Positions 1 through 64,000 of a stretch of DNA of 64,000 bases are shown piece after piece. A program made the position numbers and the translations under genes. The notes under the pieces are model-generated. The model searched no databases. It was given only the letters and a program-made list of their open reading frames with translations, and was not told where the DNA came from. Source of the stretch: Sedimenticola selenatireducens (GTDB lineage Bacteria; Pseudomonadota; Gammaproteobacteria; Chromatiales; Chromatiaceae). Location: assembly GCF_007625115.1 (NCBI RefSeq), contig NZ_VMNH01000008.1, positions 1 through 64,000 on the forward strand, in the 5' to 3' direction. The first letter of the stretch is position 1; each line of letters begins with the position of its first letter.

Positions 1-53
1 ACAGCTTCTCTGCGAAACTCTTCGGTATAGGCTGGTTTTCTATGCTTTGTCAT
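1..53 (-). CDS. IS3-family transposase OrfA, N-terminal fragment cut by the window edge
   Basis: Reading the minus strand from the ATG at 53-51 gives MTKHRKPAYTEEFRREAV, the usual opening of the OrfA helix-turn-helix protein of IS3-family elements (basic start, then a Y-T-x-E-F-R-x-E-A motif). OrfA binds the element ends and is normally joined to the OrfB integrase by frameshifting. A GGAG lies seven bases upstream of the ATG. Only 17 complete codons are visible because the gene runs off the left edge, so I cannot say whether the element is intact. It borders a row of integron-like attachment sites, a common place for insertion sequences. The family call rests on a short stretch and is therefore moderate. 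Confidence 0.6.
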   Translation of the reverse strand, partial: MTKHRKPAYTEEFRREA

Positions 54-100
54 GTGACATCTCCGTGCTAGACCTAAATCTAACTATAGAAGGTGTCTAC
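1..100 (-). mobile_element. End of an IS3-like insertion sequence (rest outside window)
   Basis: This covers the transposase start plus its short leader up to about position 100, where a TAGACACC-type sequence (minus strand) could be the terminal repeat. The exact end and any target-site duplication cannot be fixed because the other end is not in the window. It abuts the attC-like site at 121-190. Confidence 0.4.
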
Positions 101-120
101 TATTCGTGGGTAACTCGGAG

Positions 121-190
121 ATCTAACGCCAAGCTCAGCCGACATCAGGCCGCATCGCGGCCTGATGTCGGCTGGAGCGACGTGTTATAC
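121..190 (-). other. attC-like integron recombination site (attC1)
   Basis: Read on the minus strand the site starts with GTATAAC (R'') at 190-184 and ends with GTTAGAT (R', perfect GTTRRRY) at 127-121. Between them is a strong imperfect palindrome: a perfect 17-bp stem (137-153 with 157-173) and a three-base loop. The L'' arm GCTCCAGCC differs from the complement of the L' arm (GGCTGAGC) by one extra base, the extrahelical base typical of folded attC sites. The stop codon of the upstream gene lies inside R''. Layout, size (70 bp) and core motifs all match the attC family; the call is from structure, not from a covariance search. Confidence 0.75.
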
Positions 191-901
191 GAATTTAACC
201 GCATATAGTCCCGCCATACACGAGCCGAAAATAGTAATGCCTGAGCCGAAATGAATTATGTACCGGGAAAGGCGGAACTTGAAAATTGCCGACCAGATGT
301 CGAGCATACATTCGAATGCCATGTATTCATCTGACGGGGTCAAACCTGTTTCTGGGTTCTTCTCGTCCTTTTTCTTTCGCCCAAATACAGTGTGTGCGGA
401 ACTACGGAATCGCAGGAGCGGCCAGAAGTTATTGATCAAAGGAAGGTCGAAGTAGTCTTCCACTACTGTTGGGAGATGTGTTTTTAAGACGTGTGTTCCA
501 ACATCTAGAGGGACCTCTGGATTGCTCAAAGTGAGCTCATGTCGATCCCCATTCAGGAGCTTTCGTTTAGCCGACCTAGGCAAAAATGGCCAACGTCGCC
601 ATGGCGTTTCTTGCTTGAGAATATCCCGGTACAGGATATCGACATTCAGACGAACTCTTTCGTGTAGATCTGTTTGCCAGATCAATCCAATAGCGCCGAT
701 AGCTGAACCAAAGGTAGCCAGTATTGCCCCTGAAGAGAGGAGTGTGACGAGGTTTGCTTGGCTTTCGGGCAGCGAAAGCACGCGAACGGCGACGAAAAGT
801 CCGACTGTATAGAGCAGCGCTACGAGACCGTAGTGAATCCGTAAATGGTGATAAGTACTCCTTTTTTCCTTCGGCGGAGTGCTTTCTGCTTTTTCACTCA
901 A
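185..901 (-). CDS. Cassette-borne hypothetical membrane protein
   Basis: This 238-residue protein has no family I recognise. It has two hydrophobic segments near the N-terminus (about residues 24-42 and 50-75), a soluble middle rich in basic and aromatic residues (about 76-200), and a third hydrophobic segment at the C-terminus (about 215-236), so it is probably an inner-membrane protein with a cytoplasmic loop. The start is TTG at 901-899, with a strong AGGGGGG six bases upstream; a GTG two codons later is possible. The gene starts about 25 bases after one attC-like core and its TAA stop sits inside the next, the geometry of an integron gene cassette. Cassette genes of unknown function are often stress, defence or toxin-antitoxin related; nothing in the sequence decides this. 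Confidence 0.75.
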   Translation of the reverse strand: MSEKAESTPPKEKRSTYHHLRIHYGLVALLYTVGLFVAVRVLSLPESQANLVTLLSSGAILATFGSAIGAIGLIWQTDLHERVRLNVDILYRDILKQETPWRRWPFLPRSAKRKLLNGDRHELTLSNPEVPLDVGTHVLKTHLPTVVEDYFDLPLINNFWPLLRFRSSAHTVFGRKKKDEKNPETGLTPSDEYMAFECMLDIWSAIFKFRLSRYIIHFGSGITIFGSCMAGLYAVKFV

Positions 902-925
902 TCTAGGCCCCCCTTAGTTCTTACC

Positions 926-1012
926 GTATAACGCTTCGCGTCACCGGAAAAATAAAGTTGCAGAGCGAAGCGGCGCAGCTTTATTTTATCCGTGTGCATG
1001 CGTTTGTTAGTG
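926..1012 (-). other. attC-like integron recombination site (attC2)
   Basis: On the minus strand the site runs from CACTAAC (1012-1006) to GTTATAC (932-926), 87 bp. It holds an imperfect inverted repeat: an arm with TAAAATAAAG pairs with CTTTATTTTT, around a loop with CCGCTTCGC. The CACACGGA arm has one base more than the complement of TCCGGTG, as expected for an extrahelical base. The TAA stop of the 1007-1552 gene lies in the R'' core. The R'' core is not a perfect RYYYAAC match, so the call is slightly weaker than for the site at 121-190. Confidence 0.65.
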
Positions 1013-1552
1013 GCGTACATTGCGCATAGTCTCTTCAAACTGGTGATGTTCTTCAGCTGTTGTAACGGTAAGGCGGACTTTTGGGGGCAAGCGGCGCGAA
1101 GGTTCACTAGCAGGTATTGCTCCCATAGAACAGCGCATTCTTGCCACCAGTTTTCCTCTTTTTGCCACGAGATCAAAGAAAAGCGCATCGGGCTCTGCCG
1201 GCTTAAAGCCTTCCTTAAAAAGTATTGCCTTGAGTTCTTTCTCTATTTCTACACAGCGGGCTGGGTTATCAAGCGGCACTTCAAGCGTCACGTGTGATAC
1301 GCGCATATTCTGTTTGTTAACGTTGACCCAATATTTTGCCGAAAAAGGGACTTTAGTGGTGCTAGGCAACGAAAGTTTCAGATAGGCATATGGAAGAAAG
1401 TGCCTCATTTTTCCTTCTGGAATATTCAGCGGGTATTTTTGCTCTGGTACGAAATCGAGAAAATCTGGTTCCGGCTGAACTATTTCGGTTGCCCAACTCG
1501 CACTTGAACCAAGCAATACCAGGGTAACCATGAATATACAAAAGTGTTTCAT
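1007..1552 (-). CDS. Cassette-borne hypothetical secreted protein
   Basis: This is a 181-residue protein with a Sec-type signal peptide (MKHFCIFMVTLVLLGSSASW, cleavage likely just after, near residues 21-22). The mature part is soluble, with no recognised domain. Two cysteines (in ARCVEIE and RMRCSMG) could form a disulfide in the periplasm. I start at 1552 because that ATG begins the signal peptide; an in-frame upstream start would put twelve extra residues in front of it and would overlap the attC-like core at 1564-1570. The gene begins 12 bases after that core and ends inside the next one, so it is the second cassette of a small array. Function unknown; the export signal is the only solid functional clue. 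Confidence 0.7.
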   Translation of the reverse strand: MKHFCIFMVTLVLLGSSASWATEIVQPEPDFLDFVPEQKYPLNIPEGKMRHFLPYAYLKLSLPSTTKVPFSAKYWVNVNKQNMRVSHVTLEVPLDNPARCVEIEKELKAILFKEGFKPAEPDALFFDLVAKRGKLVARMRCSMGAIPASEPSRRLPPKVRLTVTTAEEHHQFEETMRNVRH

Positions 1553-1563
1553 ATCTTTCTCGC

Positions 1564-1675
1564 CACTAACGCCGATCATACAGCCCACACATTTATGACA
1601 ATATACGGCTGTAGAATATATTGAAGATTACGACAGTTCGTTCTACGCATTATATTTCCGGTCGCTATGTTAGAC
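1564..1675 (-). other. Possible attC-like site (attC3), degenerate
   Basis: On the minus strand a perfect RYYYAAC core, GTCTAAC (1675-1669), and a GTTAGTG core (1570-1564) stand 112 bp apart. The latter lies directly in front of the secreted cassette gene and repeats the core of the next site (GTTAGTGGCG at 1006-1015 in the other orientation). The flanking arms pair only weakly (GCGACC with GATCGGC) and the centre has several short AT-rich inverted repeats rather than one clean stem. It could be a long VCR-like attC, a decayed one, or only a core remnant. Confidence 0.45.
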
Positions 1676-1928
1676 CGACTTGGAGGGATGACTTTGAAAT
1701 GAGTTTTCAGCGTCCTGCCAAGTGGTTATTCCTTAAATTACTCAGCAGGTTAGCAGAGAATTTCGTACAGATGAACTATTTTCTTCTGGATGGGTAACCG
1801 ATTGGATTGATGGAGTTAAGCGATGTTCGGGGTGAGATGTCAGAGTCGAGCCACGACTCTGACTCTTATATAGCGTTTTTACGCTAACGTTCCCCAGACA
1901 TCACGCAATACATACCCATTTTGCACGA
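1589..1928. other. Intergenic, no gene; contains the attC3 candidate and a hairpin
   Basis: No coding sequence is supported in this 340-bp gap. The left third is the possible attC3. At 1841-1861 an 8-bp perfect inverted repeat, CAGAGTCG / CGACTCTG, has a five-base loop. It has no T-run on either strand, so I do not call a terminator. No integron integrase or attI is recognisable. Confidence 0.6.
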
Positions 1929-3758
1929 CTAAATCTGATACATCATCGGCAGCAGCCAGGAGAGTGTCAGCCAGACAATCAGGGTGAGTGGGATTCCGAC
2001 ACGCACGAAATCATTGAACTGATACCCTCCCGCATTCATCACCAACAGGTTGGTTTTGTAGGCCATAGGGGTGGCATAACTCATGTTGGCGCCAAACAGT
2101 ACCGCCAACACAAAGGGCTCGGCTGGCAGACCCAGTTGCTGCGCAATATCAATCGCAATCGGGGTACCAATCACCGCTGCTGCATTGTTCGAAACGATGT
2201 TGGTCAGTATCGCCATGACCAACATCAGGCCACTCAACATCACGGTGGGTGAACTACCAGCGCTCACGCCGACAAAGAGTTGCGCCAGGTATTCTGCGCC
2301 ACCTGTCTTCGACAGCGCCATACCCATGGCAAGACTCGCCACCACGATCAGAATCACCTGGGTATTGAGTGCCTGTGCGGCATCGCGCCAGCTGAGACAA
2401 CGTGTAGTAATCATCAGTAACACACCGCAGGTCGCGCTGATGGCAATCGGTAGCAGACCGAAGGCGGCAGTAATTACAATCGCTGCCATGATCAGCAGTG
2501 CTAATGAGGCACGCTTAGTCGTGGGAAGATCGCTGGTGGCATCGAGCACCAACAGCTCACCACTCCGTTTTAACTCGGCAATATGTTCACGTCGACCTTG
2601 TACCAGTAGTACATCACTAACCTCCAGAGGTACATCTCCAACCTCTTTTTTTAGCGTGCGCACTTCGGCTCCGGCACGATGTAACGCCAGGGTGACTAAC
2701 TGGTAGTAATCAGCAAATCGCAGACGCGACAGTGTGGTACCGTCCAACGGTGATCCCTGGGTTACGACGATCTCGGCGAGTTGCTGATCCTCGTCCGCAA
2801 GCGGATGATCTTCGTCCACCCGTATATCGCCGATATAAAGCTTGGCACCCAGCACGGCCTCCATCTCTTTGAGATTATCCGGCGTATCTTTTAGGCTTAA
2901 CCGATCACCTGGTTTGAGAATAACATCGGGAAAGGGGGTCAATACGACACCTTCACCCCGATGAATCTGTGAGATTTTCAATGTCCTGCCGGCTGCTTCA
3001 TTGACTTCAGCCAGCGTCTTACCGGCGGCGAAACTCTCCTCTTCCACATTTAGCTGCGCATTGAAAACACGTGGCGATATGTCCTCCATTAGCGCCTCAC
3101 GCTTCGGCAGCATACGCGGTGCTACCAGCCATAAAAACAGGATCGCCAGTCCGCCAGCAATTGCCGCCGGCACAAAGAAGTGGAACATACTAAAACGTGG
3201 TAGTCCCATATCAGCCGCAACAGAGACAACCAGCAGATTGGTAGAGGTACCAATGGTAGTACTCATCCCGCCCACCAGCGTGGCAAAGCCCATCGGCATC
3301 AGGATCTCCGATGCCGGACGGTTGTTGCGCAACGAAACACTGATCAGGATCGGTAACAACAACACCACAATTGGCACATTGTTGACGAAGGCACTCAAAA
3401 ATGCGCCGACCAATAGGGTTAACAGTAACGACAACATCGGACTGACCGACCACAGCCGTGCCAGCTGACGACCCACCGGTTCCAGTGCACCGGTCCGCAC
3501 CAGCCCCTGCCCTGCAATCATCAGGGCACAAACGGCGACCAGCGCTTCATGACCAAAACCTCTGAAAAAATCGATTGCATGGAGTTGTATGCCATCGGAC
3601 ACATAGGGGAAAACTTCAAACCCTGTGGTCAGGAGTACTAACACCACCAGACTGGATGTCTCCAGTGGAACACGTTCTCGGGTAAAAAGCGCCAGGGCCA
3701 CCACCACCAGCAAAAGGACAGCCAGACCATGGGCATCGGGCAGTGCGGGAAATTCCAT
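1929..3758 (-). CDS. SLC13 (DASS) family permease with two RCK_C domains
   Basis: This is a 609-residue inner-membrane transporter of the divalent anion:sodium symporter (SLC13/ArsB-NhaD) type. It has about five N-terminal membrane helices, a cytoplasmic middle with two TrkA-C (RCK_C) modules (about residues 195-390), and a second membrane half. The N-NVPIVVLLLP and N-NAAAVIGTPIA stretches are the paired Asn-Asn-type substrate/sodium signatures seen in both halves of SLC13 proteins. Members with RCK_C insertions are often annotated as sulfate or dicarboxylate permeases, and sulfate is attractive here because the neighbours are sulfur genes, but the substrate is not shown. The start at 3758 has GGAGG eight bases upstream; an earlier in-frame ATG at 3803 adds fifteen residues without a clear site. 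Confidence 0.88.
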   Translation of the reverse strand: MEFPALPDAHGLAVLLLVVVALALFTRERVPLETSSLVVLVLLTTGFEVFPYVSDGIQLHAIDFFRGFGHEALVAVCALMIAGQGLVRTGALEPVGRQLARLWSVSPMLSLLLTLLVGAFLSAFVNNVPIVVLLLPILISVSLRNNRPASEILMPMGFATLVGGMSTTIGTSTNLLVVSVAADMGLPRFSMFHFFVPAAIAGGLAILFLWLVAPRMLPKREALMEDISPRVFNAQLNVEEESFAAGKTLAEVNEAAGRTLKISQIHRGEGVVLTPFPDVILKPGDRLSLKDTPDNLKEMEAVLGAKLYIGDIRVDEDHPLADEDQQLAEIVVTQGSPLDGTTLSRLRFADYYQLVTLALHRAGAEVRTLKKEVGDVPLEVSDVLLVQGRREHIAELKRSGELLVLDATSDLPTTKRASLALLIMAAIVITAAFGLLPIAISATCGVLLMITTRCLSWRDAAQALNTQVILIVVASLAMGMALSKTGGAEYLAQLFVGVSAGSSPTVMLSGLMLVMAILTNIVSNNAAAVIGTPIAIDIAQQLGLPAEPFVLAVLFGANMSYATPMAYKTNLLVMNAGGYQFNDFVRVGIPLTLIVWLTLSWLLPMMYQI

Positions 3759-3856
3759 TGCATTCACCTCCGAAAGTCGTTTACTCAATTCGCATAGAGC
3801 CAAGGCACTTCTCTAGTGCCTGTTACCCTCTATCACATCAGCAGCAAATGAACGCC

Positions 3857-4321
3857 TTAGACTGGCCGCATCTGATCTGGTCGTAGCTTGGTGGTGAAGT
3901 AGTCATCACCGTCTTCGACATCCACGGGTTGTTCGACCTGATCCACCAAAGGTTGTTCATAGTCGTTCCAGCCCCGCAGTCCTGTCTTGAGCGAGGCAAC
4001 ATTATTAAAACCGAGCACTTGCAGTGAGTTGGCCGCAAGGACACTGCGATAACCTGATCGACAGACGACCACTATCTCGCGATCTCTGGCTTTAACCAGT
4101 TCAGGTTCGGTCTCTTCGTAGTCCCACTCGCAGGCCGATTCAAGAATACCGCGTGGCACATTCATTGATCCGGGTATATGCATCGTTGCAAACTCCCCAG
4201 GCTCACGCACATCGACAATCAGCAGGTCTGGATTGGCCAGCTGGCGCTCTTCCAGATCCCACGGCATAATCTCTTTTACATCCGTCAAACAACTACGGAT
4301 TAATTCAATAAAACGCATCAT
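3857..4321 (-). CDS. Rhodanese-like sulfurtransferase (single domain)
   Basis: A 154-residue cytoplasmic rhodanese. It has the N-terminal DVREPGEF motif (near residue 37), HIPGSMNVPRG, and the active-site loop VVVCRSGYRS with the catalytic Cys near residue 87. The acidic C-terminal tail (VEDGDDYF) is not part of the fold. Rhodaneses move sulfane sulfur as a Cys persulfide. In sulfur oxidisers such proteins can feed TusA or DsrEFH, but this one lies far from dsr and next to a NarX/NarL pair, so its partner is unknown. The CDS begins with two Met codons; 4321 or 4318 may be used. Confidence 0.9.
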   Translation of the reverse strand: MMRFIELIRSCLTDVKEIMPWDLEERQLANPDLLIVDVREPGEFATMHIPGSMNVPRGILESACEWDYEETEPELVKARDREIVVVCRSGYRSVLAANSLQVLGFNNVASLKTGLRGWNDYEQPLVDQVEQPVDVEDGDDYFTTKLRPDQMRPV

Positions 4322-4363
4322 AAGGAGTGTTCCTGTTACTACTTTGGGTTACCGTTGATGGAA

Positions 4364-5011
4364 TTACTGGTCTCTGGAACAGAGGGCCTGCTCAACCGCA
4401 ATAACAGCGGCTTCGACACGCGAGTGCACATTCAATTTTCGCAGAATAGATTTTACGTGCAGCTTTACTGTGCCATCGGATATACCGAGATTGCGGGCAA
4501 TCACTTTATTACTTTGACCATCTGCCAAGAGACAGAGAATTTCAGCTTCGCGGGGCGTCAGGTCTGCAAATATATCGCGTGTTGAAGGTGTTTGTGTTTC
4601 ACCTTGCACCGCCTTTGCCAACACACCCATCAGCTCTGGCGCAACGATGGTGGCACCACCCAGAATGGCGCGCAGGGCATTGATGAGCTCATCCGGTTCC
4701 ATATCTTTGAGCAGGTAACCTTGTGCACCACCCTGCAGCGAGTTAATGACATCACTCTCTTCTCGGCTGGTAGTCAGCATGGCAATCGGCATGGTTAATC
4801 CTTTTTCACGCAACACCTGCAACACTTCGATTCCGCTCATATCCGGCATGCGCATGTCCAGCAACACCACATCCGGCTTTTCACTTGCTGCCAGCGCTAT
4901 CCCTTCTTCACAATTTCCAAAGGCACCAATAACGTTGATCCCCCGGCGCTGCAGCAGCTCTTGGAGTCCTATACGGAACAGGGCATGATCATCGATTAGC
5001 AGGATACGCAT
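4364..5011 (-). CDS. NarL/FixJ-type response regulator
   Basis: A 215-residue regulator. The receiver domain (about 1-120) has the acidic pair DD near residue 7-8, the phospho-acceptor Asp in VVLLDMRMPD, and the conserved Lys in YLLKDMEPDE. The C-terminal LuxR-type helix-turn-helix (about 145-210) has LTPREAEILCLLADGQSNK. Its ATG overlaps the stop of the upstream histidine kinase (TAATG), so the two are translationally coupled and form a cognate pair. Targets are not visible. NarL-type regulators often respond to nitrate or redox signals through NarX-type kinases. Confidence 0.93.
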   Translation of the reverse strand: MRILLIDDHALFRIGLQELLQRRGINVIGAFGNCEEGIALAASEKPDVVLLDMRMPDMSGIEVLQVLREKGLTMPIAMLTTSREESDVINSLQGGAQGYLLKDMEPDELINALRAILGGATIVAPELMGVLAKAVQGETQTPSTRDIFADLTPREAEILCLLADGQSNKVIARNLGISDGTVKLHVKSILRKLNVHSRVEAAVIAVEQALCSRDQ

Positions 5012-6666
5012 TAATGGGTCTCTTTTTTCTCACTCTTACGGGGACTGATCCCGGGATTATAGGTTAGCTCAACCCGGGTACCTTCACCGAGCTCACTCTC
5101 AATCTTGATCTCGGCGCCGACTCTTCTGGCACGCTCTTCCATAATCGATAGACCGATGTGCTCCCCTGGATTTCCGGGTGGGCGAACGTTATCAAAACCA
5201 ACACCGTCATCCTCAACCAGCAATCGATATTCACCTTCTGGATTGCAGGTCAATAGCACGCGTACCGTGTGCGCCTTGGCGTGTTTGCGAATATTTGCCA
5301 GACTCTCCTGGACAATACGTAATAACTGCATCTCTTCGCTGGCGCCCATATTGACCTGACGACAGCCCGATTGGAAGAAAATTGAGACGCCAGTGTCCTG
5401 TTTAAAGCGTTGCGCCATTTTCTCTAACGCTATGATCAAACCCCGTTGATCAACGGGCGCGAGGAAGCTATTGAGCAGTTCCCGTAATTCGGTATGCGCT
5501 TCATCCAGACCATTTTTGATTCGCTCCAACTCGGAACGGGCCGGAGAGGGATCGACTGTTTCCTGCTCAAGCGTCTCATCCAACATGCGCACTTGAAAGC
5601 GCAGGCTCGCGAGTGTCTGCGCCAGCGAATCATGTAGCTCATGCGCCAAGGCCGTCCGCTCTTCGATAATGGAGAGGCGGCGCGCCTCTTCGTCTGAGCG
5701 GTGTTTGGCGATAGCGATACCTAAATGACTGCCAATGGTTGAAAGCAAGTCAAACATCTCTTCCCGCCCTTCCAGGGCCGGCTTTCGGATATAGATACGG
5801 TACAGTCCCAGTACGTTACCATGAAACTTCAGCGGAACCGTTACCTGCTCCAGCTCATCACTGCTGTACATGTGACGCCCATTACGCCGCGAGCAGGCTT
5901 CGGCATCATGTTCACACAATACGTCACCACTGGAGAGCGCTTTGCCACATTGACAGAGCGAAACCGGTAGCTGCTCACTCTCGGTCAGCAGTTGATCATC
6001 CGGTCCAAGACTACCCACCAGACGCATCAGCCCTTCAGGCGTCGTCAACTGCACAGTGGCAGTGACACCGTGGGCCATCTCTTTCAATATCCGCAGGAAG
6101 CGCATTAACAGATCATCCATGTCATCGATCTGATTGATACTGGCGGCAACGTCATACAACGCCTTCAAACCCGTGGTCTGTTGTGCAAGCCGCCGGGTCT
6201 GGCGGGCCACCCGGTTATCCATGTCTTCGTAGAGATCGATCAGCTCACTGCTGAGACTGTCAAGATCCCGGGCCAGCGGCCCCAGCACACCCACATCATC
6301 AAACACCAGAGTGGTCCAGGGTTCGCCCTGGCAGACATCACCGACCGCACGTTCTAGTTGAACCAGAGGAGCAAGCAGCCGGTTACGCAGGCGGTTCACA
6401 CCGAGCGCAAAGGACGCAATAGCGACCAGACTGGAGAGCAGAAACAGTATACCGATAACCCCGGCATCACCACCGCGTACAAACAGGAACACCAGGATTA
6501 GATTGAACAGCAGGACAAAGGCCAGTGTTACCAACGGCCCGATGAGGCGTGCAGCGACCAATACTTGCAGATAAGGGTAGCGCCCTGCAATGGTCAGCAA
6601 TAGGCCTCCAGCCTCCGGAGCGGCGGAACGAGTCAGCTTTTCATCGTTCGTCAGGGCATTGCTCAT
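5011..6666 (-). CDS. NarX-type sensor histidine kinase with a cysteine-rich GAF domain
   Basis: A 551-residue membrane kinase. Two hydrophobic segments (about 40-64 and 70-92) have almost no periplasmic loop, which differs from classical NarX with its large nitrate-sensing periplasmic domain. A HAMP-like linker follows, then a GAF-like region (about 165-320) containing CQCGKALSSG, VLCEHD and EACSRR, i.e. at least four Cys in about 25 residues. The kinase core has the HisKA_3 H-box (ALAHELHDSLAQTL) and a HATPase_c domain with VEDDGVGFD. The Cys cluster suggests a metal, Fe-S or thiol redox sensor inside the cell, which is an inference. It is coupled to the NarL-type regulator. Confidence 0.92.
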   Translation of the reverse strand: MSNALTNDEKLTRSAAPEAGGLLLTIAGRYPYLQVLVAARLIGPLVTLAFVLLFNLILVFLFVRGGDAGVIGILFLLSSLVAIASFALGVNRLRNRLLAPLVQLERAVGDVCQGEPWTTLVFDDVGVLGPLARDLDSLSSELIDLYEDMDNRVARQTRRLAQQTTGLKALYDVAASINQIDDMDDLLMRFLRILKEMAHGVTATVQLTTPEGLMRLVGSLGPDDQLLTESEQLPVSLCQCGKALSSGDVLCEHDAEACSRRNGRHMYSSDELEQVTVPLKFHGNVLGLYRIYIRKPALEGREEMFDLLSTIGSHLGIAIAKHRSDEEARRLSIIEERTALAHELHDSLAQTLASLRFQVRMLDETLEQETVDPSPARSELERIKNGLDEAHTELRELLNSFLAPVDQRGLIIALEKMAQRFKQDTGVSIFFQSGCRQVNMGASEEMQLLRIVQESLANIRKHAKAHTVRVLLTCNPEGEYRLLVEDDGVGFDNVRPPGNPGEHIGLSIMEERARRVGAEIKIESELGEGTRVELTYNPGISPRKSEKKETH

Positions 6667-6784
6667 TGCTTACCTTTTCCGGATGCAAACTGTGATAGGT
6701 GGCTAAACTGTATTCGTGATTGCTAATTTACCATGAAACAGGTGGCGATATGAAATAGCACGCCTGTTTTTAACTCGGTTGATG

Positions 6785-7921
6785 TCATGAACGAATAGCC
6801 GCAATGGCCTGCAATTGACGCTCCCGCAGTACACGGCCCAAATCGGCCCCTTGAAATCCCTCTTCCCCCAGCGCGGCAGGTGAAACAGATGCACGGGCCT
6901 GATTGGCCAGATCGACCCACGCTTCAATCTCATCTTCAAGATCTGGCCAGAGAATTTGACCCAGGGTCATCAACCGCTTCAGCCGTTCCGGGTGTTGCTG
7001 GGCCCGGCTCCGAATCAGCAGATCCAGGGTAGCGCCGGGATCATGCTCAGCAACATGGGGATAGAATCGCGCCACCCCCTGCAACAACTCCAGTAGATCA
7101 AGGTATTCACGCTCTACGGGAAGACAGCGGGTTAACCAGCGGCTGCCACCTGGGCCCTGGCATACCCCGTGAAAGAGCGCGCAAAAACGCACGACTGGCT
7201 CCGCATCAAGCGCCACCGAGCGCTTCAATGCCAGGATGGGCTCGCTCACCGACTGTTCGCCGTGGGGTTGCTCTTCTCCCATAACCTGCGCGAGTTGTGG
7301 CAGTAACGTGTCAAGCGCACCGCAGCGATGCAGTACTTCAAAAAAGCGCCAGGGCTCGGGCTCTGCCACGGACCTGATCATCTCCTGCCAAACCCGCTCT
7401 GGTTTCAGCGCAGCCAGTTCTTCTTGGGACGCCATGCCTTTCATCAGGCCAAAGGTATCATGGGCCAGTGAGAAGCCGTATTTGGAGAGTTTGGCAATGA
7501 ATCGGGCACCACGCAGCAACCGAACCGGGTCCTCTTGAAATGCCGGCGAGATATGTCTCAGGCGGCGCTGTTCGATATCGGCCAATCCGCCCACTCGATC
7601 TATCACTTCACCTTGCAAATCTTCGATCAAGGCGTTGATGGTGAAATCACGCCGCTGCAGATCCTCTTCCAGGGTGACATCAGGCCCGTATTCAACCGTG
7701 AAGCCTTTATATCCGGGGCTGGTCTTTGTCTCGCGACGAGCCAGGGCATACTCTTCACCCGTTTCAGGATGAAGAAAGACCGGGAACAGCCCATCAGCCC
7801 GAGTAAACCCCTGATCCAACATCTCACTTTCCGTGGCACCCACAACCAGCCAATCCCGATCCTTGACCGGGATATTCAAAAGGCGATCACGAACGGCACC
7901 CCCTACAAGAAATATTTTCAT
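6785..7921 (-). CDS. cca: tRNA nucleotidyltransferase (CCA-adding enzyme)
   Basis: A 378-residue class II nucleotidyltransferase that adds or repairs the CCA end of tRNA. The head domain has VGGAVRD (residues 6-12) and the metal-binding KDRDWLVVG. RRDFTINAL, EDPVRLLRGARF and ERVWQEM follow in the family order. It lacks the C-terminal HD phosphohydrolase domain of longer gammaproteobacterial enzymes, which matches its length. GGGAGG precedes the ATG by six bases. The next gene upstream on the same strand is an ABC exporter 58 bp away. Confidence 0.94.
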   Translation of the reverse strand: MKIFLVGGAVRDRLLNIPVKDRDWLVVGATESEMLDQGFTRADGLFPVFLHPETGEEYALARRETKTSPGYKGFTVEYGPDVTLEEDLQRRDFTINALIEDLQGEVIDRVGGLADIEQRRLRHISPAFQEDPVRLLRGARFIAKLSKYGFSLAHDTFGLMKGMASQEELAALKPERVWQEMIRSVAEPEPWRFFEVLHRCGALDTLLPQLAQVMGEEQPHGEQSVSEPILALKRSVALDAEPVVRFCALFHGVCQGPGGSRWLTRCLPVEREYLDLLELLQGVARFYPHVAEHDPGATLDLLIRSRAQQHPERLKRLMTLGQILWPDLEDEIEAWVDLANQARASVSPAALGEEGFQGADLGRVLRERQLQAIAAIRS

Positions 7922-7979
7922 GCGGCACCTCCCTGTGCCGCGGCCTGCGGCCGTGAAATATGTCTATCCTGCCAATTTT

Positions 7980-9788
7980 TCACTCTGCCTGCTCCAGTTG
8001 CATCTGCCGCTCCTCTTGTTGCAGCAACCACATATCCCGATAGACCCCACCCTGCGTCAGCAGTTGTCGGTGGGTGCCCTGCTCAATAATACGTCCTTCA
8101 TCCATCACCAGGATCTGGTCGGCATCCACCACAGTGGAGAGCCGGTGGGCAATGACCAGCGTAGTATGGTTCTCCGCTACCTCCTGCATGGTCTCAAGAA
8201 TGGCTTGCTCAGTCTGCGTATCCAGCGAGGAGGTCGCTTCATCAAAGACCAGAATCCGGGGACGTTTGAGAATTGCGCGGGCAATGGCAATACGCTGCTT
8301 CTCACCACCCGACAACTTTAGGCCCCGCTCTCCCACCAGGGTCTGGTAGCCCTGCGGCAGCGATTCGATAAACTGACGTATATGGGCCATGCCAGCCGCC
8401 GCTTCAATCTCTTCCTGACTCGCTTCGGGCCGGCCATAGGCCAGATTGTAGTAGATGGTGTTATTAAACAGCACGGTATCTTGGGGTACCACACCGATCA
8501 CCTGACGTAGGCTCTCCTGGGTAACCGCTTGTACGTCCTGCCCATCAACCAGCACGGCACCCGATGTCACATCATAGAAACGGAACAACAGTCGGGAGAG
8601 CGTCGACTTACCCGCACCACTATGACCTACCACCGCCAGCTTCTGTCCCGGCCGAATAGTGAAGTTCACATCCCGCAAAATCTGCCGCTCAGGCACATAA
8701 GAGAACCCGACATGACTAAACTGTACCTCACCCGCCTTTAATACCAGTGCAGGGGCATTCGGACGATCCTGCACTTCGGGCTGCTCCTCCATGAGTTTGA
8801 AGATGAGATCCATATCCGCCAGGGAATACTTGATCTGACGATAGACCATTCCGAGAAAATTGAGCGGTATGAAGAGCTGCAACAGAAAGGCATTGACCAG
8901 TACCAGATCACCGATCGACATGCTGCCATCAACCACCCCCCCAGCGGCAAAGAACATGATCGCGGTGACACCCAAACCAATAATTCCACCTTGACCGAAG
9001 TTGAGCATGGACATGGAACTCTGGCTCTTGACCGCTGCCTCCTCCCACTCATCAAGGGTACTGTCAAACCGTTCCAATTCGAGTTTCTCGTTACCGAAAT
9101 ACTTGACGGTCTCATAGTTGATCAAGCTATCGATGGCCCGGGAGTTGGATTGGGATTCCAGACGATTCATGGTGTGGCGATAGTCCATGCGCCACTCGGT
9201 CACCGCAAAGGTAAAGGCGATATAGATAGCCACCGTTCCGAAGGTGACCAGGGTGAAGACCGGATCATAATTTGACAGCAGAATCACCGCCACCAGGGAG
9301 AACTCCACCACCATAGGAATGATACTGAAGACCATGTAGTTCAGGATCGAGCTGACGCTCCGGGTACCGCGGTCAAGGTCCCGGCTGATCGCACCGGTCT
9401 GCCGTCCCAGGTGAAACCCCAGTGACAACCGATGCAGATGGGTCATCACCTCGGTCGCCAGTCGTCGCATGGCGTGATAGCGGACCCGGGCAAACACGAT
9501 ATCGCGTAACTCATTGAACAGGGTGCTGCTGACACGCAATGCGCCATAACCCAGCAACAGGGCGACGGGTAGCACCAGCAGGGTCTCGCGATGGTTCTCC
9601 ATGCCATCCACAATCCCCTTCAACACCACGGGAATACCCACATTGGCGACCTTGGCCATGATCAGGCAGGCCAGGGCAACCAGGGCTCTTCCCCGATAGT
9701 TCCACAGGTAGGGCAGCATCTTTTTCAGGTTCTGCCAGTCGCGGCGATCACTGTGCGGACGTGCTTGGGCTTGACGAGTGTGTGCCAT
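7980..9788 (-). CDS. ATM1/HMT-type ABC exporter (fused permease-ATPase)
   Basis: A 602-residue half-transporter. Six membrane helices lie in the first 310 residues, with the long intracellular loops typical of type I exporters. The ATPase follows: Walker A GHSGAGKST, Q-loop VPQDTVLFNN, signature LSGGEKQRIAI, Walker B ILVFDEATSS and the H-loop IAHRLSTV. YETVKYFGNE in the intracellular loop is a hallmark of the ATM1 subgroup, which exports glutathione-conjugated sulfur, Fe-S precursors or heavy-metal complexes. The exact substrate is not shown. It probably works as a homodimer in the inner membrane. It starts opposite the 9856 gene, with a short divergent promoter region between them. Confidence 0.92.
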   Translation of the reverse strand: MAHTRQAQARPHSDRRDWQNLKKMLPYLWNYRGRALVALACLIMAKVANVGIPVVLKGIVDGMENHRETLLVLPVALLLGYGALRVSSTLFNELRDIVFARVRYHAMRRLATEVMTHLHRLSLGFHLGRQTGAISRDLDRGTRSVSSILNYMVFSIIPMVVEFSLVAVILLSNYDPVFTLVTFGTVAIYIAFTFAVTEWRMDYRHTMNRLESQSNSRAIDSLINYETVKYFGNEKLELERFDSTLDEWEEAAVKSQSSMSMLNFGQGGIIGLGVTAIMFFAAGGVVDGSMSIGDLVLVNAFLLQLFIPLNFLGMVYRQIKYSLADMDLIFKLMEEQPEVQDRPNAPALVLKAGEVQFSHVGFSYVPERQILRDVNFTIRPGQKLAVVGHSGAGKSTLSRLLFRFYDVTSGAVLVDGQDVQAVTQESLRQVIGVVPQDTVLFNNTIYYNLAYGRPEASQEEIEAAAGMAHIRQFIESLPQGYQTLVGERGLKLSGGEKQRIAIARAILKRPRILVFDEATSSLDTQTEQAILETMQEVAENHTTLVIAHRLSTVVDADQILVMDEGRIIEQGTHRQLLTQGGVYRDMWLLQQEERQMQLEQAE

Positions 9789-9855
9789 ATAGAGAGACTG
9801 TATTATAATTTACTAAAATAGATTGGGTTCTAGCTGAATTCCAGGATCAACAGGT

Positions 9856-10197
9856 ATGACACAAGATTGCAGTTATAACGAACTCTACGCCCTTCAGGTA
9901 CTTGATGACAGCATGGAACCGGAGTTTCCGGCCAAATGCGTGATCGTGATCGAGCCTTCCGAGGTGTGTGCCTCTGGCGCCTATGTCATCATCAACGTCG
10001 ATGGTGAGCGACTTTTTCGCCAGCTTATGCGCGATGATTCAGGCCAGGAACAACTGGTCCCGCTCAATCCGCAATACCCTACCACAGCGCTTGCAGGTAC
10101 CAACCATAAAATTGAAGGGGTGATTGTCCAGCGCAATATTCGCCGCAAGATAAAGCACTACAAACCCTACGAGCACAACAGTCACCTAGCGAATTAG
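9856..10197 (+). CDS. S24/LexA-like domain protein, probably catalytically degenerate
   Basis: A 113-residue protein that resembles the S24 peptidase fold of LexA/UmuD/signal peptidase. The nucleophile box is LQVLDDSMEPEF (Ser near residue 20) and the strand region is GAYVIINVDGERLFRQLMR. In active S24 enzymes the second region supplies a catalytic Lys (V-K-R-x-L); here the equivalent has Phe/Arg (LFRQL), so peptidase activity is doubtful. There is no N-terminal DNA-binding domain. It ends a few bases before the convergent ParA gene. Role unknown. Confidence 0.75.
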   Translation: MTQDCSYNELYALQVLDDSMEPEFPAKCVIVIEPSEVCASGAYVIINVDGERLFRQLMRDDSGQEQLVPLNPQYPTTALAGTNHKIEGVIVQRNIRRKIKHYKPYEHNSHLAN

Positions 10198-10202
10198 ATG
10201 GC

Positions 10203-10949
10203 TTACCCAGCCAGTCCCGCTTCAAGCTCTTTCCAGAGTTCGGCATAGGCCAATCCTGCCGGACTGTTCGGAGCAAAGCTACCCAGCGGTGCCCGGTGAA
10301 AACCCATTCGCTCGACATCACTGGCATAAGGTATCGGGGTTTTGAGCATCTCCGGGAAGACTTTAGGGAGATCCTCCAGCATGCCAAGATGCATCTTTTT
10401 GCGCCGATCCAGCATGGAGAAGAAGGGCATCCGCTTCACATCCATCACCCTGTGGCCATCCAAAAACTCCACCAACTGTTCATAGGTACGCATGGAGAGG
10501 GTGGTCGGTATGGTCGGTACCATCAGGGCGTCCGCTGCCCGAAAGATATTTTCGGACACGAGGGAGATACTGGGCGGACAGTCAAGAAAGATCCGGTCAT
10601 ACTCCATAGAGAGCGGGCGCATCAATTTCAATAGTTGCTTTACGGGACCTTTGGTATCGCCCAGCATGAGATCCATATTGCGATAGGAGAAATCTGCCGG
10701 CAGCAGATCCAGGTTTTCAAAATCGCTCCCCTTGATCAGTTCATCCAGATCTCGCTTGCCCTTGATCATCTTCCGACCACCACCCTTGATGCGCGGCTTG
10801 ATGCGGAAGTAGTAACTGGCTGCCCCCTGGGGATCAAGATCCCACACAAGCGTTCTAAAACCTGCCTGCGCAGAGAGATAGGCCAGATTGACCGCTGCCG
10901 CGGTCTTGCCGACCCCGCCCTTGATGTTATAGACGCCTATAATTCTCAT
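10203..10949 (-). CDS. ParA-family ATPase paired with a CHAD protein
   Basis: A 248-residue Walker-type ATPase. It has the deviant Walker A KGGVGKTAAAVN near residue 10, DLDPQGAASYYF, and FLDCPPSISL (Walker B). There is no N-terminal DNA-binding extension, so it is the small ParA/McdA-like type that positions cellular cargo on the nucleoid rather than a plasmid-type ParA. No ParB follows. Its start overlaps the end of the CYTH-CHAD gene by four bases (ATGA), implying co-translation. As CHAD domains bind polyphosphate, a role in placing polyphosphate granules is plausible but only inferred. Confidence 0.9.
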   Translation of the reverse strand: MRIIGVYNIKGGVGKTAAAVNLAYLSAQAGFRTLVWDLDPQGAASYYFRIKPRIKGGGRKMIKGKRDLDELIKGSDFENLDLLPADFSYRNMDLMLGDTKGPVKQLLKLMRPLSMEYDRIFLDCPPSISLVSENIFRAADALMVPTIPTTLSMRTYEQLVEFLDGHRVMDVKRMPFFSMLDRRKKMHLGMLEDLPKVFPEMLKTPIPYASDVERMGFHRAPLGSFAPNSPAGLAYAELWKELEAGLAG

Positions 10950-12541
10950 GACGGCGCTCCATTCAGCTTGGCATCCTGCTTGGTTGCAAACAGTCTGTTA
11001 TAGCGCTCGACATGCTGTTCATCCGCAAACTGGGCAAAACGCTCGGCAAACACCAACCGCGCCTCTTGTTGTCGCTTCAGCAGGCCATCCACCAGCATCC
11101 CCATTGCCAGCAGTGTGTCTGCAGGCACCGCCCCCTCCTGCACCATCTGGTGTGCAAATTCACGCAGTTTGTACGCCTGTACCTCGAGATCCTGATAGTC
11201 ACCCAAGTTATCCAACAAACTTTTCAGGGTCTTGATCAGTGGCTTGATTTCCTCTTTGGGATAGAGACTCTGGAAGAATTCCAGCAGGTAACGGAGTTTT
11301 TTACAGCTTTTCCTGAGCTCATGCAGTTCATCGGGTTGAGAATGAGGATGAATGGCCAAGCCCTCCTCCAGGACCAGCTTAAATGTTTTGTAGATCCGTT
11401 TACGCGCCACTTTTTTAATCGGTTTTTGGGAATGGTCCCCTGCACTGCCTGGATCGGCTTGTGTACTTAGAAAAGCACGCCAATCCTTTAACAGTTTATG
11501 GAAATGGGGTGATTTCAGCTTGCGCACCATAGCCTGCTGCTCAATCTTTTGATGCGAAACCAGGAAGGCGTGCAGTGGATCAAGATCAGACTGGAACTGC
11601 TCAGGCAGCGTATCGCGGTAACCCTCAAAACCCAGCAAGTAGACATCCAGATCACGGGTAGGACCGGTGATCGAACCTATCCATGAAAACCGCTCTTTGA
11701 ATTCTTCAACAATAGCATCGGGAAAGACCCCCTTTATCTGGGTCAGTGCAGAGCGTGTGCGCCGGATAGCCACCCGGAGATCATGTAGAAACTCTGAGTC
11801 GAGGTCTGCGCGGGTGCCAGGAAGATTCTGCTCCAGGGTATCCAGGAGTGTGGTATGTATTTGCCTGGCCACCTCACCCGCTGGGGTGTCGGGTTGCAAA
11901 TCAAAATCAAGCTTGGAACTGTAATCCATTGGCTTTCGGCCAATGGCCTCAAGGGCCAGTGAGATCAGCGGTTGTGACTGGTTCAGCAAGCCCACTTTAT
12001 CGGATAAAAAACGACTGACTTGCTTGAGATATTTATCATAGCCTCGCACGGGTAATAAACGAATCAGGTGGGTCATCGGCTGATAGTCAGCCCGTCCGGC
12101 GGGTCTTGCCCGGTTCTCCTCCAGTTGCAGGCGCACTACAGTCTTCTCTTCGCGGTCAAGCAGATTCAGGCCAATCACTTGGGAACGGATTTCCACCACA
12201 GGCAAAAGTGCCCGCATCTGCAGCGGACCAGCAATCCGCTCACGCATCAGTCCTGCGCTGTAATTCCAGGTAAAACGCGGCACCTCACCCTCTAGTCGAA
12301 TCGTCTCATAAGGGGAATCGTCAGCCAGGCTGCGCAACACCAAATGATGTCCATCCTTATCCTGCACTTCATCCAGCTGCATACCTGCCTGAAATAGCCG
12401 CCAGTCGAAGCTGTCAAAAAGGAGATGACGCACTGACTTCTTGGGTTCTGTGCCCAGATGAAACTGCGATGAGAGCGCGGTCAATAGCGCTTCGATAGAA
12501 TCAGAATCACCCAACTGATACTGATACGTGTGACCTGTCAT
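10946..12541 (-). CDS. CYTH-CHAD domain protein
   Basis: A 531-residue cytoplasmic protein. The N-terminal half (about 1-205) is a divergent CYTH/triphosphate-tunnel region with alternating charged residues (VRLQLEENRARP) but not all canonical EXEXK positions. The C-terminal half (about 230-520) is a CHAD helical bundle with the conserved His/Arg set: LHDLRVAIRRTRS, GPTRDLDVYL, LHELRKSCKKLRYLLEFF. CHAD domains bind inorganic polyphosphate and locate to polyphosphate granules. It is coupled to the ParA-type ATPase gene by a four-base overlap. No polyphosphate kinase lies nearby. Confidence 0.9.
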   Translation of the reverse strand: MTGHTYQYQLGDSDSIEALLTALSSQFHLGTEPKKSVRHLLFDSFDWRLFQAGMQLDEVQDKDGHHLVLRSLADDSPYETIRLEGEVPRFTWNYSAGLMRERIAGPLQMRALLPVVEIRSQVIGLNLLDREEKTVVRLQLEENRARPAGRADYQPMTHLIRLLPVRGYDKYLKQVSRFLSDKVGLLNQSQPLISLALEAIGRKPMDYSSKLDFDLQPDTPAGEVARQIHTTLLDTLEQNLPGTRADLDSEFLHDLRVAIRRTRSALTQIKGVFPDAIVEEFKERFSWIGSITGPTRDLDVYLLGFEGYRDTLPEQFQSDLDPLHAFLVSHQKIEQQAMVRKLKSPHFHKLLKDWRAFLSTQADPGSAGDHSQKPIKKVARKRIYKTFKLVLEEGLAIHPHSQPDELHELRKSCKKLRYLLEFFQSLYPKEEIKPLIKTLKSLLDNLGDYQDLEVQAYKLREFAHQMVQEGAVPADTLLAMGMLVDGLLKRQQEARLVFAERFAQFADEQHVERYNRLFATKQDAKLNGAPS

Positions 12542-12687
12542 ATTGTTATATCCTGCCCTTGTCCCGGGAGTCTGAATTGCTTTTATACCCTAGCAAGGAC
12601 TAGATACTAATAAAGCACAGGATAAATTACCATTACAGTTGTCTGTGGGTCAGGGGTAACACCTGCCCCACAGCATTCGTCTTCCTG

Positions 12688-15321
12688 TTATTGCTCTAGA
12701 CTCTTGGACGCTATCTCAAACACATCCCTGGAGATTCCCTCGGTCTTCAGGATGCGTTCCAACTGGGCCTTCATCATCTGCTGGCGTTGTTTGTCATAGC
12801 GTTGCCAGCGAGCCATGATTCGCACCATCCTTGACGCCACCTGTGGATTCATCCCATCCAACTCCAATACGCGATCACCGAGAAATTGATAGCCACTGCC
12901 ATCGGCAGCATGAAAACCTACCGCATTACCGGAGCAGAAGGCCCCTATAAGGGAGCGTACCTTGTTGGGATTGGCTAGTGAGAAGGCAGGATGCTTCATC
13001 AGATTTTCTACCCGGCTCAGGGTATCGGGGCGATTGGCAAGTGCCTGCAGGGTAAACCATTTATCCATAACCAGCGGATCATTTTTCCACTGCTGATAGA
13101 ACTGCTCTAGCAGCTGTTCCGCTTCAGGAACATCTTTATCGGCTACCAGCGAAAGGGCCGCTAACACATCCGTCATATTCTGCCCTGCTCTGAACTGGTC
13201 AATGCAGAGTTGAAGGACGGCGGGATCATCCAGTTGTATGAGATAGGAGAGCGCCAGATTACGCAAACTCCGCCGACCGATAGAAACCGCATCCGGGGCA
13301 TACCCATCAGCTGAATAATTATCGTGATAGAGCGACAGTAGTTCATCCTTTAATGTGAGCGCCAAATGCCGCTTTAGTGACTCTCTTGAGCGATGGATGC
13401 CCTCCACATCCACCTCCTTCATTTGATCACCCAGGTAACTCTCTGAAGGAAGTGTCAGTACCTCGGCAAGCAGCGCCTGATCACTCTCCCGGTCAGTCAA
13501 TGCCTTTCTGAAGGCCTCCACAAAACCAGCGGGGATCTCAGCATCCGGGGTTGCCACCCTCTTCAGCAGGATGCGCTGGGCCAGCGTTTGGGCCGCATCC
13601 CAACGACAGAAACCATCAGGCTCAGCGGCCATCAGGAACATCAGCTCCTCATCGCTGTAGTCGTATTGCACCTTGACCGGTGCAGAGAACCCCCTGAGCA
13701 GTGCCGGGACAGGGCGTTCGTTGATACCGATAAAGGTGAACTGCTGACGCCGCTCACTCACTTCCAGCATGCGGGTGCCGGTAATGGCCTCCGCTTCACC
13801 CTGCAGTTGCAAGGGCATCTCATTGCCGTTCTTATCGAGTAAACCAACCGCAAACGGAATCAGGAAGGCAGCCTTGTCTGGCTGACCCGGCGTGGCTGGG
13901 CAGTGTTGTGCCACTGTAAGCGTGTAACGCTGCTGTTCGGGCTGAAAATCACTGCTGATTTTTAACTCTGGCGTTCCGGCTTGACTGTACCAGCGCTTGA
14001 ACTGGCTGAAATCACGACCACTGACCTCAGCCATACACTGGACAAAATCATCGGTGGTAACAGCCTGGCCATCAAACCGCTCAAAGTAGAGATCCGTTCC
14101 CTTGCGGTACAGATCACTCCCCAATAGATTCGCCTGCATCCTGACCACTTCGGCCCCTTTTTCATACACGGTCACGGTGTAGAAGTTGTTGATCTCCATA
14201 TAGGAATCAGGCCGGACCGGATGGGCCATAGGGCTGGCATCTTCGGCAAACTGGTGGGCACGCAGCAATCGCACATCTTCAATGCGCTTGACGCCACGTG
14301 ACCCCATATCCGCAGAGAACTCCTGATCCCGGAACACCGTCAGCCCCTCTTTCAGACTGAGCTGAAACCAGTCCCTGCAAGTGATCCTATTGCCCGTCCA
14401 GTTATGAAAATACTCGTGGGCAATAACTGACTCAATACCCTGAAAATCCCTATCCGTAGCGGTTTCCGGAGAAGCCAAGACATATTTGGAGTTAAAGATA
14501 TTCAACCCCTTGTTCTCCATGGCACCCATATTAAAATCATTGACCGCAACGACCATATAGATATCCAGATCATACTCCCGGCCATAGCACCGCTCGTCCC
14601 AGGCCATGGCGTGTTTTAGAGAAGCCATCGCGTGGTCACACTTATCAATATTCTCCGGCTCCACATAGATCTTTAGGGCCACGTCCCGGCCAGAGGGGGT
14701 GGTGTGACTGGCCTCGATTGACCGGAGATCTCCCGCTACCAGGGCAAACAGGTAGGCCGGTTTCGGGAAAGGGTCTTCCCAGGTGATCTGATGCATACCG
14801 TCATCGGTTTGGATCTCATTCAGCGGATTTCCGTTCGACAGCAACACCGGGTAGCGAATTCTGTCCGCCCTGATGGTCGTGGTAAACCGACTCATCACAT
14901 CAGGCCGATCCAGAAACCAGGTGATTTTGCGAAAACCTTCCGCTTCGCACTGGGTACAGAACATCGTGCCAGACTTGTACAGCCCCTCCAGCGCGGTGTT
15001 CTTCTGCGGCAGAATCCGCACATCACTCTCCAAGATGCACTGTGCAGGCATCTGCTGGATGGTGAGACCCTCATCATCCACTTGATATTCGGTGGCTTGA
15101 AGTGGCCGTCCATCCAGTGACAGCGCGATCAGCTCTAGCTGCTCCCCATGCAGCCTTAAAACACCTGAAACTTCTGCTGCCGGATTCTCTCTAATCTGCA
15201 GGACCGAGCGAACACGCGTCTCCTCTTCACCCAACTCAAAAGTGAGGTCAACCCGATCAATCAAGTATTCCGGGGGGCGATAATCCTTCAGGTAGATCGT
15301 GGTTGGGGTATCTCTGAGCAT
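12688..15321 (-). CDS. pepN: Aminopeptidase N
   Basis: An 877-residue M1-family zinc metallopeptidase that trims N-terminal residues from peptides in the cytoplasm. Visible are the exopeptidase motif GAMENKGLN (near residue 263), the zinc motif HEYFHNWTGN (HExxH, near residue 300) with the downstream Glu in LKEGLTVFRDQEFS, and the C-terminal helical domain. Length and order match the gammaproteobacterial PepN. It is monocistronic, with a divergent promoter shared with grxC. Confidence 0.96.
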   Translation of the reverse strand: MLRDTPTTIYLKDYRPPEYLIDRVDLTFELGEEETRVRSVLQIRENPAAEVSGVLRLHGEQLELIALSLDGRPLQATEYQVDDEGLTIQQMPAQCILESDVRILPQKNTALEGLYKSGTMFCTQCEAEGFRKITWFLDRPDVMSRFTTTIRADRIRYPVLLSNGNPLNEIQTDDGMHQITWEDPFPKPAYLFALVAGDLRSIEASHTTPSGRDVALKIYVEPENIDKCDHAMASLKHAMAWDERCYGREYDLDIYMVVAVNDFNMGAMENKGLNIFNSKYVLASPETATDRDFQGIESVIAHEYFHNWTGNRITCRDWFQLSLKEGLTVFRDQEFSADMGSRGVKRIEDVRLLRAHQFAEDASPMAHPVRPDSYMEINNFYTVTVYEKGAEVVRMQANLLGSDLYRKGTDLYFERFDGQAVTTDDFVQCMAEVSGRDFSQFKRWYSQAGTPELKISSDFQPEQQRYTLTVAQHCPATPGQPDKAAFLIPFAVGLLDKNGNEMPLQLQGEAEAITGTRMLEVSERRQQFTFIGINERPVPALLRGFSAPVKVQYDYSDEELMFLMAAEPDGFCRWDAAQTLAQRILLKRVATPDAEIPAGFVEAFRKALTDRESDQALLAEVLTLPSESYLGDQMKEVDVEGIHRSRESLKRHLALTLKDELLSLYHDNYSADGYAPDAVSIGRRSLRNLALSYLIQLDDPAVLQLCIDQFRAGQNMTDVLAALSLVADKDVPEAEQLLEQFYQQWKNDPLVMDKWFTLQALANRPDTLSRVENLMKHPAFSLANPNKVRSLIGAFCSGNAVGFHAADGSGYQFLGDRVLELDGMNPQVASRMVRIMARWQRYDKQRQQMMKAQLERILKTEGISRDVFEIASKSLEQ

Positions 15322-15511
15322 GATGCATCCTGGTTATTAAATGAATTCGATAAAGAAACGCCTTCTTCCTAGATTAGGATTCTATCGCACTATTCAAGGG
15401 TGGGAGCGATATCACTATCACTGTAGAACATCCTGGCTGATTTTCGTTCAGTAGACCACCCCATGTCGGCTTGGTACGATAGGGATAGTTGCAGTAAACA
15501 AGAGATTTTGT

Positions 15512-15796
15512 ATGCCAAAAGTAGTCATGTACACCACCGCCATCTGTCCTTACTGCATGCGCGCCAAAGCGCTGCTTTCCCGCAAGGGAATGGAATACGA
15601 AGAGCTGAGAATTGAAGGCAATCGTGAAATCATGCGGGAAATGCTCAAACGCAGTCAGCGTAATACCGTTCCGCAGATTTTCATTGATGATTACCATGTC
15701 GGCGGATACGACGATATGGCCGAGCTGGACGCCCTGGGTGAACTTGACGCCCTGCTTGGTCTGGCACCTCAAATTGGACCTGATATCATTACATGA
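15512..15796 (+). CDS. grxC: Glutaredoxin 3
   Basis: A 94-residue glutaredoxin with the dithiol active site CPYC (residues 12-15), the NTVPQIFID cis-Pro loop and the GGYDDMAEL glutathione-binding segment. It reduces disulfides and glutathionylated proteins using glutathione. It heads a short operon with hslR, whose ATG overlaps its stop (ATGA), and the cysteine-rich gene that follows. Confidence 0.95.
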   Translation: MPKVVMYTTAICPYCMRAKALLSRKGMEYEELRIEGNREIMREMLKRSQRNTVPQIFIDDYHVGGYDDMAELDALGELDALLGLAPQIGPDIIT

Positions 15797-16194
15797 ATGA
15801 GCCGGAACAAGCACAGAGCATCCGACTGGATAAATGGCTCTGGGCGGCACGGTTCTTCAAGACCCGTCAGCTGGCCATTGAGGCGATCAATGGCGGCAAG
15901 GTTCACCTCAATGGACAACGATCAAAACCAGGGAAAAACATCGGCATCGGAAGCCGACTGACCATTCATAAAGATTCTCTGGAATGGGAGATTGAAGTCA
16001 GCGTCATCCCCAAGCAGCGACGCCCCGCCAGCGAGGCGATCCACTTTTATCGCGAAGATGAGGCGAGCCAACTGAGGCGACAGAAGCTGATTGAAGAACA
16101 GCGACTGCTGCGTGCATCAGCACCCCGACCCGCCCCAGGAAAACCGAGCAAACGGGATCGGCGCATGATCCATAGTTTTACAGGCAAAGACTGA
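15793..16194 (+). CDS. hslR: Heat shock protein 15 (S4-domain ribosome-associated protein)
   Basis: A 133-residue RNA-binding protein with an N-terminal S4 domain (IRLDKWLWAARFFKTRQLA, then NGGKVHLNGQRSKPGK) and a basic C-terminal tail (PRPAPGKPSKRDRRMIHSF). Hsp15 binds free 50S subunits carrying stalled nascent chains and helps recycle them. It overlaps grxC by four bases and is followed after four bases by the next gene. Confidence 0.94.
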   Translation: MNEPEQAQSIRLDKWLWAARFFKTRQLAIEAINGGKVHLNGQRSKPGKNIGIGSRLTIHKDSLEWEIEVSVIPKQRRPASEAIHFYREDEASQLRRQKLIEEQRLLRASAPRPAPGKPSKRDRRMIHSFTGKD

Positions 16195-16198
16195 CACG

Positions 16199-16642
16199 AT
16201 GGACCAGGACGCCTATCGAAAAACCTACCAGCAGATGAATGAGCGCTTCTGCCTGTTTGAGAAGTGTCTGTTTGCCGGTCATGCGGGCTGTTCTCAGTCA
16301 GAGCGTTTCAACCTGGCTGAAAGGGAAGGCATACACTGTAAATCCGATTCGGCCCAGGCACAGTGTGCTGAACTGCTCAATCTCTTGCATCAGCACAGTC
16401 GATTCATACTGAAGTTCAGCGATGAACATGACATCCTGAGCCATACTCAAGCATTGCGCTTGCAGGTAGGCGGTATTCGCGGCCTGGATAAGATAATCGA
16501 AAATAGAGAAGAAGCCACACACTTCGTTGCAGACATTCATTCACTCCTCGGAAAGGCCATTGATAGCTACACTAATCTGACCGAGCTCCCGTTCAGTGAG
16601 TTAATTCAGCAGATCGCCGCCTTCAAAGGGCGAAAAGGTTAA
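16199..16642 (+). CDS. Conserved-looking cysteine-rich protein of unknown function
   Basis: A 147-residue soluble, mostly helical protein that I do not recognise. Five cysteines lie in the first 60 residues (FCLFEKC, HAGCSQSE, IHCKSD, AQCAELL), a spacing that could bind a metal or an Fe-S cluster or be redox active. The rest (LSHTQALRLQVGGIRGLDKI) has amphipathic helices. It follows hslR by four bases and so probably belongs to the grxC-hslR operon; company with a glutaredoxin suggests thiol chemistry, which is an inference only. Confidence 0.7.
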   Translation: MDQDAYRKTYQQMNERFCLFEKCLFAGHAGCSQSERFNLAEREGIHCKSDSAQAQCAELLNLLHQHSRFILKFSDEHDILSHTQALRLQVGGIRGLDKIIENREEATHFVADIHSLLGKAIDSYTNLTELPFSELIQQIAAFKGRKG

Positions 16643-16807
16643 GCTACTCCACCACCGCCAATCCAGCGTCTACACTCTAAAAAAACACCCCGTTACCCTT
16701 TGATACCGACTTGTTGACCCGGGTCATGGCATTAAGTCAGATCTTGCAGTGGGATAACGGGTAAATGACATAATGTCGTATATCTTAATAAACCCGAGGA
16801 GAGAACA

Positions 16808-18868
16808 ATGCCTGCTTACACCACCCAGGATATCCGAAATATCGCCCTGGTGGGCCAATCAGGCGCCGGTAAAACGACGCTGGTAGAGGCCCTCCTGTAT
16901 CATGCAGGCGCGATACAAAACCAGGGCACCATTGATCGGGGCGATACCATCTGTGATTTTGACCCGCAAGAAAAGCACTATGAGCACTCACTGGATGCCG
17001 CTGTCGCCCATCTGACTACTGACAACACGCACGTCAACCTCCTCGACACACCGGGGCTGATTGATTTCTTCGGGCGTTCATTCGGCGTTTTGCAGGCGGC
17101 CGAAACGACCGCGGTTGTCATTAATGCTGAAGCCGGTATTGAACCGGCTACGTTGGCCATGATGGAACATGCAAAGAATGACGATCTCTGCAGGGCTATC
17201 ATTATCAATAAAATTGACGCAGATAATCTAGATCTGGAGGGATTACTTAACCAGGTTCGTGCGACCTTTGGTGATGTCTGTCTGCCGCTAAACCTACCTT
17301 CGGCTGAAGCAGGAAAAGTGGTGGATTGTTTCTTTAGCCCAGACGGTGAAGCCACCGCCTTTTCATCTGTTGCAGATGCACACACCAATATCGTCGATCA
17401 AGTGGTCGAGATGGATGAGCAACTGATGGAGCTCTATCTCGAACAGGGCCAGGAGCTTAAACCCGCTCAACTGCATGACCCTTTTGAAGCCGCACTTCGA
17501 GATGGCCACCTGATTCCGATCTGTTTTGTATCCGCCAAATCCGGTGCGGGTATCAAGCAACTGCTTAAGATCATTTCGCGCCTGTTGCCAGATCCCACAG
17601 AAGGCAATCCACCACACTTTCAAAAGGGCGAATCTCCCAATGCACGTCCTGTTGAGGTAAGCCCTGATCCAGACAAGCACATTATCGCCCATGTCTTTAA
17701 GATCAGTAATGACCCCTTCAAGGGTAAGCTGAGCTACTTGCGTGTATACCAGGGAACCATAACGCCTAATAGCCAATTATTAATTGGGGATTCCAGAAAA
17801 CCCTTCAAACCGGCTCATCTCTATCAGATTCAGGGCAACACGCAGACCGAAATTCAACGGGCCATTCCTGGGGATATCTGTGCCATTGCGCGCATTGATG
17901 AACTATTCCGCGATGCAGTCCTGCATGACAGCCACGATGAAGATCATTTCCATCTCCAACCTGAACAGTTCCCGATGCCGTTGTTTGGCTTGGCACTCAT
18001 CCCACAAAAACGCGGCGATGAGCAGAAACTTTCCGATGCCTTGCTTAAAATCTCGTCTGAAGATCCCTGCCTCACCATTGAGCACGACACCCAGACCAAT
18101 GAAACCGTGATACGCGGAATGGGTGAACTGCATTTGAGAATAGTGCTCGAACAACTTGAGCAACGCTATAACGTTCACGTCGATACAAAGCCACCCAGTA
18201 TTGCCTATCGTGAGACTATCAGCAGCTCAGGCGAAGGGCACTACCGACACAAAAAACAGACAGGGGGAGCAGGACAGTTCGGCGAAGTCTCATTACGGGT
18301 AGCACCGCTGGCTCGTGGTGAGGGTTTTGTATTTATAGATGAGGTTAAAGGTGGCGTAATTCCTGGCCAGTTCATCCCTGCTGTTGAGAAAGGCGTCAGG
18401 CTGGCACTTGAAGAGGGTTTTATTGCAGGTTATCCCATTCAAGACCTGCAAGTCACCGTCTTTGACGGCAAGTATCATGCTGTAGATTCAAAAGAGATCG
18501 CCTTTGTCACCGCGGGTAAAAAAGCATTCCATGATGCCTTAAACAAGGCGCGCCCCATCGTGTTGGAACCCGTAGTTAACATCAACATCATCGCAAGCGG
18601 TGATGCCATGGGTGATATTACTGCGGATCTTTCGGTCAAACGGGGGCGCATCAATAATACCGAAATGACCCTGGAAGGCCGCATGGTGATCAGTGGTATG
18701 GCGCCACTGGCTGAGTTAGACAGCTACAGCACCAAACTCAAATCCATGACCGGTGGCGAAGGTACTTATGAAATCAGCTTCAGCCATTATGATCCGGTGC
18801 CTGATAATGTGCAGCGTACACTGGCAGAAAAACATCAGCAGCACATCCACCATCAGGATGAGCAATAA
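16808..18868 (+). CDS. Elongation factor G-like GTPase (EF-G2 type)
   Basis: A 686-residue translational GTPase. The G domain has GQSGAGKTTLVEA (residues 15-27), LLDTPGLIDFFG and IINKIDADN; domains II to V follow, with GMGELHLRI and the domain IV segment YRETI...HKKQTGGAGQFGE. It resembles the second EF-G-like proteins (FusA2 group) rather than the canonical fusA of the str operon: the G2 region is short and the gene stands alone, outside a ribosomal-protein cluster. Such paralogues may act in ribosome recycling or under stress. GAGGAGA precedes the ATG, and a terminator follows. Confidence 0.9.
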   Translation: MPAYTTQDIRNIALVGQSGAGKTTLVEALLYHAGAIQNQGTIDRGDTICDFDPQEKHYEHSLDAAVAHLTTDNTHVNLLDTPGLIDFFGRSFGVLQAAETTAVVINAEAGIEPATLAMMEHAKNDDLCRAIIINKIDADNLDLEGLLNQVRATFGDVCLPLNLPSAEAGKVVDCFFSPDGEATAFSSVADAHTNIVDQVVEMDEQLMELYLEQGQELKPAQLHDPFEAALRDGHLIPICFVSAKSGAGIKQLLKIISRLLPDPTEGNPPHFQKGESPNARPVEVSPDPDKHIIAHVFKISNDPFKGKLSYLRVYQGTITPNSQLLIGDSRKPFKPAHLYQIQGNTQTEIQRAIPGDICAIARIDELFRDAVLHDSHDEDHFHLQPEQFPMPLFGLALIPQKRGDEQKLSDALLKISSEDPCLTIEHDTQTNETVIRGMGELHLRIVLEQLEQRYNVHVDTKPPSIAYRETISSSGEGHYRHKKQTGGAGQFGEVSLRVAPLARGEGFVFIDEVKGGVIPGQFIPAVEKGVRLALEEGFIAGYPIQDLQVTVFDGKYHAVDSKEIAFVTAGKKAFHDALNKARPIVLEPVVNINIIASGDAMGDITADLSVKRGRINNTEMTLEGRMVISGMAPLAELDSYSTKLKSMTGGEGTYEISFSHYDPVPDNVQRTLAEKHQQHIHHQDEQ

Positions 18869-18876
18869 CCCACCTG

Positions 18877-18910
18877 ACACCCTCCCGCTTTAGGGCGCGG
18901 GGGGTGTTTT
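18877..18910 (+). terminator. Rho-independent terminator after the EF-G-like gene
   Basis: A GC-rich hairpin, ACACCC...GGGTGT with inner CCGC/GCGG pairing (18877-18907), is followed by TTTT. It lies nine bases after the stop of the plus-strand GTPase gene and separates it from the convergent GFA gene. Confidence 0.75.
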
Positions 18911-18923
18911 GACCACAGGCAAG

Positions 18924-19331
18924 TTACTCGGGATACTCATCAAAACGAGGGGCCACCAGCCCTTCGTCATACCAACACCCTCTGTCACGCCAAAAGATAT
19001 TATCTTGTGGGCGTATCACTGGATCTTCATCCAACGACCCGGCCGGAATATTCAACGCCAAACCGTTTCTACTCAGACAGGGCACACCGGAACCACATTG
19101 ACCGCAGAAGCAGCGCGCAAATCGCTCGGCAGTCGGCAGTTCAAAACGTTTGATTAAAGATTCACCCGTGAGCCAAGTGATGCGGTCTGGTTTGGTAAAG
19201 ATATTCGATGCGTGGGCGGATCCAGATGACTTACGACAGCGTGAACAATGGCAGAGATGGAACTGATCAAATGGTCCAGTCACTTCAAAGGTGACTGCGC
19301 CACAGAGGCAACTCCCTTTTATTTTACTCAT
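18924..19331 (-). CDS. GFA (CENP-V/GFA) family zinc-binding protein
   Basis: A 135-residue protein of the glutathione-dependent formaldehyde-activating enzyme fold. It has the paired zinc motifs SCLCGAVTFEV and LCHCSRCRKSSG and the C-terminal CFCGQCGSGVP. Members of this large family often have uncertain activity; true formaldehyde-activating function is not shown here. It lies downstream of the SRPBCC gene on the same strand. Confidence 0.9.
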   Translation of the reverse strand: MSKIKGSCLCGAVTFEVTGPFDQFHLCHCSRCRKSSGSAHASNIFTKPDRITWLTGESLIKRFELPTAERFARCFCGQCGSGVPCLSRNGLALNIPAGSLDEDPVIRPQDNIFWRDRGCWYDEGLVAPRFDEYPE

Positions 19332-19402
19332 CGCCCTTCCCCTAATAATTCAGCGTCGATAGCGGATAGTGCCAGTCAAAGCATGGCATTTCAATGTGGA
19401 GG

Positions 19403-19846
19403 TTATTCGTTATGATCAATATGAATATCGCGTGGAAACGGCCGACCTTTCCCTGTCTCTATTGCCTCTTTCAGACTGAGTAAAAAGACCGCCCACTTGG
19501 TACTGCAGTGCGCCATAAAGTCGCTTGGAAATTGCCAGTTGGAATGCGTAAAACGCACCATCACCTGATTAGCTTTATCCACGAGTCGAAACGTAATCTC
19601 AGTACCCATCCAATCTTCAGGCATGCGCCCACTATGCTTCCAACGAACCAGCTGATTGGGCTGCAGTTCGGTCACCTCAAAATCAGGACCATCACCATTA
19701 AAGCGAAATTGAATGACGGAGCCAACACCCCCTGCACCCGTGGTTTCACTGGTCCACCAGGTGGACAGCCCCTCATCAGTGGTCAGGGCATGGTAAATCG
19801 CTTCGGCCTTACCCAGGATACCTATCTGATGGTGGATCTCGGCCAT
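19403..19846 (-). CDS. SRPBCC (AHSA1-like) domain protein
   Basis: A 147-residue START/Bet v 1-fold protein with the family pattern IYHALTTDEGLSTWWT at the N-terminus, a central LVRWKH strand and a C-terminal long helix (FLLSLKEAIETG). These proteins bind hydrophobic ligands or act as Hsp90 co-chaperone-like factors; the ligand is unknown. The ATG at 19846 has a good GGGAGAGG site; an upstream in-frame start at 19876 adds ten residues without one. Confidence 0.88.
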   Translation of the reverse strand: MAEIHHQIGILGKAEAIYHALTTDEGLSTWWTSETTGAGGVGSVIQFRFNGDGPDFEVTELQPNQLVRWKHSGRMPEDWMGTEITFRLVDKANQVMVRFTHSNWQFPSDFMAHCSTKWAVFLLSLKEAIETGKGRPFPRDIHIDHNE

Positions 19847-19930
19847 TGCCTCTCCCTTAGCGATTAATGAGCCCACCCATTGGCCTTATATGCGATTGGG
19901 AGGCCAGAAAAGTAGGCCATGGAGAGGGCT

Positions 19931-20152
19931 TTACGAACAGATACCCGAACTGGCAAATACACCGTCTCGCTCTCTTTGCAGCTCCTGCTCCATGGTGTAG
20001 TGGGGTTCCTCGACTTCCAAGCGAACTTTTCTTTCCCCATGAAAGATCAGGCGTTCGATTACATCGTTCATATCCTGCATTGATCCATGCTGCAAACTGA
20101 CCAATTGGTCATACACAGCCTTGTCGAGCATTACATTTACTTGATTATCCAT
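19931..20152 (-). CDS. Small ribbon-helix-helix-like protein downstream of dsr
   Basis: A 73-residue protein whose first 40 residues fit a ribbon-helix-helix pattern: an alternating strand (NQVNVMLDKAVYDQL) followed by two helices with the MNDVIERLI turn. The C-terminal part is acidic and charged (VEEPHYTMEQELQRERDG). The ATG at 20152 follows GGAGAAGG; an upstream in-frame start would add 22 residues. It lies after the dsrR terminator on the same strand, about 185 bp away, the place where some purple sulfur bacteria carry dsrS, but it is much too small to be DsrS. Whether it regulates anything is unknown. Confidence 0.6.
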   Translation of the reverse strand: MDNQVNVMLDKAVYDQLVSLQHGSMQDMNDVIERLIFHGERKVRLEVEEPHYTMEQELQRERDGVFASSGICS

Positions 20153-20283
20153 ACGCCTTCTCCACGGGTGGTTATAAGTCGTAGAGAAAATAGTAGACCT
20201 ATTTACTAGGTTATTCAAGACTTACGCTCAGATCGAAAATACTTTCATTCACCACTGAGTTCTGAGTGCATTTGCCATGAGAT

Positions 20284-20309
20284 AAAAAAGGGGCAGTCTC
20301 AGCTGCCCC
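20284..20309 (-). terminator. Rho-independent terminator after dsrR
   Basis: On the minus strand a perfect stem GGGGCAG / CTGCCCC (20309-20290) is followed at once by TTTTTT (20289-20284). It sits about 28 bases after the dsrR stop and closes the dsr transcription region. Confidence 0.85.
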
Positions 20310-20336
20310 TCTCTAGTAAGTCCAATCCTATAGTTA

Positions 20337-20660
20337 TTATTTGGATCGCTTGGATGATGCCGGTTGGTAGTTGGCATCATTTGGATTGAGGAAGATAAAA
20401 CGCAACTCTCCATCATCCAACTGCGCATAATCCATAACGGCGTCATCCAGTAAAGCCGCATGCTGTGGCGCCATGACCACTTCAATCCCATTGGTAACGT
20501 GTCGTATATCATCTTCCTTGGCCTCATCAAATCCCATCAGATAATCGATGCTGCCATCTTCCTTCATCCGTGCGGCCATACGTAGCGCCATTCCCTCAGT
20601 GCCACCTTGTTCTGCTGCATTGCGTACCTGCTCAGCGGCATTTTCTGTAATTTCAAACAT
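20337..20660 (-). CDS. dsrR: DsrR, IscA-like scaffold protein lacking cysteines
   Basis: A 107-residue protein with the A-type carrier fold (FEITENAAEQV at the start, the usual IscA opening) but none of the three cluster-binding cysteines. This is the known hallmark of DsrR, which in purple sulfur bacteria affects dsr expression or maturation after transcription rather than carrying an Fe-S cluster. Its position directly after dsrN is the usual one. A terminator follows. Confidence 0.9.
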   Translation of the reverse strand: MFEITENAAEQVRNAAEQGGTEGMALRMAARMKEDGSIDYLMGFDEAKEDDIRHVTNGIEVVMAPQHAALLDDAVMDYAQLDDGELRFIFLNPNDANYQPASSKRSK

Positions 20661-20745
20661 GAGAATGCTCCGTACTGCATTTGGGATTGGTTTATCCCGG
20701 TTATACCTAGCCTAGCTTTTTTTGTTACTGACCTTGCAATCAAAC

Positions 20746-22137
20746 CTAACCAATCGTCAAGTCAGCTTTATGTTTACACTGTCTGACATGCGCCAGAAAA
20801 CGCGCAATCCAGTGGTTTCCGCCAACATCCCGCATATGGGTGTAACTGGCAAGAAGGTTTTTATAGACGATGCCATCATTGATTCCGTCGATCCCAGTAC
20901 CTCGAGTCACCTTGTACGCATACTGAATATCTGAATCAATATTCTCCAGCGCAGAATAGTGAAATTCATGGGCGGCAATGATGTCATTGCTTCCTGGCAC
21001 TTTTGGCCATGGACTAAATTCGGTCTCTTGCAGTCTTACATAGCCACGCCCTTGTGGTCGTTCATGCATCCGTACATCTGCGGGAATTGCCCCTACCATA
21101 TCGCAGGACTTTTCATTCCATATCACTCTTCTGGCAAGATACATCAATCCGCCACATTCTGCATAGACGGGCCCACCCTGCTCAATAAAATCTCGGATAT
21201 CCTGGCGCAATGAAACATTTTCAGTAAGGCCATCCATCGCCATCTCAGGAAACCCACCACCGATAAACAACCCATCCACAGGCGGCAAATGTGCATCATG
21301 GAGTGCATCGAAGGCCACCAACTCGACACCATGTGCACTCATCTTCTCCAGGTCGCCGGGATAATAAAAACCAAAGGCCTGATCCCGAGGATAACCAATG
21401 CGCACGCCTTGATGATCCTGCCTAATCACCGCTTCTGGTTTGTAGGCGGGTATGGGTACATCTGCTGCTATGCGCAACACCTGATCCATATCCACCTGCT
21501 TGGCTATCGTCTCACCCAATTGTGCAATTTTTTTCTGCGCCAGATCCGTTTCGTTACTGGGCATCAATCCAAGATGGCGCTCATCAATCACCAACTCAGG
21601 GGCATTATGTACAGAGCCCACTACCGGTATATCGGTATAGTGTTTAATCACATTACAGAGTTTGGCCTCATGCCGGCTGCCACCCACTTTATTCAGAATA
21701 ACCCCCGCTATGCGAACATCGGGATCAAAGGCCTGATAACCCAGAATAAGTGGTGCGATACCCCGTGTCATACCCCGCGCATCGATCACCAGAAATACCG
21801 GGGCTTGCAACTGTGCAGCCAATGCCGCATTACTGTTACTGCCATCCAGATCCAGGCCATCATAGAGACCCTTATTACCCTCAATGACGCCAATCTCGGC
21901 AGCTTGCATCGCACGACCGAACTCGTCGAGGATCTCACCCTTATCCATCGTGAAGAAATCGAGATTGACACAGGGGCGTCCACTGGCGGCTGTCAGCCAG
22001 AGTGGATCAATATAGTCCGGTCCTTTTTTGAAGGTCTGTACACACATCCCTCGGTTGCGCAGGGCAGCCGTCAGGCCGATCGACAGCGTCGTCTTGCCCG
22101 ATGATTTATGTGCCGCTGAGATAAAAAAATAGGACAT
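20746..22137 (-). CDS. dsrN: DsrN, siroheme amidase (cobyrinate a,c-diamide synthase-like)
   Basis: A 463-residue ATP-dependent glutamine amidotransferase. The N-terminal nucleotide-binding domain has the P-loop-like HKSSGKTTLS (residues 10-19) and KKGPDYIDP. The C-terminal class I glutamine amidotransferase-like domain has FPEMA and VYAECGGLMYL (nucleophile Cys in AECGG). In dsr clusters this CbiA/CobB-like enzyme makes siro(heme) amide for DsrAB. It is separated from dsrP by 197 bp that contain a clear terminator, so it is probably transcribed at a lower level or from its own promoter, together with dsrR 85 bp downstream. Confidence 0.93.
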   Translation of the reverse strand: MSYFFISAAHKSSGKTTLSIGLTAALRNRGMCVQTFKKGPDYIDPLWLTAASGRPCVNLDFFTMDKGEILDEFGRAMQAAEIGVIEGNKGLYDGLDLDGSNSNAALAAQLQAPVFLVIDARGMTRGIAPLILGYQAFDPDVRIAGVILNKVGGSRHEAKLCNVIKHYTDIPVVGSVHNAPELVIDERHLGLMPSNETDLAQKKIAQLGETIAKQVDMDQVLRIAADVPIPAYKPEAVIRQDHQGVRIGYPRDQAFGFYYPGDLEKMSAHGVELVAFDALHDAHLPPVDGLFIGGGFPEMAMDGLTENVSLRQDIRDFIEQGGPVYAECGGLMYLARRVIWNEKSCDMVGAIPADVRMHERPQGRGYVRLQETEFSPWPKVPGSNDIIAAHEFHYSALENIDSDIQYAYKVTRGTGIDGINDGIVYKNLLASYTHMRDVGGNHWIARFLAHVRQCKHKADLTIG

Positions 22138-22270
22138 CAGTCATGATTCGTTAAATGAGGGACCGGTCTGAACGATTACGTGAGACCATCAGCTTATAAC
22201 CTAAGCCTTATAGTCCCCTTTCCAGAAAAGCCTGTAAAGCGGATATGAACCAGGCTTATTCAGCCCCAGA

Positions 22271-22305
22271 CAAAAAAAATCCACTGCCTTTAGCGACAGT
22301 GGATT
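22271..22305 (-). terminator. Rho-independent terminator between dsrP and dsrN
   Basis: On the minus strand AATCCACTG pairs with CAGTGGATT (22305-22278, ten-base loop) and is followed by TTTTTTTT. It lies about 30 bases after the dsrP stop. This predicts that the main dsrA-to-dsrP transcript ends here, with dsrN-dsrR reached only by read-through or from a promoter in 22138-22270. Confidence 0.85.
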
Positions 22306-22334
22306 CATTATTCACAGATCAGAACCCACAAACA

Positions 22335-23540
22335 TCAAATACATTCGCCATCGGCTGGATCTTCCAGACTCTCAGGCAGTACACGGAGCATCCGTGAGCC
22401 GATAGCGACCAAGGTCATGGAGACAGCAATACCGGCGATACCCAGCAGGGCTTCAGCAATCGTGGGGGTATAACTTGCGACAACACCATCAAAGAAACTG
22501 CTGGTTAAGACCTCTTTTCCCGGGAACAGGTTCATTGGGTAAGCCTGTCCGCCAATCACAATCACATAGACCTGGAAAAAACCGCCAATCAATACCAGCA
22601 ACGAGGCAACCATGATGGCAAATCGGGACGTGGTGAACGCCGGTGAATAGAGCAGGAACAGTGGGATAATGCCGCCAATCAGCACCTGTCCGATCCAGAA
22701 CATATTGGTATAAACACCACCATCCAACAGAATGAAGCGTTCCACACCATGGTGTTGAGTCACATAGAGATTCGTGAGGTGATAGACCAGTGCAAAGTAG
22801 AGCACGGCCCCAACAAACACGCCCAACAGATTCTTCAGCTTGGCCAAACGGAGATCACCAATGGTACGCCCGGCCCACCAGTAAGCAGATATCAGGGTAA
22901 TGATAAAGAATGCCAAACCGTAGCTGAATGACATAATGATAAACATCGGCGCCATAATGGCAGCATCATAGGCTTCACGTGCCACGAGGAAGCCGAAGAT
23001 CGAACCCGTACCTGTTGTCAGTGCAATACGCCAGAAGAAAGCGGCAAATCCCACAGGGCGCTTATACTGCTCAAACTTACGATCCATCATGGTCCAGAGA
23101 TAGAGGCCGACAATGGTAAAGAAACCCGTATAAAGGATGATGTTCCAGGCAAAGATCGATTTAAAATTGTAGGTTGTCATCGCTACAATCAAACGATCTG
23201 GACGACCCAGATCCAGCAGCAGTACGACCAGGCCACCTGCAAGCAGGCCGATAGCCAGCAACCCTGAGAAACGACCCAGAGGCTTATACATCGGTCCACC
23301 AAACACGGAACCGATTGAGGCCACATTAAGCGCGCCTGAAGCCGCAACAATCAGGAAGATGGCAAACACATGAGGCAGACCCCATACGATCTGGTTGCTC
23401 ATGCCGGTCACAAAGTGGCCGTTATGCTCCATATGAAATGCAGCACCCAGGCCCACCAGAATAATAAAGGCAAGAGAGGCAAGGCCACCCCAATAACGAG
23501 GAGAGCTGCAATAAAGTTCGCGGTATTGTGTTTTTATCAT
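22335..23540 (-). CDS. dsrP: DsrP, NrfD-type quinone-interacting membrane subunit
   Basis: A 401-residue integral membrane protein with about ten helices, of the NrfD/PsrC family. In the DsrMKJOP complex it links the periplasmic DsrJO module to the quinone pool. The N-terminus is cytoplasmic and basic (KTQYRELYCSSPRYWGG), and helix-rich segments fill the length. Gene order dsrO-dsrP and a 20-bp gap support co-transcription. The terminator that follows marks the end of the main transcript. Confidence 0.94.
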   Translation of the reverse strand: MIKTQYRELYCSSPRYWGGLASLAFIILVGLGAAFHMEHNGHFVTGMSNQIVWGLPHVFAIFLIVAASGALNVASIGSVFGGPMYKPLGRFSGLLAIGLLAGGLVVLLLDLGRPDRLIVAMTTYNFKSIFAWNIILYTGFFTIVGLYLWTMMDRKFEQYKRPVGFAAFFWRIALTTGTGSIFGFLVAREAYDAAIMAPMFIIMSFSYGLAFFIITLISAYWWAGRTIGDLRLAKLKNLLGVFVGAVLYFALVYHLTNLYVTQHHGVERFILLDGGVYTNMFWIGQVLIGGIIPLFLLYSPAFTTSRFAIMVASLLVLIGGFFQVYVIVIGGQAYPMNLFPGKEVLTSSFFDGVVASYTPTIAEALLGIAGIAVSMTLVAIGSRMLRVLPESLEDPADGECI

Positions 23541-23560
23541 CGACTTCTTTCTCCGTACCG

Positions 23561-24334
23561 CTAGATATTGGTGTAGCGTACGCCAGTATTCAGTTCGAGA
23601 TCGGCCCGTATCTGGTGGCTGCTCTCTGCTTTCAATGCCTTGGCGATCGCACTGTCTGGATTTTTCAGATCACCAAACAGAATGGCCTGATGTCCATCCT
23701 TATTGCAGGCATCCTGACAAGCTGTTGTTGAATGACCTGCATCAATACGTCCAGCACAGAGATTGCAAGACTCCACACACCCTTTACCTCGGGGTGTACC
23801 GGTGAGCTGCTCGGCGACATCCTGATGAATAAAGGAGCGCGCCTTATAGGGACAAGCCATCATGCAATAGCGGCAACCAATGCAGGTATGGCGATCAACC
23901 ATGACAATGCCATCGGCACGTTTGAAGGATGCGCCAGTGGGACAGACGTCAACGCAGGGTGGGTGTTCGCAATGCTGGCACATCATCGGCAGATTGGAGA
24001 TTTCTCCGGTCTGCTTATCACGCAGCTTTACCTTGCGTACCCATTGCGGACGCTGAGCATTCCACATCTCATCAGACTGACCGGTTGGTCGTTGCATCAG
24101 GTCAATACCATTCTCTTTATTGCAGGCATCAACGCAGGCACTGCAACCATCCGCACATTTATTGGTATCGATCAGCAAACCCCAGCGTACCGCACTGGAG
24201 GCGCCCTCATCTGACGCAGCATTGGCTACGGTCAGCATAACTCCGGGCGCGACCACTGCGGCTGTAGCAGCCACAACGGATTTACCTAAAAACTCACGCC
24301 GATTCATATCAGGCTGGTCATTTGAACAACTCAT
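23561..24334 (-). CDS. dsrO: DsrO, periplasmic Fe-S subunit with Tat signal
   Basis: A 257-residue ferredoxin-like protein. The twin-arginine signal NRREFLGKSVVAAT (residues 11-24) directs export of the folded protein. Clusters are bound by DTNKCADGCSACVDACNKE, MMCQHCEHPPCVDVCPTGA, CIGCRYCMMACPYKA and CVESCNLCAGRID, consistent with four [4Fe-4S] clusters. It transfers electrons between DsrJ and DsrP. The start lies two bases after the dsrJ stop, with GGGGGA as ribosome-binding site inside the end of dsrJ. Confidence 0.95.
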   Translation of the reverse strand: MSCSNDQPDMNRREFLGKSVVAATAAVVAPGVMLTVANAASDEGASSAVRWGLLIDTNKCADGCSACVDACNKENGIDLMQRPTGQSDEMWNAQRPQWVRKVKLRDKQTGEISNLPMMCQHCEHPPCVDVCPTGASFKRADGIVMVDRHTCIGCRYCMMACPYKARSFIHQDVAEQLTGTPRGKGCVESCNLCAGRIDAGHSTTACQDACNKDGHQAILFGDLKNPDSAIAKALKAESSHQIRADLELNTGVRYTNI

Positions 24335-24336
24335 GA

Positions 24337-24861
24337 TCAGTCCCCCTTAACAGTGGCATGAAGGCGGACCAGCTCATCACGACTCAATGAAACAGGATTA
24401 CCCAAGGATTGCAGCAGACCCAGTGAATCAGTGCTAAATGAACCCTCTTGCTTCATGGCCGTTCCTGATCCGGCTGTTGATTCCGGCGTCTTACGATGGC
24501 ACTGGAAGCAGCTGAGACTAACCGCCACATAGTTGTGGCATGAAGAACAGAACTGCCCCTCGGCATTAACCGGCTTATAGGCACCCGCATCATCTTTCTC
24601 GGCATGGCACTCCACACACTCAGACAGACTGTATTGCGTATCTCGAACGCCCTTACGTACAGTCATATCCCGATCATGCTTGAGATAATCCATGTGATCA
24701 CGTCGCATGACAGCCGTGGGTGCTACGCAGGCATCCAGGCCTGCTGCCTTCGATCCCTTTGTAACAGCCGTTTCACTGATTGCTCCCGTAGAGAGGAGCA
24801 ATAAAGCGCCCCCTATGAGTACACCAGCGAATCGCTTAATGCCGGTTAAACGATCCATCAC
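24337..24861 (-). CDS. dsrJ: DsrJ, triheme cytochrome c
   Basis: A 174-residue exported cytochrome with exactly three CxxCH heme sites (CVECH, CSSCH, CFQCH) between about residues 80 and 125, preceded by an uncleaved or cleaved signal helix (FAGVLIGGALLLLSTGAISE). DsrJ is the periplasmic heme subunit of DsrMKJOP and is known for one unusual His/Cys-ligated heme. GGAG precedes the start by five bases. It is tightly packed between dsrL (5 bp) and dsrO (2 bp). Confidence 0.95.
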   Translation of the reverse strand: MMDRLTGIKRFAGVLIGGALLLLSTGAISETAVTKGSKAAGLDACVAPTAVMRRDHMDYLKHDRDMTVRKGVRDTQYSLSECVECHAEKDDAGAYKPVNAEGQFCSSCHNYVAVSLSCFQCHRKTPESTAGSGTAMKQEGSFSTDSLGLLQSLGNPVSLSRDELVRLHATVKGD

Positions 24862-24866
24862 TGCTC

Positions 24867-26822
24867 CTATTCACCAAGGCCCATCTGGATATAACCGGTC
24901 GGGCACACATCGCTACAAACATGGCAGCCGATACACTTGTTGTAGTCGGTGTCGACGTAACGACCAGTAGTTGCCTCGGTCTTCTTCACGCGGAATACCG
25001 CATCCTGAGGACAGAACACCACGCAGTTATCGCATTCGAAGCACATACCACAGCTCATACAACGCTTGGCTTCAGCGACCATCTGTTCTTCGCTATAGGG
25101 ATGCAGACGTTCCTGAAAATGCCCCAGTACCACTTCAGCAGAAGGGACCTCTTCACTACGTTTGTTGCGTGGCGTAAAGGAGAAGTGCCCAAGGAACAGG
25201 TCGCTGGACGGAATCACTTCCTGCTCAGCACGATTCTCAAAGTTATGCACCGCATACTTGGCACCATCGGTACCACGCTGATCACCTGCTTTGGAATCAA
25301 ACCGCTCTGGATCCTTACCGGCTTCGTGCAGCTTATCCAGTAGATCAAAGTGATGAACATCAACCTTAGGACGTTTAACCTGCTCTTCCTGTTTGAGGAA
25401 GCGGTCAATACTCTCAGCCGCAATCGATGCTTGACCAATAGCCGTGGTCAACAGATGAGGACGAATGATATCACCCGCGACGAAGTGGCCATTCTTACCA
25501 GGCACCTGGAAGAACTTGTCTGCATCAATCAGGTTGCGATCATTGGCCATTTCCTCAAGACCGGTCATGTCACCGCCCTGTCCGATAGCCGAAACAATCA
25601 GATCAGCTTCAATGACGCGCTCAGTTCCTTCAACCGGGATTGGCTTCATGCCATCCATGGTGCAGTCACATACCCTCAGACCTGTTGCACGACCATCTTC
25701 TCCTACCAGCACTTCCAAAGGCATCACTCCATCAAGAATGGTGACACCCTCTGTGGTGGCATCAGAGACTTCGTGCTCAGCTGCCATCATCTTTTCTTTG
25801 GTGAACAGTGAGGTCAGCGTAACCTCGGAACCCTGCGCAGCCGCAGTAACAGCCGCATCGTGAGCCACATAGCCATCTTGAACCACAAGCTCTGGACGAT
25901 CCGTCGGGTTCTGATTTTTCACATGACCCAGACGACGGGCAACAGAAACCACATCGATAGAGGTATCACCACCACCGATACAGACCACTTTCTCTGCCGT
26001 AACCTTCATGCGACCTTCATTGAAGGCCTTCAGGAATGCGACGCCAGTCACGCAGTTTGGCGTGCCTTCCCAACCGGGAACTGGCAGACCACGTCCACTC
26101 TGACAACCCAATGCCCAAAGCAGCGCATCAAACTCTTTTTCAACATCAGCGACAGACACATCACGACCCACACGAGTCTTGAGACGCAGATCAACACCCA
26201 TATCGACAATGCGGTTCAGCTCAGCATCCAGTTTGTCACGTGGAATACGATAGCCGGGGATGCCATAACGCATCATGCCGCCCAGGTGTTCATTCTCATC
26301 AAAGATCGTCACCCCATAACCGAGACGACGCAGCTGATAAGCGGCTGACATGCCCGCAGGACCACCACCAATCACAGCAACCTTTTTAGCGATATCTGGG
26401 CCGGCCGTGAAAGCATAGCCATTGGCAATCGCCGAGTCGCCGATATATTGTTCGACTGCATTAATACCGACGAAATCTTCAACATCGTTGCGATTACAAC
26501 CATCTTGACAAGGCGCAGGACAGACCCGACCCATCATGGAAGGGAATGGATTGGCATTGGTTGAGCGACGGAACATGTACTCGTCACGCTCAACGCCTTC
26601 AGGCGGCTTCTCCTGCCCTCGCGCTATTGCCAGGTAACCACGGATATCCTCACCAGAGGGACAACTACCCTGACAGGGTGGTGTTTTGTGGATGTAGGTT
26701 GGGCATTTGTAAGAGGTATCTTCTCTGAAGATCTTCTCACTAAAATCATCCCATTCGTTATCGCCTTCTTTATATCGACGATAACTCAGTTTTGTGTTCA
26801 TCTGTTCCGTAGGAGTTGCCAT
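24867..26822 (-). CDS. dsrL: DsrL, NAD(P)H:acceptor oxidoreductase of the oxidative Dsr pathway
   Basis: A 651-residue iron-sulfur flavoprotein. An N-terminal GltB-like Fe-S region (CQGSCPSGEDIRGYL, CPAPCQDGCNRNDVEDF) is followed by two Rossmann domains (VIGGGPAGMSAAYQL for FAD, VCIGGGDTSIDVV for NAD(P)H). The C-terminal ferredoxin part has CMSCGMCFECDNCVVFCPQD and CIGCHVCSDVCPTGY. DsrL takes electrons from sulfite formation by DsrAB and passes them to NAD+. Its presence here, before dsrJ, supports the oxidising direction of the pathway. GGAGAG lies in front of the start. Confidence 0.95.
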   Translation of the reverse strand: MATPTEQMNTKLSYRRYKEGDNEWDDFSEKIFREDTSYKCPTYIHKTPPCQGSCPSGEDIRGYLAIARGQEKPPEGVERDEYMFRRSTNANPFPSMMGRVCPAPCQDGCNRNDVEDFVGINAVEQYIGDSAIANGYAFTAGPDIAKKVAVIGGGPAGMSAAYQLRRLGYGVTIFDENEHLGGMMRYGIPGYRIPRDKLDAELNRIVDMGVDLRLKTRVGRDVSVADVEKEFDALLWALGCQSGRGLPVPGWEGTPNCVTGVAFLKAFNEGRMKVTAEKVVCIGGGDTSIDVVSVARRLGHVKNQNPTDRPELVVQDGYVAHDAAVTAAAQGSEVTLTSLFTKEKMMAAEHEVSDATTEGVTILDGVMPLEVLVGEDGRATGLRVCDCTMDGMKPIPVEGTERVIEADLIVSAIGQGGDMTGLEEMANDRNLIDADKFFQVPGKNGHFVAGDIIRPHLLTTAIGQASIAAESIDRFLKQEEQVKRPKVDVHHFDLLDKLHEAGKDPERFDSKAGDQRGTDGAKYAVHNFENRAEQEVIPSSDLFLGHFSFTPRNKRSEEVPSAEVVLGHFQERLHPYSEEQMVAEAKRCMSCGMCFECDNCVVFCPQDAVFRVKKTEATTGRYVDTDYNKCIGCHVCSDVCPTGYIQMGLGE

Positions 26823-26908
26823 GGAATTCTCTCCTCAACCTATATAATTCTTAAAACACCGTCAGAGATTATTCACCGACGCGTTATACCTCAAATTGTC
26901 ACTCTGTT

Positions 26909-28447
26909 TTACTCGTCGCCATCCGATTCATCATCGGCGTCATCCTCATCCGTATTTTGTCCAGTGAGGATAATGGCATTGCTGACTAACTGGTGGACGC
27001 TGACAATCTGGTCCATGTCCATTCCGTAGTAAGGCAATACCTTGGTAAATTGGCTCTTACAAATAGCGCAGATTGCCGCCATATGGGTGACCCCTTCCTC
27101 TTTGATGGCATTTTGCAATGCCGTCATTCGTGGCAAGGCACCCTTCACCCGAATCTCCATCAGATCATCCGTTAACAGACCGCCACCGCCACCGCAGCAG
27201 AAGGTCTTCTCACCGATGGTTTCGTGATCCATATCCACATAGTTATTGCAGACTGCCTTGATCACGGCACGGGGTATATCAAACTGACCACCGGGTTTGT
27301 CTCCCATGCGGGTAGCACGGGCAACATTGCAGGAGTCATGGAATGTCAGCGTCATGTCATCATTCGCTGACTTATCGAAATTCAGTTTGCCCTGCTGTAT
27401 CAGATCATAAGTGAATTCACAGATATGCTGTGGCACCGGATATTTGGGATCGAGAAAATCGAACGGCCCTGCCAGTGTATTCAGAAAGGCGTAAGCAACG
27501 CGCCAGGCATGGCCGCACTCACCAAATACAATGCGTTTGACACCCAGCTCAAGCGCAGCAGTACGAATACGCATGGCAACCTTACGCATGTTCTCGTAAC
27601 TACCGATGAACATGCCAAAATTTCCAGCTTCCGAAGCCGTTGTACTCAATGTCCAACTAATGCCGGCCTCATGGAATACCTTGCCATAACCAATCAGGCC
27701 ATCGACATGGGGCTCAGCAAAGAAATCCGCCGAGGGGGTTACCAGCAGGATATCAGCACCTTTGACGTCGAGCGGAAACTTGACCACAACACCGGTCTCT
27801 TCTTCAACATCCTCTTCCAGTCCTTCCAGAGTATCCAGAATAGCCGGACCAGGCAGTCCCAGGTTATTACCCTTCTCATGGACCTTGGCGATAATCTCGT
27901 TGCAGTACTTCTGACCATACCCGACGCTATCAAGAATCTCACGGGCTGCCATGGAGATTTCTGCCGTGTCGATACCATAAGGGCAGAAGACAGAACAGCG
28001 GCGGCATTGGGAACACTGATGATAGTAGCTGTACCAATCATCCAGAGTCTCACGTGTCAGATCTTCAGCGCCCACCAACCAGGGGAAATATTTCCCGGCA
28101 AAGGTGTTGTAGCGACGGTAGACCTTGCGCAGTAGATCCTGACGACCTACCGGCATATTCTTTGGATCTTTAGTACTCAGGTAGTAGTGACACTTATCAG
28201 TACAGGCGCCGCATTTTACGCAGGCATCCAAGTACACCTGAAGCGAGCGATAACGTGAGCGCAGATCATCCAGTTTCTCCAGCGCCTTGTCATGCCAGTC
28301 TTCGACCAACTCACCCGGGAATCCCAGCGGTATGTTGTGATCGGGCTTGGCAATGAATGGGCTGAGATGCGCCATGGTGCCTTCCACGAGTTCCGGAACA
28401 TCCACATACTCCTTAAGCTCCGGTACATCGAAATTTGCCTTAGCCAT
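26909..28447 (-). CDS. dsrK: DsrK, HdrD-like catalytic subunit
   Basis: A 512-residue cytoplasmic protein related to heterodisulfide reductase HdrD. Two ferredoxin motifs (CVKCGACTDKCHYYLS near residue 76; CSQCRRCSVFCPYG near residue 146) are followed by the CCG-type domain with DSCNVAR and FCCGGGGGLL, which binds the catalytic [4Fe-4S] cluster thought to handle the DsrC trisulfide or disulfide. The long acidic tail (TDEDDADDESDGDE) is unusual but common in this group. It sits 36 bp after dsrM. Confidence 0.95.
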   Translation of the reverse strand: MAKANFDVPELKEYVDVPELVEGTMAHLSPFIAKPDHNIPLGFPGELVEDWHDKALEKLDDLRSRYRSLQVYLDACVKCGACTDKCHYYLSTKDPKNMPVGRQDLLRKVYRRYNTFAGKYFPWLVGAEDLTRETLDDWYSYYHQCSQCRRCSVFCPYGIDTAEISMAAREILDSVGYGQKYCNEIIAKVHEKGNNLGLPGPAILDTLEGLEEDVEEETGVVVKFPLDVKGADILLVTPSADFFAEPHVDGLIGYGKVFHEAGISWTLSTTASEAGNFGMFIGSYENMRKVAMRIRTAALELGVKRIVFGECGHAWRVAYAFLNTLAGPFDFLDPKYPVPQHICEFTYDLIQQGKLNFDKSANDDMTLTFHDSCNVARATRMGDKPGGQFDIPRAVIKAVCNNYVDMDHETIGEKTFCCGGGGGLLTDDLMEIRVKGALPRMTALQNAIKEEGVTHMAAICAICKSQFTKVLPYYGMDMDQIVSVHQLVSNAIILTGQNTDEDDADDESDGDE

Positions 28448-28483
28448 GTAATACCCTCGTCGCTCTCAGTCGCTTCTACTACG

Positions 28484-29203
28484 TTATTCTTCCATCGCCT
28501 TCGCCCAAGGGGCGAGGTGACGTTTTTCACGGGGGTTATCCACCTGATTACGTGATGGGCTGAAGAAAATGCCCGGCACATGAAGCAGCTTACTGAATGG
28601 GAATAGAATCATCAGTAACGCTACCAGGGTGAGGTGAACAACTAATGGGAAATCGATGGGTAGTGTGCCGATACTAAACCCCATCAGCCCGGTGAAAAAC
28701 TGCTTCACCATCACGATATCGGTATGGGCAACAAACTTCATCATCAGACCACTGATGCCAATAAAGATCAGCACCAACAGCCAAAGGTAATCGGACGGGG
28801 CGGATATGTAGCGCACCCGATCGACAAATATTCTGCGCACCAGCAATCCGGCCAAACCGGCGAGCATTGCAAAGCCCGCATAGACGCCGAAAGGCTGAAT
28901 TAATTCTATGGGCAACCAGACTGGGTCGGTGAAGTAACGCAAATGCCGCAACAACACCACAAACAGCGCCATGTGAAATAACCAGGCAAAAATCCAGGTC
29001 CACTTTGTGCCTTTGAAGAGGCTCTCAAAGAACACCACTTCACGGAACATGCGCATCACAACACCGGCCTGAGTGACTGGAGCCGGGGTCGTCGCAATCT
29101 TTAATGGGGCCGGTGTTTTGGCATACTGGACAATTTTTCTTGCCAGGCCAATCACCAACACAAGAGTCGCCACGATAAACAGCAACGCATAGACAGTGGA
29201 CAT
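28484..29203 (-). CDS. dsrM: DsrM, heme b membrane subunit
   Basis: A 239-residue integral membrane protein related to NarI/HdrE with about six helices. Histidines in WLFHMALFVVLLRH, FVAHTDIV and LVVHLTL are candidate heme b ligands. It anchors DsrK and exchanges electrons with the quinone pool. This short form, lacking the longer N-terminus of sulfate-reducer DsrM, is typical of sulfur oxidisers. It begins nearly 200 bp after dsrC, a gap that contains a hairpin. Confidence 0.93.
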   Translation of the reverse strand: MSTVYALLFIVATLVLVIGLARKIVQYAKTPAPLKIATTPAPVTQAGVVMRMFREVVFFESLFKGTKWTWIFAWLFHMALFVVLLRHLRYFTDPVWLPIELIQPFGVYAGFAMLAGLAGLLVRRIFVDRVRYISAPSDYLWLLVLIFIGISGLMMKFVAHTDIVMVKQFFTGLMGFSIGTLPIDFPLVVHLTLVALLMILFPFSKLLHVPGIFFSPSRNQVDNPREKRHLAPWAKAMEE

Positions 29204-29322
29204 GTTCCTGCAATCCTCAAGCTATTCTGTTAGTCAGAGAGACACTCTCTCCGGCATGCAAAGTACTTCAACGAAGCGTGCAAGTATCTGGAAGAAACTC
29301 CGCATTCGAACACCCAAAGCTA

Positions 29323-29343
29323 CCTTCTCCAGCGTGGAGAAGG
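29323..29343 (-). promoter_or_regulatory. Hairpin in the dsrC-dsrM intergenic region
   Basis: A perfect 8-bp stem, CCTTCTCC / GGAGAAGG, has a five-base loop and lies about 60 bases after the dsrC stop in a 196-bp gap. No T-run follows, so it is more likely a stabilising, processing or attenuating structure than a full terminator. Such a structure could help dsrC transcripts exceed dsrMKLJOP levels. Confidence 0.5.
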
Positions 29344-29399
29344 CCACTTTGATCCGCCCTCAGATACTGCGTAGAGGACGGTAACCGCTAACACTCGAC

Positions 29400-29732
29400 T
29401 TAGATACAGCCGGTTGGTTTTGGCAGGCCAGCAAAGCGACAAGCCTGTTTACCTGGTCCGTAGGGGAACAGTGCATACAGATACTTGCTGTTGCCTTTCT
29501 CTTTACCCAGCTTCTTACCAACAGCCTTGGTCAGTACACGCACTGCTGGAGCGATTTGATACTCTTCGTAGTACTCACGCAGGAAGTTGATGATATCCCA
29601 GTGCTCTTCGGTCAGCTCAAGGTCATCTTCTTTAGCCATGACGTCTGCCACACCTGGCTCCCAATCAGACAGATTTACCAGATAACCTTCTTCATCCGTC
29701 TCAAACGATTTGCCGTTGACTTCAATTGCCAT
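29400..29732 (-). CDS. dsrC: DsrC, sulfur-carrier protein with both catalytic cysteines
   Basis: A 110-residue small helical protein. Its C-terminal arm ends ACRFAGLPKPTGCI, so both conserved cysteines are present: the penultimate Cys and the one ten residues before it. It carries sulfur from DsrEFH and presents it to DsrAB as a trisulfide-forming substrate. Compare the cysteine-free paralogue at 35595. Position between dsrH and dsrM is the standard one. The long gap behind it suggests that it may be expressed separately at a high level. Confidence 0.97.
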   Translation of the reverse strand: MAIEVNGKSFETDEEGYLVNLSDWEPGVADVMAKEDDLELTEEHWDIINFLREYYEEYQIAPAVRVLTKAVGKKLGKEKGNSKYLYALFPYGPGKQACRFAGLPKPTGCI

Positions 29733-29781
29733 GATTCATTTCTCCAATATAGTGCTAGTGTCTAAATTTCAGTACAGGTGA

Positions 29782-30090
29782 CTAGACCCACGCGTTAACC
29801 TTGTCATGTGAAGCCGCAAGATCAACAAAGCCGGCATAATCAACAATTTCAATACCTTCAATAACTCGATCTTCAGCCATACCTCGCGCTTTTAGATCGG
29901 GCCCCAGTACATACAGCTTCATTTTCTGGGAGGCCTCTTTCATCTGAGCCTCTTTTGCTGCACCCTTTAGCGCTGCAAATATTCCATCCTCAATCAGCAG
30001 TACTGCGCTCCCCTCTTTTGCCAGACTCAGGCAACTATCCAGAGAGTTCTTTTCGAAAGGTGATTTATTTACCGTGTGTAGAATACTCAT
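29782..30090 (-). CDS. dsrH: DsrH, subunit of the DsrEFH sulfurtransferase
   Basis: A 102-residue TusB-like protein with the conserved Cys in NSLDSCLSLAKEG (near residue 17) and the YVLGPDLKARG segment of the family. DsrE2F2H2 hands sulfur to DsrC. The ATG at 30090 has AGAGGT seven bases upstream; the GTG three codons earlier is less well placed. It is 12 bp after dsrF. Confidence 0.94.
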   Translation of the reverse strand: MSILHTVNKSPFEKNSLDSCLSLAKEGSAVLLIEDGIFAALKGAAKEAQMKEASQKMKLYVLGPDLKARGMAEDRVIEGIEIVDYAGFVDLAASHDKVNAWV

Positions 30091-30102
30091 CTTACTCACC
30101 TC

Positions 30103-30492
30103 TTAGAAACTGAAGATGACGTCTTGGTCATCCATAAGGTCCGCCAGGGCCTCATCGCTCAAAACCTCAACATCAACAATCAAGTCGTCCTTAGTCAGAC
30201 CACGCTGATCCATCGAGGCTTTCGAGACATAGAGCTTTTCAACATCATACATCTCCAGGGCGCGATAAGTAGGTGAGAAGTTCTTCATGCCGATATCAGC
30301 GGTATCCTGCCCTTTTTTCAGCTGAAAAACACCGTCATCGCTGAACACCAGACTCACGTCCTGGTCAAAGGCCGCCGCAATCAGCACAACCTCAAGCGAT
30401 TCCAGCGCGTATATCGATCCATACGGGGCACGCCGGTTGACAAACATGAACTTCTTAACGATCTCGCCGTCCATCATATCTTCTTCGGACAT
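30103..30492 (-). CDS. dsrF: DsrF, subunit of the DsrEFH sulfurtransferase
   Basis: A 129-residue TusC-like protein (KKFMFVNRRAPYGSIYALES at the N-terminus, YDVEKLYVSKASMDQRGL in the middle). It has no cysteine at the DsrE/H position, as expected for DsrF. AAGGGG stands seven bases before the ATG at 30492; the upstream in-frame extension overlaps dsrE and is unlikely. It is the structural partner in the hexamer. Confidence 0.93.
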   Translation of the reverse strand: MSEEDMMDGEIVKKFMFVNRRAPYGSIYALESLEVVLIAAAFDQDVSLVFSDDGVFQLKKGQDTADIGMKNFSPTYRALEMYDVEKLYVSKASMDQRGLTKDDLIVDVEVLSDEALADLMDDQDVIFSF

Positions 30493-30508
30493 CTCTCTAC
30501 CCCTTCTC

Positions 30509-30901
30509 TTAATCGCCAAACACAACCAGGCGATCAGCCTGGATGCCGGCCTCTACCAACTGACCAAGACCAGAGATGCGGAAGCCAGGTGCAATATTCT
30601 CTGCATCTTTGCCGTTACGCTTGGCTTCACCTTCATCTACGATACCGCGTCGCTGAGCAGCCGCAACACAGACCACCAGATCCAACTCATGCTGTGCTGC
30701 CAACTCACTCCAACGATTAACGATATTACGGTCATCCTGAGGTGGCGTGGTCAGTTTGGTCGCATTGTTCACACCATCGTGGTAGAAGAAGACACGAAAA
30801 ATCTCATGTCCCTTCTCCAGTGCGGCCTTGGTGAACTGATAGGCCGAATCGGCAGCCTGGTGCTGATAAGGACCTTCGTTTACTTGAATCGCAAATTTCA
30901 T
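30509..30901 (-). CDS. dsrE: DsrE, sulfur-receiving subunit of DsrEFH
   Basis: A 130-residue TusD-like protein with the conserved active Cys in LVVCVAAAQRRGIVDEGEA (near residue 77), which binds sulfur as a persulfide. The N-terminus MKFAIQVNEGPYQHQAAD matches the family; its ATG at 30901 follows AAGGGA by seven bases. It starts 26 bp after dsrB. Confidence 0.95.
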   Translation of the reverse strand: MKFAIQVNEGPYQHQAADSAYQFTKAALEKGHEIFRVFFYHDGVNNATKLTTPPQDDRNIVNRWSELAAQHELDLVVCVAAAQRRGIVDEGEAKRNGKDAENIAPGFRISGLGQLVEAGIQADRLVVFGD

Positions 30902-30926
30902 TCTCGATTCCCTTTTAGCCAATTAC

Positions 30927-32000
30927 TTAGAAGCGGATGTGTGCAGATGCATTCAGATTTGCACGACTTCCACGCCAGTTATCGATGTGATACTTGGTAA
31001 ATGGCAGCCCGGTCTTCTCAAAGAAGCGTGGCCATCCAATACGCTCAGCCCACTCGCCAATACGCTCATAGTCTTTGGCATCTTCCTTATAAACGCGGAG
31101 GATGTTTTTGACCACTGCGGAAACTTCCGGCCAGCGTGGTGGGTTGTTGGGGATACCTGCCGCAACCAGCTTGTGGAAGGTTGGCTTGGAACGCGCATTG
31201 GAGTTCTTACCACCTACCCAGATCGCAAATTTGGAGTGCTCTGGATCGTTGATCTGCATCGGAGGGCAAGGAGGGAAACAAGCGCCACAACAGATACATT
31301 TGCGCTCATCGACTTCCAGTGTTGGTTTGCCGTTGACCACTGCAGGACGAATAGCGGCTACAGGACAACGTGCCACAACGGAAGGACGCTCACAGACGTT
31401 ACCCACCATATCGTGGTTGATCTTGGGGGGCTTGGTGTGCTGGATATTGATGGCAATATCGCCCTGGCCACCACAGTTGATCTGACAGCATGATGTGGTC
31501 AGACGAACGCGGTTTGGCATCTCTTCACGAACAAACTCTTCATGCAGCTCATCCATCAGGGCTTTAACAGCGCCGGATGCATCGGTAGCCGGGATATCAC
31601 AGTGCAACCAACCCTGGGTGTGCGAAATCATAGAGACCGAGTTACCGGTACCACCGACAGGGAAGCCCTCTTCAAGCAGCTTGTCGATCAGCGGTTGAAC
31701 CTTGGACTCTTCAGAGACCATGAATTCGATATTTGAACGGATGGTAAAGCGAACATAGCCTTCAGCGAAATCATCAGCGATGTCCATCAGCTTGCGGATC
31801 GTGTAGACATCCATCTGACGCTGGGTACCGGCACGTACGGTCCAAACCTCATCACCACTGTGGGCCACGTGATGAAGAACGCCAGGACGTGGACGGTCAT
31901 GCCATTTCCAGTTGCCGTAGTTCTTCTTCAAAACAGGGTGTAGATAGGGCTCTATCTCTGGTACGCCTGTCTCATCGGGCATGCGAGGTGCTTCAGCCAT
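30927..32000 (-). CDS. dsrB: DsrB, reverse dissimilatory sulfite reductase beta subunit
   Basis: A 357-residue subunit. Siroheme/[4Fe-4S] ligand motif region: TTSCCQINCGGQGDIA and CERPSVVARCPVAAIRP. The inserted ferredoxin domain has CICCGACFPPCPPMQI. In the alpha2-beta2 enzyme DsrAB oxidises DsrC-bound sulfur to sulfite in the cytoplasm. The ATG at 32000 has GGAGGT four bases upstream. An 84-bp gap with two hairpins separates it from dsrA, longer than in many dsrAB pairs. Confidence 0.95.
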   Translation of the reverse strand: MAEAPRMPDETGVPEIEPYLHPVLKKNYGNWKWHDRPRPGVLHHVAHSGDEVWTVRAGTQRQMDVYTIRKLMDIADDFAEGYVRFTIRSNIEFMVSEESKVQPLIDKLLEEGFPVGGTGNSVSMISHTQGWLHCDIPATDASGAVKALMDELHEEFVREEMPNRVRLTTSCCQINCGGQGDIAINIQHTKPPKINHDMVGNVCERPSVVARCPVAAIRPAVVNGKPTLEVDERKCICCGACFPPCPPMQINDPEHSKFAIWVGGKNSNARSKPTFHKLVAAGIPNNPPRWPEVSAVVKNILRVYKEDAKDYERIGEWAERIGWPRFFEKTGLPFTKYHIDNWRGSRANLNASAHIRF

Positions 32001-32039
32001 TATTACCTCCAAAAACTCTAGTATCTGAATCTATTATTT

Positions 32040-32083
32040 AAACCGGCATGCCGGTTTGAGGACCCGTTGATGATCAGCGGGTC
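32040..32083 (-). promoter_or_regulatory. Two tandem hairpins in the dsrA-dsrB intergenic region
   Basis: An 18-bp perfect palindrome AAACCGGCATGCCGGTTT (32040-32057) is followed on the plus strand by GACCCG...CGGGTC (32061-32083). On the mRNA (minus strand) both lie between the dsrA stop and the dsrB ribosome-binding site. No T-run follows, so they look like processing or stabilising structures and not a terminator. They may tune dsrA relative to dsrB. Confidence 0.55.
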
Positions 32084-32096
32084 ACCACCTGTGTAT

Positions 32097-33341
32097 TTAT
32101 TGAGCAGCCTGACGCTCGTTCCACTTGGCCGCCTCGCCTTCCCAATCGTCGGTACGGACGTACGGGTTGGTACGAGGTTGATTGATCATATTAGGATCAA
32201 TCTCGATATTCAGGCCTTCAAGGAAGTTAGTCAGACCAATCCGCTCAATCATCTCACCCGTACGCTCGTGTTCCAGCGCATTCTCAGCGAAGAATTCAAG
32301 AATCTCGGTACCCAGCTCTTCCAACCATTCGAAATCGTCGTCTGATTCCAGCTTGTGGAAAGGCACGATTACAGTGCCCATCAAATCACCAATTTTCAGG
32401 GTACGCTTACCACCCACCAGGATGCTGACGCCACGGTCATCACCCGGTGAAAGCGCCTTGGTCATGACATTGATGCAGTGCATACAACGAACACAATTGG
32501 GGTTGTCAACGGCGAGTGTGTCATCATCATTCAGTGACAGTGCCTGGGTAGGACAGCGGGTGATCACGTTATCAATGATGTACTTACGTCCCTTGTTGGT
32601 GACGTAGTTTTTCACTTCAGCCTGATCAACCTTCATGTCATCACGCCAGGTACCGATCATGGATACGTCAGCACGCTGGATGGAGTTCATGCAGTCATTG
32701 GCACAACCTGAGGCCTTGAACTTCAGTTTGTAGGGGAGCGCAGGACGATGCATATCATCCAGGTTAGCATTTACACAAGTGCGCATAGCACGTGCTTCAT
32801 CAAAGCAGGACTGCTCACAACGCGCCGCACCTACACAGGACATGCCGGTACGTACCGCTGGACCTGCGCCGCCCATATCAAAGCCCATCTTATTGATGGC
32901 ATCGAAGGCTGGCTGAACATTCTCAGTGGTACAACCCTGGAACATAATGTCACCAGACTGGCCGTGGAATGCGATCAGGCCTGAACCATACTCTTCCCAG
33001 ATGTCACAGAAATCACGAATGGTTTTGGTGTCGTAGTGCATGCCAGGAGGCGGCATAATACGCAGGGTGTGGAATTCGGCAGCAGCTGGAAACAGCGGCT
33101 TATTGTTGGCATCTTTCAGTTCGGTGAAGCGGGGAATAACACCACCACCATAACCGATAACACCCACGGTTCCACCCTTCCAGTATCCCTTCTTGGTTTC
33201 GTAGGATGTTTCCAGCTGGCCCAGCAGGTCAACCATCATGTCGTTGTCTTTGGCCAGGCGCTTGAGTCCGGTTACGAAGCTCGGCCATACGCCGCTCTCC
33301 AACTGATCAAGCATGGGGGTATCATGCATCGGTTTCGCCAT
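32097..33341 (-). CDS. dsrA: DsrA, reverse dissimilatory sulfite reductase alpha subunit
   Basis: A 414-residue subunit with siroheme/Fe-S motif cysteines in CVGAARCEQSCFDEAR, MRTCVN and KASGCANDCMN, and a ferredoxin domain with CPTQALSL and CVRCMHCINVM. The TRCPTQA and MSCVGAARCE forms and the whole locus (dsrEFH, dsrL) point to the oxidative type. It is the first gene of the cluster. GGGAG precedes the ATG. Its promoter must lie in the 497 bp before the divergent 33839 gene. Confidence 0.96.
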   Translation of the reverse strand: MAKPMHDTPMLDQLESGVWPSFVTGLKRLAKDNDMMVDLLGQLETSYETKKGYWKGGTVGVIGYGGGVIPRFTELKDANNKPLFPAAAEFHTLRIMPPPGMHYDTKTIRDFCDIWEEYGSGLIAFHGQSGDIMFQGCTTENVQPAFDAINKMGFDMGGAGPAVRTGMSCVGAARCEQSCFDEARAMRTCVNANLDDMHRPALPYKLKFKASGCANDCMNSIQRADVSMIGTWRDDMKVDQAEVKNYVTNKGRKYIIDNVITRCPTQALSLNDDDTLAVDNPNCVRCMHCINVMTKALSPGDDRGVSILVGGKRTLKIGDLMGTVIVPFHKLESDDDFEWLEELGTEILEFFAENALEHERTGEMIERIGLTNFLEGLNIEIDPNMINQPRTNPYVRTDDWEGEAAKWNERQAAQ

Positions 33342-33838
33342 CTGTTATTCTCCCATTGATCTCGATTTATATAGTGGTTTCTGACCCGTCTTACCCTTGA
33401 CAAAAAACAGGCTCAACAAGCGAGAAATTCCGACTCTGAAATCCGGCTTCGGACTACAGACCCTCATTCCAAAACATGGGTAGCATTTTAGGATTCACTT
33501 ATGCAGCAAAAATACCCCGCTAATGGGGGGGAAGAGATGAAAAAGGCATATCCACTATGGGATATATGATAATTTGGTAATATATGAAAACTATAAGAAT
33601 CTAAAATATATTATGCTTTATAAACAAATAGATAGCCACTTAGATTTCACCGGGTTTTATTTTTTATGGGGCAAGTTGATCGTGCAGCGCAGCATATTCA
33701 TCCGCTCATTTTTGGCTTGCGTCTAGCCTCTTCTCTGGGGTTCAATAATGCCTGAACAGTTTACTTGGGTATTAAAGTCACGCTCTCATCAGGTGATAAT
33801 TTTACTGCTTTTTATCAATTATTGAACGAGGTTTACCC
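33342..33838. promoter_or_regulatory. Divergent AT-rich control region between dsrA and the 33839 gene
   Basis: A 497-bp gap without a supported gene. The central part (about 33540-33650) is clearly more AT-rich than its surroundings and contains the inverted repeat ATATCC / GGATAT (33548-33565) and repeats of the form ATATATGA on both sides of AATTTGG (about 33562-33586). It must carry the dsrA promoter and probably the promoter of the divergent genes. I do not assign -35/-10 boxes or a regulator site because several AT-rich placements look equally good. Confidence 0.5.
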
Positions 33839-34015
33839 ATGCTCCTGTTAAGTGAGGTCCTGATACAAAGCCCTGATGTGGACTCTTTTGAGGAGCTCAT
33901 TGAACTAATCAAAGTACGCCGTCAATCCGAAATGTTTTTTCGGATAGATGTAAAGCCCCCCTTCAGTGATACACCGGAAGATTGGGAAGACCGTCTCGAA
34001 GCGGCGTTTACCTGA
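33839..34015 (+). CDS. Small acidic protein (58 residues) divergent from dsrA
   Basis: The ATG at 33839 has GAGG seven bases upstream and the frame is open to TGA at 34015. The product starts MLLLSEVLIQSPDVDSFEEL and ends EDRLEAAFT, amphipathic with an acidic bias and one basic patch (KVRRQ). It is not a family I recognise. It is the first of three same-strand genes beginning here (with the TPR-like and Cas6-like genes, 27 and 26 bp gaps), so it is probably the leader of that operon. It is short enough to be missed by length-limited gene finders. Confidence 0.55.
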   Translation: MLLLSEVLIQSPDVDSFEELIELIKVRRQSEMFFRIDVKPPFSDTPEDWEDRLEAAFT

Positions 34016-34042
34016 AGCCTCCTTTATAAGGATGACCATCGC

Positions 34043-34747
34043 GTGAAGTATCTGCAAACAGAAGCCATCATGGGAGATAACGACTCCGCAGAAGATGCTG
34101 TACCTTCTACCCAAAAGGTCGAATTGCATCTGGCCGAGCTGGAACAACAGCTTGCCAAGCTAAGTCCAAATGCCCCAGAGAGTGAAAAAACCCAACTTGA
34201 GCTAGATTGCGGCTATGCATTGCTTGAGCTGAACCGGTTTGATGAAGCATGGTCACTTGCTCGAAGGGTTTTCGATCAGACCCTTGAAATGACCCAATGG
34301 CAACAAGCCGTTGAGGCTTGCGACATCATGTTTCAGTCGGAACAACCCGATTCAATTCCTGCGCTTGCGCAAGGTATCTGGCTCAGCGTCACCTTCCCAA
34401 TAGATCCCGAATTGACCGTAGCGATGTTGCAACATCTGATTGATGAAACCCCAGACCGATCAGATGGTGCCGCCGTGGCTGCCGCTGTAGCCAACTACAT
34501 CGTGGATATCCGCGCCGATGAAAACAGCCGGGAGAACCTGCTTTTCTTTACAAACCAATTGCTTGGACAAGTAGCCCGTCGCCACAGCCAGGTAGAAGAA
34601 CAGGATATTTTTGATTTTTGGGTACAACAGCTCGAACTGGATGATCCGGGAAAATTCCTCCCGCGACTGGCAACCGTATTAGATGTACTGGTTAGTAATA
34701 ACTGGTGGTACGACAAAGACAAACTTCGAGAACAAATTCCGGATTAG
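34043..34747 (+). CDS. TPR-like helical protein of unknown function
   Basis: A 234-residue soluble, all-helical, acidic protein. One clear tetratricopeptide-like unit (ELDCGYALLELNRFDEAWSLARR, near residues 53-75) follows a coiled-coil start (HLAELEQQLAKLS). The later helices are TPR-like but degenerate. The proposed start is GTG at 34043, with AAGGA ten bases upstream; an ATG nine codons later lacks a site. It lies between the 58-residue gene and the Cas6-like gene and is likely co-transcribed with both. Such repeats usually bind proteins, so it may be an adaptor for one of its neighbours. I do not recognise a named family. Confidence 0.7.
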   Translation: MKYLQTEAIMGDNDSAEDAVPSTQKVELHLAELEQQLAKLSPNAPESEKTQLELDCGYALLELNRFDEAWSLARRVFDQTLEMTQWQQAVEACDIMFQSEQPDSIPALAQGIWLSVTFPIDPELTVAMLQHLIDETPDRSDGAAVAAAVANYIVDIRADENSRENLLFFTNQLLGQVARRHSQVEEQDIFDFWVQQLELDDPGKFLPRLATVLDVLVSNNWWYDKDKLREQIPD

Positions 34748-34773
34748 GTCATTTAAAACAGGATTACGCATTG

Positions 34774-35433
34774 ATGTACTGGGAAGAAGAGACAAATGAA
34801 GAGGGCTTTATCATACCGGAGGATGTGATTGACCTGCAGTTCAAGGTGATCTGCCCTACGCTTCCGGTCGATCACGCATGGCACTTGGCACAAGCAATCG
34901 AACAAGTTCTTCCCTGGTTTAATGATGAAGCAGCAGTAGGACTCCATCTTATCCATGGCGCAGAATCAGGCAATGGATGGGAAAGACCTGAAGACGCTGA
35001 CGCCTTGCTTCATCTTTCTAAACGCACCCCCCTGACACTCCGGCTACCCATCGCACAGGCAGATGAAGCCCTAGAATTAATAGGGCGTACGCTGGATATT
35101 GCGGGCCACAGCATGCAGATTTTATCGGCCAAACAGAAAAAACTTGCGATGAGCCGTTTTCTCTACTCCCGTTATATCGAGATAGACCCGGAACTCTCTG
35201 AAGATCAGTTTATCGCCTGGGCCGTCTCGGAGCTTAAACAGATGGGACTGCGTTTCAAGAAGATCCTCTGTGGTAAAAGCCATCAACTGCAAAGACCGGG
35301 CTGTCCCATTCACACCCGCAGCCTGCTGGTCGCTGAACTCCCCTATGAAGATGCCATAACGCTACAGGAACAAGGGATGGGTAACCATCGATCGCTTGGC
35401 TGTGGTATTTTCTTACCGCAGAAATCCTTCTGA
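34774..35433 (+). CDS. Solitary Cas6/Cmx6-like protein without CRISPR
   Basis: A 219-residue RAMP-fold protein that resembles the type I-MYXAN Cas6/Cmx6 family. It has an N-terminal beta strand with DLQFKVICPTLPVDHAWHLA (His near 34 and 37), LTLRLPI followed by an AGH(S/x)MQI strand, and the C-terminal glycine-rich RNA-binding loop QGMGNHRSLGCGIFLP (residues 200-214), the diagnostic Cas6 feature. Cas6 enzymes cut precursor CRISPR RNA at hairpins. Here there is no CRISPR array and no other cas gene in 64 kb. The gene is in a dsr-divergent operon, so an RNA target other than a CRISPR transcript, or a lost nuclease role, is likely. The assignment rests on motifs seen by eye. The start at 34774 was preferred over an in-frame start that overlaps the upstream gene. 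Confidence 0.72.
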   Translation: MYWEEETNEEGFIIPEDVIDLQFKVICPTLPVDHAWHLAQAIEQVLPWFNDEAAVGLHLIHGAESGNGWERPEDADALLHLSKRTPLTLRLPIAQADEALELIGRTLDIAGHSMQILSAKQKKLAMSRFLYSRYIEIDPELSEDQFIAWAVSELKQMGLRFKKILCGKSHQLQRPGCPIHTRSLLVAELPYEDAITLQEQGMGNHRSLGCGIFLPQKSF

Positions 35434-35594
35434 TCTACTGATAATAACCATCAAAAAAAGGTATTTAATTTTATCACCAGCCCTTATAACATATAAGTTT
35501 TCCATAATATCCTTAATTGGCCGCTATACGTCTCGCTTAAAAGACGCTAACAAGATGGTCAGGCATATTGAAGAAACATAACCGGAGGTAACCC

Positions 35595-35939
35595 ATGTCT
35601 TATGAATACAACGGCAACACCCTGGAGGCCAACGATAACGGCTATCTGGTTAATCACGAAGACTGGAACGAAGATGTAGCGGGAATCATTGCCGCAGCAG
35701 AAGGTATCACCTTGTCTGAGAAGGCATGGGATGTGATTAACTATTTGCGCGATGAGTATTTCAATAACAATGGCAACCAGCCGAATGAGCGCAACATGGT
35801 GAAACACTTCAAAGAGGTCTGGACTGACCTGGACAAAGTGGATGCAAAATCACTCTACGAGCACTTCCCCATGGGACCAGCGAAGCAGGCGGGTAAGATT
35901 GCCGGACTTCCCGAAACCAAACGTAAGGGCGGCTATTAA
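35595..35939 (+). CDS. DsrC/TusE-family paralogue lacking both C-terminal cysteines (RspA type)
   Basis: A 114-residue protein that aligns with DsrC along its whole length: NGNTLEANDNGYLVNHEDWN matches DsrC's NGKSFETDEEGYLVNLSDWE, and GPAKQAGKIAGLP matches GPGKQACRFAGLP. Both arm cysteines are gone (Cys to Gly in the first, and the tail ends KRKGGY). Such DsrC-like proteins without cysteines are known as RspA and are thought to be regulatory or structural rather than sulfur carriers. It therefore cannot form the trisulfide. GGAGG lies in front of the ATG. It stands about 160 bp after the Cas6-like gene, with an AT-rich gap. Confidence 0.92.
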   Translation: MSYEYNGNTLEANDNGYLVNHEDWNEDVAGIIAAAEGITLSEKAWDVINYLRDEYFNNNGNQPNERNMVKHFKEVWTDLDKVDAKSLYEHFPMGPAKQAGKIAGLPETKRKGGY

Positions 35940-36013
35940 TCAGTATTATGATGTTGAACGGTGAGGTGAATCCCCACCGTCCAACATCACTTCTGAGCCT
36001 GACAACCGCTGAC

Positions 36014-36616
36014 TCACTGAACTGAAATCAGTCGTGCATCTTCTGCATAGTCACACAATATAGCCTGCACCCGATCCTGCCAGAGCTTGCCAAATTGACT
36101 GGCTTCTTCAGGGGTTGCCTTGCCAGATAACACCTTTGAAAAAAGCGTGCTCATCTGCGGATCAGCCGGCACAAAACTCGAATCATAGTGCAGCGAAACC
36201 ATCTGGCCGGTATCTTTTCTGGTAAGCCGGACAAGGGTAGCGATTTCATTATCAAATGAAAGCAGGTTGCGGCGATCAAACTGACCCGCCAAACCGTGAA
36301 ATCCACCCTTATCGGTAGCACCGGTTATAAAGGACAGCACATTCGCAATAACACCACACACCCCTTCACCTATCGACTGCTGCATCTCAACAATAACTTC
36401 ACCCCGAACAGGTAATGCATCGCCATAAAGGGCCTTTAGCCCTTTCCGTGCCATCAGGAATGCCCCCGCAACCGTCGGACAGGAGTGTCCCGCCAATTTG
36501 ACCACATCAAGATAATCTATCTGGATCACGCCCTTTTCGAAGACCCCCAGACAAGCAGACAGTGGATCTTGTAATACAATGGATTCAACGCGATCAAAGA
36601 AACTGGGGTATTGCAT
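36014..36616 (-). CDS. FmdE-domain protein
   Basis: A 200-residue protein with the FmdE fold motifs GHSCPTVAGAFLMARKG (near residue 60) and IGEGVCGVIANVLSFITGA. FmdE was first seen beside molybdenum formylmethanofuran dehydrogenase, but many bacterial members lie in unrelated contexts and their function is not established; cysteines in HSCP and GVCG could bind a metal. The ATG at 36616 has GGAGAG four bases upstream. It is on the opposite strand to its neighbours and converges with the DsrC-like gene. Whether it belongs to sulfur metabolism is an inference from position. Confidence 0.82.
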   Translation of the reverse strand: MQYPSFFDRVESIVLQDPLSACLGVFEKGVIQIDYLDVVKLAGHSCPTVAGAFLMARKGLKALYGDALPVRGEVIVEMQQSIGEGVCGVIANVLSFITGATDKGGFHGLAGQFDRRNLLSFDNEIATLVRLTRKDTGQMVSLHYDSSFVPADPQMSTLFSKVLSGKATPEEASQFGKLWQDRVQAILCDYAEDARLISVQ

Positions 36617-36827
36617 GAGACTCTCCTGACAAGGTAAGCGAATGCAGATTATCCATAGTGTCAAAGCGTAGCACCTTATACCAGATCAATTCCGGCGATC
36701 ACGCTCACGCAACCGTTCAGTGGGTTTAAACTCTTCCCCATTGACTACGCTGTGCTATATTAATCTCATCTTATATTTAAAAAAGGGAAGCCGCAGTAAC
36801 TGTTGCTTTCCGTACGAGGAGCGCGCG

Positions 36828-37382
36828 ATGGCCCTGAGACTCAAAAGCCAGTGGCACAATGAAGATTCCGAACGCACCCTGTCTGAAATTGGCGGGGCGA
36901 TCGCGTTTAATGCTTGGCGCTTGGGCATGGATAAAGCCGTAACGCTTCACAGTAAACACTTCACATATCGCGATGATGAACAACGGTTGGCGGTTATTGC
37001 TGAATACCTGATTTTCCAAGCACTGGCGGTGGAACGTATGACGGCCAGTTCACTTACAGATGATGAGCGTCGTGAACTGGTAACCGCGATTGTATTGAAA
37101 ATGGCCGACCATTTTGATGAGAACAGTCAGGCCCTACTGGGTGCAGGTGACTACCGCAGCAAATTCATCAGCGTTTTCAATCAGCGGGCATCCGAATATG
37201 CCGAGCATGGTTATACCGATGAAGGCCCCACATACCCCTTTCTCCGACATCTTGGCTATGAAATTCAACAGACCATGGGAGAAAGCCAAGAAAATCGCTG
37301 GGTAATCGATCAAGTTATGGATGTCGATGCTCCAGAGCTAATCAAGCAGCTGACCCGTATTGTCAAGAACCTGTTCACCTAG
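36828..37382 (+). CDS. Hypothetical protein, 184 residues
   Basis: A soluble, mainly helical protein (ALRLKSQWHNEDSERTLSEI at the start, LGYEIQQTMGESQENRW near the end). No known domain was recognised. The ATG at 36828 follows GAGGAG by six bases; the longer reading frame upstream lacks support. It is transcribed away from the FmdE gene and lies 193 bp before the BepA-like gene. No signal peptide or membrane segment is present. Function unknown. Confidence 0.75.
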   Translation: MALRLKSQWHNEDSERTLSEIGGAIAFNAWRLGMDKAVTLHSKHFTYRDDEQRLAVIAEYLIFQALAVERMTASSLTDDERRELVTAIVLKMADHFDENSQALLGAGDYRSKFISVFNQRASEYAEHGYTDEGPTYPFLRHLGYEIQQTMGESQENRWVIDQVMDVDAPELIKQLTRIVKNLFT

Positions 37383-37575
37383 ACAGATCATTTGGCTATA
37401 CAGCCACCCAATCCGCACAGATCAGTCAAGGGCAGGTTAGCGGCCACGAATCCTGCTATATTGAACTGGAATCCGCAGGGAACACAACTGTCTTGATGAC
37501 AACAAAACGGGCTCTTATCCACCCTCCTTTCGAATTCTAACTGAACTTATTCCTGCTCAATGGGTCAGTGGTGAC

Positions 37576-39066
37576 ATGCTAAAAGATTCACAAAAAAACA
37601 GGCGTCTCCTTCAAGGACTCTGCCTGAAATTCTTATTGCTCTGCTTACTATTGCCGACAACATCGCTCCAGGCACAAGAGATTGCCCTACCCGATATTGG
37701 CAATCCTTCAGGCAATATTCTCTCGCCCGCCGAGGAGGATCGTCTTGGGCGTGCCTTCATGCGCAGTATCCGCAAAACAATGCCGGTGATACAAGACCCA
37801 CTACTAACGGCCTATATCCAATCTCTCGGCGATCAACTGGTGAATGCTAATGCGAGTGCGACGGGAAGCTTTGAGTTCTTTTTGATTAATAGCCCACAAA
37901 TAAATGCCTTCGCTGGCCCTGGCGGCAACATTGGCGTCTACTCAGGTTTGATCACAACAACTGAATCGGAAAGTGAGCTTGCCTCGGTAATTGCCCATGA
38001 GATCGCACATGTGACTCAAAAGCATCTCGTAAGAACCTATGATGCGGTAAAAAGCATGTCCCTACCGGCTGCCGCCGTTGCAATTGCCGCCGTGGTCATT
38101 GGGGCAGCCACCAACACCCCAGATCTTGCTGTTGCCGCCGCAGCCGGCGTTCAGGCCGGCATGATCCAGCGTGAAATCAACTTCACGAGGTCCCATGAAG
38201 AGGAAGCTGACAGTATTGGTATCAAGACGCTCGCCGGGGCCGGTTTTGACCCAACTTCCATGCCGGTATTCTTTTCTCGCATGGGTAAGGCCTCCCGCCT
38301 CTACGATAACGGCACTTTGCCGGAATTTTTGCGTACTCACCCGGTAACCGCCAATCGGATAGCGGATGCCTATGGACGAGCAGATGCGTTCCCCTATAAA
38401 CAACGCAGTGATTCGCTGGGCTATCATCTCGCCAGAGAACGGTTGCGGGTATTAGCCTATAGCGATGCGAGAGAGGGCATTGAGTTTTACAGCAAAACAC
38501 TTAGGGATGGCCGTCATCGAAACGAAGAGTCTCATCAATACGGTTATATTCTGTCACTCGTAGGCAACAGGCAATATTCTGAAGCCAGTGCAATCTTGGA
38601 AAAACTAATCGCCAAAAGACCTCATCAGAGTGAATACCTTGTTGCCAAAGCCGAGCTGGAAAAGAAACAAGGCAAACCGGAACAAGGGCTTAAAACACTG
38701 GAACAGGGTTTAAACGAACATCCAGGAAACTACCCGCTCTCTATGTACTACGCGCAGGCCCTTCTAGATATTGGAAAACCTGAGGCGGTAAACCCGTTAC
38801 TGGAAAAAATTCTAACGGGTCGTCCCAACGATGCATTGACCTATAAACTGCTCGCACAAGCCTCCGGTGATGCGGGAAACAAAACCCAGGGTCATCAGTA
38901 TCTATCAGAGTACTATTATCACACGGGCGCATTGAAAGAGGCATTAATGCAACTTGAGATTGCATTTAAAGATCGGAATCTCAGTTACTATGAGAGCGCC
39001 AAAATAGCGGCACGAATGAAGGAGATACGCCAGGAAAAAAGTGACTTGGAAGCACGAGACAGGTAA
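37576..39066 (+). CDS. M48-family metalloprotease with TPR tail (BepA-like)
   Basis: A 496-residue exported zinc protease. A signal peptide (LKFLLLCLLLPTTSLQAQ, ending near residue 34) precedes the M48 domain with HEIAHVTQKH (HExxH near residue 140) and HEEEADSIG (third ligand). The C-terminal half (about 290-480) is made of TPR-like helices. BepA in enterobacteria assists or degrades outer-membrane assembly intermediates in the periplasm. A weak hairpin CCCACT/AGTGGG (39077-39095) follows the stop. Confidence 0.9.
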   Translation: MLKDSQKNRRLLQGLCLKFLLLCLLLPTTSLQAQEIALPDIGNPSGNILSPAEEDRLGRAFMRSIRKTMPVIQDPLLTAYIQSLGDQLVNANASATGSFEFFLINSPQINAFAGPGGNIGVYSGLITTTESESELASVIAHEIAHVTQKHLVRTYDAVKSMSLPAAAVAIAAVVIGAATNTPDLAVAAAAGVQAGMIQREINFTRSHEEEADSIGIKTLAGAGFDPTSMPVFFSRMGKASRLYDNGTLPEFLRTHPVTANRIADAYGRADAFPYKQRSDSLGYHLARERLRVLAYSDAREGIEFYSKTLRDGRHRNEESHQYGYILSLVGNRQYSEASAILEKLIAKRPHQSEYLVAKAELEKKQGKPEQGLKTLEQGLNEHPGNYPLSMYYAQALLDIGKPEAVNPLLEKILTGRPNDALTYKLLAQASGDAGNKTQGHQYLSEYYYHTGALKEALMQLEIAFKDRNLSYYESAKIAARMKEIRQEKSDLEARDR

Positions 39067-39441
39067 CGCCCCCTTTCCCACTTTAATTGAGTGGGTTATG
39101 CTTGAGGACTGCCTACAAGCAGGACAAAAAAGGACCCAGAATAACAATTAGGCTTGATGAATCAAGGCAAAAATGTGGAGGTAACCGAGCACAGACCCTT
39201 TACCAATGGTCGAATTGATCTGAACCCCAGGGCACAAACTACTTATATGGCTATATCTCTTGCTTATGTGCATTCCTTCTCTCGGGAAGGCACTATGTAG
39301 GAGTAATCTGAGATGTTTGTGGCAGAGATAAGCTCGTTATGCATTAGAAACGCAAGCGCCTCATTTGAGCCATTGCGATTAACGTACGCACCTCTTAACG
39401 ACAGAATAGAAACCATCCCTCTGTTGAGACAGGAGATAGAA
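39067..39441. other. Intergenic before soxY, no gene
   Basis: This 375-bp gap contains the weak hairpin after the protease gene and presumably the soxYZ promoter. Frames open upstream of soxY on the plus strand lack a ribosome-binding site and the family's Tat start. I see no other feature. Confidence 0.5.
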
Positions 39442-39918
39442 ATGAAGATAGATTTAAACCGCCGGATCTTACTGAAAGGCACGTTTGCAACCAGTGCAAT
39501 CGGTATCGCGATCGGCGCTGGACTCTTGACACCTGTCCAGGTGCTTGCCGCCTGGCCAAAAGAAGCATTTACCGCAAAGGATATCCCAGGAGCCCTGAGT
39601 GTATTGATGGGTGCCGATAGTGCCGAAGTGAGCGGTGATATCAACATCAAGGCACCCGATATCGCAGAGAACGGTGCCGTGGTTCCTGTTACCGTCAGCA
39701 CGTCCTTAGCCGGTGTAGAATCAATCGCGATAATGGCTGCGAATAATCCTGTTCCGCTGATTGCCAACTTTAACCTGAAAGAGGGTGCAGAAGGGTTTGT
39801 CTCTACGCGCATCAAGATGGGAAAAAGCGGTGATGTCTTGGCCGTAGTAAAGGCCGGCGGAAAACTCTACAAGGCCGGCAAAGAGGTCAAAGTCACCATT
39901 GGTGGATGTGGCGGTTAA
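39442..39918 (+). CDS. soxY: SoxY, sulfur-carrier subunit
   Basis: A 158-residue periplasmic protein. A twin-arginine-type signal (LNRRILLKGTFATSA, residues 4-18) precedes the immunoglobulin-like body (VSGDINIKAPDIAENGAVVP) and the swinging arm TIGGCGG at the very C-terminus, whose Cys carries the sulfur intermediate. The start at 39442 has AGGAG six bases upstream and places the Tat motif correctly. It is followed by soxZ after 72 bp. soxXAB and soxCD are not in this window, a common arrangement in Dsr organisms. Confidence 0.96.
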   Translation: MKIDLNRRILLKGTFATSAIGIAIGAGLLTPVQVLAAWPKEAFTAKDIPGALSVLMGADSAEVSGDINIKAPDIAENGAVVPVTVSTSLAGVESIAIMAANNPVPLIANFNLKEGAEGFVSTRIKMGKSGDVLAVVKAGGKLYKAGKEVKVTIGGCGG

Positions 39919-39990
39919 TCTTCCCCATTCAATCAATCGTATACCGGCTGGACTGGTGTAAATGAGATAAGAGATTTTGAGGATACTGAA

Positions 39991-40305
39991 ATGGCAAGCA
40001 ATTCCATTAAGATACGCGCCAAAATAAAAGAAGATGAAGTAACGGTCAAAGCCCTGATGACGCACCCGATGGAAACAGGCAACCGGAAAGATAGCAAGGG
40101 CGCAACCATCCCCGCACATTTTATTCAGGAGGTGACCTGCGCCTCTGCCGGGAAGGATATTCTAACCGCCGATTGGAGCGGAGGTATTTCTAAAAACCCG
40201 TACATCTCCTTCAAATATAAAGGAGCCAGTGCGGGCGATGATCTTACATTGACCTGGGTAGACAACCTAGGCAATACGGAGTCTGCCACCGTTAAGGTTG
40301 AGTAG
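39991..40305 (+). CDS. soxZ: SoxZ, partner of SoxY
   Basis: A 104-residue protein with the SoxZ pattern SIKIRAKIKEDEVTVKALM and MTHPMETG at the N-terminus and NPYISFKYKGASAGDDLTLTWVD at the C-terminus. It lacks a signal peptide because it is exported with SoxY. GAGGA precedes the start. Confidence 0.96.
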   Translation: MASNSIKIRAKIKEDEVTVKALMTHPMETGNRKDSKGATIPAHFIQEVTCASAGKDILTADWSGGISKNPYISFKYKGASAGDDLTLTWVDNLGNTESATVKVE

Positions 40306-40377
40306 TACTCGCTATCGGGCGCACAGGGAAGTGCGCTCGCCCGTTATCCCTATGCAGGTGAAGATATCGGTGTCGGG

Positions 40378-41238
40378 TTATTTCTGCTCTGAATCATCCA
40401 GAACATCATCCAGATCCACGACCTCATCACTCTGATCGAGTGGAACAACCACCGTCTCATCCAAATCAGCAACACCTGATAACTCTTCCTCTGTAAGATC
40501 AAGCATCGCCAACTCTTCATCAAGTGCCTTCAGTCCCTCATCCTCGACCGATGCATCGCCCGGATCAGAATGCTCATCCCTAATTGACTCAGCGACAGGT
40601 TCAGTCGTTTTCTCTACATCCTCTTGAACGGCGGGTTGCTCAGCAGGCTTTGTATCGGATGCCAACATTTCCCTCATCTTATCCTTATCCAGACTGGTGT
40701 CCGTACCACCGGAGAACATCAACGAGTATTCACTCAACATTCGACCCATGGTATCCATGGTCAATTGCAACTCTTCAGTGAGTCGCAGATTCTCCTCTTT
40801 TAGATGCATTACCTCTTCTGAATCGACAGATTCTCCATCTGTGTCAGCTACAGCATTACCTCGACGAGGAATCTCCAGCGTTCTATAGGTCTCAACTGAA
40901 CCTTCGTAATCAACTGACAGATTCTGCAGAGCGTCAGCATTTCTTTTTAAGTAAACATCTAAAAGAACTTGGTAGAAGGCCTTCTCTTCTCGCGCAATCT
41001 TTTTGACGATCTCTTCCAGATCGACTCCTGTAAAACCGTATCGTTCTTCCATGATCTTTCGTGTTTCCTGTTCACGCCGACCACTATCCTCCTTAATTCG
41101 AGCAACCAGTGTTCGCATGGCTGCACGGTCCCGTTGATGCTTTGAGACCATTAAATAAACAACAATACATGCGGCTACAATACTGACCAAAAACAGCTCA
41201 CCAAACACCAATAACAGTATCTTGCTCACCTCGATCAT
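40378..41238 (-). CDS. Membrane-anchored coiled-coil protein with acidic tail
   Basis: A 286-residue protein with one N-terminal membrane helix (ILLLVFGELFLVSIVAACIV), a charged coiled-coil part (about 35-180, with MHLKEENLRLTEELQLTM) and a very acidic tail (about 205-286, rich in Asp and Glu). No family recognised. It overlaps the upstream VWA gene by four bases (ATGA), so the two are translated together and probably act together at the inner membrane. Confidence 0.75.
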   Translation of the reverse strand: MIEVSKILLLVFGELFLVSIVAACIVVYLMVSKHQRDRAAMRTLVARIKEDSGRREQETRKIMEERYGFTGVDLEEIVKKIAREEKAFYQVLLDVYLKRNADALQNLSVDYEGSVETYRTLEIPRRGNAVADTDGESVDSEEVMHLKEENLRLTEELQLTMDTMGRMLSEYSLMFSGGTDTSLDKDKMREMLASDTKPAEQPAVQEDVEKTTEPVAESIRDEHSDPGDASVEDEGLKALDEELAMLDLTEEELSGVADLDETVVVPLDQSDEVVDLDDVLDDSEQK

Positions 41239-43049
41239 TTGGCCGCCGCCTCCTGATTTTCATTTTCTTCTTCCAATTGAAAGTCAGGCTTTCCTTTTCG
41301 CCGCCGGATAAACCAGAACAATCCCGCCCCTGTTAGGATAAGCAACAGATTGGCGCCCCCGAAAATTGCAACCTGGAACATAAAATCATCCTCTTCCTTA
41401 ACAACTTCTGGTTCAGAGGGAGGTGGCGGTGGCTCTACAACCGGCTCTTCCTTGGGTGGCATCTCCACAATAGGCTCGGGTGGAGGCGGGGGAGGTGGCG
41501 CTGCCTTACCTTCGATGGCGACCGGATCCAGCGTCAGATCAAGCGCCGATCCGGCACGTGTCCTACCCTTTACAGATACACTCAACGTCCAGTCACCCAA
41601 CAAGTTATCCGCATTGATTCGTGCTTCCCGCATGCCCTGTTCTATGCCAGGCAACAGCATGACGGGTTGCTCTTCCCCTGTCTTGGAGATCAAACTGGCA
41701 TTTAATTCCAGACTGTCCAGATCAACAACTTCACCATCTGGTATCAGGCTCACCTGCCACTCCGCCTCCCCCTGAGCACTTGGTTGAACCTTCATCACCA
41801 TAGGGTCTGCAAGCTCAAAGAGCTGGCGCTGCTCCCGCTGAAAAGTATTGCCTTGCGCCGTAACAATCAACTCGACCTTACCTGCAGCAAGGCCCTCACC
41901 AACCCTGAGAGTAAAGTTTCCATCACCTGATACTTCATCCCCATCTTTTCCATCATCAAGTATCGGCCGCTCTTCCCCTGCACCATTGGCATCAACATGA
42001 CCACTTTTCAGATTAACTACATCGAGAAAATCCTTGCGGGTAATCTGTTTGCCCTGGTTGGAAAAATTGACGGTCAGTGGCAATGACTCACCCAGCACAA
42101 AACGACTGGGTAGCTGACTGGAAATCATTTTCAGATCAGTAACGATAATGACTCGGTTATCCGGATCCAGCGCTGCCTGTACACGCCACTCTCCCGTTTC
42201 AGGTTTGGTGATGGTTAACATGTCATAGCCAACATCACGATGCCAACTGACCGATTTCGGGGCACTCTTTGCATCAAACTGTTCACCAGAAGGCGTGATA
42301 ACCTGGGTAGGCTCAGCACCCTCTTTTCTGAACACCAACAGAGTCACTTCCTGGATACTGTTATCCACGAGAAACTTGTTATCTTTCAGCGGCACGGTAT
42401 CCGGGCGCCCCACTTTTTCAAATATCTTCAAAAAGATTCTTTGCAGCTGCTCGGCATTATTCACCTGCTCATACCACCCACCTGTTTCTCTGGACAGGGT
42501 CTGCATCAACTCATGATCAGCACGCTCCGACAGGGCTATGGTGTGTAATGCTGCATTGTGTAATTTAAGTTTTGGTAGCAACTCTTCAAGAATTCGCTTG
42601 CGCGAAGCGGCATTTTTCTTGGGATCTTTGCTAATATCGACTACGCCATCGGTAAGCAGAATAAGATGACGACGGTAGATCGTAGCGGGTCCCTCCCAGT
42701 CTGCACTGGCTCGGCGAATCACATCTTCAATATTGGTAAACTGACCAGGTGAAGCAATTTTGGCCGCCTCTGCCCTGGCCTTACGCTTCCAACCGGCATC
42801 CACCTGGCCGAGTGGTATCAACATGTTGACATATTGACCAAATGTCCATACCCCAGCCCTGGCATCGTCTGGTAACAGTCCGACAAGCAGGCGCAGCGCC
42901 GGTCGCCTGAGGTTTTGTGGATCGTTTTTATGCATACTGCCAGAGACATCAATCAGAATACGGGCATCCGCCTTCGCCCCCGTCTCCGCATTTGCCTGCG
43001 CCGATAGCGTACACGCGAGCAGCAATCCCGCAAACAGCGCCTTATTCAT
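41235..43049 (-). CDS. VWA-domain membrane protein (TIGR03503-like)
   Basis: A 604-residue protein: signal peptide (MNKALFAGLLLACTLSAQAN), a von Willebrand A domain with the MIDAS motif DVSGSMH (near residue 35) and LLTDGVVD, a beta-rich middle (about 215-470), a proline-rich linker (about 485-550, PPPPPPEP and the like) and a C-terminal membrane helix with basic stop-transfer (FWFIRRRKGK). Most of it is therefore periplasmic. It resembles an uncharacterised family. The start at 43049 begins a signal peptide; an earlier start is possible but has no better site. It is coupled to the coiled-coil gene. Confidence 0.82.
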   Translation of the reverse strand: MNKALFAGLLLACTLSAQANAETGAKADARILIDVSGSMHKNDPQNLRRPALRLLVGLLPDDARAGVWTFGQYVNMLIPLGQVDAGWKRKARAEAAKIASPGQFTNIEDVIRRASADWEGPATIYRRHLILLTDGVVDISKDPKKNAASRKRILEELLPKLKLHNAALHTIALSERADHELMQTLSRETGGWYEQVNNAEQLQRIFLKIFEKVGRPDTVPLKDNKFLVDNSIQEVTLLVFRKEGAEPTQVITPSGEQFDAKSAPKSVSWHRDVGYDMLTITKPETGEWRVQAALDPDNRVIIVTDLKMISSQLPSRFVLGESLPLTVNFSNQGKQITRKDFLDVVNLKSGHVDANGAGEERPILDDGKDGDEVSGDGNFTLRVGEGLAAGKVELIVTAQGNTFQREQRQLFELADPMVMKVQPSAQGEAEWQVSLIPDGEVVDLDSLELNASLISKTGEEQPVMLLPGIEQGMREARINADNLLGDWTLSVSVKGRTRAGSALDLTLDPVAIEGKAAPPPPPPPEPIVEMPPKEEPVVEPPPPPSEPEVVKEEDDFMFQVAIFGGANLLLILTGAGLFWFIRRRKGKPDFQLEEENENQEAAAK

Positions 43050-43359
43050 TATTGTTATGATTCCTTTTGTAACCATCACTGGTCTCTCGCAATCTAAGAC
43101 AGCATTCTGTCCCATCTGTCGTCAACACCTATCAGTATCTGGTTATGTTAACGGCAACCCCCGCCAAAGACTTTAAGGATATTGATAGATAAAGGGCTCA
43201 TCTTATTGAAGATAGCGGAATTTTGATAGTTTTGCACTTCCGGAAGCCACCCAGATGCAACGGTGAATAAGCAAATGATTAAGGGAAGAAACCTCAGGAA
43301 GGGTCAATTAATGAGAAGTTGTGTGTTGAGCACCCGCATAAATCAGCCCCGCCAGAGCA

Positions 43360-44262
43360 TCAGGATGGGTTTACATAATAGGGGGAAACCACACCTTCCG
43401 GCTGACTGGCAAAGCGTTTATAACTCCAGAGATACTGCTCTGGGGCCTGCCGAATACACTGTTCCAATCCGCGGTTAAGTGCTGCGGCTGTAATATCCTG
43501 ATCATCGCTGTCGATACCTTCGGGGGCCTGAAACCAGTGGATCTTGTAACCCTTTGCAGCAGGTAATCGCTCAGTAAACCAAAACAGGACCGGCGCCCCT
43601 GTCTTTCGGGCCAATCGCCCTATAAGCACCATGGTCAACGCAGGATGTCCAAAAAACGGGGCGTAGATGCCACCCTGTCGTCCTGCCGCCTTGGGCTGCT
43701 GATCGGCCAACAGTGCCATCATCTCGCCCCGCTTGAGTGCGCTGTAAAGTGATTTAACGCCCTGCGGGGTAGCCGGTACAAGCGTTGCCCCCCCCTGACT
43801 CCGACCCTGTTTGAGTAGATCGTTCAGACTCTCCTGCCGCGGTGGTCGATAAATCGCTGTAACTTTGGCCAGAGAGGTAAGATAGTGCAAACCAACCTCC
43901 CAGTTTCCCAGATGGGGACCGACAGCAATAACCCCTTTACCCCGGCTCAGTGCCTCCTCAATCAGACCTGCCCCTTCCCCAGGAACAACCACATCTATCC
44001 AGCGAGCAGGCTTAGAGGCCCAGACAATTGGCATCTCCACCACTCCTTTAGCGGATTCAATCATCGACTGCCTGAGCAGTAAATCCTGCTGGTGAGCCGT
44101 TATTTCAGGTAGACAGGTGGCAATATTGATCTTGGCAATGCGTCGCTCTTTATTGGGAATCGCATAAGCTAGCCATCCAATCACCGTACCCAATCGCTGA
44201 GCTAAAGAGAGTGGCAATCTTGAAAAAAGGGCTAGAATTAAAAGAATTGCCTTGTCTTGCAT
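43360..44262 (-). CDS. LpxL/HtrB-like lysophospholipid acyltransferase
   Basis: A 300-residue membrane-associated acyltransferase. An N-terminal hydrophobic segment precedes the catalytic GPHLGNWE (H-x4-E, near residue 118), AIYRPPRQ and LLADQQPKAAGRQGG of the lipid A late acyltransferase family. It could act on lipid A or on glycerolipids; which one cannot be told. Gammaproteobacteria usually have more than one such gene. Confidence 0.88.
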   Translation of the reverse strand: MQDKAILLILALFSRLPLSLAQRLGTVIGWLAYAIPNKERRIAKINIATCLPEITAHQQDLLLRQSMIESAKGVVEMPIVWASKPARWIDVVVPGEGAGLIEEALSRGKGVIAVGPHLGNWEVGLHYLTSLAKVTAIYRPPRQESLNDLLKQGRSQGGATLVPATPQGVKSLYSALKRGEMMALLADQQPKAAGRQGGIYAPFFGHPALTMVLIGRLARKTGAPVLFWFTERLPAAKGYKIHWFQAPEGIDSDDQDITAAALNRGLEQCIRQAPEQYLWSYKRFASQPEGVVSPYYVNPS

Positions 44263-44343
44263 AAGATATATTTATAAAAGCATCAAATTGTCGGTATTAT
44301 ACCCTGACCCAACGCATACCGAAATGAAACCAGGAGTTGATCA

Positions 44344-44772
44344 ATGAGCGCAGATGAACCGATCCCGTTAAATCCACAACAAGCCTATAAAATGCTGGAA
44401 GATGACCCCAGGGCTATTTTGGTGGATATCCGCTCAAGCATGGAGTTTCTGTTTGTTGGTCACGCCAAAGGGGCGGTTCATGTCCCTTGGATCGACGAGC
44501 CAGACTGGACGGTTAACCCGCACTTCGTGACCGATATCCGAAAATTAGTGCTAGGCGGGGCGATCTGCACAGAAGACGAGGGCTGTTCGCCTGTAGTGTT
44601 GATATGTCGAAGCGGCAAACGTTCGCATGAAGCAGGCAAAGCGCTGATCAAGGCTGACTTTAGCCGCGTCTTCCACGTCGACGAAGGATTTGAAGGGGAA
44701 CTTAACGAGCAGCATCAACGCAGCTCAGTTAACGGCTGGCGCTATCATGGGCTTCCCTGGGAGCAGTGCTGA
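44344..44772 (+). CDS. Rhodanese-like protein
   Basis: A 142-residue single-domain rhodanese with DIRSSMEFLFVGHAKGAVHV and the active-site loop VLICRSGKRSHEAG (Cys near residue 81). An insertion before the catalytic loop (LGGAICTEDEGCSPVV) adds two more Cys. AGGAG precedes the ATG. It is one of two rhodaneses here; neither is next to TusA or dsr. A GC-rich hairpin follows. Confidence 0.88.
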   Translation: MSADEPIPLNPQQAYKMLEDDPRAILVDIRSSMEFLFVGHAKGAVHVPWIDEPDWTVNPHFVTDIRKLVLGGAICTEDEGCSPVVLICRSGKRSHEAGKALIKADFSRVFHVDEGFEGELNEQHQRSSVNGWRYHGLPWEQC

Positions 44773-44779
44773 AAATCAA

Positions 44780-44803
44780 GAGAGCGCCCTGCAGGGCGCT
44801 CTC
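44780..44803 (+). terminator. Strong hairpin after the rhodanese gene
   Basis: GAGAGCGCCCT pairs perfectly with AGGGCGCTCTC around a CTGCAG centre (11-bp stem, two-base loop), eight bases after the stop. There is no T-run on the plus side, so it may be an imperfect or bidirectional terminator between the convergent genes. Confidence 0.55.
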
Positions 44804-44837
44804 ACATTGTACAGCTCTCTGTTAAAACTCAGCCTTG

Positions 44838-46070
44838 TTAATTCTGTGGCCCAGTACCCCAACTGTTGGAATTTGAGTTAGAATTTGAATTATTGCTACC
44901 ACCACTAAAGAAGCCCCCCTCTTTTTTCGGCGCAACAAACGAACTGGCATACATCAGTGGATCGGCTTGACGTTGGGAAACTACCTTGTTACCCCGTTTA
45001 ATCTTTGAGAGTTTGATCCCCACGGGCTTAGCCAGTGAATATTTCTCCTTCACCGAGGTAACCTGAAGCTCTCCAATCCGCTCATCCTCTCCTCCTAAAG
45101 CGATGCCCGTATCTGGATCGATCAAAGCCTCACCCCGATCCATCAAAGTCAACTTATCACCCACAGAGACAACGCCACTACCCAGATTGACATACACCTT
45201 GCCACCCTTAACCTGGACTACCGAACCACTTGCCGAGGCACTACCCACCTGCTTGACCAGGTCAAAGACACCCTTATTAACCGCAGCAATTACGGCATGG
45301 CCGATAGGTGTCTTGGAATATTCCGACATAAATCCACCCAGACCCACACCGCCGGCAAACCCAAGACCTCCGAAATTCAAACCCGAAGAGGAGAGATCCA
45401 CCTGAACCTGGTCAGTGTAGATAATCTCACTGGTTTCAGCGTTGATCAGCCGGAAATTCATACCGATGATCGCCTTGCTGGACTTCATGGAGAGACCACC
45501 TAACAGGGCTCCGGCACTACCACCAATCAGGCCGCCCAGACCACCACCCTTCTCTTCAACACCGGATTCGTAGTTGGTGATCACTGCCTGAAAAAGATAT
45601 TCGGCACCCAGTACTTGGCCAACTTTTGCAGCGGAGGGCTTGGCAATACGACCCGAAGCACCGAGATCCTGCTCTTTCAGCGTCTGACCAAGCACCTTAC
45701 GCTCAACCATACGAAAGCGGCCGGTACGATGCATCACATCAGTCAGAATAGCTTCAATACCTTGAACCGGCACACCGCCGCTGCCCACTTGGTAGGTCAC
45801 TGTGCCGCCAGGCCCCATAACATTGACGCTGGAGGCGCTGGATGTATTTTGTACCTCAAGCACACCAATACGGGTCTTATTGCCTGCATATTGACCCCAC
45901 TCAACATTCACGAGGTATTCAACATCAATTGCATTCACATCCTTTGGCAGCGGAAGTTTCTCGCCTGCCTCAGTGACTGAGTAAGCCACAAAATCAGCCT
46001 GCGCGACAGACATCACGCCCAATGCACAGATTGCACCCGCTAGTAGTAACCCTCTTTTTAAGCCCCGCAT
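44838..46070 (-). CDS. CsgG/HfaB-like outer-membrane secretion channel protein
   Basis: A 410-residue exported protein. A signal peptide (about 1-25) ends VAQA without a clear lipobox, unlike the lipoprotein CsgG of enterics. The CsgG-like core (about 50-280: RIGVLEVQNTSSASSV, GAEYLFQAVITNYE) contains a glycine-rich membrane insertion (LGGLIGGSAGALLGG) and LINAETSEIIYTDQVQVDL. The C-terminus is a low-complexity Asn/Ser tail. No curli subunits, csgE or csgF lie nearby, so the cargo is unknown; HfaB-type surface anchoring is another option. Confidence 0.85.
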   Translation of the reverse strand: MRGLKRGLLLAGAICALGVMSVAQADFVAYSVTEAGEKLPLPKDVNAIDVEYLVNVEWGQYAGNKTRIGVLEVQNTSSASSVNVMGPGGTVTYQVGSGGVPVQGIEAILTDVMHRTGRFRMVERKVLGQTLKEQDLGASGRIAKPSAAKVGQVLGAEYLFQAVITNYESGVEEKGGGLGGLIGGSAGALLGGLSMKSSKAIIGMNFRLINAETSEIIYTDQVQVDLSSSGLNFGGLGFAGGVGLGGFMSEYSKTPIGHAVIAAVNKGVFDLVKQVGSASASGSVVQVKGGKVYVNLGSGVVSVGDKLTLMDRGEALIDPDTGIALGGEDERIGELQVTSVKEKYSLAKPVGIKLSKIKRGNKVVSQRQADPLMYASSFVAPKKEGGFFSGGSNNSNSNSNSNSWGTGPQN

Positions 46071-46411
46071 TCCTTTTCCTCCATGCTTTTTTCAAATGGG
46101 TTTGTTGTGTTCAAATCGATATACAGTATACAAGAACAACAGGCTAACGGATCTGGATCAGCCCGTATTTAATCAAAAATACACCATTTTGTGACAACGA
46201 CCCCCTGAGTCACAACCTATTCCTGTCACAGCCTGCTTGAAATCTATTGAACAAACATCCCATTACGCTGTCTTCTAAGTGCTTAAAACAAGGGCACTTG
46301 CAATTCGATATGGCTGTTAGAAAAGCGCGAACAGAATAACGCTACAGCTTCGCGAGAAAATCTATAATTGGTAATATAAGATCAAACAACTGAACCCCCT
46401 GGGAGTCAACC
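46071..46411. other. Intergenic between divergent envelope genes, candidate operator
   Basis: A 341-bp gap with no supported gene. A perfect inverted repeat TTGTGAC / GTCACAA (46189-46215, 13-base spacer) looks like a possible operator, with the nearby CTGTCACAG as a second palindrome. I cannot tie it to a known regulator. No clear promoter boxes can be named. Confidence 0.4.
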
Positions 46412-46864
46412 ATGCTTACACGACTGATCATTATTCTCCTGGCCCCTATCGTGTTTTTGACAGGCTGCGAAAATATGTCCAAACGAGATACGGGTGCCGT
46501 TCTTGGAGGCATAGCGGGTGGTATCATAGGCAATCAGGTTGGCAAGGGTTCAGGACGCACTGCCGCCATTATAGTCGGCTCCATCGCCGGTTCCTTTATT
46601 GGCGGCTCCATCGGAAAACAGATGGATGAGAATGATCGCTATCGTTCCCAACAGGCATTGGAATCGAATCCGGTGAACCGGACTTCGAGCTGGCGTAACC
46701 CCGATTCTGGAAACACCTATCAGGTGACTCCGACACGAACCTATGAGAGCGACAGTGGCCCTTGCAGGGAATACACCACTGAGGCAGTCATCAACGGCCG
46801 TTCAGAAACGATCTATGGGACCGCCTGTCGTCAACCTGACGGAAGCTGGCAAGCCGCCAACTAA
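46412..46864 (+). CDS. Glycine-zipper outer-membrane lipoprotein
   Basis: A 150-residue lipoprotein. The signal ends in FLTGC (lipobox, Cys near residue 18). It is followed by two glycine-zipper segments (GAVLGGIAGGIIGNQVGKGS and IVGSIAGSFIGGSIGKQM) of the SlyB/RT0821 type and a small C-terminal domain with two Cys (GPCREYT, TACRQPDGSW). Such proteins stabilise or span the outer membrane. GGGAG precedes the ATG. Confidence 0.9.
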   Translation: MLTRLIIILLAPIVFLTGCENMSKRDTGAVLGGIAGGIIGNQVGKGSGRTAAIIVGSIAGSFIGGSIGKQMDENDRYRSQQALESNPVNRTSSWRNPDSGNTYQVTPTRTYESDSGPCREYTTEAVINGRSETIYGTACRQPDGSWQAAN

Positions 46865-46871
46865 ACACCTC

Positions 46872-46895
46872 TGCCCCCGCGTCATAGCGGGGGCA
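46872..46895 (+). terminator. Hairpin between convergent genes
   Basis: A perfect 9-bp GC-rich stem TGCCCCCGC / GCGGGGGCA with a six-base loop lies seven bases after the lipoprotein stop and seven bases before the rmuC stop. No T-run exists on either side, but the placement suits a shared terminator. Confidence 0.6.
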
Positions 46896-46902
46896 AATCA
46901 CA

Positions 46903-48339
46903 CTACAAACCCTCCACTGTCTCACCAATGCGAGCTATCGAAGTGGAAGGGGGCAACTCATCCAACTCCACCCGCTCGATCTGCCCGAACCGCTTGGTGA
47001 TTTTATTGGCTGAAATGGCCGCATCTTTTACATCCTCATGGGCTTGACGTATATGTACAGCCAGTTTATCCATACGCCCCTGGAATCGCCCAAAGTCTTT
47101 GGATAGCAGATGAAGATGACGTTGAATCAGGTGCACCTGTTCTCGGGTTGCTGCATCTTTCAGAACCGCCCGGGCCGTTGTCAATATCGCCATCATCGTC
47201 GTGGGAGAAACCAGCCATACCTTCTTTCGGAAAGCTTCATCGACCAGATCGGGGAAATGCCCATGAATTTCGGCAAACACAGACTCCGCTGGGATAAACA
47301 TAACAGCCCCATCAGAAGTCTCCCCGGGAATAATGTATTTCCCTGCAATATCATCAATGTGTTTACGGATATCCTGTCGGAACTGGCTCTGGGCACGGGT
47401 GCGCACCTGCTCAGAGGCCTCCGTATCCGTCATTTTCCGATAACTTTCCAGCGGGAATTTAGCATCAATGCCAATTTTTCCGGTAGGCTCAGGAAGCATC
47501 AACATACAATCCACTCGTGTATGATTACTCAGGGTATGCTGCAGGGAATAACTGCTCTCTGGCATCAGATTGGAGATCAATGCCGTCAGTTGCACTTCAC
47601 CAAAGGCACCGCGAGAACGTTTGTCTGAAAGCACTTCTTGCAGGCTGACCACATTGGATGACAACTCACTGATCCGCTTCTGCGCCTCATCGATGCGGGT
47701 CAGGTGCTCGAGCACACGATTGAAGGTTTCTGTGGTTTTTTCAAACCCCTCACTTAGGCGCTTTTCAACCAAACCCCCAATCTCTTTTAACCGCTGGTCA
47801 TTACTCTCAACCAATTGATTGACTTGCTTTCCGAGAGACTCAGCCGTACTTGTTAGTCCCTCTAACAACTGCCGGCCAATCCCCTCAATACCTTGGGTCA
47901 GACTCTCTTGCTGGTTTACCCTGTTCTCCGCCAAAGTGTGACTGACTCTCTGCTGAAACTGGTCAAACCGTTCCACCAAATTCACCTTCAGCTGGCCACC
48001 CTCATCCAGCAGTTGCCGCTGTAATTCACCCAGACGTTTTTCCAGCATCTGATGCGACTGGGATAACAGACGCTGAATCTGATGTTGCAGTTGATGCAAT
48101 GCGGTACGCTGCCGCTCTCGGTCATTCAACAGCATTTCCATCAACTGCCGTTCTTGCCCTCGCATCAGTTGCTCCATTGCAGAAAAACGGGTATCGACCG
48201 CCATCCTCTGATCAGTGATTTGACGGATAAACCATGATTGGCGCCGCCATAGCGCAATGAGCAATACTGCGATGCACAGCATGCCGACCAGCAAGATAAT
48301 ATCGCTGTAAATCAAAATCTGCTGAAAGAACGAAATCAT
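46903..48339 (-). CDS. rmuC: DNA recombination protein RmuC
   Basis: A 478-residue protein: an N-terminal membrane helix (IILLVGMLCIAVLLIALW), long coiled coil (about 40-240), and the RmuC nuclease-like domain (about 250-460) with SKRSRGAFGEVQL-type start (here DKRSRGAFGEVQL), IGIDAKFPLESY and FIPAESVFAEI. RmuC limits DNA inversions and is membrane-bound. Divergent from mtaB. Confidence 0.93.
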   Translation of the reverse strand: MISFFQQILIYSDIILLVGMLCIAVLLIALWRRQSWFIRQITDQRMAVDTRFSAMEQLMRGQERQLMEMLLNDRERQRTALHQLQHQIQRLLSQSHQMLEKRLGELQRQLLDEGGQLKVNLVERFDQFQQRVSHTLAENRVNQQESLTQGIEGIGRQLLEGLTSTAESLGKQVNQLVESNDQRLKEIGGLVEKRLSEGFEKTTETFNRVLEHLTRIDEAQKRISELSSNVVSLQEVLSDKRSRGAFGEVQLTALISNLMPESSYSLQHTLSNHTRVDCMLMLPEPTGKIGIDAKFPLESYRKMTDTEASEQVRTRAQSQFRQDIRKHIDDIAGKYIIPGETSDGAVMFIPAESVFAEIHGHFPDLVDEAFRKKVWLVSPTTMMAILTTARAVLKDAATREQVHLIQRHLHLLSKDFGRFQGRMDKLAVHIRQAHEDVKDAAISANKITKRFGQIERVELDELPPSTSIARIGETVEGL

Positions 48340-48412
48340 ATAGTGTCGCCTTTTTTAAATACTAACAATATGTTACAGCAACCAGTCGGGTTAATCCTAC
48401 AGCTTAGGCACT

Positions 48413-48437
48413 CACTGACTCAAAGCATGAGTCAGTG
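48413..48437 (+). promoter_or_regulatory. Hairpin with T-rich tail upstream of mtaB
   Basis: CACTGACTCA pairs perfectly with TGAGTCAGTG around a five-base loop, followed by TCTTTTACTGTTTTT. It looks like a plus-strand terminator, but no plus-strand gene ends upstream; it may attenuate mtaB transcription or protect against read-through. It also covers a possible upstream start of mtaB, which I therefore reject. Confidence 0.5.
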
Positions 48438-48527
48438 TCTTTTACTGTTTTTACAGCAGATTACTTGCATCCGGTGACAACAACCGTAAACTTGCGCCAA
48501 ACCAGCGATATTGAGTCAATCCGACCG

Positions 48528-49826
48528 ATGCGAATACACCTGAAAACGCTTGGCTGCCGACTGAATGAGGCAGAACTGGAAACATGGTCTCGTGATTTTC
48601 ATAATCTGGGGCATCAAATCACATCGCGCCTCGAAGAAGCTGATCTGGTTGTGGTCAACACCTGTGCCGTCACCGGAGAAGCGGTACGAAAATCACGCAA
48701 ACTGCTTAGCCAAGCACAGCGAAAAAATCCGCGCTCAAAGCTGATTGTCAGCGGCTGTTATGCCTCACTCAATCCTGCTGAAAATATCCAGAGCCTTGGC
48801 GTCGACCTGGTCATTGATAATCGTGATAAAGATCGGCTTGTTGAGATAACCGCCAGGGAGTTGGACCTGCATGCTATGCCGGAACAGGCAACCACTCCCG
48901 GTGAGATCAGCCTGCTCAGCCGGGGACGCCAACGAGCCTTTATCAAGGTACAGGACGGCTGCCGCTATCAGTGTACTTTCTGCATAGTGACCGTAGCACG
49001 TGGGCAAGAGCGTTCTCGCCCTATCGCGCAGATTATTGATGAAATAAAGCTGAACCAAGACCAGGGCATCCAGGAGATCGTCTTAACCGGCGTACATTTG
49101 GGCGGCTATGGCAGCGATAGCGGCAGTGATCTTTCAAAACTGATCCGCGCCATTCTGGATCAGACTGACATTGAAAGAGTGCGACTCGGTGTTGTCGAGC
49201 CCTGGGATCTACCCAAAAACTTCTGGACTCTGTTTGAAAATAGCCGTTTGATGCCTCACCTGCACCTGCCGATTCAGAGCGGATCAAATACAGTACTCAA
49301 ACGAATGGCCCGCCGCTGTAAACAGGAAGAGTTTACTCGTCTGGTTAACGAAGCTCGATCACGAGTAGACAATCTCAATTTGACGACCGATATTATCGTC
49401 GGCTTCCCAGGTGAGACCAAAGAAGAGTGGCAGCAAACCATTGATTATGTTCAACAGATCGGCTTTGGCCACATGCATATCTTTGCTTATTCCCAACGAC
49501 TGGGTACGCGTGCCGCGATCCTTCCTAACCCGGTGTCCAGAGAAATCATCCGAGCACGCAGCGAACAGCTGCATCAAATAGGCGAAATGATGAAACAGGA
49601 AATTCTGAGCAGCTACGTCGACAAAGAATTTCCCGTGCTTATTGAAAGCGCCCCGACGGCTCCTGATGCATTCTGGAGTGGCTATACACCAAACTTTCTG
49701 CGTGTGGAGATCAACCACCCAATAGAAGATGATCTCGAAAACCGCATCATTCCCGTCAAACTGCTACAGCTTTCTAAATCGGGAGACACCCTGATGGGCT
49801 CACTGCTAGAGGAGCAACGTTCTTGA
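48528..49826 (+). CDS. mtaB: tRNA t6A37 methylthiotransferase MtaB
   Basis: A 432-residue radical SAM enzyme of the methylthiotransferase family. An N-terminal UPF0004 domain (HLKTLGCRLNEAE, near residue 3; NTCAVTGEAVRKSR; VSGCYASLNP) supplies three Cys for one cluster, and the radical SAM motif DGCRYQCTFCIV (CxxxCxxC) binds the other. It converts t6A37 to ms2t6A37 in tRNA. The start at 48528 begins the domain; an earlier ATG at 48435 lies inside a hairpin and is unlikely. Its stop overlaps the TTG of the next gene. Confidence 0.92.
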   Translation: MRIHLKTLGCRLNEAELETWSRDFHNLGHQITSRLEEADLVVVNTCAVTGEAVRKSRKLLSQAQRKNPRSKLIVSGCYASLNPAENIQSLGVDLVIDNRDKDRLVEITARELDLHAMPEQATTPGEISLLSRGRQRAFIKVQDGCRYQCTFCIVTVARGQERSRPIAQIIDEIKLNQDQGIQEIVLTGVHLGGYGSDSGSDLSKLIRAILDQTDIERVRLGVVEPWDLPKNFWTLFENSRLMPHLHLPIQSGSNTVLKRMARRCKQEEFTRLVNEARSRVDNLNLTTDIIVGFPGETKEEWQQTIDYVQQIGFGHMHIFAYSQRLGTRAAILPNPVSREIIRARSEQLHQIGEMMKQEILSSYVDKEFPVLIESAPTAPDAFWSGYTPNFLRVEINHPIEDDLENRIIPVKLLQLSKSGDTLMGSLLEEQRS

Positions 49827-50551
49827 CCTTGAATAACAGTAACGGCTGGCGTCTGACTCTGCTGATCACGGCCAACGTACTGGCACTCCTGTTGATGGTG
49901 AGCTGGCTGCTGGAGCCAACACGCAGTCTCTGGCTGGATTTGGATGAGCAGTTATTCTGGGCAATGAACCGGTCATTGAACTGGGGAGAGGGGTGGCAGA
50001 GATTCTGGGCCATAGCCAATAACAGAGCCTTTGATCTAGCGGCCGCTACGGCTATGGCATCGCTGTTTGCACATCGAGCACTGTTCAGTGACAGAAAAAG
50101 GTTGAAGCAGTATTTAGCGGTAGGTGGGTTCATGTTTGTTACTTTGCTGTTAATGCTCGTGATCAGCAAGGAACTCCCTATTGTGCGCCCCAGCGCAACC
50201 GCTCTATTCCCTGAGGCACTGCGGCTGTCTCAACTGGTGACAGACATCCCAACAAAAGACTTCTCGTCTGACAGTTTCCCAGGCGATCATGGGTTGGTAC
50301 TGTTACTCTGTGCCGGTTTTGCAATGATCTACCTGCCCTTGCCTCACGGCCTGTTAGCCCTGATGTTCATGGTGTTATTCACACTGCCACGCTTGATGAG
50401 CGGTGCACACTGGGTGACGGATGAGATTGTAGGTGCCCTGAGTCTGGGACTGATTGCACTCAGCTGGTTATTTGCCACACCGCTACATCAGGTGATACTT
50501 GGGTGGTTTCAACGCCAGGTTGACCGCCTGTTCAAACGTATAAAACCATGA
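49823..50551 (+). CDS. PAP2-family phosphatase
   Basis: A 242-residue membrane phosphatase with about six helices. The three PAP2 signature regions are KELPIVRPSAT, FPGDHGLVLLL and SGAHWVTDEIVGALS. It probably acts on lipid pyrophosphates or phosphatidic acid in the periplasm. It starts with TTG overlapping the mtaB stop (TTGA), so it is coupled to that gene, although the functions are unrelated. Confidence 0.88.
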   Translation: MTLNNSNGWRLTLLITANVLALLLMVSWLLEPTRSLWLDLDEQLFWAMNRSLNWGEGWQRFWAIANNRAFDLAAATAMASLFAHRALFSDRKRLKQYLAVGGFMFVTLLLMLVISKELPIVRPSATALFPEALRLSQLVTDIPTKDFSSDSFPGDHGLVLLLCAGFAMIYLPLPHGLLALMFMVLFTLPRLMSGAHWVTDEIVGALSLGLIALSWLFATPLHQVILGWFQRQVDRLFKRIKP

Positions 50552-50557
50552 AGCGGA

Positions 50558-50926
50558 TCAGTTGAATCCGTTAGCCTTCAGCTCTGCCAGCAGAAACCTC
50601 AGTTCATCGGCAAACAGATTCTTGCCATCCGTTCGCAGTCCGAGTCGCCCTTTTTCCATACGGAACTCGAGTGCCATCAAGAGTGTTTCTTCGGGCTCCC
50701 ACTGGCCAGACATACAATTGCTGGAGTCGTGACTGGCATTAACTTCATAGAGCATTCCGCCTTGACGAAAAAGCACAAAGGCTTCTCCGCAATAGGCATC
50801 GCGAGAATAGGACGCCAACAGAAGCTCAATCTCTGAGAGCGATTTATCGGAAAGCCGAAATGCCTCTTTAACGGCTTCCAATCCGCCCTCTCTCCATTCA
50901 TTTAAAAACTGCGCCTGTGATTCCAT
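50558..50926 (-). CDS. Hypothetical protein, 122 residues
   Basis: A small soluble alpha/beta protein (FLNEWREGGLEAVKEAFRLS at the start, SSNCMSGQWEPEETLLMALE in the middle). No domain recognised. It begins six bases after the xthA stop and is therefore in one operon with it. It converges with the PAP2 gene. Confidence 0.7.
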   Translation of the reverse strand: MESQAQFLNEWREGGLEAVKEAFRLSDKSLSEIELLLASYSRDAYCGEAFVLFRQGGMLYEVNASHDSSNCMSGQWEPEETLLMALEFRMEKGRLGLRTDGKNLFADELRFLLAELKANGFN

Positions 50927-50932
50927 AGCGGT

Positions 50933-51748
50933 TCAGATCGAAAATTCAGCCCAAATCGGACAGTGATCGGAAGGTTTCTCCATCCCTCTTATATCATAGG
51001 CAATTCCTGCCCCTGTGCAGCGATTTTGTAATGGGGTGCTGGCTAGGATCAAGTCAATACGCAATCCGTGCTTTGGCTCTCGATCAAAACCCCGGCTCCG
51101 ATAATCAAACCAGCTAAAACAGTTACTTGAATCGGGATAATGATCACGAAAGGTATCACTCAGCCCCCAATTCAACAGATCATCCATCCATTCACGCTCT
51201 TCCGGCAGAAAACTGCATTTGCCGCCTTTTAGCCAACGTTTAGCATTGTCTGCACCAATCCCAATATCCGCATCCAAACGGGCAATATTCATATCTCCGA
51301 TTACCAACAGGTGGTCGCCTGAGGAATATTGCTCCTGAAGGTAGCGCATCAAATCGCTATAGAAACGGCGTTTAGCCGGAAATTTTGTTGCATGATCCCG
51401 ACTCTCCCCCTGGGGGAAATAACCGTTGATGATCTTGACCCGCTCACCTGAATCACTTTGATACTCACCACAGATAATACGCCGCTGAGCATCAGGCTCA
51501 TCAAAGGGGTAACCTTTCTGCAGTACGAGCGGCTCCTGCTTGGAAAGCAGTGCTACGCCATAGTGCCCTTTCTGTCCAAAGTAGTGGGCACGGTAACCCA
51601 ACGCCTCAATCATCTCTTCTGGAAACTCAGAATCCTGAACTTTTGTCTCTTGTATACCGATGATGTCGGGGTCGTAGCGCTCCTTCAGCCGCTCCAGCTG
51701 ATGACCACGTACACGTATACCATTGGTATTAAATGAGACAATTTTCAT
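50933..51748 (-). CDS. xthA: Exodeoxyribonuclease III
   Basis: A 271-residue AP endonuclease of the EEP family. Visible are [23 protein letters not shown] (metal Glu), [15 protein letters not shown] and the C-terminal SDHCPIW (catalytic His). It repairs abasic sites and removes 3' blocking groups. The start at 51748 fits the family; an upstream in-frame GTG would add six residues. Confidence 0.95.
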
Positions 51749-51870
51749 AACCACCTTCACTGCCACACTGTTAAAATGTTAGGAGGCCGCCCTCCGAATA
51801 ACCAATACTATGCCAGTCATCACGCTTCTATGCATCCCGTAAACTTACCCGGTTGCTTTATACTAGGAGC

Positions 51871-52641
51871 ATGAGGTTTATTGATACCCACACCCATCTG
51901 GACGATCCACGCTTTGACCTGGATCGTGACAAGGTCATTGAACGTGCTCATAGGCTTGGCATCACCCGAATGATCGTGCCGGCCATTCATGCGGCTGGCT
52001 GGGAGCACCTAAATCAGATCTGCGGACAACATCATTCACTGCTCCCCGCCTATGGGCTGCATCCCATGTTCATGCCACAACACCGGAAACAACATATCGC
52101 TGAGCTAGCGGAATGGCTTGAACGAGGAAAACCTGTCGCGGTAGGTGAATGTGGATTGGATTTTTATATCCCTGAACCCGATAAAGCTGCACAACAGTGG
52201 TTATTCGAAGCTCAGCTTGAACTGGCCAACCACTTTCAGCTACCTGTTATCATCCATGCCAGAAAATCCGTGGAGCAAGTAATCAACACCCTGCGTCACT
52301 TCCCAAAGGTCAAAGGGGTTTTACACAGCTTTTCCGGCAGTCAGCAACAAGCCGAAAGATTGATTAACCTGGACTGTATGCTTGGATTTGGCGGACCGGT
52401 TACCTATAGCAATGCGCATCGACTACACGCCCTGGTAAAAGGGTTACCTTTATCATCCCTTCTACTCGAGACTGATTCACCCGACCAACCCCCCTTGCCT
52501 CATCGTGGCGAAAGAAATGAACCCGCTTTTTTACAGCCGGTAATAGAAGTCATCTGCTCATTAAAAGGGCTATCGAAAGCCAAGCTAGCAGAAGCCACCA
52601 CAGAAAATGCCCGCAGACTTTTCAATCTTCCGGCTATTTGA
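51871..52641 (+). CDS. TatD-family metal-dependent hydrolase
   Basis: A 256-residue TIM-barrel nuclease of the TatD family with the metal motif DTHTHLDD (residues 4-11), VGECGLDFYI, VIIHARKS and ETDSPDQPP. Such enzymes act on DNA ends or RNA; the exact paralogue (TatD, YcfH, YjjV) is not decided. AGGAGC lies just before the ATG at 51871, a rather tight spacing. Confidence 0.9.
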   Translation: MRFIDTHTHLDDPRFDLDRDKVIERAHRLGITRMIVPAIHAAGWEHLNQICGQHHSLLPAYGLHPMFMPQHRKQHIAELAEWLERGKPVAVGECGLDFYIPEPDKAAQQWLFEAQLELANHFQLPVIIHARKSVEQVINTLRHFPKVKGVLHSFSGSQQQAERLINLDCMLGFGGPVTYSNAHRLHALVKGLPLSSLLLETDSPDQPPLPHRGERNEPAFLQPVIEVICSLKGLSKAKLAEATTENARRLFNLPAI

Positions 52642-52990
52642 GATTGCTCAATAATCGAATCAGATCCATTGAAGCTGTAAAAAAATCATCCGTAGGATGC
52701 TCATCACAATAGAGCTGTATTCTTCGCATTGCCCCCTTAACATCTACGCCTTTTAGGACATCGGTGCCAGTCGCCAGCGACAATCCTGTCACCAGCCCCG
52801 TCAACCAATCACGATAATGAATATATTCCGCAATATGATCGCCCTGCCCCTCTTGCCAGCCATTATAAGAGTGGTTGTAGTGGTCACACCCCTTTACACC
52901 ATAACCGAGTACCTGCGGGGACTCCTGAGCCCTAATCGCAACCGGCTGAGATAAAAGAATTATTGTTAATAGAAACAATATCTTGTGCAT
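52634..52990 (-). CDS. Secreted small protein of unknown function
   Basis: A 118-residue exported protein. The signal peptide (MHKILFLLTIILLSQPVAIR, cleavage near residue 22) precedes a helical mature part with two Cys (GCDHYN, LYCDEH) and HYRDWLTGLVTGLS. It resembles the small helical HdeA/Rap1a-like periplasmic folds only loosely. It overlaps the end of the tatD-like gene on the opposite strand by eight bases. Confidence 0.7.
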   Translation of the reverse strand: MHKILFLLTIILLSQPVAIRAQESPQVLGYGVKGCDHYNHSYNGWQEGQGDHIAEYIHYRDWLTGLVTGLSLATGTDVLKGVDVKGAMRRIQLYCDEHPTDDFFTASMDLIRLLSNLK

Positions 52991-53136
52991 ATAATAACCT
53001 CTAATCCTACTGTAACTTATTAGCCATATACTTATTTAATATGCATATTAAATAATTCAATTAAACAAATAGCGCAAAAGGGCGTCATATACATTAGTAT
53101 TTTACCAAACTCTAAAGCAGCAACCGGAGTACTACC

Positions 53137-53277
53137 ATGATCTTCGACAACCTAACACTGGCAGCGATAGCCCTCTTCGTCATCATTTCTGTTTTTCTCA
53201 TCAGCACCAAGAATCGGCCACGCTGCAAAGAAGAACAGCCCTGTAGTGATGCATCAGAGAAGCGCACTGATCACTAG
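53137..53277 (+). CDS. Small membrane protein, 46 residues
   Basis: The ATG at 53137 has GGAG seven bases upstream and the frame is open to TAG at 53277. The product has one hydrophobic helix (LAAIALFVIISVFLI) and a hydrophilic tail with two Cys (PRCKEEQPCSD). It is too short for most gene finders. Probably a single-pass inner-membrane protein; function unknown. The gene is isolated in a region with few genes. Confidence 0.45.
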   Translation: MIFDNLTLAAIALFVIISVFLISTKNRPRCKEEQPCSDASEKRTDH

Positions 53278-53559
53278 CAATCAATCATTATGCGCTATAC
53301 CTCGTTCAAAGCAGGCAAGCTTCAATGTGAAGTCGTACCCTAATCATTGGTTGGCCTATCACAACAAAAATAGGCATAGCGCACTGCGAGGTTTCATGGG
53401 CTGTCACAGAATAAACATTAACCCCCGCTGACTTGATGCAGTTCACGTAAGAGTGAATCTGCACACCCTACATTAACCATTAAAGGCACATCACCCGTAA
53501 TTTGGAAATTTTCAATCAACAGACGGGTATGCCGCTGATGGATAATTGAGGGTCTTCAC
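53278..53559. other. Intergenic, no clear gene
   Basis: This 282-bp stretch has one short frame on the plus strand (53246-53431) that overlaps the small membrane gene and lacks a ribosome-binding site. I see only a short palindrome TTCAC...GTGAA near 53444. No further feature is supported. Confidence 0.4.
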
Positions 53560-54024
53560 ATGATTACAAACTATTCTGATATCATCACCAGCATCCGTTT
53601 TCAACTAACACTCTTCTTATTAATCTTTTCATGTTCAGCGCTGGCCGTTGCGCGCCCACTTGGTACGCAGGCGGAAGAATGGACAAACACAAGAACACTC
53701 GAATCAAATCCCAGCGGCTTCATTTATACACTCCCTGAAATTAAACCACATGAATTACAATCCGAGATTAATACACTCAGCCTGCAATTACAGCAGCGAC
53801 AAGACGATCTGAGTAAGTTCATCCAAGAAAACCGCTTCTCTGCAACTGATGCTGTCATCGTGGCAGCCGTACCCGGTGGCCTGCTTTATGCGGCCTTCAA
53901 GAAACAAAAATCGATACATGCAGAAAAGGAACTGAGTGGCATACGCAATCAAATTGACACACTGAATCACCCCTTTTCATTCAGGGATAATTCGAGCAGA
54001 GACCACATGCTTGTAGCGCGCTAA
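53560..54024 (+). CDS. Hypothetical exported protein, 154 residues
   Basis: A protein with an N-terminal hydrophobic segment (FQLTLFLLIFSCSALAVA, signal or anchor), a Gln-rich helical part (LQSEINTLSLQLQQRQDDLS) and a second hydrophobic stretch (DAVIVAAVPGGLLYAAF). No domain recognised. It precedes the FNR-type gene by 167 bp on the same strand. Function unknown. Confidence 0.6.
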   Translation: MITNYSDIITSIRFQLTLFLLIFSCSALAVARPLGTQAEEWTNTRTLESNPSGFIYTLPEIKPHELQSEINTLSLQLQQRQDDLSKFIQENRFSATDAVIVAAVPGGLLYAAFKKQKSIHAEKELSGIRNQIDTLNHPFSFRDNSSRDHMLVAR

Positions 54025-54191
54025 TAACAGCCTATCCTGAAATTAACAGTATTGATAAATGGATTAAAATCATCTATTGCAAACACAATAACCTTGATTA
54101 TAAAAAGGATGTAATAAAGCTGCCATTCGCTATGATTACATTTGGAGTAACGATAAAGAATAATTAAAAAAATCAGATTAGGAGCGAATGA

Positions 54192-54935
54192 ATGGCGCAA
54201 CAAATAAAGCGAAACTGCAGTCTGCATCTGGTTAACACCGATCGAGATTGCGACACATGCCCGCTCCCGAAAAAGTGTATTGGTGATGGATTAAGCAAAG
54301 AGCAATCTGACAGCATTTCCAGCCTCATAAAAAGCCGTGGACCATTCCAGGCTGGGGAAACCATCTTCCGCATGGAAGACCCGTTCAAATCCATCTTCGC
54401 CATACAGTCCGGGTCGGTAAAGATAGAATCTTCACTCGATGATGGCACGCCTCTGATTCACGGATTTTACTTTGATGGAGAGCTGATTGGAATCGAGGCA
54501 ATCGGCGACACGCGCTATCAGAATGATGCTGTCGCACTGGAAAACACTTGGATTTGCGAACTCCCCTTTGAGCAAATTGAATCGCTCTGTATAAAGATCC
54601 CAAAACTCCAGCATGAGATTCTTGAACTACTTGGCAAACGTATTCGATATACAAACAGCACTATCGTGCGCGGACGCTATCTCAGCGCTGACAAGCGCTT
54701 TCTACTCTTCCTGAGCGACCTGTATCAACGGAAAGGGTTAGTCAGCACCAATGGCGACAGAAGCGTCACACTGCCCATGACCAAAGGCGATATTGCCATA
54801 CACCTCGGTTTGCGACCTGAGTCACTTAGTCGCGCACTGTCAAAACTGCAGGAAGAGGGCCTTATTCGCAATCGGGTACGTGAAATTGAAATTCTTGGAA
54901 ATGACCAGGAGGTTTTCTCCTGTGTATGGGTGTAA
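54192..54935 (+). CDS. FNR/ANR-type oxygen-responsive regulator
   Basis: A 247-residue Crp/Fnr protein. The N-terminus has cysteines at residues 20, 23 and 29 (CDTCPLPKKC), the exact FNR spacing, and a fourth near 120 (TWICELPF), so an oxygen-labile [4Fe-4S] cluster is expected. A cyclic-nucleotide-like domain (about 45-140), a dimer helix and a C-terminal helix-turn-helix (PMTKGDIAIHLGLRPESLSR) follow. It probably activates genes under low oxygen. No FNR box is obvious in the window, so targets are unknown. AGGAG precedes the start. Confidence 0.93.
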   Translation: MAQQIKRNCSLHLVNTDRDCDTCPLPKKCIGDGLSKEQSDSISSLIKSRGPFQAGETIFRMEDPFKSIFAIQSGSVKIESSLDDGTPLIHGFYFDGELIGIEAIGDTRYQNDAVALENTWICELPFEQIESLCIKIPKLQHEILELLGKRIRYTNSTIVRGRYLSADKRFLLFLSDLYQRKGLVSTNGDRSVTLPMTKGDIAIHLGLRPESLSRALSKLQEEGLIRNRVREIEILGNDQEVFSCVWV

Positions 54936-55104
54936 CGCGGTACTCGCCCACAATTAAAACATACCTGGAATAAATCCCAGCCGCAGTGGGAAAGCGACGC
55001 TTTAGAAGAACAACCCAATCAGACTTGCCGTTTACGCCACCAGTGATATATACACTCCATTCAACCTAGCAAATATCCACCGCCTGCTCGCGTACTTAGT
55101 CAGC

Positions 55105-55131
55105 AAAAAAAACCCGGACTGAAAGTCCGGG
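55105..55131 (-). terminator. Rho-independent terminator after tRNA-Lys
   Basis: On the minus strand the perfect stem CCCGGACT / AGTCCGGG (55131-55113, three-base loop) is followed by TTTTTTTT. It sits about 16 bases after the tRNA 3' end. Confidence 0.85.
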
Positions 55132-55146
55132 CTTCTTGGGGTGTAA

Positions 55147-55222
55147 TGGTGGGCCGTGGGCGACTCGAACGCCCGACCAATGGATTAAAAATCCACTGCT
55201 CTACCAACTGAGCTAACGGCCC
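55147..55222 (-). tRNA. tRNA-Lys (anticodon UUU), with encoded CCA
   Basis: The minus strand folds into a full 76-nucleotide cloverleaf: acceptor GGGCCGT/ACGGCCC, D arm GCTC-AGTTGGTA-GAGC, anticodon stem GTGGA/TCCAT with loop TTTTTAA (anticodon TTT), T arm GGGCG-TTCGAGT-CGCCC, discriminator A and a genomic CCA end. A clear terminator follows. Confidence 0.97.
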
Positions 55223-55279
55223 CAAAGAAGCGCGGAATTATACATTACCCAAGAACTCAGTCAACGGAAAATGCCTTCT

Positions 55280-56542
55280 TCAAACCGCTTCGAGTTTCCT
55301 AAAGCGCTCCGGCAGCAATTTAAGATCTACCAAACCGGTCAGCAACGCTTTCATAAAGCTCGCTTCCTCTTCATAAACCAGTTTGTAATACTGCACCTTC
55401 ATGGTCAGGGCACTGCCCAAAACGATAGCGCCCATCGCCATAAATGACCCTACTGAAAGTGTTGATATACCCGTAACACCTTGACCAATCGTGCAACCCA
55501 TCGCGAGTACACCGCCAATACCCATCAACACCGCACCGATAACGTGGGTAGTAAAATCCTTCAGATTAACAAACCACTCAATCCGAAAACCACGACTCAC
55601 CAAGGCCCAGAGAAACGAGCCCACAATCACACCGAAAAAGGCCATTACCCCGAAGGTCAGCAGTTTCGCGCTGAAGCCAGAGGCGGTATAGCCCAAGGCC
55701 TGTCCCATCGGGTTAATAAAGGTAAAAGACTGGGGGCTGAGCGGCCGACTATCGGCGGGCTTGCCCTCGGATGAGTCGGCCAGGAAATCCCACTGCTGAA
55801 CATAACCGCTGAGTGAGTGCATCTCACCATCCAGGTCTACGACCACATTAGAGCTGACATACCAGGCAGCAAGGACCGCAAGACCCACGACCATCCCTCC
55901 CAGAATATTATCGAAACTGCCGCGGAAGTCTGCGGATTTGAGCACGTAGATCAGCAGCATCAAGCCCAACAGACTACCAATCACCAGACGCCCGATAGCC
56001 GCATTATCCCCGGCAATCACCGAGCCCAGATCCTGGGGTGTGCTAAAGGTCACCGCCAGCGGACGAATCCAGTCATAGAACAGGACGGACATCAGGGTTT
56101 GATCTGATCCCGGGAAAGGGTTGATCATGAAGTAGGCGATGACAGCGATGATCAGCAATACGACAATCGACTTCAGATTGCCGCCACCAATACGGATCAG
56201 CGTCTTGTTACCACATCCTGACGCAAGCGTCATACCCACGCCGAACATCAGGCCACCCAGAATATTCTCAGCCCAAATCAGCTGATTGGCCCGGTAGGGA
56301 GGAAAAGATGAGACCGGATTGACTAGCCCAATAAACTCCAGGATGGCCACGCCGATCATGGCAACCGCAATAGCCAGAAACCAGGCGCGCATCCGCCCCA
56401 TGTCACTCATGTTTACCGCATCGGATACTGCACCCATGGTGCAGAAATTGGTTTTATTGACTACTGCACCCATGATCAAGGCAATGACGAATGTTGCCCA
56501 GAGAAGCGCTGATTGCGCCTGAATAAAAGTCTCGAAAGCCAT
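55280..56542 (-). CDS. YeeE/YedE-family transporter, TsuA-like thiosulfate importer
   Basis: A 420-residue inner-membrane protein with many helices. Three Cys-containing motifs match those of thiosulfate-transporting YeeE: NFCTMGAVSDAVNM near residue 35, SGCGNKTLIRIGGG near residue 107, and MGCTIGQGVTGISTLS near residue 350. In TsuA these Cys relay thiosulfate through the channel. Whether this copy carries thiosulfate is an inference from motifs and from the sulfur-oxidising context. GGGAGG stands six bases before the ATG at 56542. It is separate from the dsr genes. Confidence 0.85.
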   Translation of the reverse strand: MAFETFIQAQSALLWATFVIALIMGAVVNKTNFCTMGAVSDAVNMSDMGRMRAWFLAIAVAMIGVAILEFIGLVNPVSSFPPYRANQLIWAENILGGLMFGVGMTLASGCGNKTLIRIGGGNLKSIVVLLIIAVIAYFMINPFPGSDQTLMSVLFYDWIRPLAVTFSTPQDLGSVIAGDNAAIGRLVIGSLLGLMLLIYVLKSADFRGSFDNILGGMVVGLAVLAAWYVSSNVVVDLDGEMHSLSGYVQQWDFLADSSEGKPADSRPLSPQSFTFINPMGQALGYTASGFSAKLLTFGVMAFFGVIVGSFLWALVSRGFRIEWFVNLKDFTTHVIGAVLMGIGGVLAMGCTIGQGVTGISTLSVGSFMAMGAIVLGSALTMKVQYYKLVYEEEASFMKALLTGLVDLKLLPERFRKLEAV

Positions 56543-56677
56543 TGGATACCTCCCTAACGCGGTATGGCGTGACATCTTGTGATGCCTTTTTATTGTTTTC
56601 GGCCAAAATAGACCAAAGGGGAAATGTTAGCTTATTAGCAAAGGATGATCTACAGGGGTTTATAGTAATGCTGGTTG

Positions 56678-57346
56678 CTATTGATAAGCTGTAGGATCAG
56701 GCACACCGGCTTCCCTGAATCCTTGGGCCCGTAACCGGCAGGAATCACACACGCCACATGCCCGGCCCTGAGCGTCCGCCTGATAGCAAGATATCGTCAG
56801 ACTGTAGTCGATGCCCAGCTCCCGTCCGCTTTGTATGATCTCTGCCTTAGTCATATTTATCAGCGGAGCATGAATCTTGAAACGTTCACCTTCAACCCCT
56901 GCCTTAGTAGCAAGATTAGCCAGTAATTCAAAGGCTTCGATAAATTCAGGACGACAGTCGGGATAACCCGAATAATCAACCGCATTGACCCCCAGGAAAA
57001 GATCCCGGGCACCCAGCACCTCTGCCCAACCCAAGGCCAGTGAGAGAAATATGGTATTGCGAGCCGGCACATAGGTCACGGGGATACCCGCCTCCAGGGT
57101 TTCCGGTACGGCGATGGCAGAATCCGTTAACGCCGACCCGCCAAAGGCATTGAGAGAGAGTGGAATCACCTTATGTGATGCCACCTGACTCTCGGTTGCA
57201 ATCCGACTAGCGGCCCTCAATTCAACAACATGGCGCTGCCCATAGTCCAGACTCAAGGCATAGCATGCATAACCCTGCGAACGGGCAATTGCCAGAACGG
57301 TAGCCGAATCCAGCCCCCCTGAAAGAAGTACAACCGCTTTTTTCAT
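56678..57346 (-). CDS. queC: 7-cyano-7-deazaguanine synthase
   Basis: A 222-residue enzyme that converts carboxydeazaguanine to preQ0 in queuosine synthesis. The PP-loop [11 protein letters not shown] (residues 9-19) binds ATP, and the four C-terminal Cys ([20 protein letters not shown]) bind zinc. It lies 26 bp after queE on the same strand. Confidence 0.95.
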
Positions 57347-57372
57347 CTCAAATCTGTCTTGCTAAAAAGTGT

Positions 57373-58014
57373 TTATTTGCCTGAGACATCGCCCCAGAGA
57401 TACTTATGCAGCTGAATCTGAAACCTTACCTGCAACCGATCCCGCAAGATCCACTCCGCCAGTTGAGTAGCATCCTGCAGCCCCAACGCTGGCGAGAACA
57501 GCACCTCGCAACGCTTACTGAGATTCCATTTATCAAGCTGCTCACATGACCATCGATAATCAGACTCATCACAGATAACAAACTTGACCTGATCGGTTGA
57601 TTTCAGTTGCGCAATATTACTCCAGAGATTTTTTTCAACCTCGCCCGATCCCGGTGTCTTGATATCCATGACATTCATCACCCTAGGATCAACTGGGGAT
57701 ATCGCGATAGCCCCACTGGTCTCAAGAGAGACCTTATAGCCTTCATCACAAAGCGCTGTCAGCAACTCCAGGCATGATTCCTGTGCCAAGGGCTCACCAC
57801 CGGTAACGGTTACGTACTGAGGCTGATAGGCGGCCACCTGATCCATCACAGCCTGTAAGTCCTGCCATACCCCGCCTTTGAAGGCGTAGGCAGTATCACA
57901 GTAACCACAACGCAAAGGACAGCCTGTAAGGCGCACAAACACGGTGGGAAAGCCCACTGTGCTTGACTCGCCCTGTAAGGAGTAAAATATTTCAGTTATG
58001 CGCAGCTGCGCCAT
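57373..58014 (-). CDS. queE: 7-carboxy-7-deazaguanine synthase
   Basis: A 213-residue radical SAM enzyme of queuosine synthesis. It has IFYSLQGESSTVGFPT and the shortened family motif CPLRCGYCDTAYAF (Cys in CxxxCxxC near residue 32-39), then VTVTGGEPL. It is followed by queC. The start could be the ATG at 58014 or a TTG nine bases earlier. Confidence 0.94.
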   Translation of the reverse strand: MAQLRITEIFYSLQGESSTVGFPTVFVRLTGCPLRCGYCDTAYAFKGGVWQDLQAVMDQVAAYQPQYVTVTGGEPLAQESCLELLTALCDEGYKVSLETSGAIAISPVDPRVMNVMDIKTPGSGEVEKNLWSNIAQLKSTDQVKFVICDESDYRWSCEQLDKWNLSKRCEVLFSPALGLQDATQLAEWILRDRLQVRFQIQLHKYLWGDVSGK

Positions 58015-58059
58015 CTCAGACAACCCGGTTACACTCTATTGACAGGCAGTATAAACCGC

Positions 58060-58941
58060 CTAGTGCCCTTCCGCCTGTAAACGGTCAAGCCGTTTGGTTG
58101 CCAAGCGACTCGCTGTAGAGCTGGGATAGAGCGTAACCAACCTCTGCAGCAGATCACGCGATTCGGCCCACTGTTTTTTCTCATAGTGGATAAAGCTGCT
58201 CTTCAGCATGGCGTCAGGAACTTTGCTGCTGTTAGGGTAATCGCTGATAACTGTTTGAAAATCAACCAAAGCTCGATCAAAATCTCGCGTCACATAACTC
58301 GCTTCCGCCAACCAATACTGGGCATTATCCGCATAACTGCCCTCTTTATAGCGACCCAAGAAATCCTGGAAGGCCTGACGTGCCTCGCCATAACGACGCT
58401 GCATGAGCAGACCAAAGGCCGCTTTATAGGCGGCTTCTTCGGCGACAGTATCTATGGGAGCCGCTATTGCCGGCTGAGATTGCGGTGGTACTTGCGAATT
58501 GTTTGCGTCTTGAAGCGGAGGCTTCGCATCATCTGGATTACTGTCAGCTACCGGCGCGGGGCCTGCCGCCGGAGCAGCAGGTTCCGTATCAGCCAAGGCA
58601 TTCTGTGGGGCCAACACAGGTGTAGAGCCACTGCCATGTGACAGTTGATTCAGGCGCTGATCGACATCGAGATATAAATCACGCTGACGTTTCTTCAAGG
58701 CATCCATGGCATGATTCTGTACTTCGATCTCGCCCCGAAGCTGTTGAACTTCACGCTGCAAGGCGTCTACCTGCAGCAGAAGGTCAGACATCGCCGACAC
58801 TTTACGCTCTAACAACTCAATCTTTCGTGACTGCTCCTGCTCCGGCGTCAACTTTGCCGCCTTTTGCTGAGCCTGCAGGGTACCCATCGGCGCAATCAGA
58901 AACAGGGCTATCAACAAGCTCTGGGGAAATTTACTAAACAT
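58060..58941 (-). CDS. cpoB: CpoB (YbgF), Tol-Pal-linked periplasmic TPR protein
   Basis: A 293-residue protein with a signal peptide (MFSKFPQSLLIALFLIAPMG), an N-terminal coiled coil (about 30-95) for trimerisation, an Ala/Pro-rich linker and three C-terminal TPR units (AYKAAFGLLMQRRYGEARQA). CpoB coordinates peptidoglycan synthesis with outer-membrane constriction at division. The start at 58941 has GGGAG upstream. It is the last tol gene, as usual. Confidence 0.94.
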   Translation of the reverse strand: MFSKFPQSLLIALFLIAPMGTLQAQQKAAKLTPEQEQSRKIELLERKVSAMSDLLLQVDALQREVQQLRGEIEVQNHAMDALKKRQRDLYLDVDQRLNQLSHGSGSTPVLAPQNALADTEPAAPAAGPAPVADSNPDDAKPPLQDANNSQVPPQSQPAIAAPIDTVAEEAAYKAAFGLLMQRRYGEARQAFQDFLGRYKEGSYADNAQYWLAEASYVTRDFDRALVDFQTVISDYPNSSKVPDAMLKSSFIHYEKKQWAESRDLLQRLVTLYPSSTASRLATKRLDRLQAEGH

Positions 58942-58998
58942 TATTACTCCCAAACCATGTCTCCTGCCCACCGGGAGATGGGCAGAAGTGAATCACTA

Positions 58999-59544
58999 TC
59001 AATAAACAAATTCGGCGCGACGATTCAGCTCCCAGGAGGTCTCCCCAGAACCCATTGCCGCCGGACGCTCTTCACCATAACTGATGGTAATTATCTGGTT
59101 TTCTGCAGCACCCTGAGCCATCAGCAAGCGTTTAATGCCATTCGCCCGACGCTCGCCTAATGCAATATTATACTCACGAGAACCACGCTCATCGGCATGT
59201 CCCTCAATGGTGGCTGTTACTGCAGGATTCGCGGCCAGATACCCACCGTGAGCCAATACCGCATCCCGGTAATCTGCGCGCACCTCATCACTGTCGTAAT
59301 CAAAATAGATGACCTTGGTATAGAGCAGGCTATCCGGATTTTCTAACGGACTACCCGTCCAGGCACCGCCCTCCTGCATCCCGGAGGTTTGAGCACCGCT
59401 CGATGAACCATCGCCGGCACCTGCATCAGCAACAGGAGCCCCCTCTTTGGTATCGCTTCCAGACATTCCCGGCATTCCAGCACAACCCGCAAGCAGCAGT
59501 GATAATGCCAGAACGGGGGCAAACTTTAGCGTACTCAGTTTCAT
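58999..59544 (-). CDS. pal: Pal, peptidoglycan-associated lipoprotein
   Basis: A 181-residue outer-membrane lipoprotein: lipobox SLLLAGC (Cys near residue 21), a Gly/Ser/Ala linker, and an OmpA-like peptidoglycan-binding domain (YFDYDSDEV, IEGHADERGSREYNIALGE). Its ATG overlaps the tolB stop (ATGA). Confidence 0.97.
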   Translation of the reverse strand: MKLSTLKFAPVLALSLLLAGCAGMPGMSGSDTKEGAPVADAGAGDGSSSGAQTSGMQEGGAWTGSPLENPDSLLYTKVIYFDYDSDEVRADYRDAVLAHGGYLAANPAVTATIEGHADERGSREYNIALGERRANGIKRLLMAQGAAENQIITISYGEERPAAMGSGETSWELNRRAEFVY

Positions 59545-60866
59545 TGGTTTCTCCTGTTGGTTTTAGTATAAGGTGACCAGACCGGCTCTCTCACATCCCC
59601 TTCCTGAAGGGCCAAGCGCTGCCGGATGCTGCCGTCTACCGAAACAGCGGCTAACTCACCTTTGCCATTAATCTTGGTGGCGTAAATTATCATGCTGCCG
59701 TTCGGTGCGAAACTCGGCGATTCATCCAACCGACCATCACTCAGCACCTGCAGGGCATTATTCGACAAATTAAGCACCGCTATACGAAAATCTCCGCCCT
59801 GGCGTGTCACCAATGTCAGGGACTCTCCATCCGGTGCATAGGAGGCGCGAGCATTGTAGCTGCCCTCAAAGGTTACCCGTGTCACCTTACCCCCAAAGGC
59901 AGGGACTCTATAGATCTGTGGCTTACCGCCGCGGTCGGAAGTAAAAATCACATAACGACCATCCGGCGACCAGGCGGGTTCGGTATCAATGGCATAGTGA
60001 TTGGTCAGTCGATTCAGGCTGTTCTTATTGAGGTTAAGGACATAGATCTCTGGGTTGCCGTCCTTGGATAAGGTCAGCGCCATATTACGGCCATCGGGTG
60101 ACCAGGCTGGAGCACCATTGATGCCCTTGAACGAGGCGACCTTTTGACGACGCCCGGTAAACACTTCCTGAATGTAGATCGAGGCCTTTTTTTGTTCGAA
60201 CGAGACATAAGCCAGCCGACGCCCATCAGGTGACCATGAGGGTGACATCAGGGGTTCTGATGAGGTCACAATCGTCTGTGGTTCAAACCCATCTGCATCG
60301 GCCACCTTCAAGGATACTTCCTGGGTGCCATCGGCTTTGTTAGTCGACACGACATACGCAATACGAGTATCAAACGCCCCCGGCTGGCCGGTCAATTTCT
60401 CATAGATAATATCGGCGATCTTGTGGGCGGTGGACCGCAAATCACGGTGAGTGGTGGGGAAGTTATAGCCAATTAACTGCTCTCCCTTGAATACATCAAA
60501 TAGCTGAAATCGGACCAGAAACCCGCCTTGTCCATTGGGCCGAACCTGGCCCACGACCAGGTTGTCCATCCCCAGCACTTTCCAATCGCGAAACTCTACA
60601 TCGGCATCAGACTGAGGCCGTGCCAACATATCCTTTACAGGTAGTGCCGCAAACCGTCCACTGCGTTGTAAGTCACTGCGGACAATCTCAGCGATCTCTG
60701 ATCCAATGGCTAATGCTCCCGGCCCAGCCCAACCGAAAGGCACCACGGCAATCGGGAGCGCACCCTCTGCGCCTTCAGTAATTTCAATAGTCAGTGGAGC
60801 GGCACTGGCCTGCACGGCCCAGAACAGCAGGAGCAATAAACTCGTAATTCGTTTCATCATAGTCAT
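59541..60866 (-). CDS. tolB: TolB, periplasmic beta-propeller
   Basis: A 441-residue exported protein. A signal peptide (KRITSLLLLLFWAVQASA) precedes an N-terminal alpha/beta domain and a six-bladed propeller with repeated SPDGR motifs (WSPDGRRLAYVS, WSPDGRNMALTL, WSPDGRYVIFTS). It binds Pal and TolA. Its start overlaps the tolA stop. Confidence 0.97.
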   Translation of the reverse strand: MTMMKRITSLLLLLFWAVQASAAPLTIEITEGAEGALPIAVVPFGWAGPGALAIGSEIAEIVRSDLQRSGRFAALPVKDMLARPQSDADVEFRDWKVLGMDNLVVGQVRPNGQGGFLVRFQLFDVFKGEQLIGYNFPTTHRDLRSTAHKIADIIYEKLTGQPGAFDTRIAYVVSTNKADGTQEVSLKVADADGFEPQTIVTSSEPLMSPSWSPDGRRLAYVSFEQKKASIYIQEVFTGRRQKVASFKGINGAPAWSPDGRNMALTLSKDGNPEIYVLNLNKNSLNRLTNHYAIDTEPAWSPDGRYVIFTSDRGGKPQIYRVPAFGGKVTRVTFEGSYNARASYAPDGESLTLVTRQGGDFRIAVLNLSNNALQVLSDGRLDESPSFAPNGSMIIYATKINGKGELAAVSVDGSIRQRLALQEGDVREPVWSPYTKTNRRNQ

Positions 60867-61873
60867 TATCTGTTTGGATCAAATTCAAAGTTAATATCAC
60901 GGAACTGTTCAAACAGCGTACCCGTTGGAACCGGCAGAGGTTCCGCCTTGTAGACAGCCGCAGTAGCAGAGCGATCAAATGCACCATTGCCGCTGCTGTT
61001 GGTGACACTCACCGCCAACACGGTCCCTCCAGGCGCCAGACGAACACGCAGGGTACACTTCAGGCCATCACTGATTCCCGAAGGCCGCAACCAGGAGCGA
61101 ACCACCTTCTGGGAGATCTGGATGATGTAGCGATCCACTTCACGCGCATTATGTTCTGCTTCCATAGCGGCCAGTAGTTCGTCCTCTCTGGCCTTCTGTG
61201 CCTCAGCGGCTAATCGCTTCTGCTCAGCTTCTTTTCGTTTCTGCGCTAGTTCAGCCTTACGCTTTTTTTCTGCTTCAGCTTGGCGTTTGGCCTCTTCTGC
61301 CTTACGCTTCTTCTCTTCCGCGGCCTTCTTGGCTTCGGCCTCCTGCTGCTTTTTCTTTTCGGCGGCCCGCTTCGCTTCCTGCTCTTGGAGCGCCTTCTCT
61401 TCCGCAACCCGCTTGGCTTCAATCTCTTTACGCCGCTGATCTTCTACCTGCTGTTTCTTCTCGGCCTCTTTGCGCTGCTGCTCTGCCTTCTGCCGACGCG
61501 ACTCCTCTTCGAGGCGCTCTTTTTTTGCTTCCTGGCGTTTTTTCTCTTCGTTCTGGCGCTGCTTCTCGAGCTCGGCCAACCTTTGCTGCTCAGCAAGCTG
61601 TTTCTGCTTCAGCTCTTCCAGGCGCCGCTCCTCTTTTTTACGGGCTGTAGCCTGTTCGTCCTTCTTTCGCTCTTCATCCTGCTTTAGCTTCTGTACCTGT
61701 TCACGCACTTTATCCGAATCTATCACACGGGCCTGGACTACCTCGACAGTCGATTTAGGCTGTCTTGGTTTTTCCAGCCAATCCACCCCAACCACCATAA
61801 ACAAGATGATCAACAGATGCATTACCACAGCGATTATCGCCGCCATCGGATTACGTTTTAGAATCTGTAACAT
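60866..61873 (-). CDS. tolA: TolA, inner-membrane stator-to-Pal linker
   Basis: A 335-residue protein: one N-terminal membrane helix (IIAVVMHLLIILFMVVG), a very long Lys/Glu/Ala-rich helix (about 50-245, repeats such as AKKAAEEKKRKAEEAKR) across the periplasm, and a small C-terminal domain (YIIQISQKVVRSWLRPSG). It transmits proton-motive force from TolQR. Starts eight bases after tolR. Confidence 0.96.
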   Translation of the reverse strand: MLQILKRNPMAAIIAVVMHLLIILFMVVGVDWLEKPRQPKSTVEVVQARVIDSDKVREQVQKLKQDEERKKDEQATARKKEERRLEELKQKQLAEQQRLAELEKQRQNEEKKRQEAKKERLEEESRRQKAEQQRKEAEKKQQVEDQRRKEIEAKRVAEEKALQEQEAKRAAEKKKQQEAEAKKAAEEKKRKAEEAKRQAEAEKKRKAELAQKRKEAEQKRLAAEAQKAREDELLAAMEAEHNAREVDRYIIQISQKVVRSWLRPSGISDGLKCTLRVRLAPGGTVLAVSVTNSSGNGAFDRSATAAVYKAEPLPVPTGTLFEQFRDINFEFDPNR

Positions 61874-61880
61874 CGCCTGT

Positions 61881-62306
61881 TTAACGCTCGGGTGTCTCGG
61901 TGATCAACCCTACATTGGGCGCACCCGCCTGCTGTATCAGCACCATGGCTCGGACTACCTGACCATAATCCACATTACGATCCCCTTTAACCATGATCGG
62001 CGTTTTGGGTTTGTAGGCGAGGACGGCAGCAATGCGGGTTACCAGGGTTTCCGAATCTACCGGGGTGTCCTTGCCCTCGCCCACATCGATAAACAACTCA
62101 CCAGCCGCGTTCACAGAGACCACAACCGGATCATCCATTTCTGCTGGCAGCGGTTCAGAGTCGGCCTGAGGGAGGTCCACCTTGACGCCCTGGGTTAGCA
62201 AGGGTGCCGTAATCATAAAAATCACCAGCAGCACCAGCATCACATCAATGTAGGGAACCACATTGATCTCCGACATCGGGCGGCGGCTTTTTTTCTGCCG
62301 GCTCAT
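61881..62306 (-). CDS. tolR: TolR, ExbD-type motor subunit
   Basis: A 141-residue inner-membrane protein with one helix (VVPYIDVMLVLLVIFMITAP) holding the proton-carrying Asp in YIDVML and a periplasmic domain (VMVKGDRNVDYGQVV). It forms the TolQR ion-driven motor. Confidence 0.96.
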   Translation of the reverse strand: MSRQKKSRRPMSEINVVPYIDVMLVLLVIFMITAPLLTQGVKVDLPQADSEPLPAEMDDPVVVSVNAAGELFIDVGEGKDTPVDSETLVTRIAAVLAYKPKTPIMVKGDRNVDYGQVVRAMVLIQQAGAPNVGLITETPER

Positions 62307-62330
62307 GTCTGCACACTCTGAGTATCTGCC

Positions 62331-63008
62331 TTATTGAACATGGGCCTGCCGTTGAAGAATGGTGGTGAACTCATCCAGAAAATCTTCATAACGGCCATTC
62401 AGACGCTCAACATCATTGGAGTAGCGATTGTAGGCGACCACCGCCGGAATGGCCGCAAACAGACCCATTGCCGTAGCGATCAGCGCCTCGGCAATTCCCG
62501 GTGCAACCAGTGACAGCGTGGCCTGTTTAACATTACCCAGGGCATGAAAGGAGTTCATAATGCCCCATACGGTACCAAAAAGACCGACATAGGGACTGGT
62601 GGAACCCACGGTAGCCAGAAACGACAGGTTATTCTCCAGGCCATCCATCTCCCGGTTCATGGCGACATGCATAGTGCGACGCGCCCCTTCGACTACAGCC
62701 ATCGGTTCAATATCAGGGTTCTTTTTCAACCGGGCAAATTCTCTGAAACCGGCATGAAAAATATTGGCCATACCCGTGGCCTGGCCATTTTCATTATCGA
62801 CAGCACGATAAAGTTCACCCAGATCACCGCCAGACCAGAAGCGCTTTTCAAACCGGTCTGCTGCCTGGCGGGCACGCTTGAGTACTCTGGCACGATCAAA
62901 AATCATTGTCCAAGAGATCACTGATGCAAGCATCAATGCCGCCATCACCAACTGGACCAGCGGACTGGCTGCCAAGACAAGTGAAATAAAAGAGAGATCA
63001 GACGCCAT
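62331..63008 (-). CDS. tolQ: TolQ, ExbB/MotA-type motor subunit
   Basis: A 225-residue inner-membrane protein with three helices. ASVISWTMIFDR, VGSTSPYVGLFGTVWGIMNS and GIAEALIATAMGLFAAIPAV are the family's conserved regions. The start overlaps the end of ybgC by 11 bases. Confidence 0.96.
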   Translation of the reverse strand: MASDLSFISLVLAASPLVQLVMAALMLASVISWTMIFDRARVLKRARQAADRFEKRFWSGGDLGELYRAVDNENGQATGMANIFHAGFREFARLKKNPDIEPMAVVEGARRTMHVAMNREMDGLENNLSFLATVGSTSPYVGLFGTVWGIMNSFHALGNVKQATLSLVAPGIAEALIATAMGLFAAIPAVVAYNRYSNDVERLNGRYEDFLDEFTTILQRQAHVQ

Positions 63009-63408
63009 CAGTAATCACCGAAAGAAGGGCATTGGGAATAGGGGTGGAACGAAAGCTCTCCGCAGCAATGCAGGCGATCTTGACAATACCACTGCACAAG
63101 ACGCTACCATCAGCATCCAATATAATTTCCTGCTGAAAGATCAAACTGGCTTTTCCCCTTGAAACAATTCGCGCACTCACATGTAACTTGTCATTAAAAC
63201 GGGCGGGTGACTTAAAATCGACCTCAACCTTGCGAACAGCAAACAGGACGCCTTCTTTTGCACGCAGTTCATCCTGTTCAAAGCCAAGGTTTCTCAGCCA
63301 TTCGGTACGTCCCCGTTCCATATATTTGAGGTAGTTGGCGTAATAGACCACACCCCCTGAATCCGTGTCTTCGTAGTAGACCCTTACCGGCCAGAGAAAT
63401 TCCTTCAT
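62998..63408 (-). CDS. ybgC: YbgC-family acyl-CoA thioesterase (Tol-associated)
   Basis: A 136-residue hot-dog-fold thioesterase with YYEDTDSGGVVYYANYLKYM at residues 11-30 (catalytic Asp in EDTDSGG) and RGRTEWLRNLG. It is the first gene of the tol operon, as in most gammaproteobacteria. The ATG at 63408 was preferred over an upstream GTG. Confidence 0.94.
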   Translation of the reverse strand: MKEFLWPVRVYYEDTDSGGVVYYANYLKYMERGRTEWLRNLGFEQDELRAKEGVLFAVRKVEVDFKSPARFNDKLHVSARIVSRGKASLIFQQEIILDADGSVLCSGIVKIACIAAESFRSTPIPNALLSVITDGV

Positions 63409-63504
63409 GAATGTCACAATTTAAAAAATACCGTCATTTTTATGGTTTTATTTGAGCGCGATTAGAAAATTCAGTCATTGATCATCCATCGTTTCGCCAA
63501 AAAA

Positions 63505-64000
63505 TTAAAACAAGGCACCTGAGCCACTCTCATCTTCAGCCGCTTTTTTGGGGGCAAGGCCAAAATGCAGATACGCCGCATTTGTCGCCACCCGTCCGCG
63601 TGGAGTACGCATCATAAAACCCTGCTGTATCAGATATGGCTCAAGGACATCTTCAATGGTTCCCCGCTCCTCACCAATGGCGGCGGCCAAACTATCTACC
63701 CCCACCGGCCCACCATCAAACTTGTTGATTATGGCGCTCAGCAGCTTGCGATCCATGATATCAAAACCACTGCCATCCACTTTCAGCATACTCAGGGCAC
63801 TGTCAGCCACCTCAACAGTCACCTTACCCTCTGCCTTTACCTGGGCATAATCCCTTACGCGACGTAACAGACGATTAGCAATACGCGGCGTACCCCGCGA
63901 GCGGCAGGCGATCTCGGCGGCACCCGCGACATCTGTTTCAATATTCAAAATACCCGCCGATCGTTTGACAATGTGGGTCAAATCCTTATCTGAGTAAAAC
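63505..64000 (-). CDS. ruvB: RuvB, Holliday junction branch-migration ATPase (C-terminal part)
   Basis: The minus-strand frame is open from the right edge, so only the last 164 residues are present. They cover part of the small ATPase domain ([20 protein letters not shown]) and the winged-helix domain ([55 protein letters not shown]). The N-terminal Walker motifs lie outside the window. ruvB upstream of ybgC-tolQ is the standard gammaproteobacterial order. Confidence 0.96.

Follow-up and report, generated by a model that had tools for sequence, protein, structure and literature searches.

Why is a gene of the Cas6 family, whose members usually cleave CRISPR RNA, found back to back with the genes for sulfur oxidation? 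The question arises from a 64-kb stretch of the Sedimenticola selenatireducens genome, referred to here as the window, in which an open reading frame of 219 aa at 34774-35433 (+ strand) lies divergent from dsrA. This dsr-linked Cas6-family protein and its gene are named here as Cas6x and cas6x, respectively. To our knowledge, no conserved role of Cas6 in core metabolism, independent of CRISPR, has been described, and no mention of Cas6 at dsr was found in the literature searched, which left most subscription journals outside. The control of reverse-dsr sulfur oxidation is, as far as we know, also poorly understood. The analysis below leads us to favor, with some reservation, the view that a Cas6 protein left CRISPR to serve sulfur oxidation as an accessory factor, one that binds and probably cuts RNA and acts together with a DsrC paralogue.

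Cas6x is a Cas6 homologue

Profile searches of Cas6x returned the Pfam Cas6 family PF09559 with an E value of 1e-58 (199 bits, curated cut-off 26.7) and the NCBIfam model cas6_cmx6 (TIGR02807) with 122.1 bits, above the equivalog cut-off of 98.85. Six PADLOC Cas6 models matched as well, and the glycine-rich loop GMGNHRSLGCG was located at residues 201-211. The Cas6 pattern and the likeness to Cmx6 pointed out in the initial annotation were thereby confirmed. The only solved relative recovered by sequence at E <1 was 8fcj, the Cas6 of a type I-B CAST (E 6e-12; 2e-23 in profile comparison).

The structure predicted for residues 1-219 (pLDDT 89) gave 8fcu_B as the first Foldseek match (E 5e-17), and the top 46 matches were all Cas6 proteins or CRISPR effector complexes. 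Structure comparison of the model showed the two-ferredoxin Cas6 fold, with 8fcj_B ranking first (Z 24.4, rmsd 2.0, 198 residues), followed by Pyrococcus Cas6 and Cse3. Because the profile, sequence and predicted-fold matches agree, the assignment of Cas6x as a true Cas6 homologue is secure on modeled structure and sequence comparison.

cas6x is located with dsr genes and without CRISPR genes

Upstream of cas6x on the same strand are sm58 (33839-34015, +), encoding a 58-aa small protein of no known family, and a gene for a TPR-like helical protein of 234 aa (34043-34747, +). The gaps between the three genes are 27 and 26 nt, consistent with the apparent operon proposed initially, and dsrA (32097-33341, - strand) heads the sulfur-oxidation operon transcribed in the opposite direction. 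The next gene after cas6x, overlooked in the initial annotation, is dsrC2 (35595-35939, +), which encodes a DsrC paralogue without C-terminal cysteines and is the most constant neighbor of cas6x. An FmdE-like gene (36014-36616, -) lies downstream of dsrC2, a position shared only by close Sedimenticola relatives. A promoter scan gave fewer sites than expected by chance, and the search of the window for known RNA families found one tRNA only.

Searches for cas genes covered the window genome (4.03 Mb, completeness 99.99%). Cas1, DevR-type Cas7 and PF10040 Cas6 were not found, and the Cas3 core matched only generic helicases far below the cut-off; the same sub-cut-off matches turn up in all 14 control genomes. 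Adaptation or effector genes represented by Cas1, DevR Cas7 and the Cas3 core are thus missing elsewhere in this genome, and no CRISPR-like array was detected in the 64-kb window or the related dsr loci searched. In the window and at related loci, the neighbors of cas6x are dsr genes rather than cas genes or an array, in line with the initial annotation of the 64 kb. At one related locus (L138, positions 1-237), a 60-bp unit is repeated in tandem four to five times at the contig end, upstream of sm58-cas6x; it was considered as a CRISPR repeat and rejected. No viral relatives of Cas6x were found, and its plasmid relatives are cyanobacterial proteins annotated as Cas6/Cmx6 with 23-26% identity.

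The presence of cas6x follows dsrA and not Cas1

In the family of the window genome, cas6x was found in 104 of 116 genomes; an order-wide search, overlapping with this set, found it in 188 of 210. dsrA was present in 101 of the 104 family genomes with cas6x (97 at E <1e-40 and four more in which a contig end cuts dsrA) vs 1 of the 12 without (Fisher p 5e-12). The sole dsrA-positive exception among these 12 (G039:C19, L176) is near-complete and carries a full dsr operon with no sm58, TPR gene or cas6x in view. Strong Cas1 matches were found in 59/104 and 4/12 genomes, respectively (p 0.14). The presence of cas6x therefore follows dsrA and not Cas1.

The gene order is similarly stable. Sixty same-family loci were examined, and after six second, divergent Cas6 copies were set aside, dsrA was divergent to cas6x in 52 of the remaining 54 copies. 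cas6x is conserved as a single copy at this position. In the exceptional locus L054, an intact cas6x is located away from dsr while sm58 and the TPR gene remain there; in L062, no dsr genes lie close to the cas6x operon. Among the best 80 of at least 567 named relatives, sm58 was found at 78 loci, dsrC2 at 73, dsrA at 66 and the TPR gene at 52, the loci without dsrA including short contigs and Beggiatoa-type loci. The named relatives include Sedimenticola, Thiodiazotropha, Thiogranum, Thiohalomonas, Parabeggiatoa, Thiomargarita and Marithrix; carriers include animal symbionts and giant sulfur bacteria.

The same arrangement was recovered at greater distance. A phylum sample of 397 genomes contained six cas6x matches at E <1e-30, all in the class of the window genome and one of them in the window genome itself; of its 39 dsrA genomes, cas6x was present in 6/6 of this class and 0/33 of other classes. 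In the five other matches, which represent distant families (31-40% identity), dsrA divergent to cas6x and then dsrC2 was found in 5/5. Another order, probably former Betaproteobacteria, carries cas6x in 46 of 250 genomes, with dsrA, cas6x and dsrC2 together at 30/30 loci and DUF6967 too at 26. Across this part of Proteobacteria, nearly all sampled genomes with dsr also retain cas6x alongside it. This conservation near dsr without CRISPR genes, across hundreds of genomes, suggests that a CRISPR piece was repurposed in energy metabolism and strengthens the earlier idea of a domesticated Cas6.

A tree of 62 sequences split 51 dsr-linked rows from 11 CRISPR-type rows by a branch with 100/98 support, so that Cas6x does not group with CRISPR-linked Cmx6. 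Six of the 11 CRISPR-type rows come from the window's own family and group with cyanobacterial CRISPR Cas6; four of these are ~8 kb from a Cas1 gene, and the other two are CRISPR-type by tree placement only. These results bear on the view that Cas6x continues to mature CRISPR RNA in trans from distant arrays, its dsr position being incidental. Such a role would fit the score of Cas6x above the Cmx6 cut-off and the occurrence of Cas1 in many family genomes, but cas6x tracks dsrA and not Cas1, the window genome lacks the CRISPR genes searched for, and some genomes have a second, CRISPR-type Cas6. We regard it as very improbable. The simplest account is that a Cas6 entered the dsr locus a single time, long ago, and has been passed on with it since.

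dsrC2 is the most constant neighbor of cas6x

The dsrC2 product matches the DsrC-family profiles PF04358 and TIGR03342. No cysteine was present within the last 24 residues in 124 of 133 dsrC2 matches, the nine others including at least one true dsrC picked up instead (L086). Without C-terminal cysteines, DsrC2 should therefore not carry sulfur as DsrC does; it is presumably linked to the so-called RspA proteins. In the other cas6x-bearing order, 23 of 24 cas6x-bearing dsr loci have two DsrC-family genes, whereas more than one was found at 0/21 dsr loci without cas6x. The word "lone" used initially for cas6x thus holds with regard to cas genes and fails with regard to dsrC2. That cas6x is so consistently paired with a DsrC paralogue expected to be unable to carry sulfur suggests a sensor or adaptor function, by which RNA handling would be tied to the sulfur relay.

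The other neighbors are less tightly associated. sm58 and DUF6967 were each found at 15 of 21 dsr loci without cas6x and are, for this reason, companions of dsr rather than obligate partners of Cas6. The TPR-like gene is missing from Thiogranum-type loci and from the other cas6x-bearing order; neither its product nor sm58 is a constant companion of cas6x. Foldseek gave no significant match for the TPR-like protein, and structure comparison gave a best Z of 14, as usual for helical repeats. A hint of Cse2 in 3/29 members (E 0.01 at best) was rejected.

Two further features of these loci were observed. Genes for a small DUF6967 (PF22295) protein are repeatedly located divergent from dsr (L171-L174, L189-L193, L218-L247), with or without cas6x, and a TauD-like dioxygenase gene is found between dsrA and sm58 at loci without cas6x (L189, 8511-9446; L192, 5447-6427).

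Conserved residues point to RNA binding and possibly cleavage

Alignment of close relatives showed that G201, G203, G209 and G211 of the glycine-rich loop are kept and that Arg84 and Arg90 are invariant. His34, just ahead of helix 1, is invariant in 135/135 close relatives and is also present in 11/11 CRISPR-type copies; from this position it is likely to be the catalytic residue. In the other cas6x-bearing order and its kin, position 34 is His in 27/33 copies, Tyr in 4/33 and Asn in 2/33, and cleavage may therefore be dispensable in the six replaced copies. His58 is near-invariant among dsr-linked copies and rare among CRISPR-type copies. The NGWERP insert at residues 67-72 is clade-specific. 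Ka/Ks was 0.10-0.15 for cas6x, 0.02-0.05 for sm58, 0.04-0.06 for dsrC2 and 0.03 for dsrA, with several Ks values close to saturation; cas6x is under purifying selection.

Together with the fold, these residues make RNA binding by Cas6x likely, and RNA cleavage is plausible. Cas6x could instead be a non-catalytic regulator that leaves its RNA uncut and, by clamping it in the Cas6 fold, sets how stable it is or how well it is translated; the structured RNA in question might be the leader of cas6x itself, a dsr mRNA or an sRNA. The kept fold and glycine-rich loop would suit a clamp, as would the replacement of His34 in 6/33 copies of one group with the dsr layout unchanged and the fact that the CAST Cas6, which among solved structures is nearest to Cas6x, has Asn where His34 aligns. 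However, an invariant His34 and a nearly invariant His58 exceed what a pure clamp would need, and we consider this alternative unlikely, though worth keeping in mind. A further alternative is that Cas6x has lost RNA binding and serves as a protein scaffold contacting only Dsr proteins such as DsrC2. It draws on dsrC2 being the tightest linkage of cas6x; the retention of the loop, both arginines and the histidines argues against it and makes it improbable.

The dsr hairpins are independent of cas6x

The initial annotation had proposed hairpins in the dsr transcript as the target of Cas6x. The intergenic structures exist: in the window they lie in the dsrA-dsrB gap (32013-32096, -) and the dsrC-dsrM gap (29204-29399, -), and both gaps are strongly structured, with median z of -3.0 (93 sequences) and -2.6 (73 sequences), respectively. 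Other dsr gaps have z near 0, except dsrB-dsrE, where 24% are under -2. By a simple hairpin call, 78/78 window-type loci have a dsrC-dsrM hairpin, as do 21/23 loci from the second order with cas6x and 16/19 that lack cas6x; the corresponding counts for dsrA-dsrB are 81/94, 9/24 and 16/21. Since they are common in dsr operons without cas6x, the hairpins are independent of it, and their role as the target is weakened.

Direct processing of dsr mRNA through recognition of these two hairpins is accordingly an explanation to which we give little credence. Besides the strong structure of both gaps, it can call on second dsrAB copies without adjoining cas6x, which in six genomes have an 11-27 nt gap and no stable hairpin, and on a slight excess of similarity between hairpins of the same genome over permuted pairs (p 0.0004, with no control for GC or ancestry). 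Against it are the frequency of hairpins without cas6x, the low dsrA-dsrB count in the other order and a hairpin sequence not conserved between genera; a generic intercistronic stabilizer accounts for the hairpins. Binding or cutting of dsr mRNA by Cas6x at another site is possible.

Two sequence features were considered and rejected: a repeat-like sequence shared by both hairpins of one genome, for which only a weak excess was seen, and a CCGGG...CCCGG stem as a feature of the dsrC-dsrM gap, present in 20/78 gaps only. The dsrC-dsrM hairpin is near-universal in the proteobacterial dsr operons examined, with its structure kept and its sequence not, and is perhaps a stabilizer of dsrC mRNA. The second dsrAB pairs mentioned above, about 65-73% identical and without cas6x, occur in Thiodiazotropha and Lamellibrachia symbionts (L259-L263, L266). 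A second dsrA of 83-90% identity occurs in Sedimenticola and some relatives (L255-L258, L264, L265; G000:C41:62156-63391 in the window genome), and no true dsrB was found beside it.

A model for Cas6x function

In the model that we favor, the gamma/beta-proteobacterial lineage of reverse-dsr sulfur oxidizers took over an RNA-binding protein of the Cas6 family from CRISPR, probably in a single early event, and the gene would then have been inherited with the dsr locus. Most probably, Cas6x binds a single cellular RNA or a few of them and would cut these beside the recognized structure via the ancestral helix-1 histidine. The only candidate targets examined, the dsr hairpins, could not be tied to cas6x. 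Cas6x would work with the cysteine-poor DsrC2 encoded directly downstream, and together they would adjust, after transcription, how the sulfur-oxidation machinery is expressed or used. The co-occurrence of cas6x with dsr and dsrC2 rather than CRISPR is observed directly; the partnership and its regulatory output are inferred. The most specific form of the model, in which one exaptation in the distant past turned an endonuclease of CRISPR RNA into a conserved RNA-processing regulator of dissimilatory sulfur oxidation, coupled to the state of the sulfur relay by the cysteine-poor DsrC paralogue, is offered tentatively. The conservation of cas6x with dsr makes the control of reverse-dsr sulfur oxidation a testable question.

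Comparison with known systems

Cas6x resembles the type I-MYXAN Cmx6 (TIGR02807, PF09559) in profile, length, fold, glycine-rich loop and the His at the start of helix 1. It differs in having no adjoining cas genes or array, a tree group of its own and dsr-related partner genes; further differences are the conservation of His58 and the NGWERP insert found in relatives of the window. The Cas6 of type I-B CAST (8fcj, 8fcu) is the closest solved structure, with 25-28% identity and a Z of about 24, but belongs to a Cascade-transposition complex and has Asn aligned to His34. Cas6e (Cse3) and Pyrococcus Cas6 share the two-ferredoxin RAMP fold with Cas6x (Z 10-16), whereas their identity is 8-16% and both are dedicated pre-crRNA endonucleases. 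DsrC2, finally, is like the DsrC/TusE family in its profile matches and unlike it in lacking the C-terminal cysteines of DsrC.
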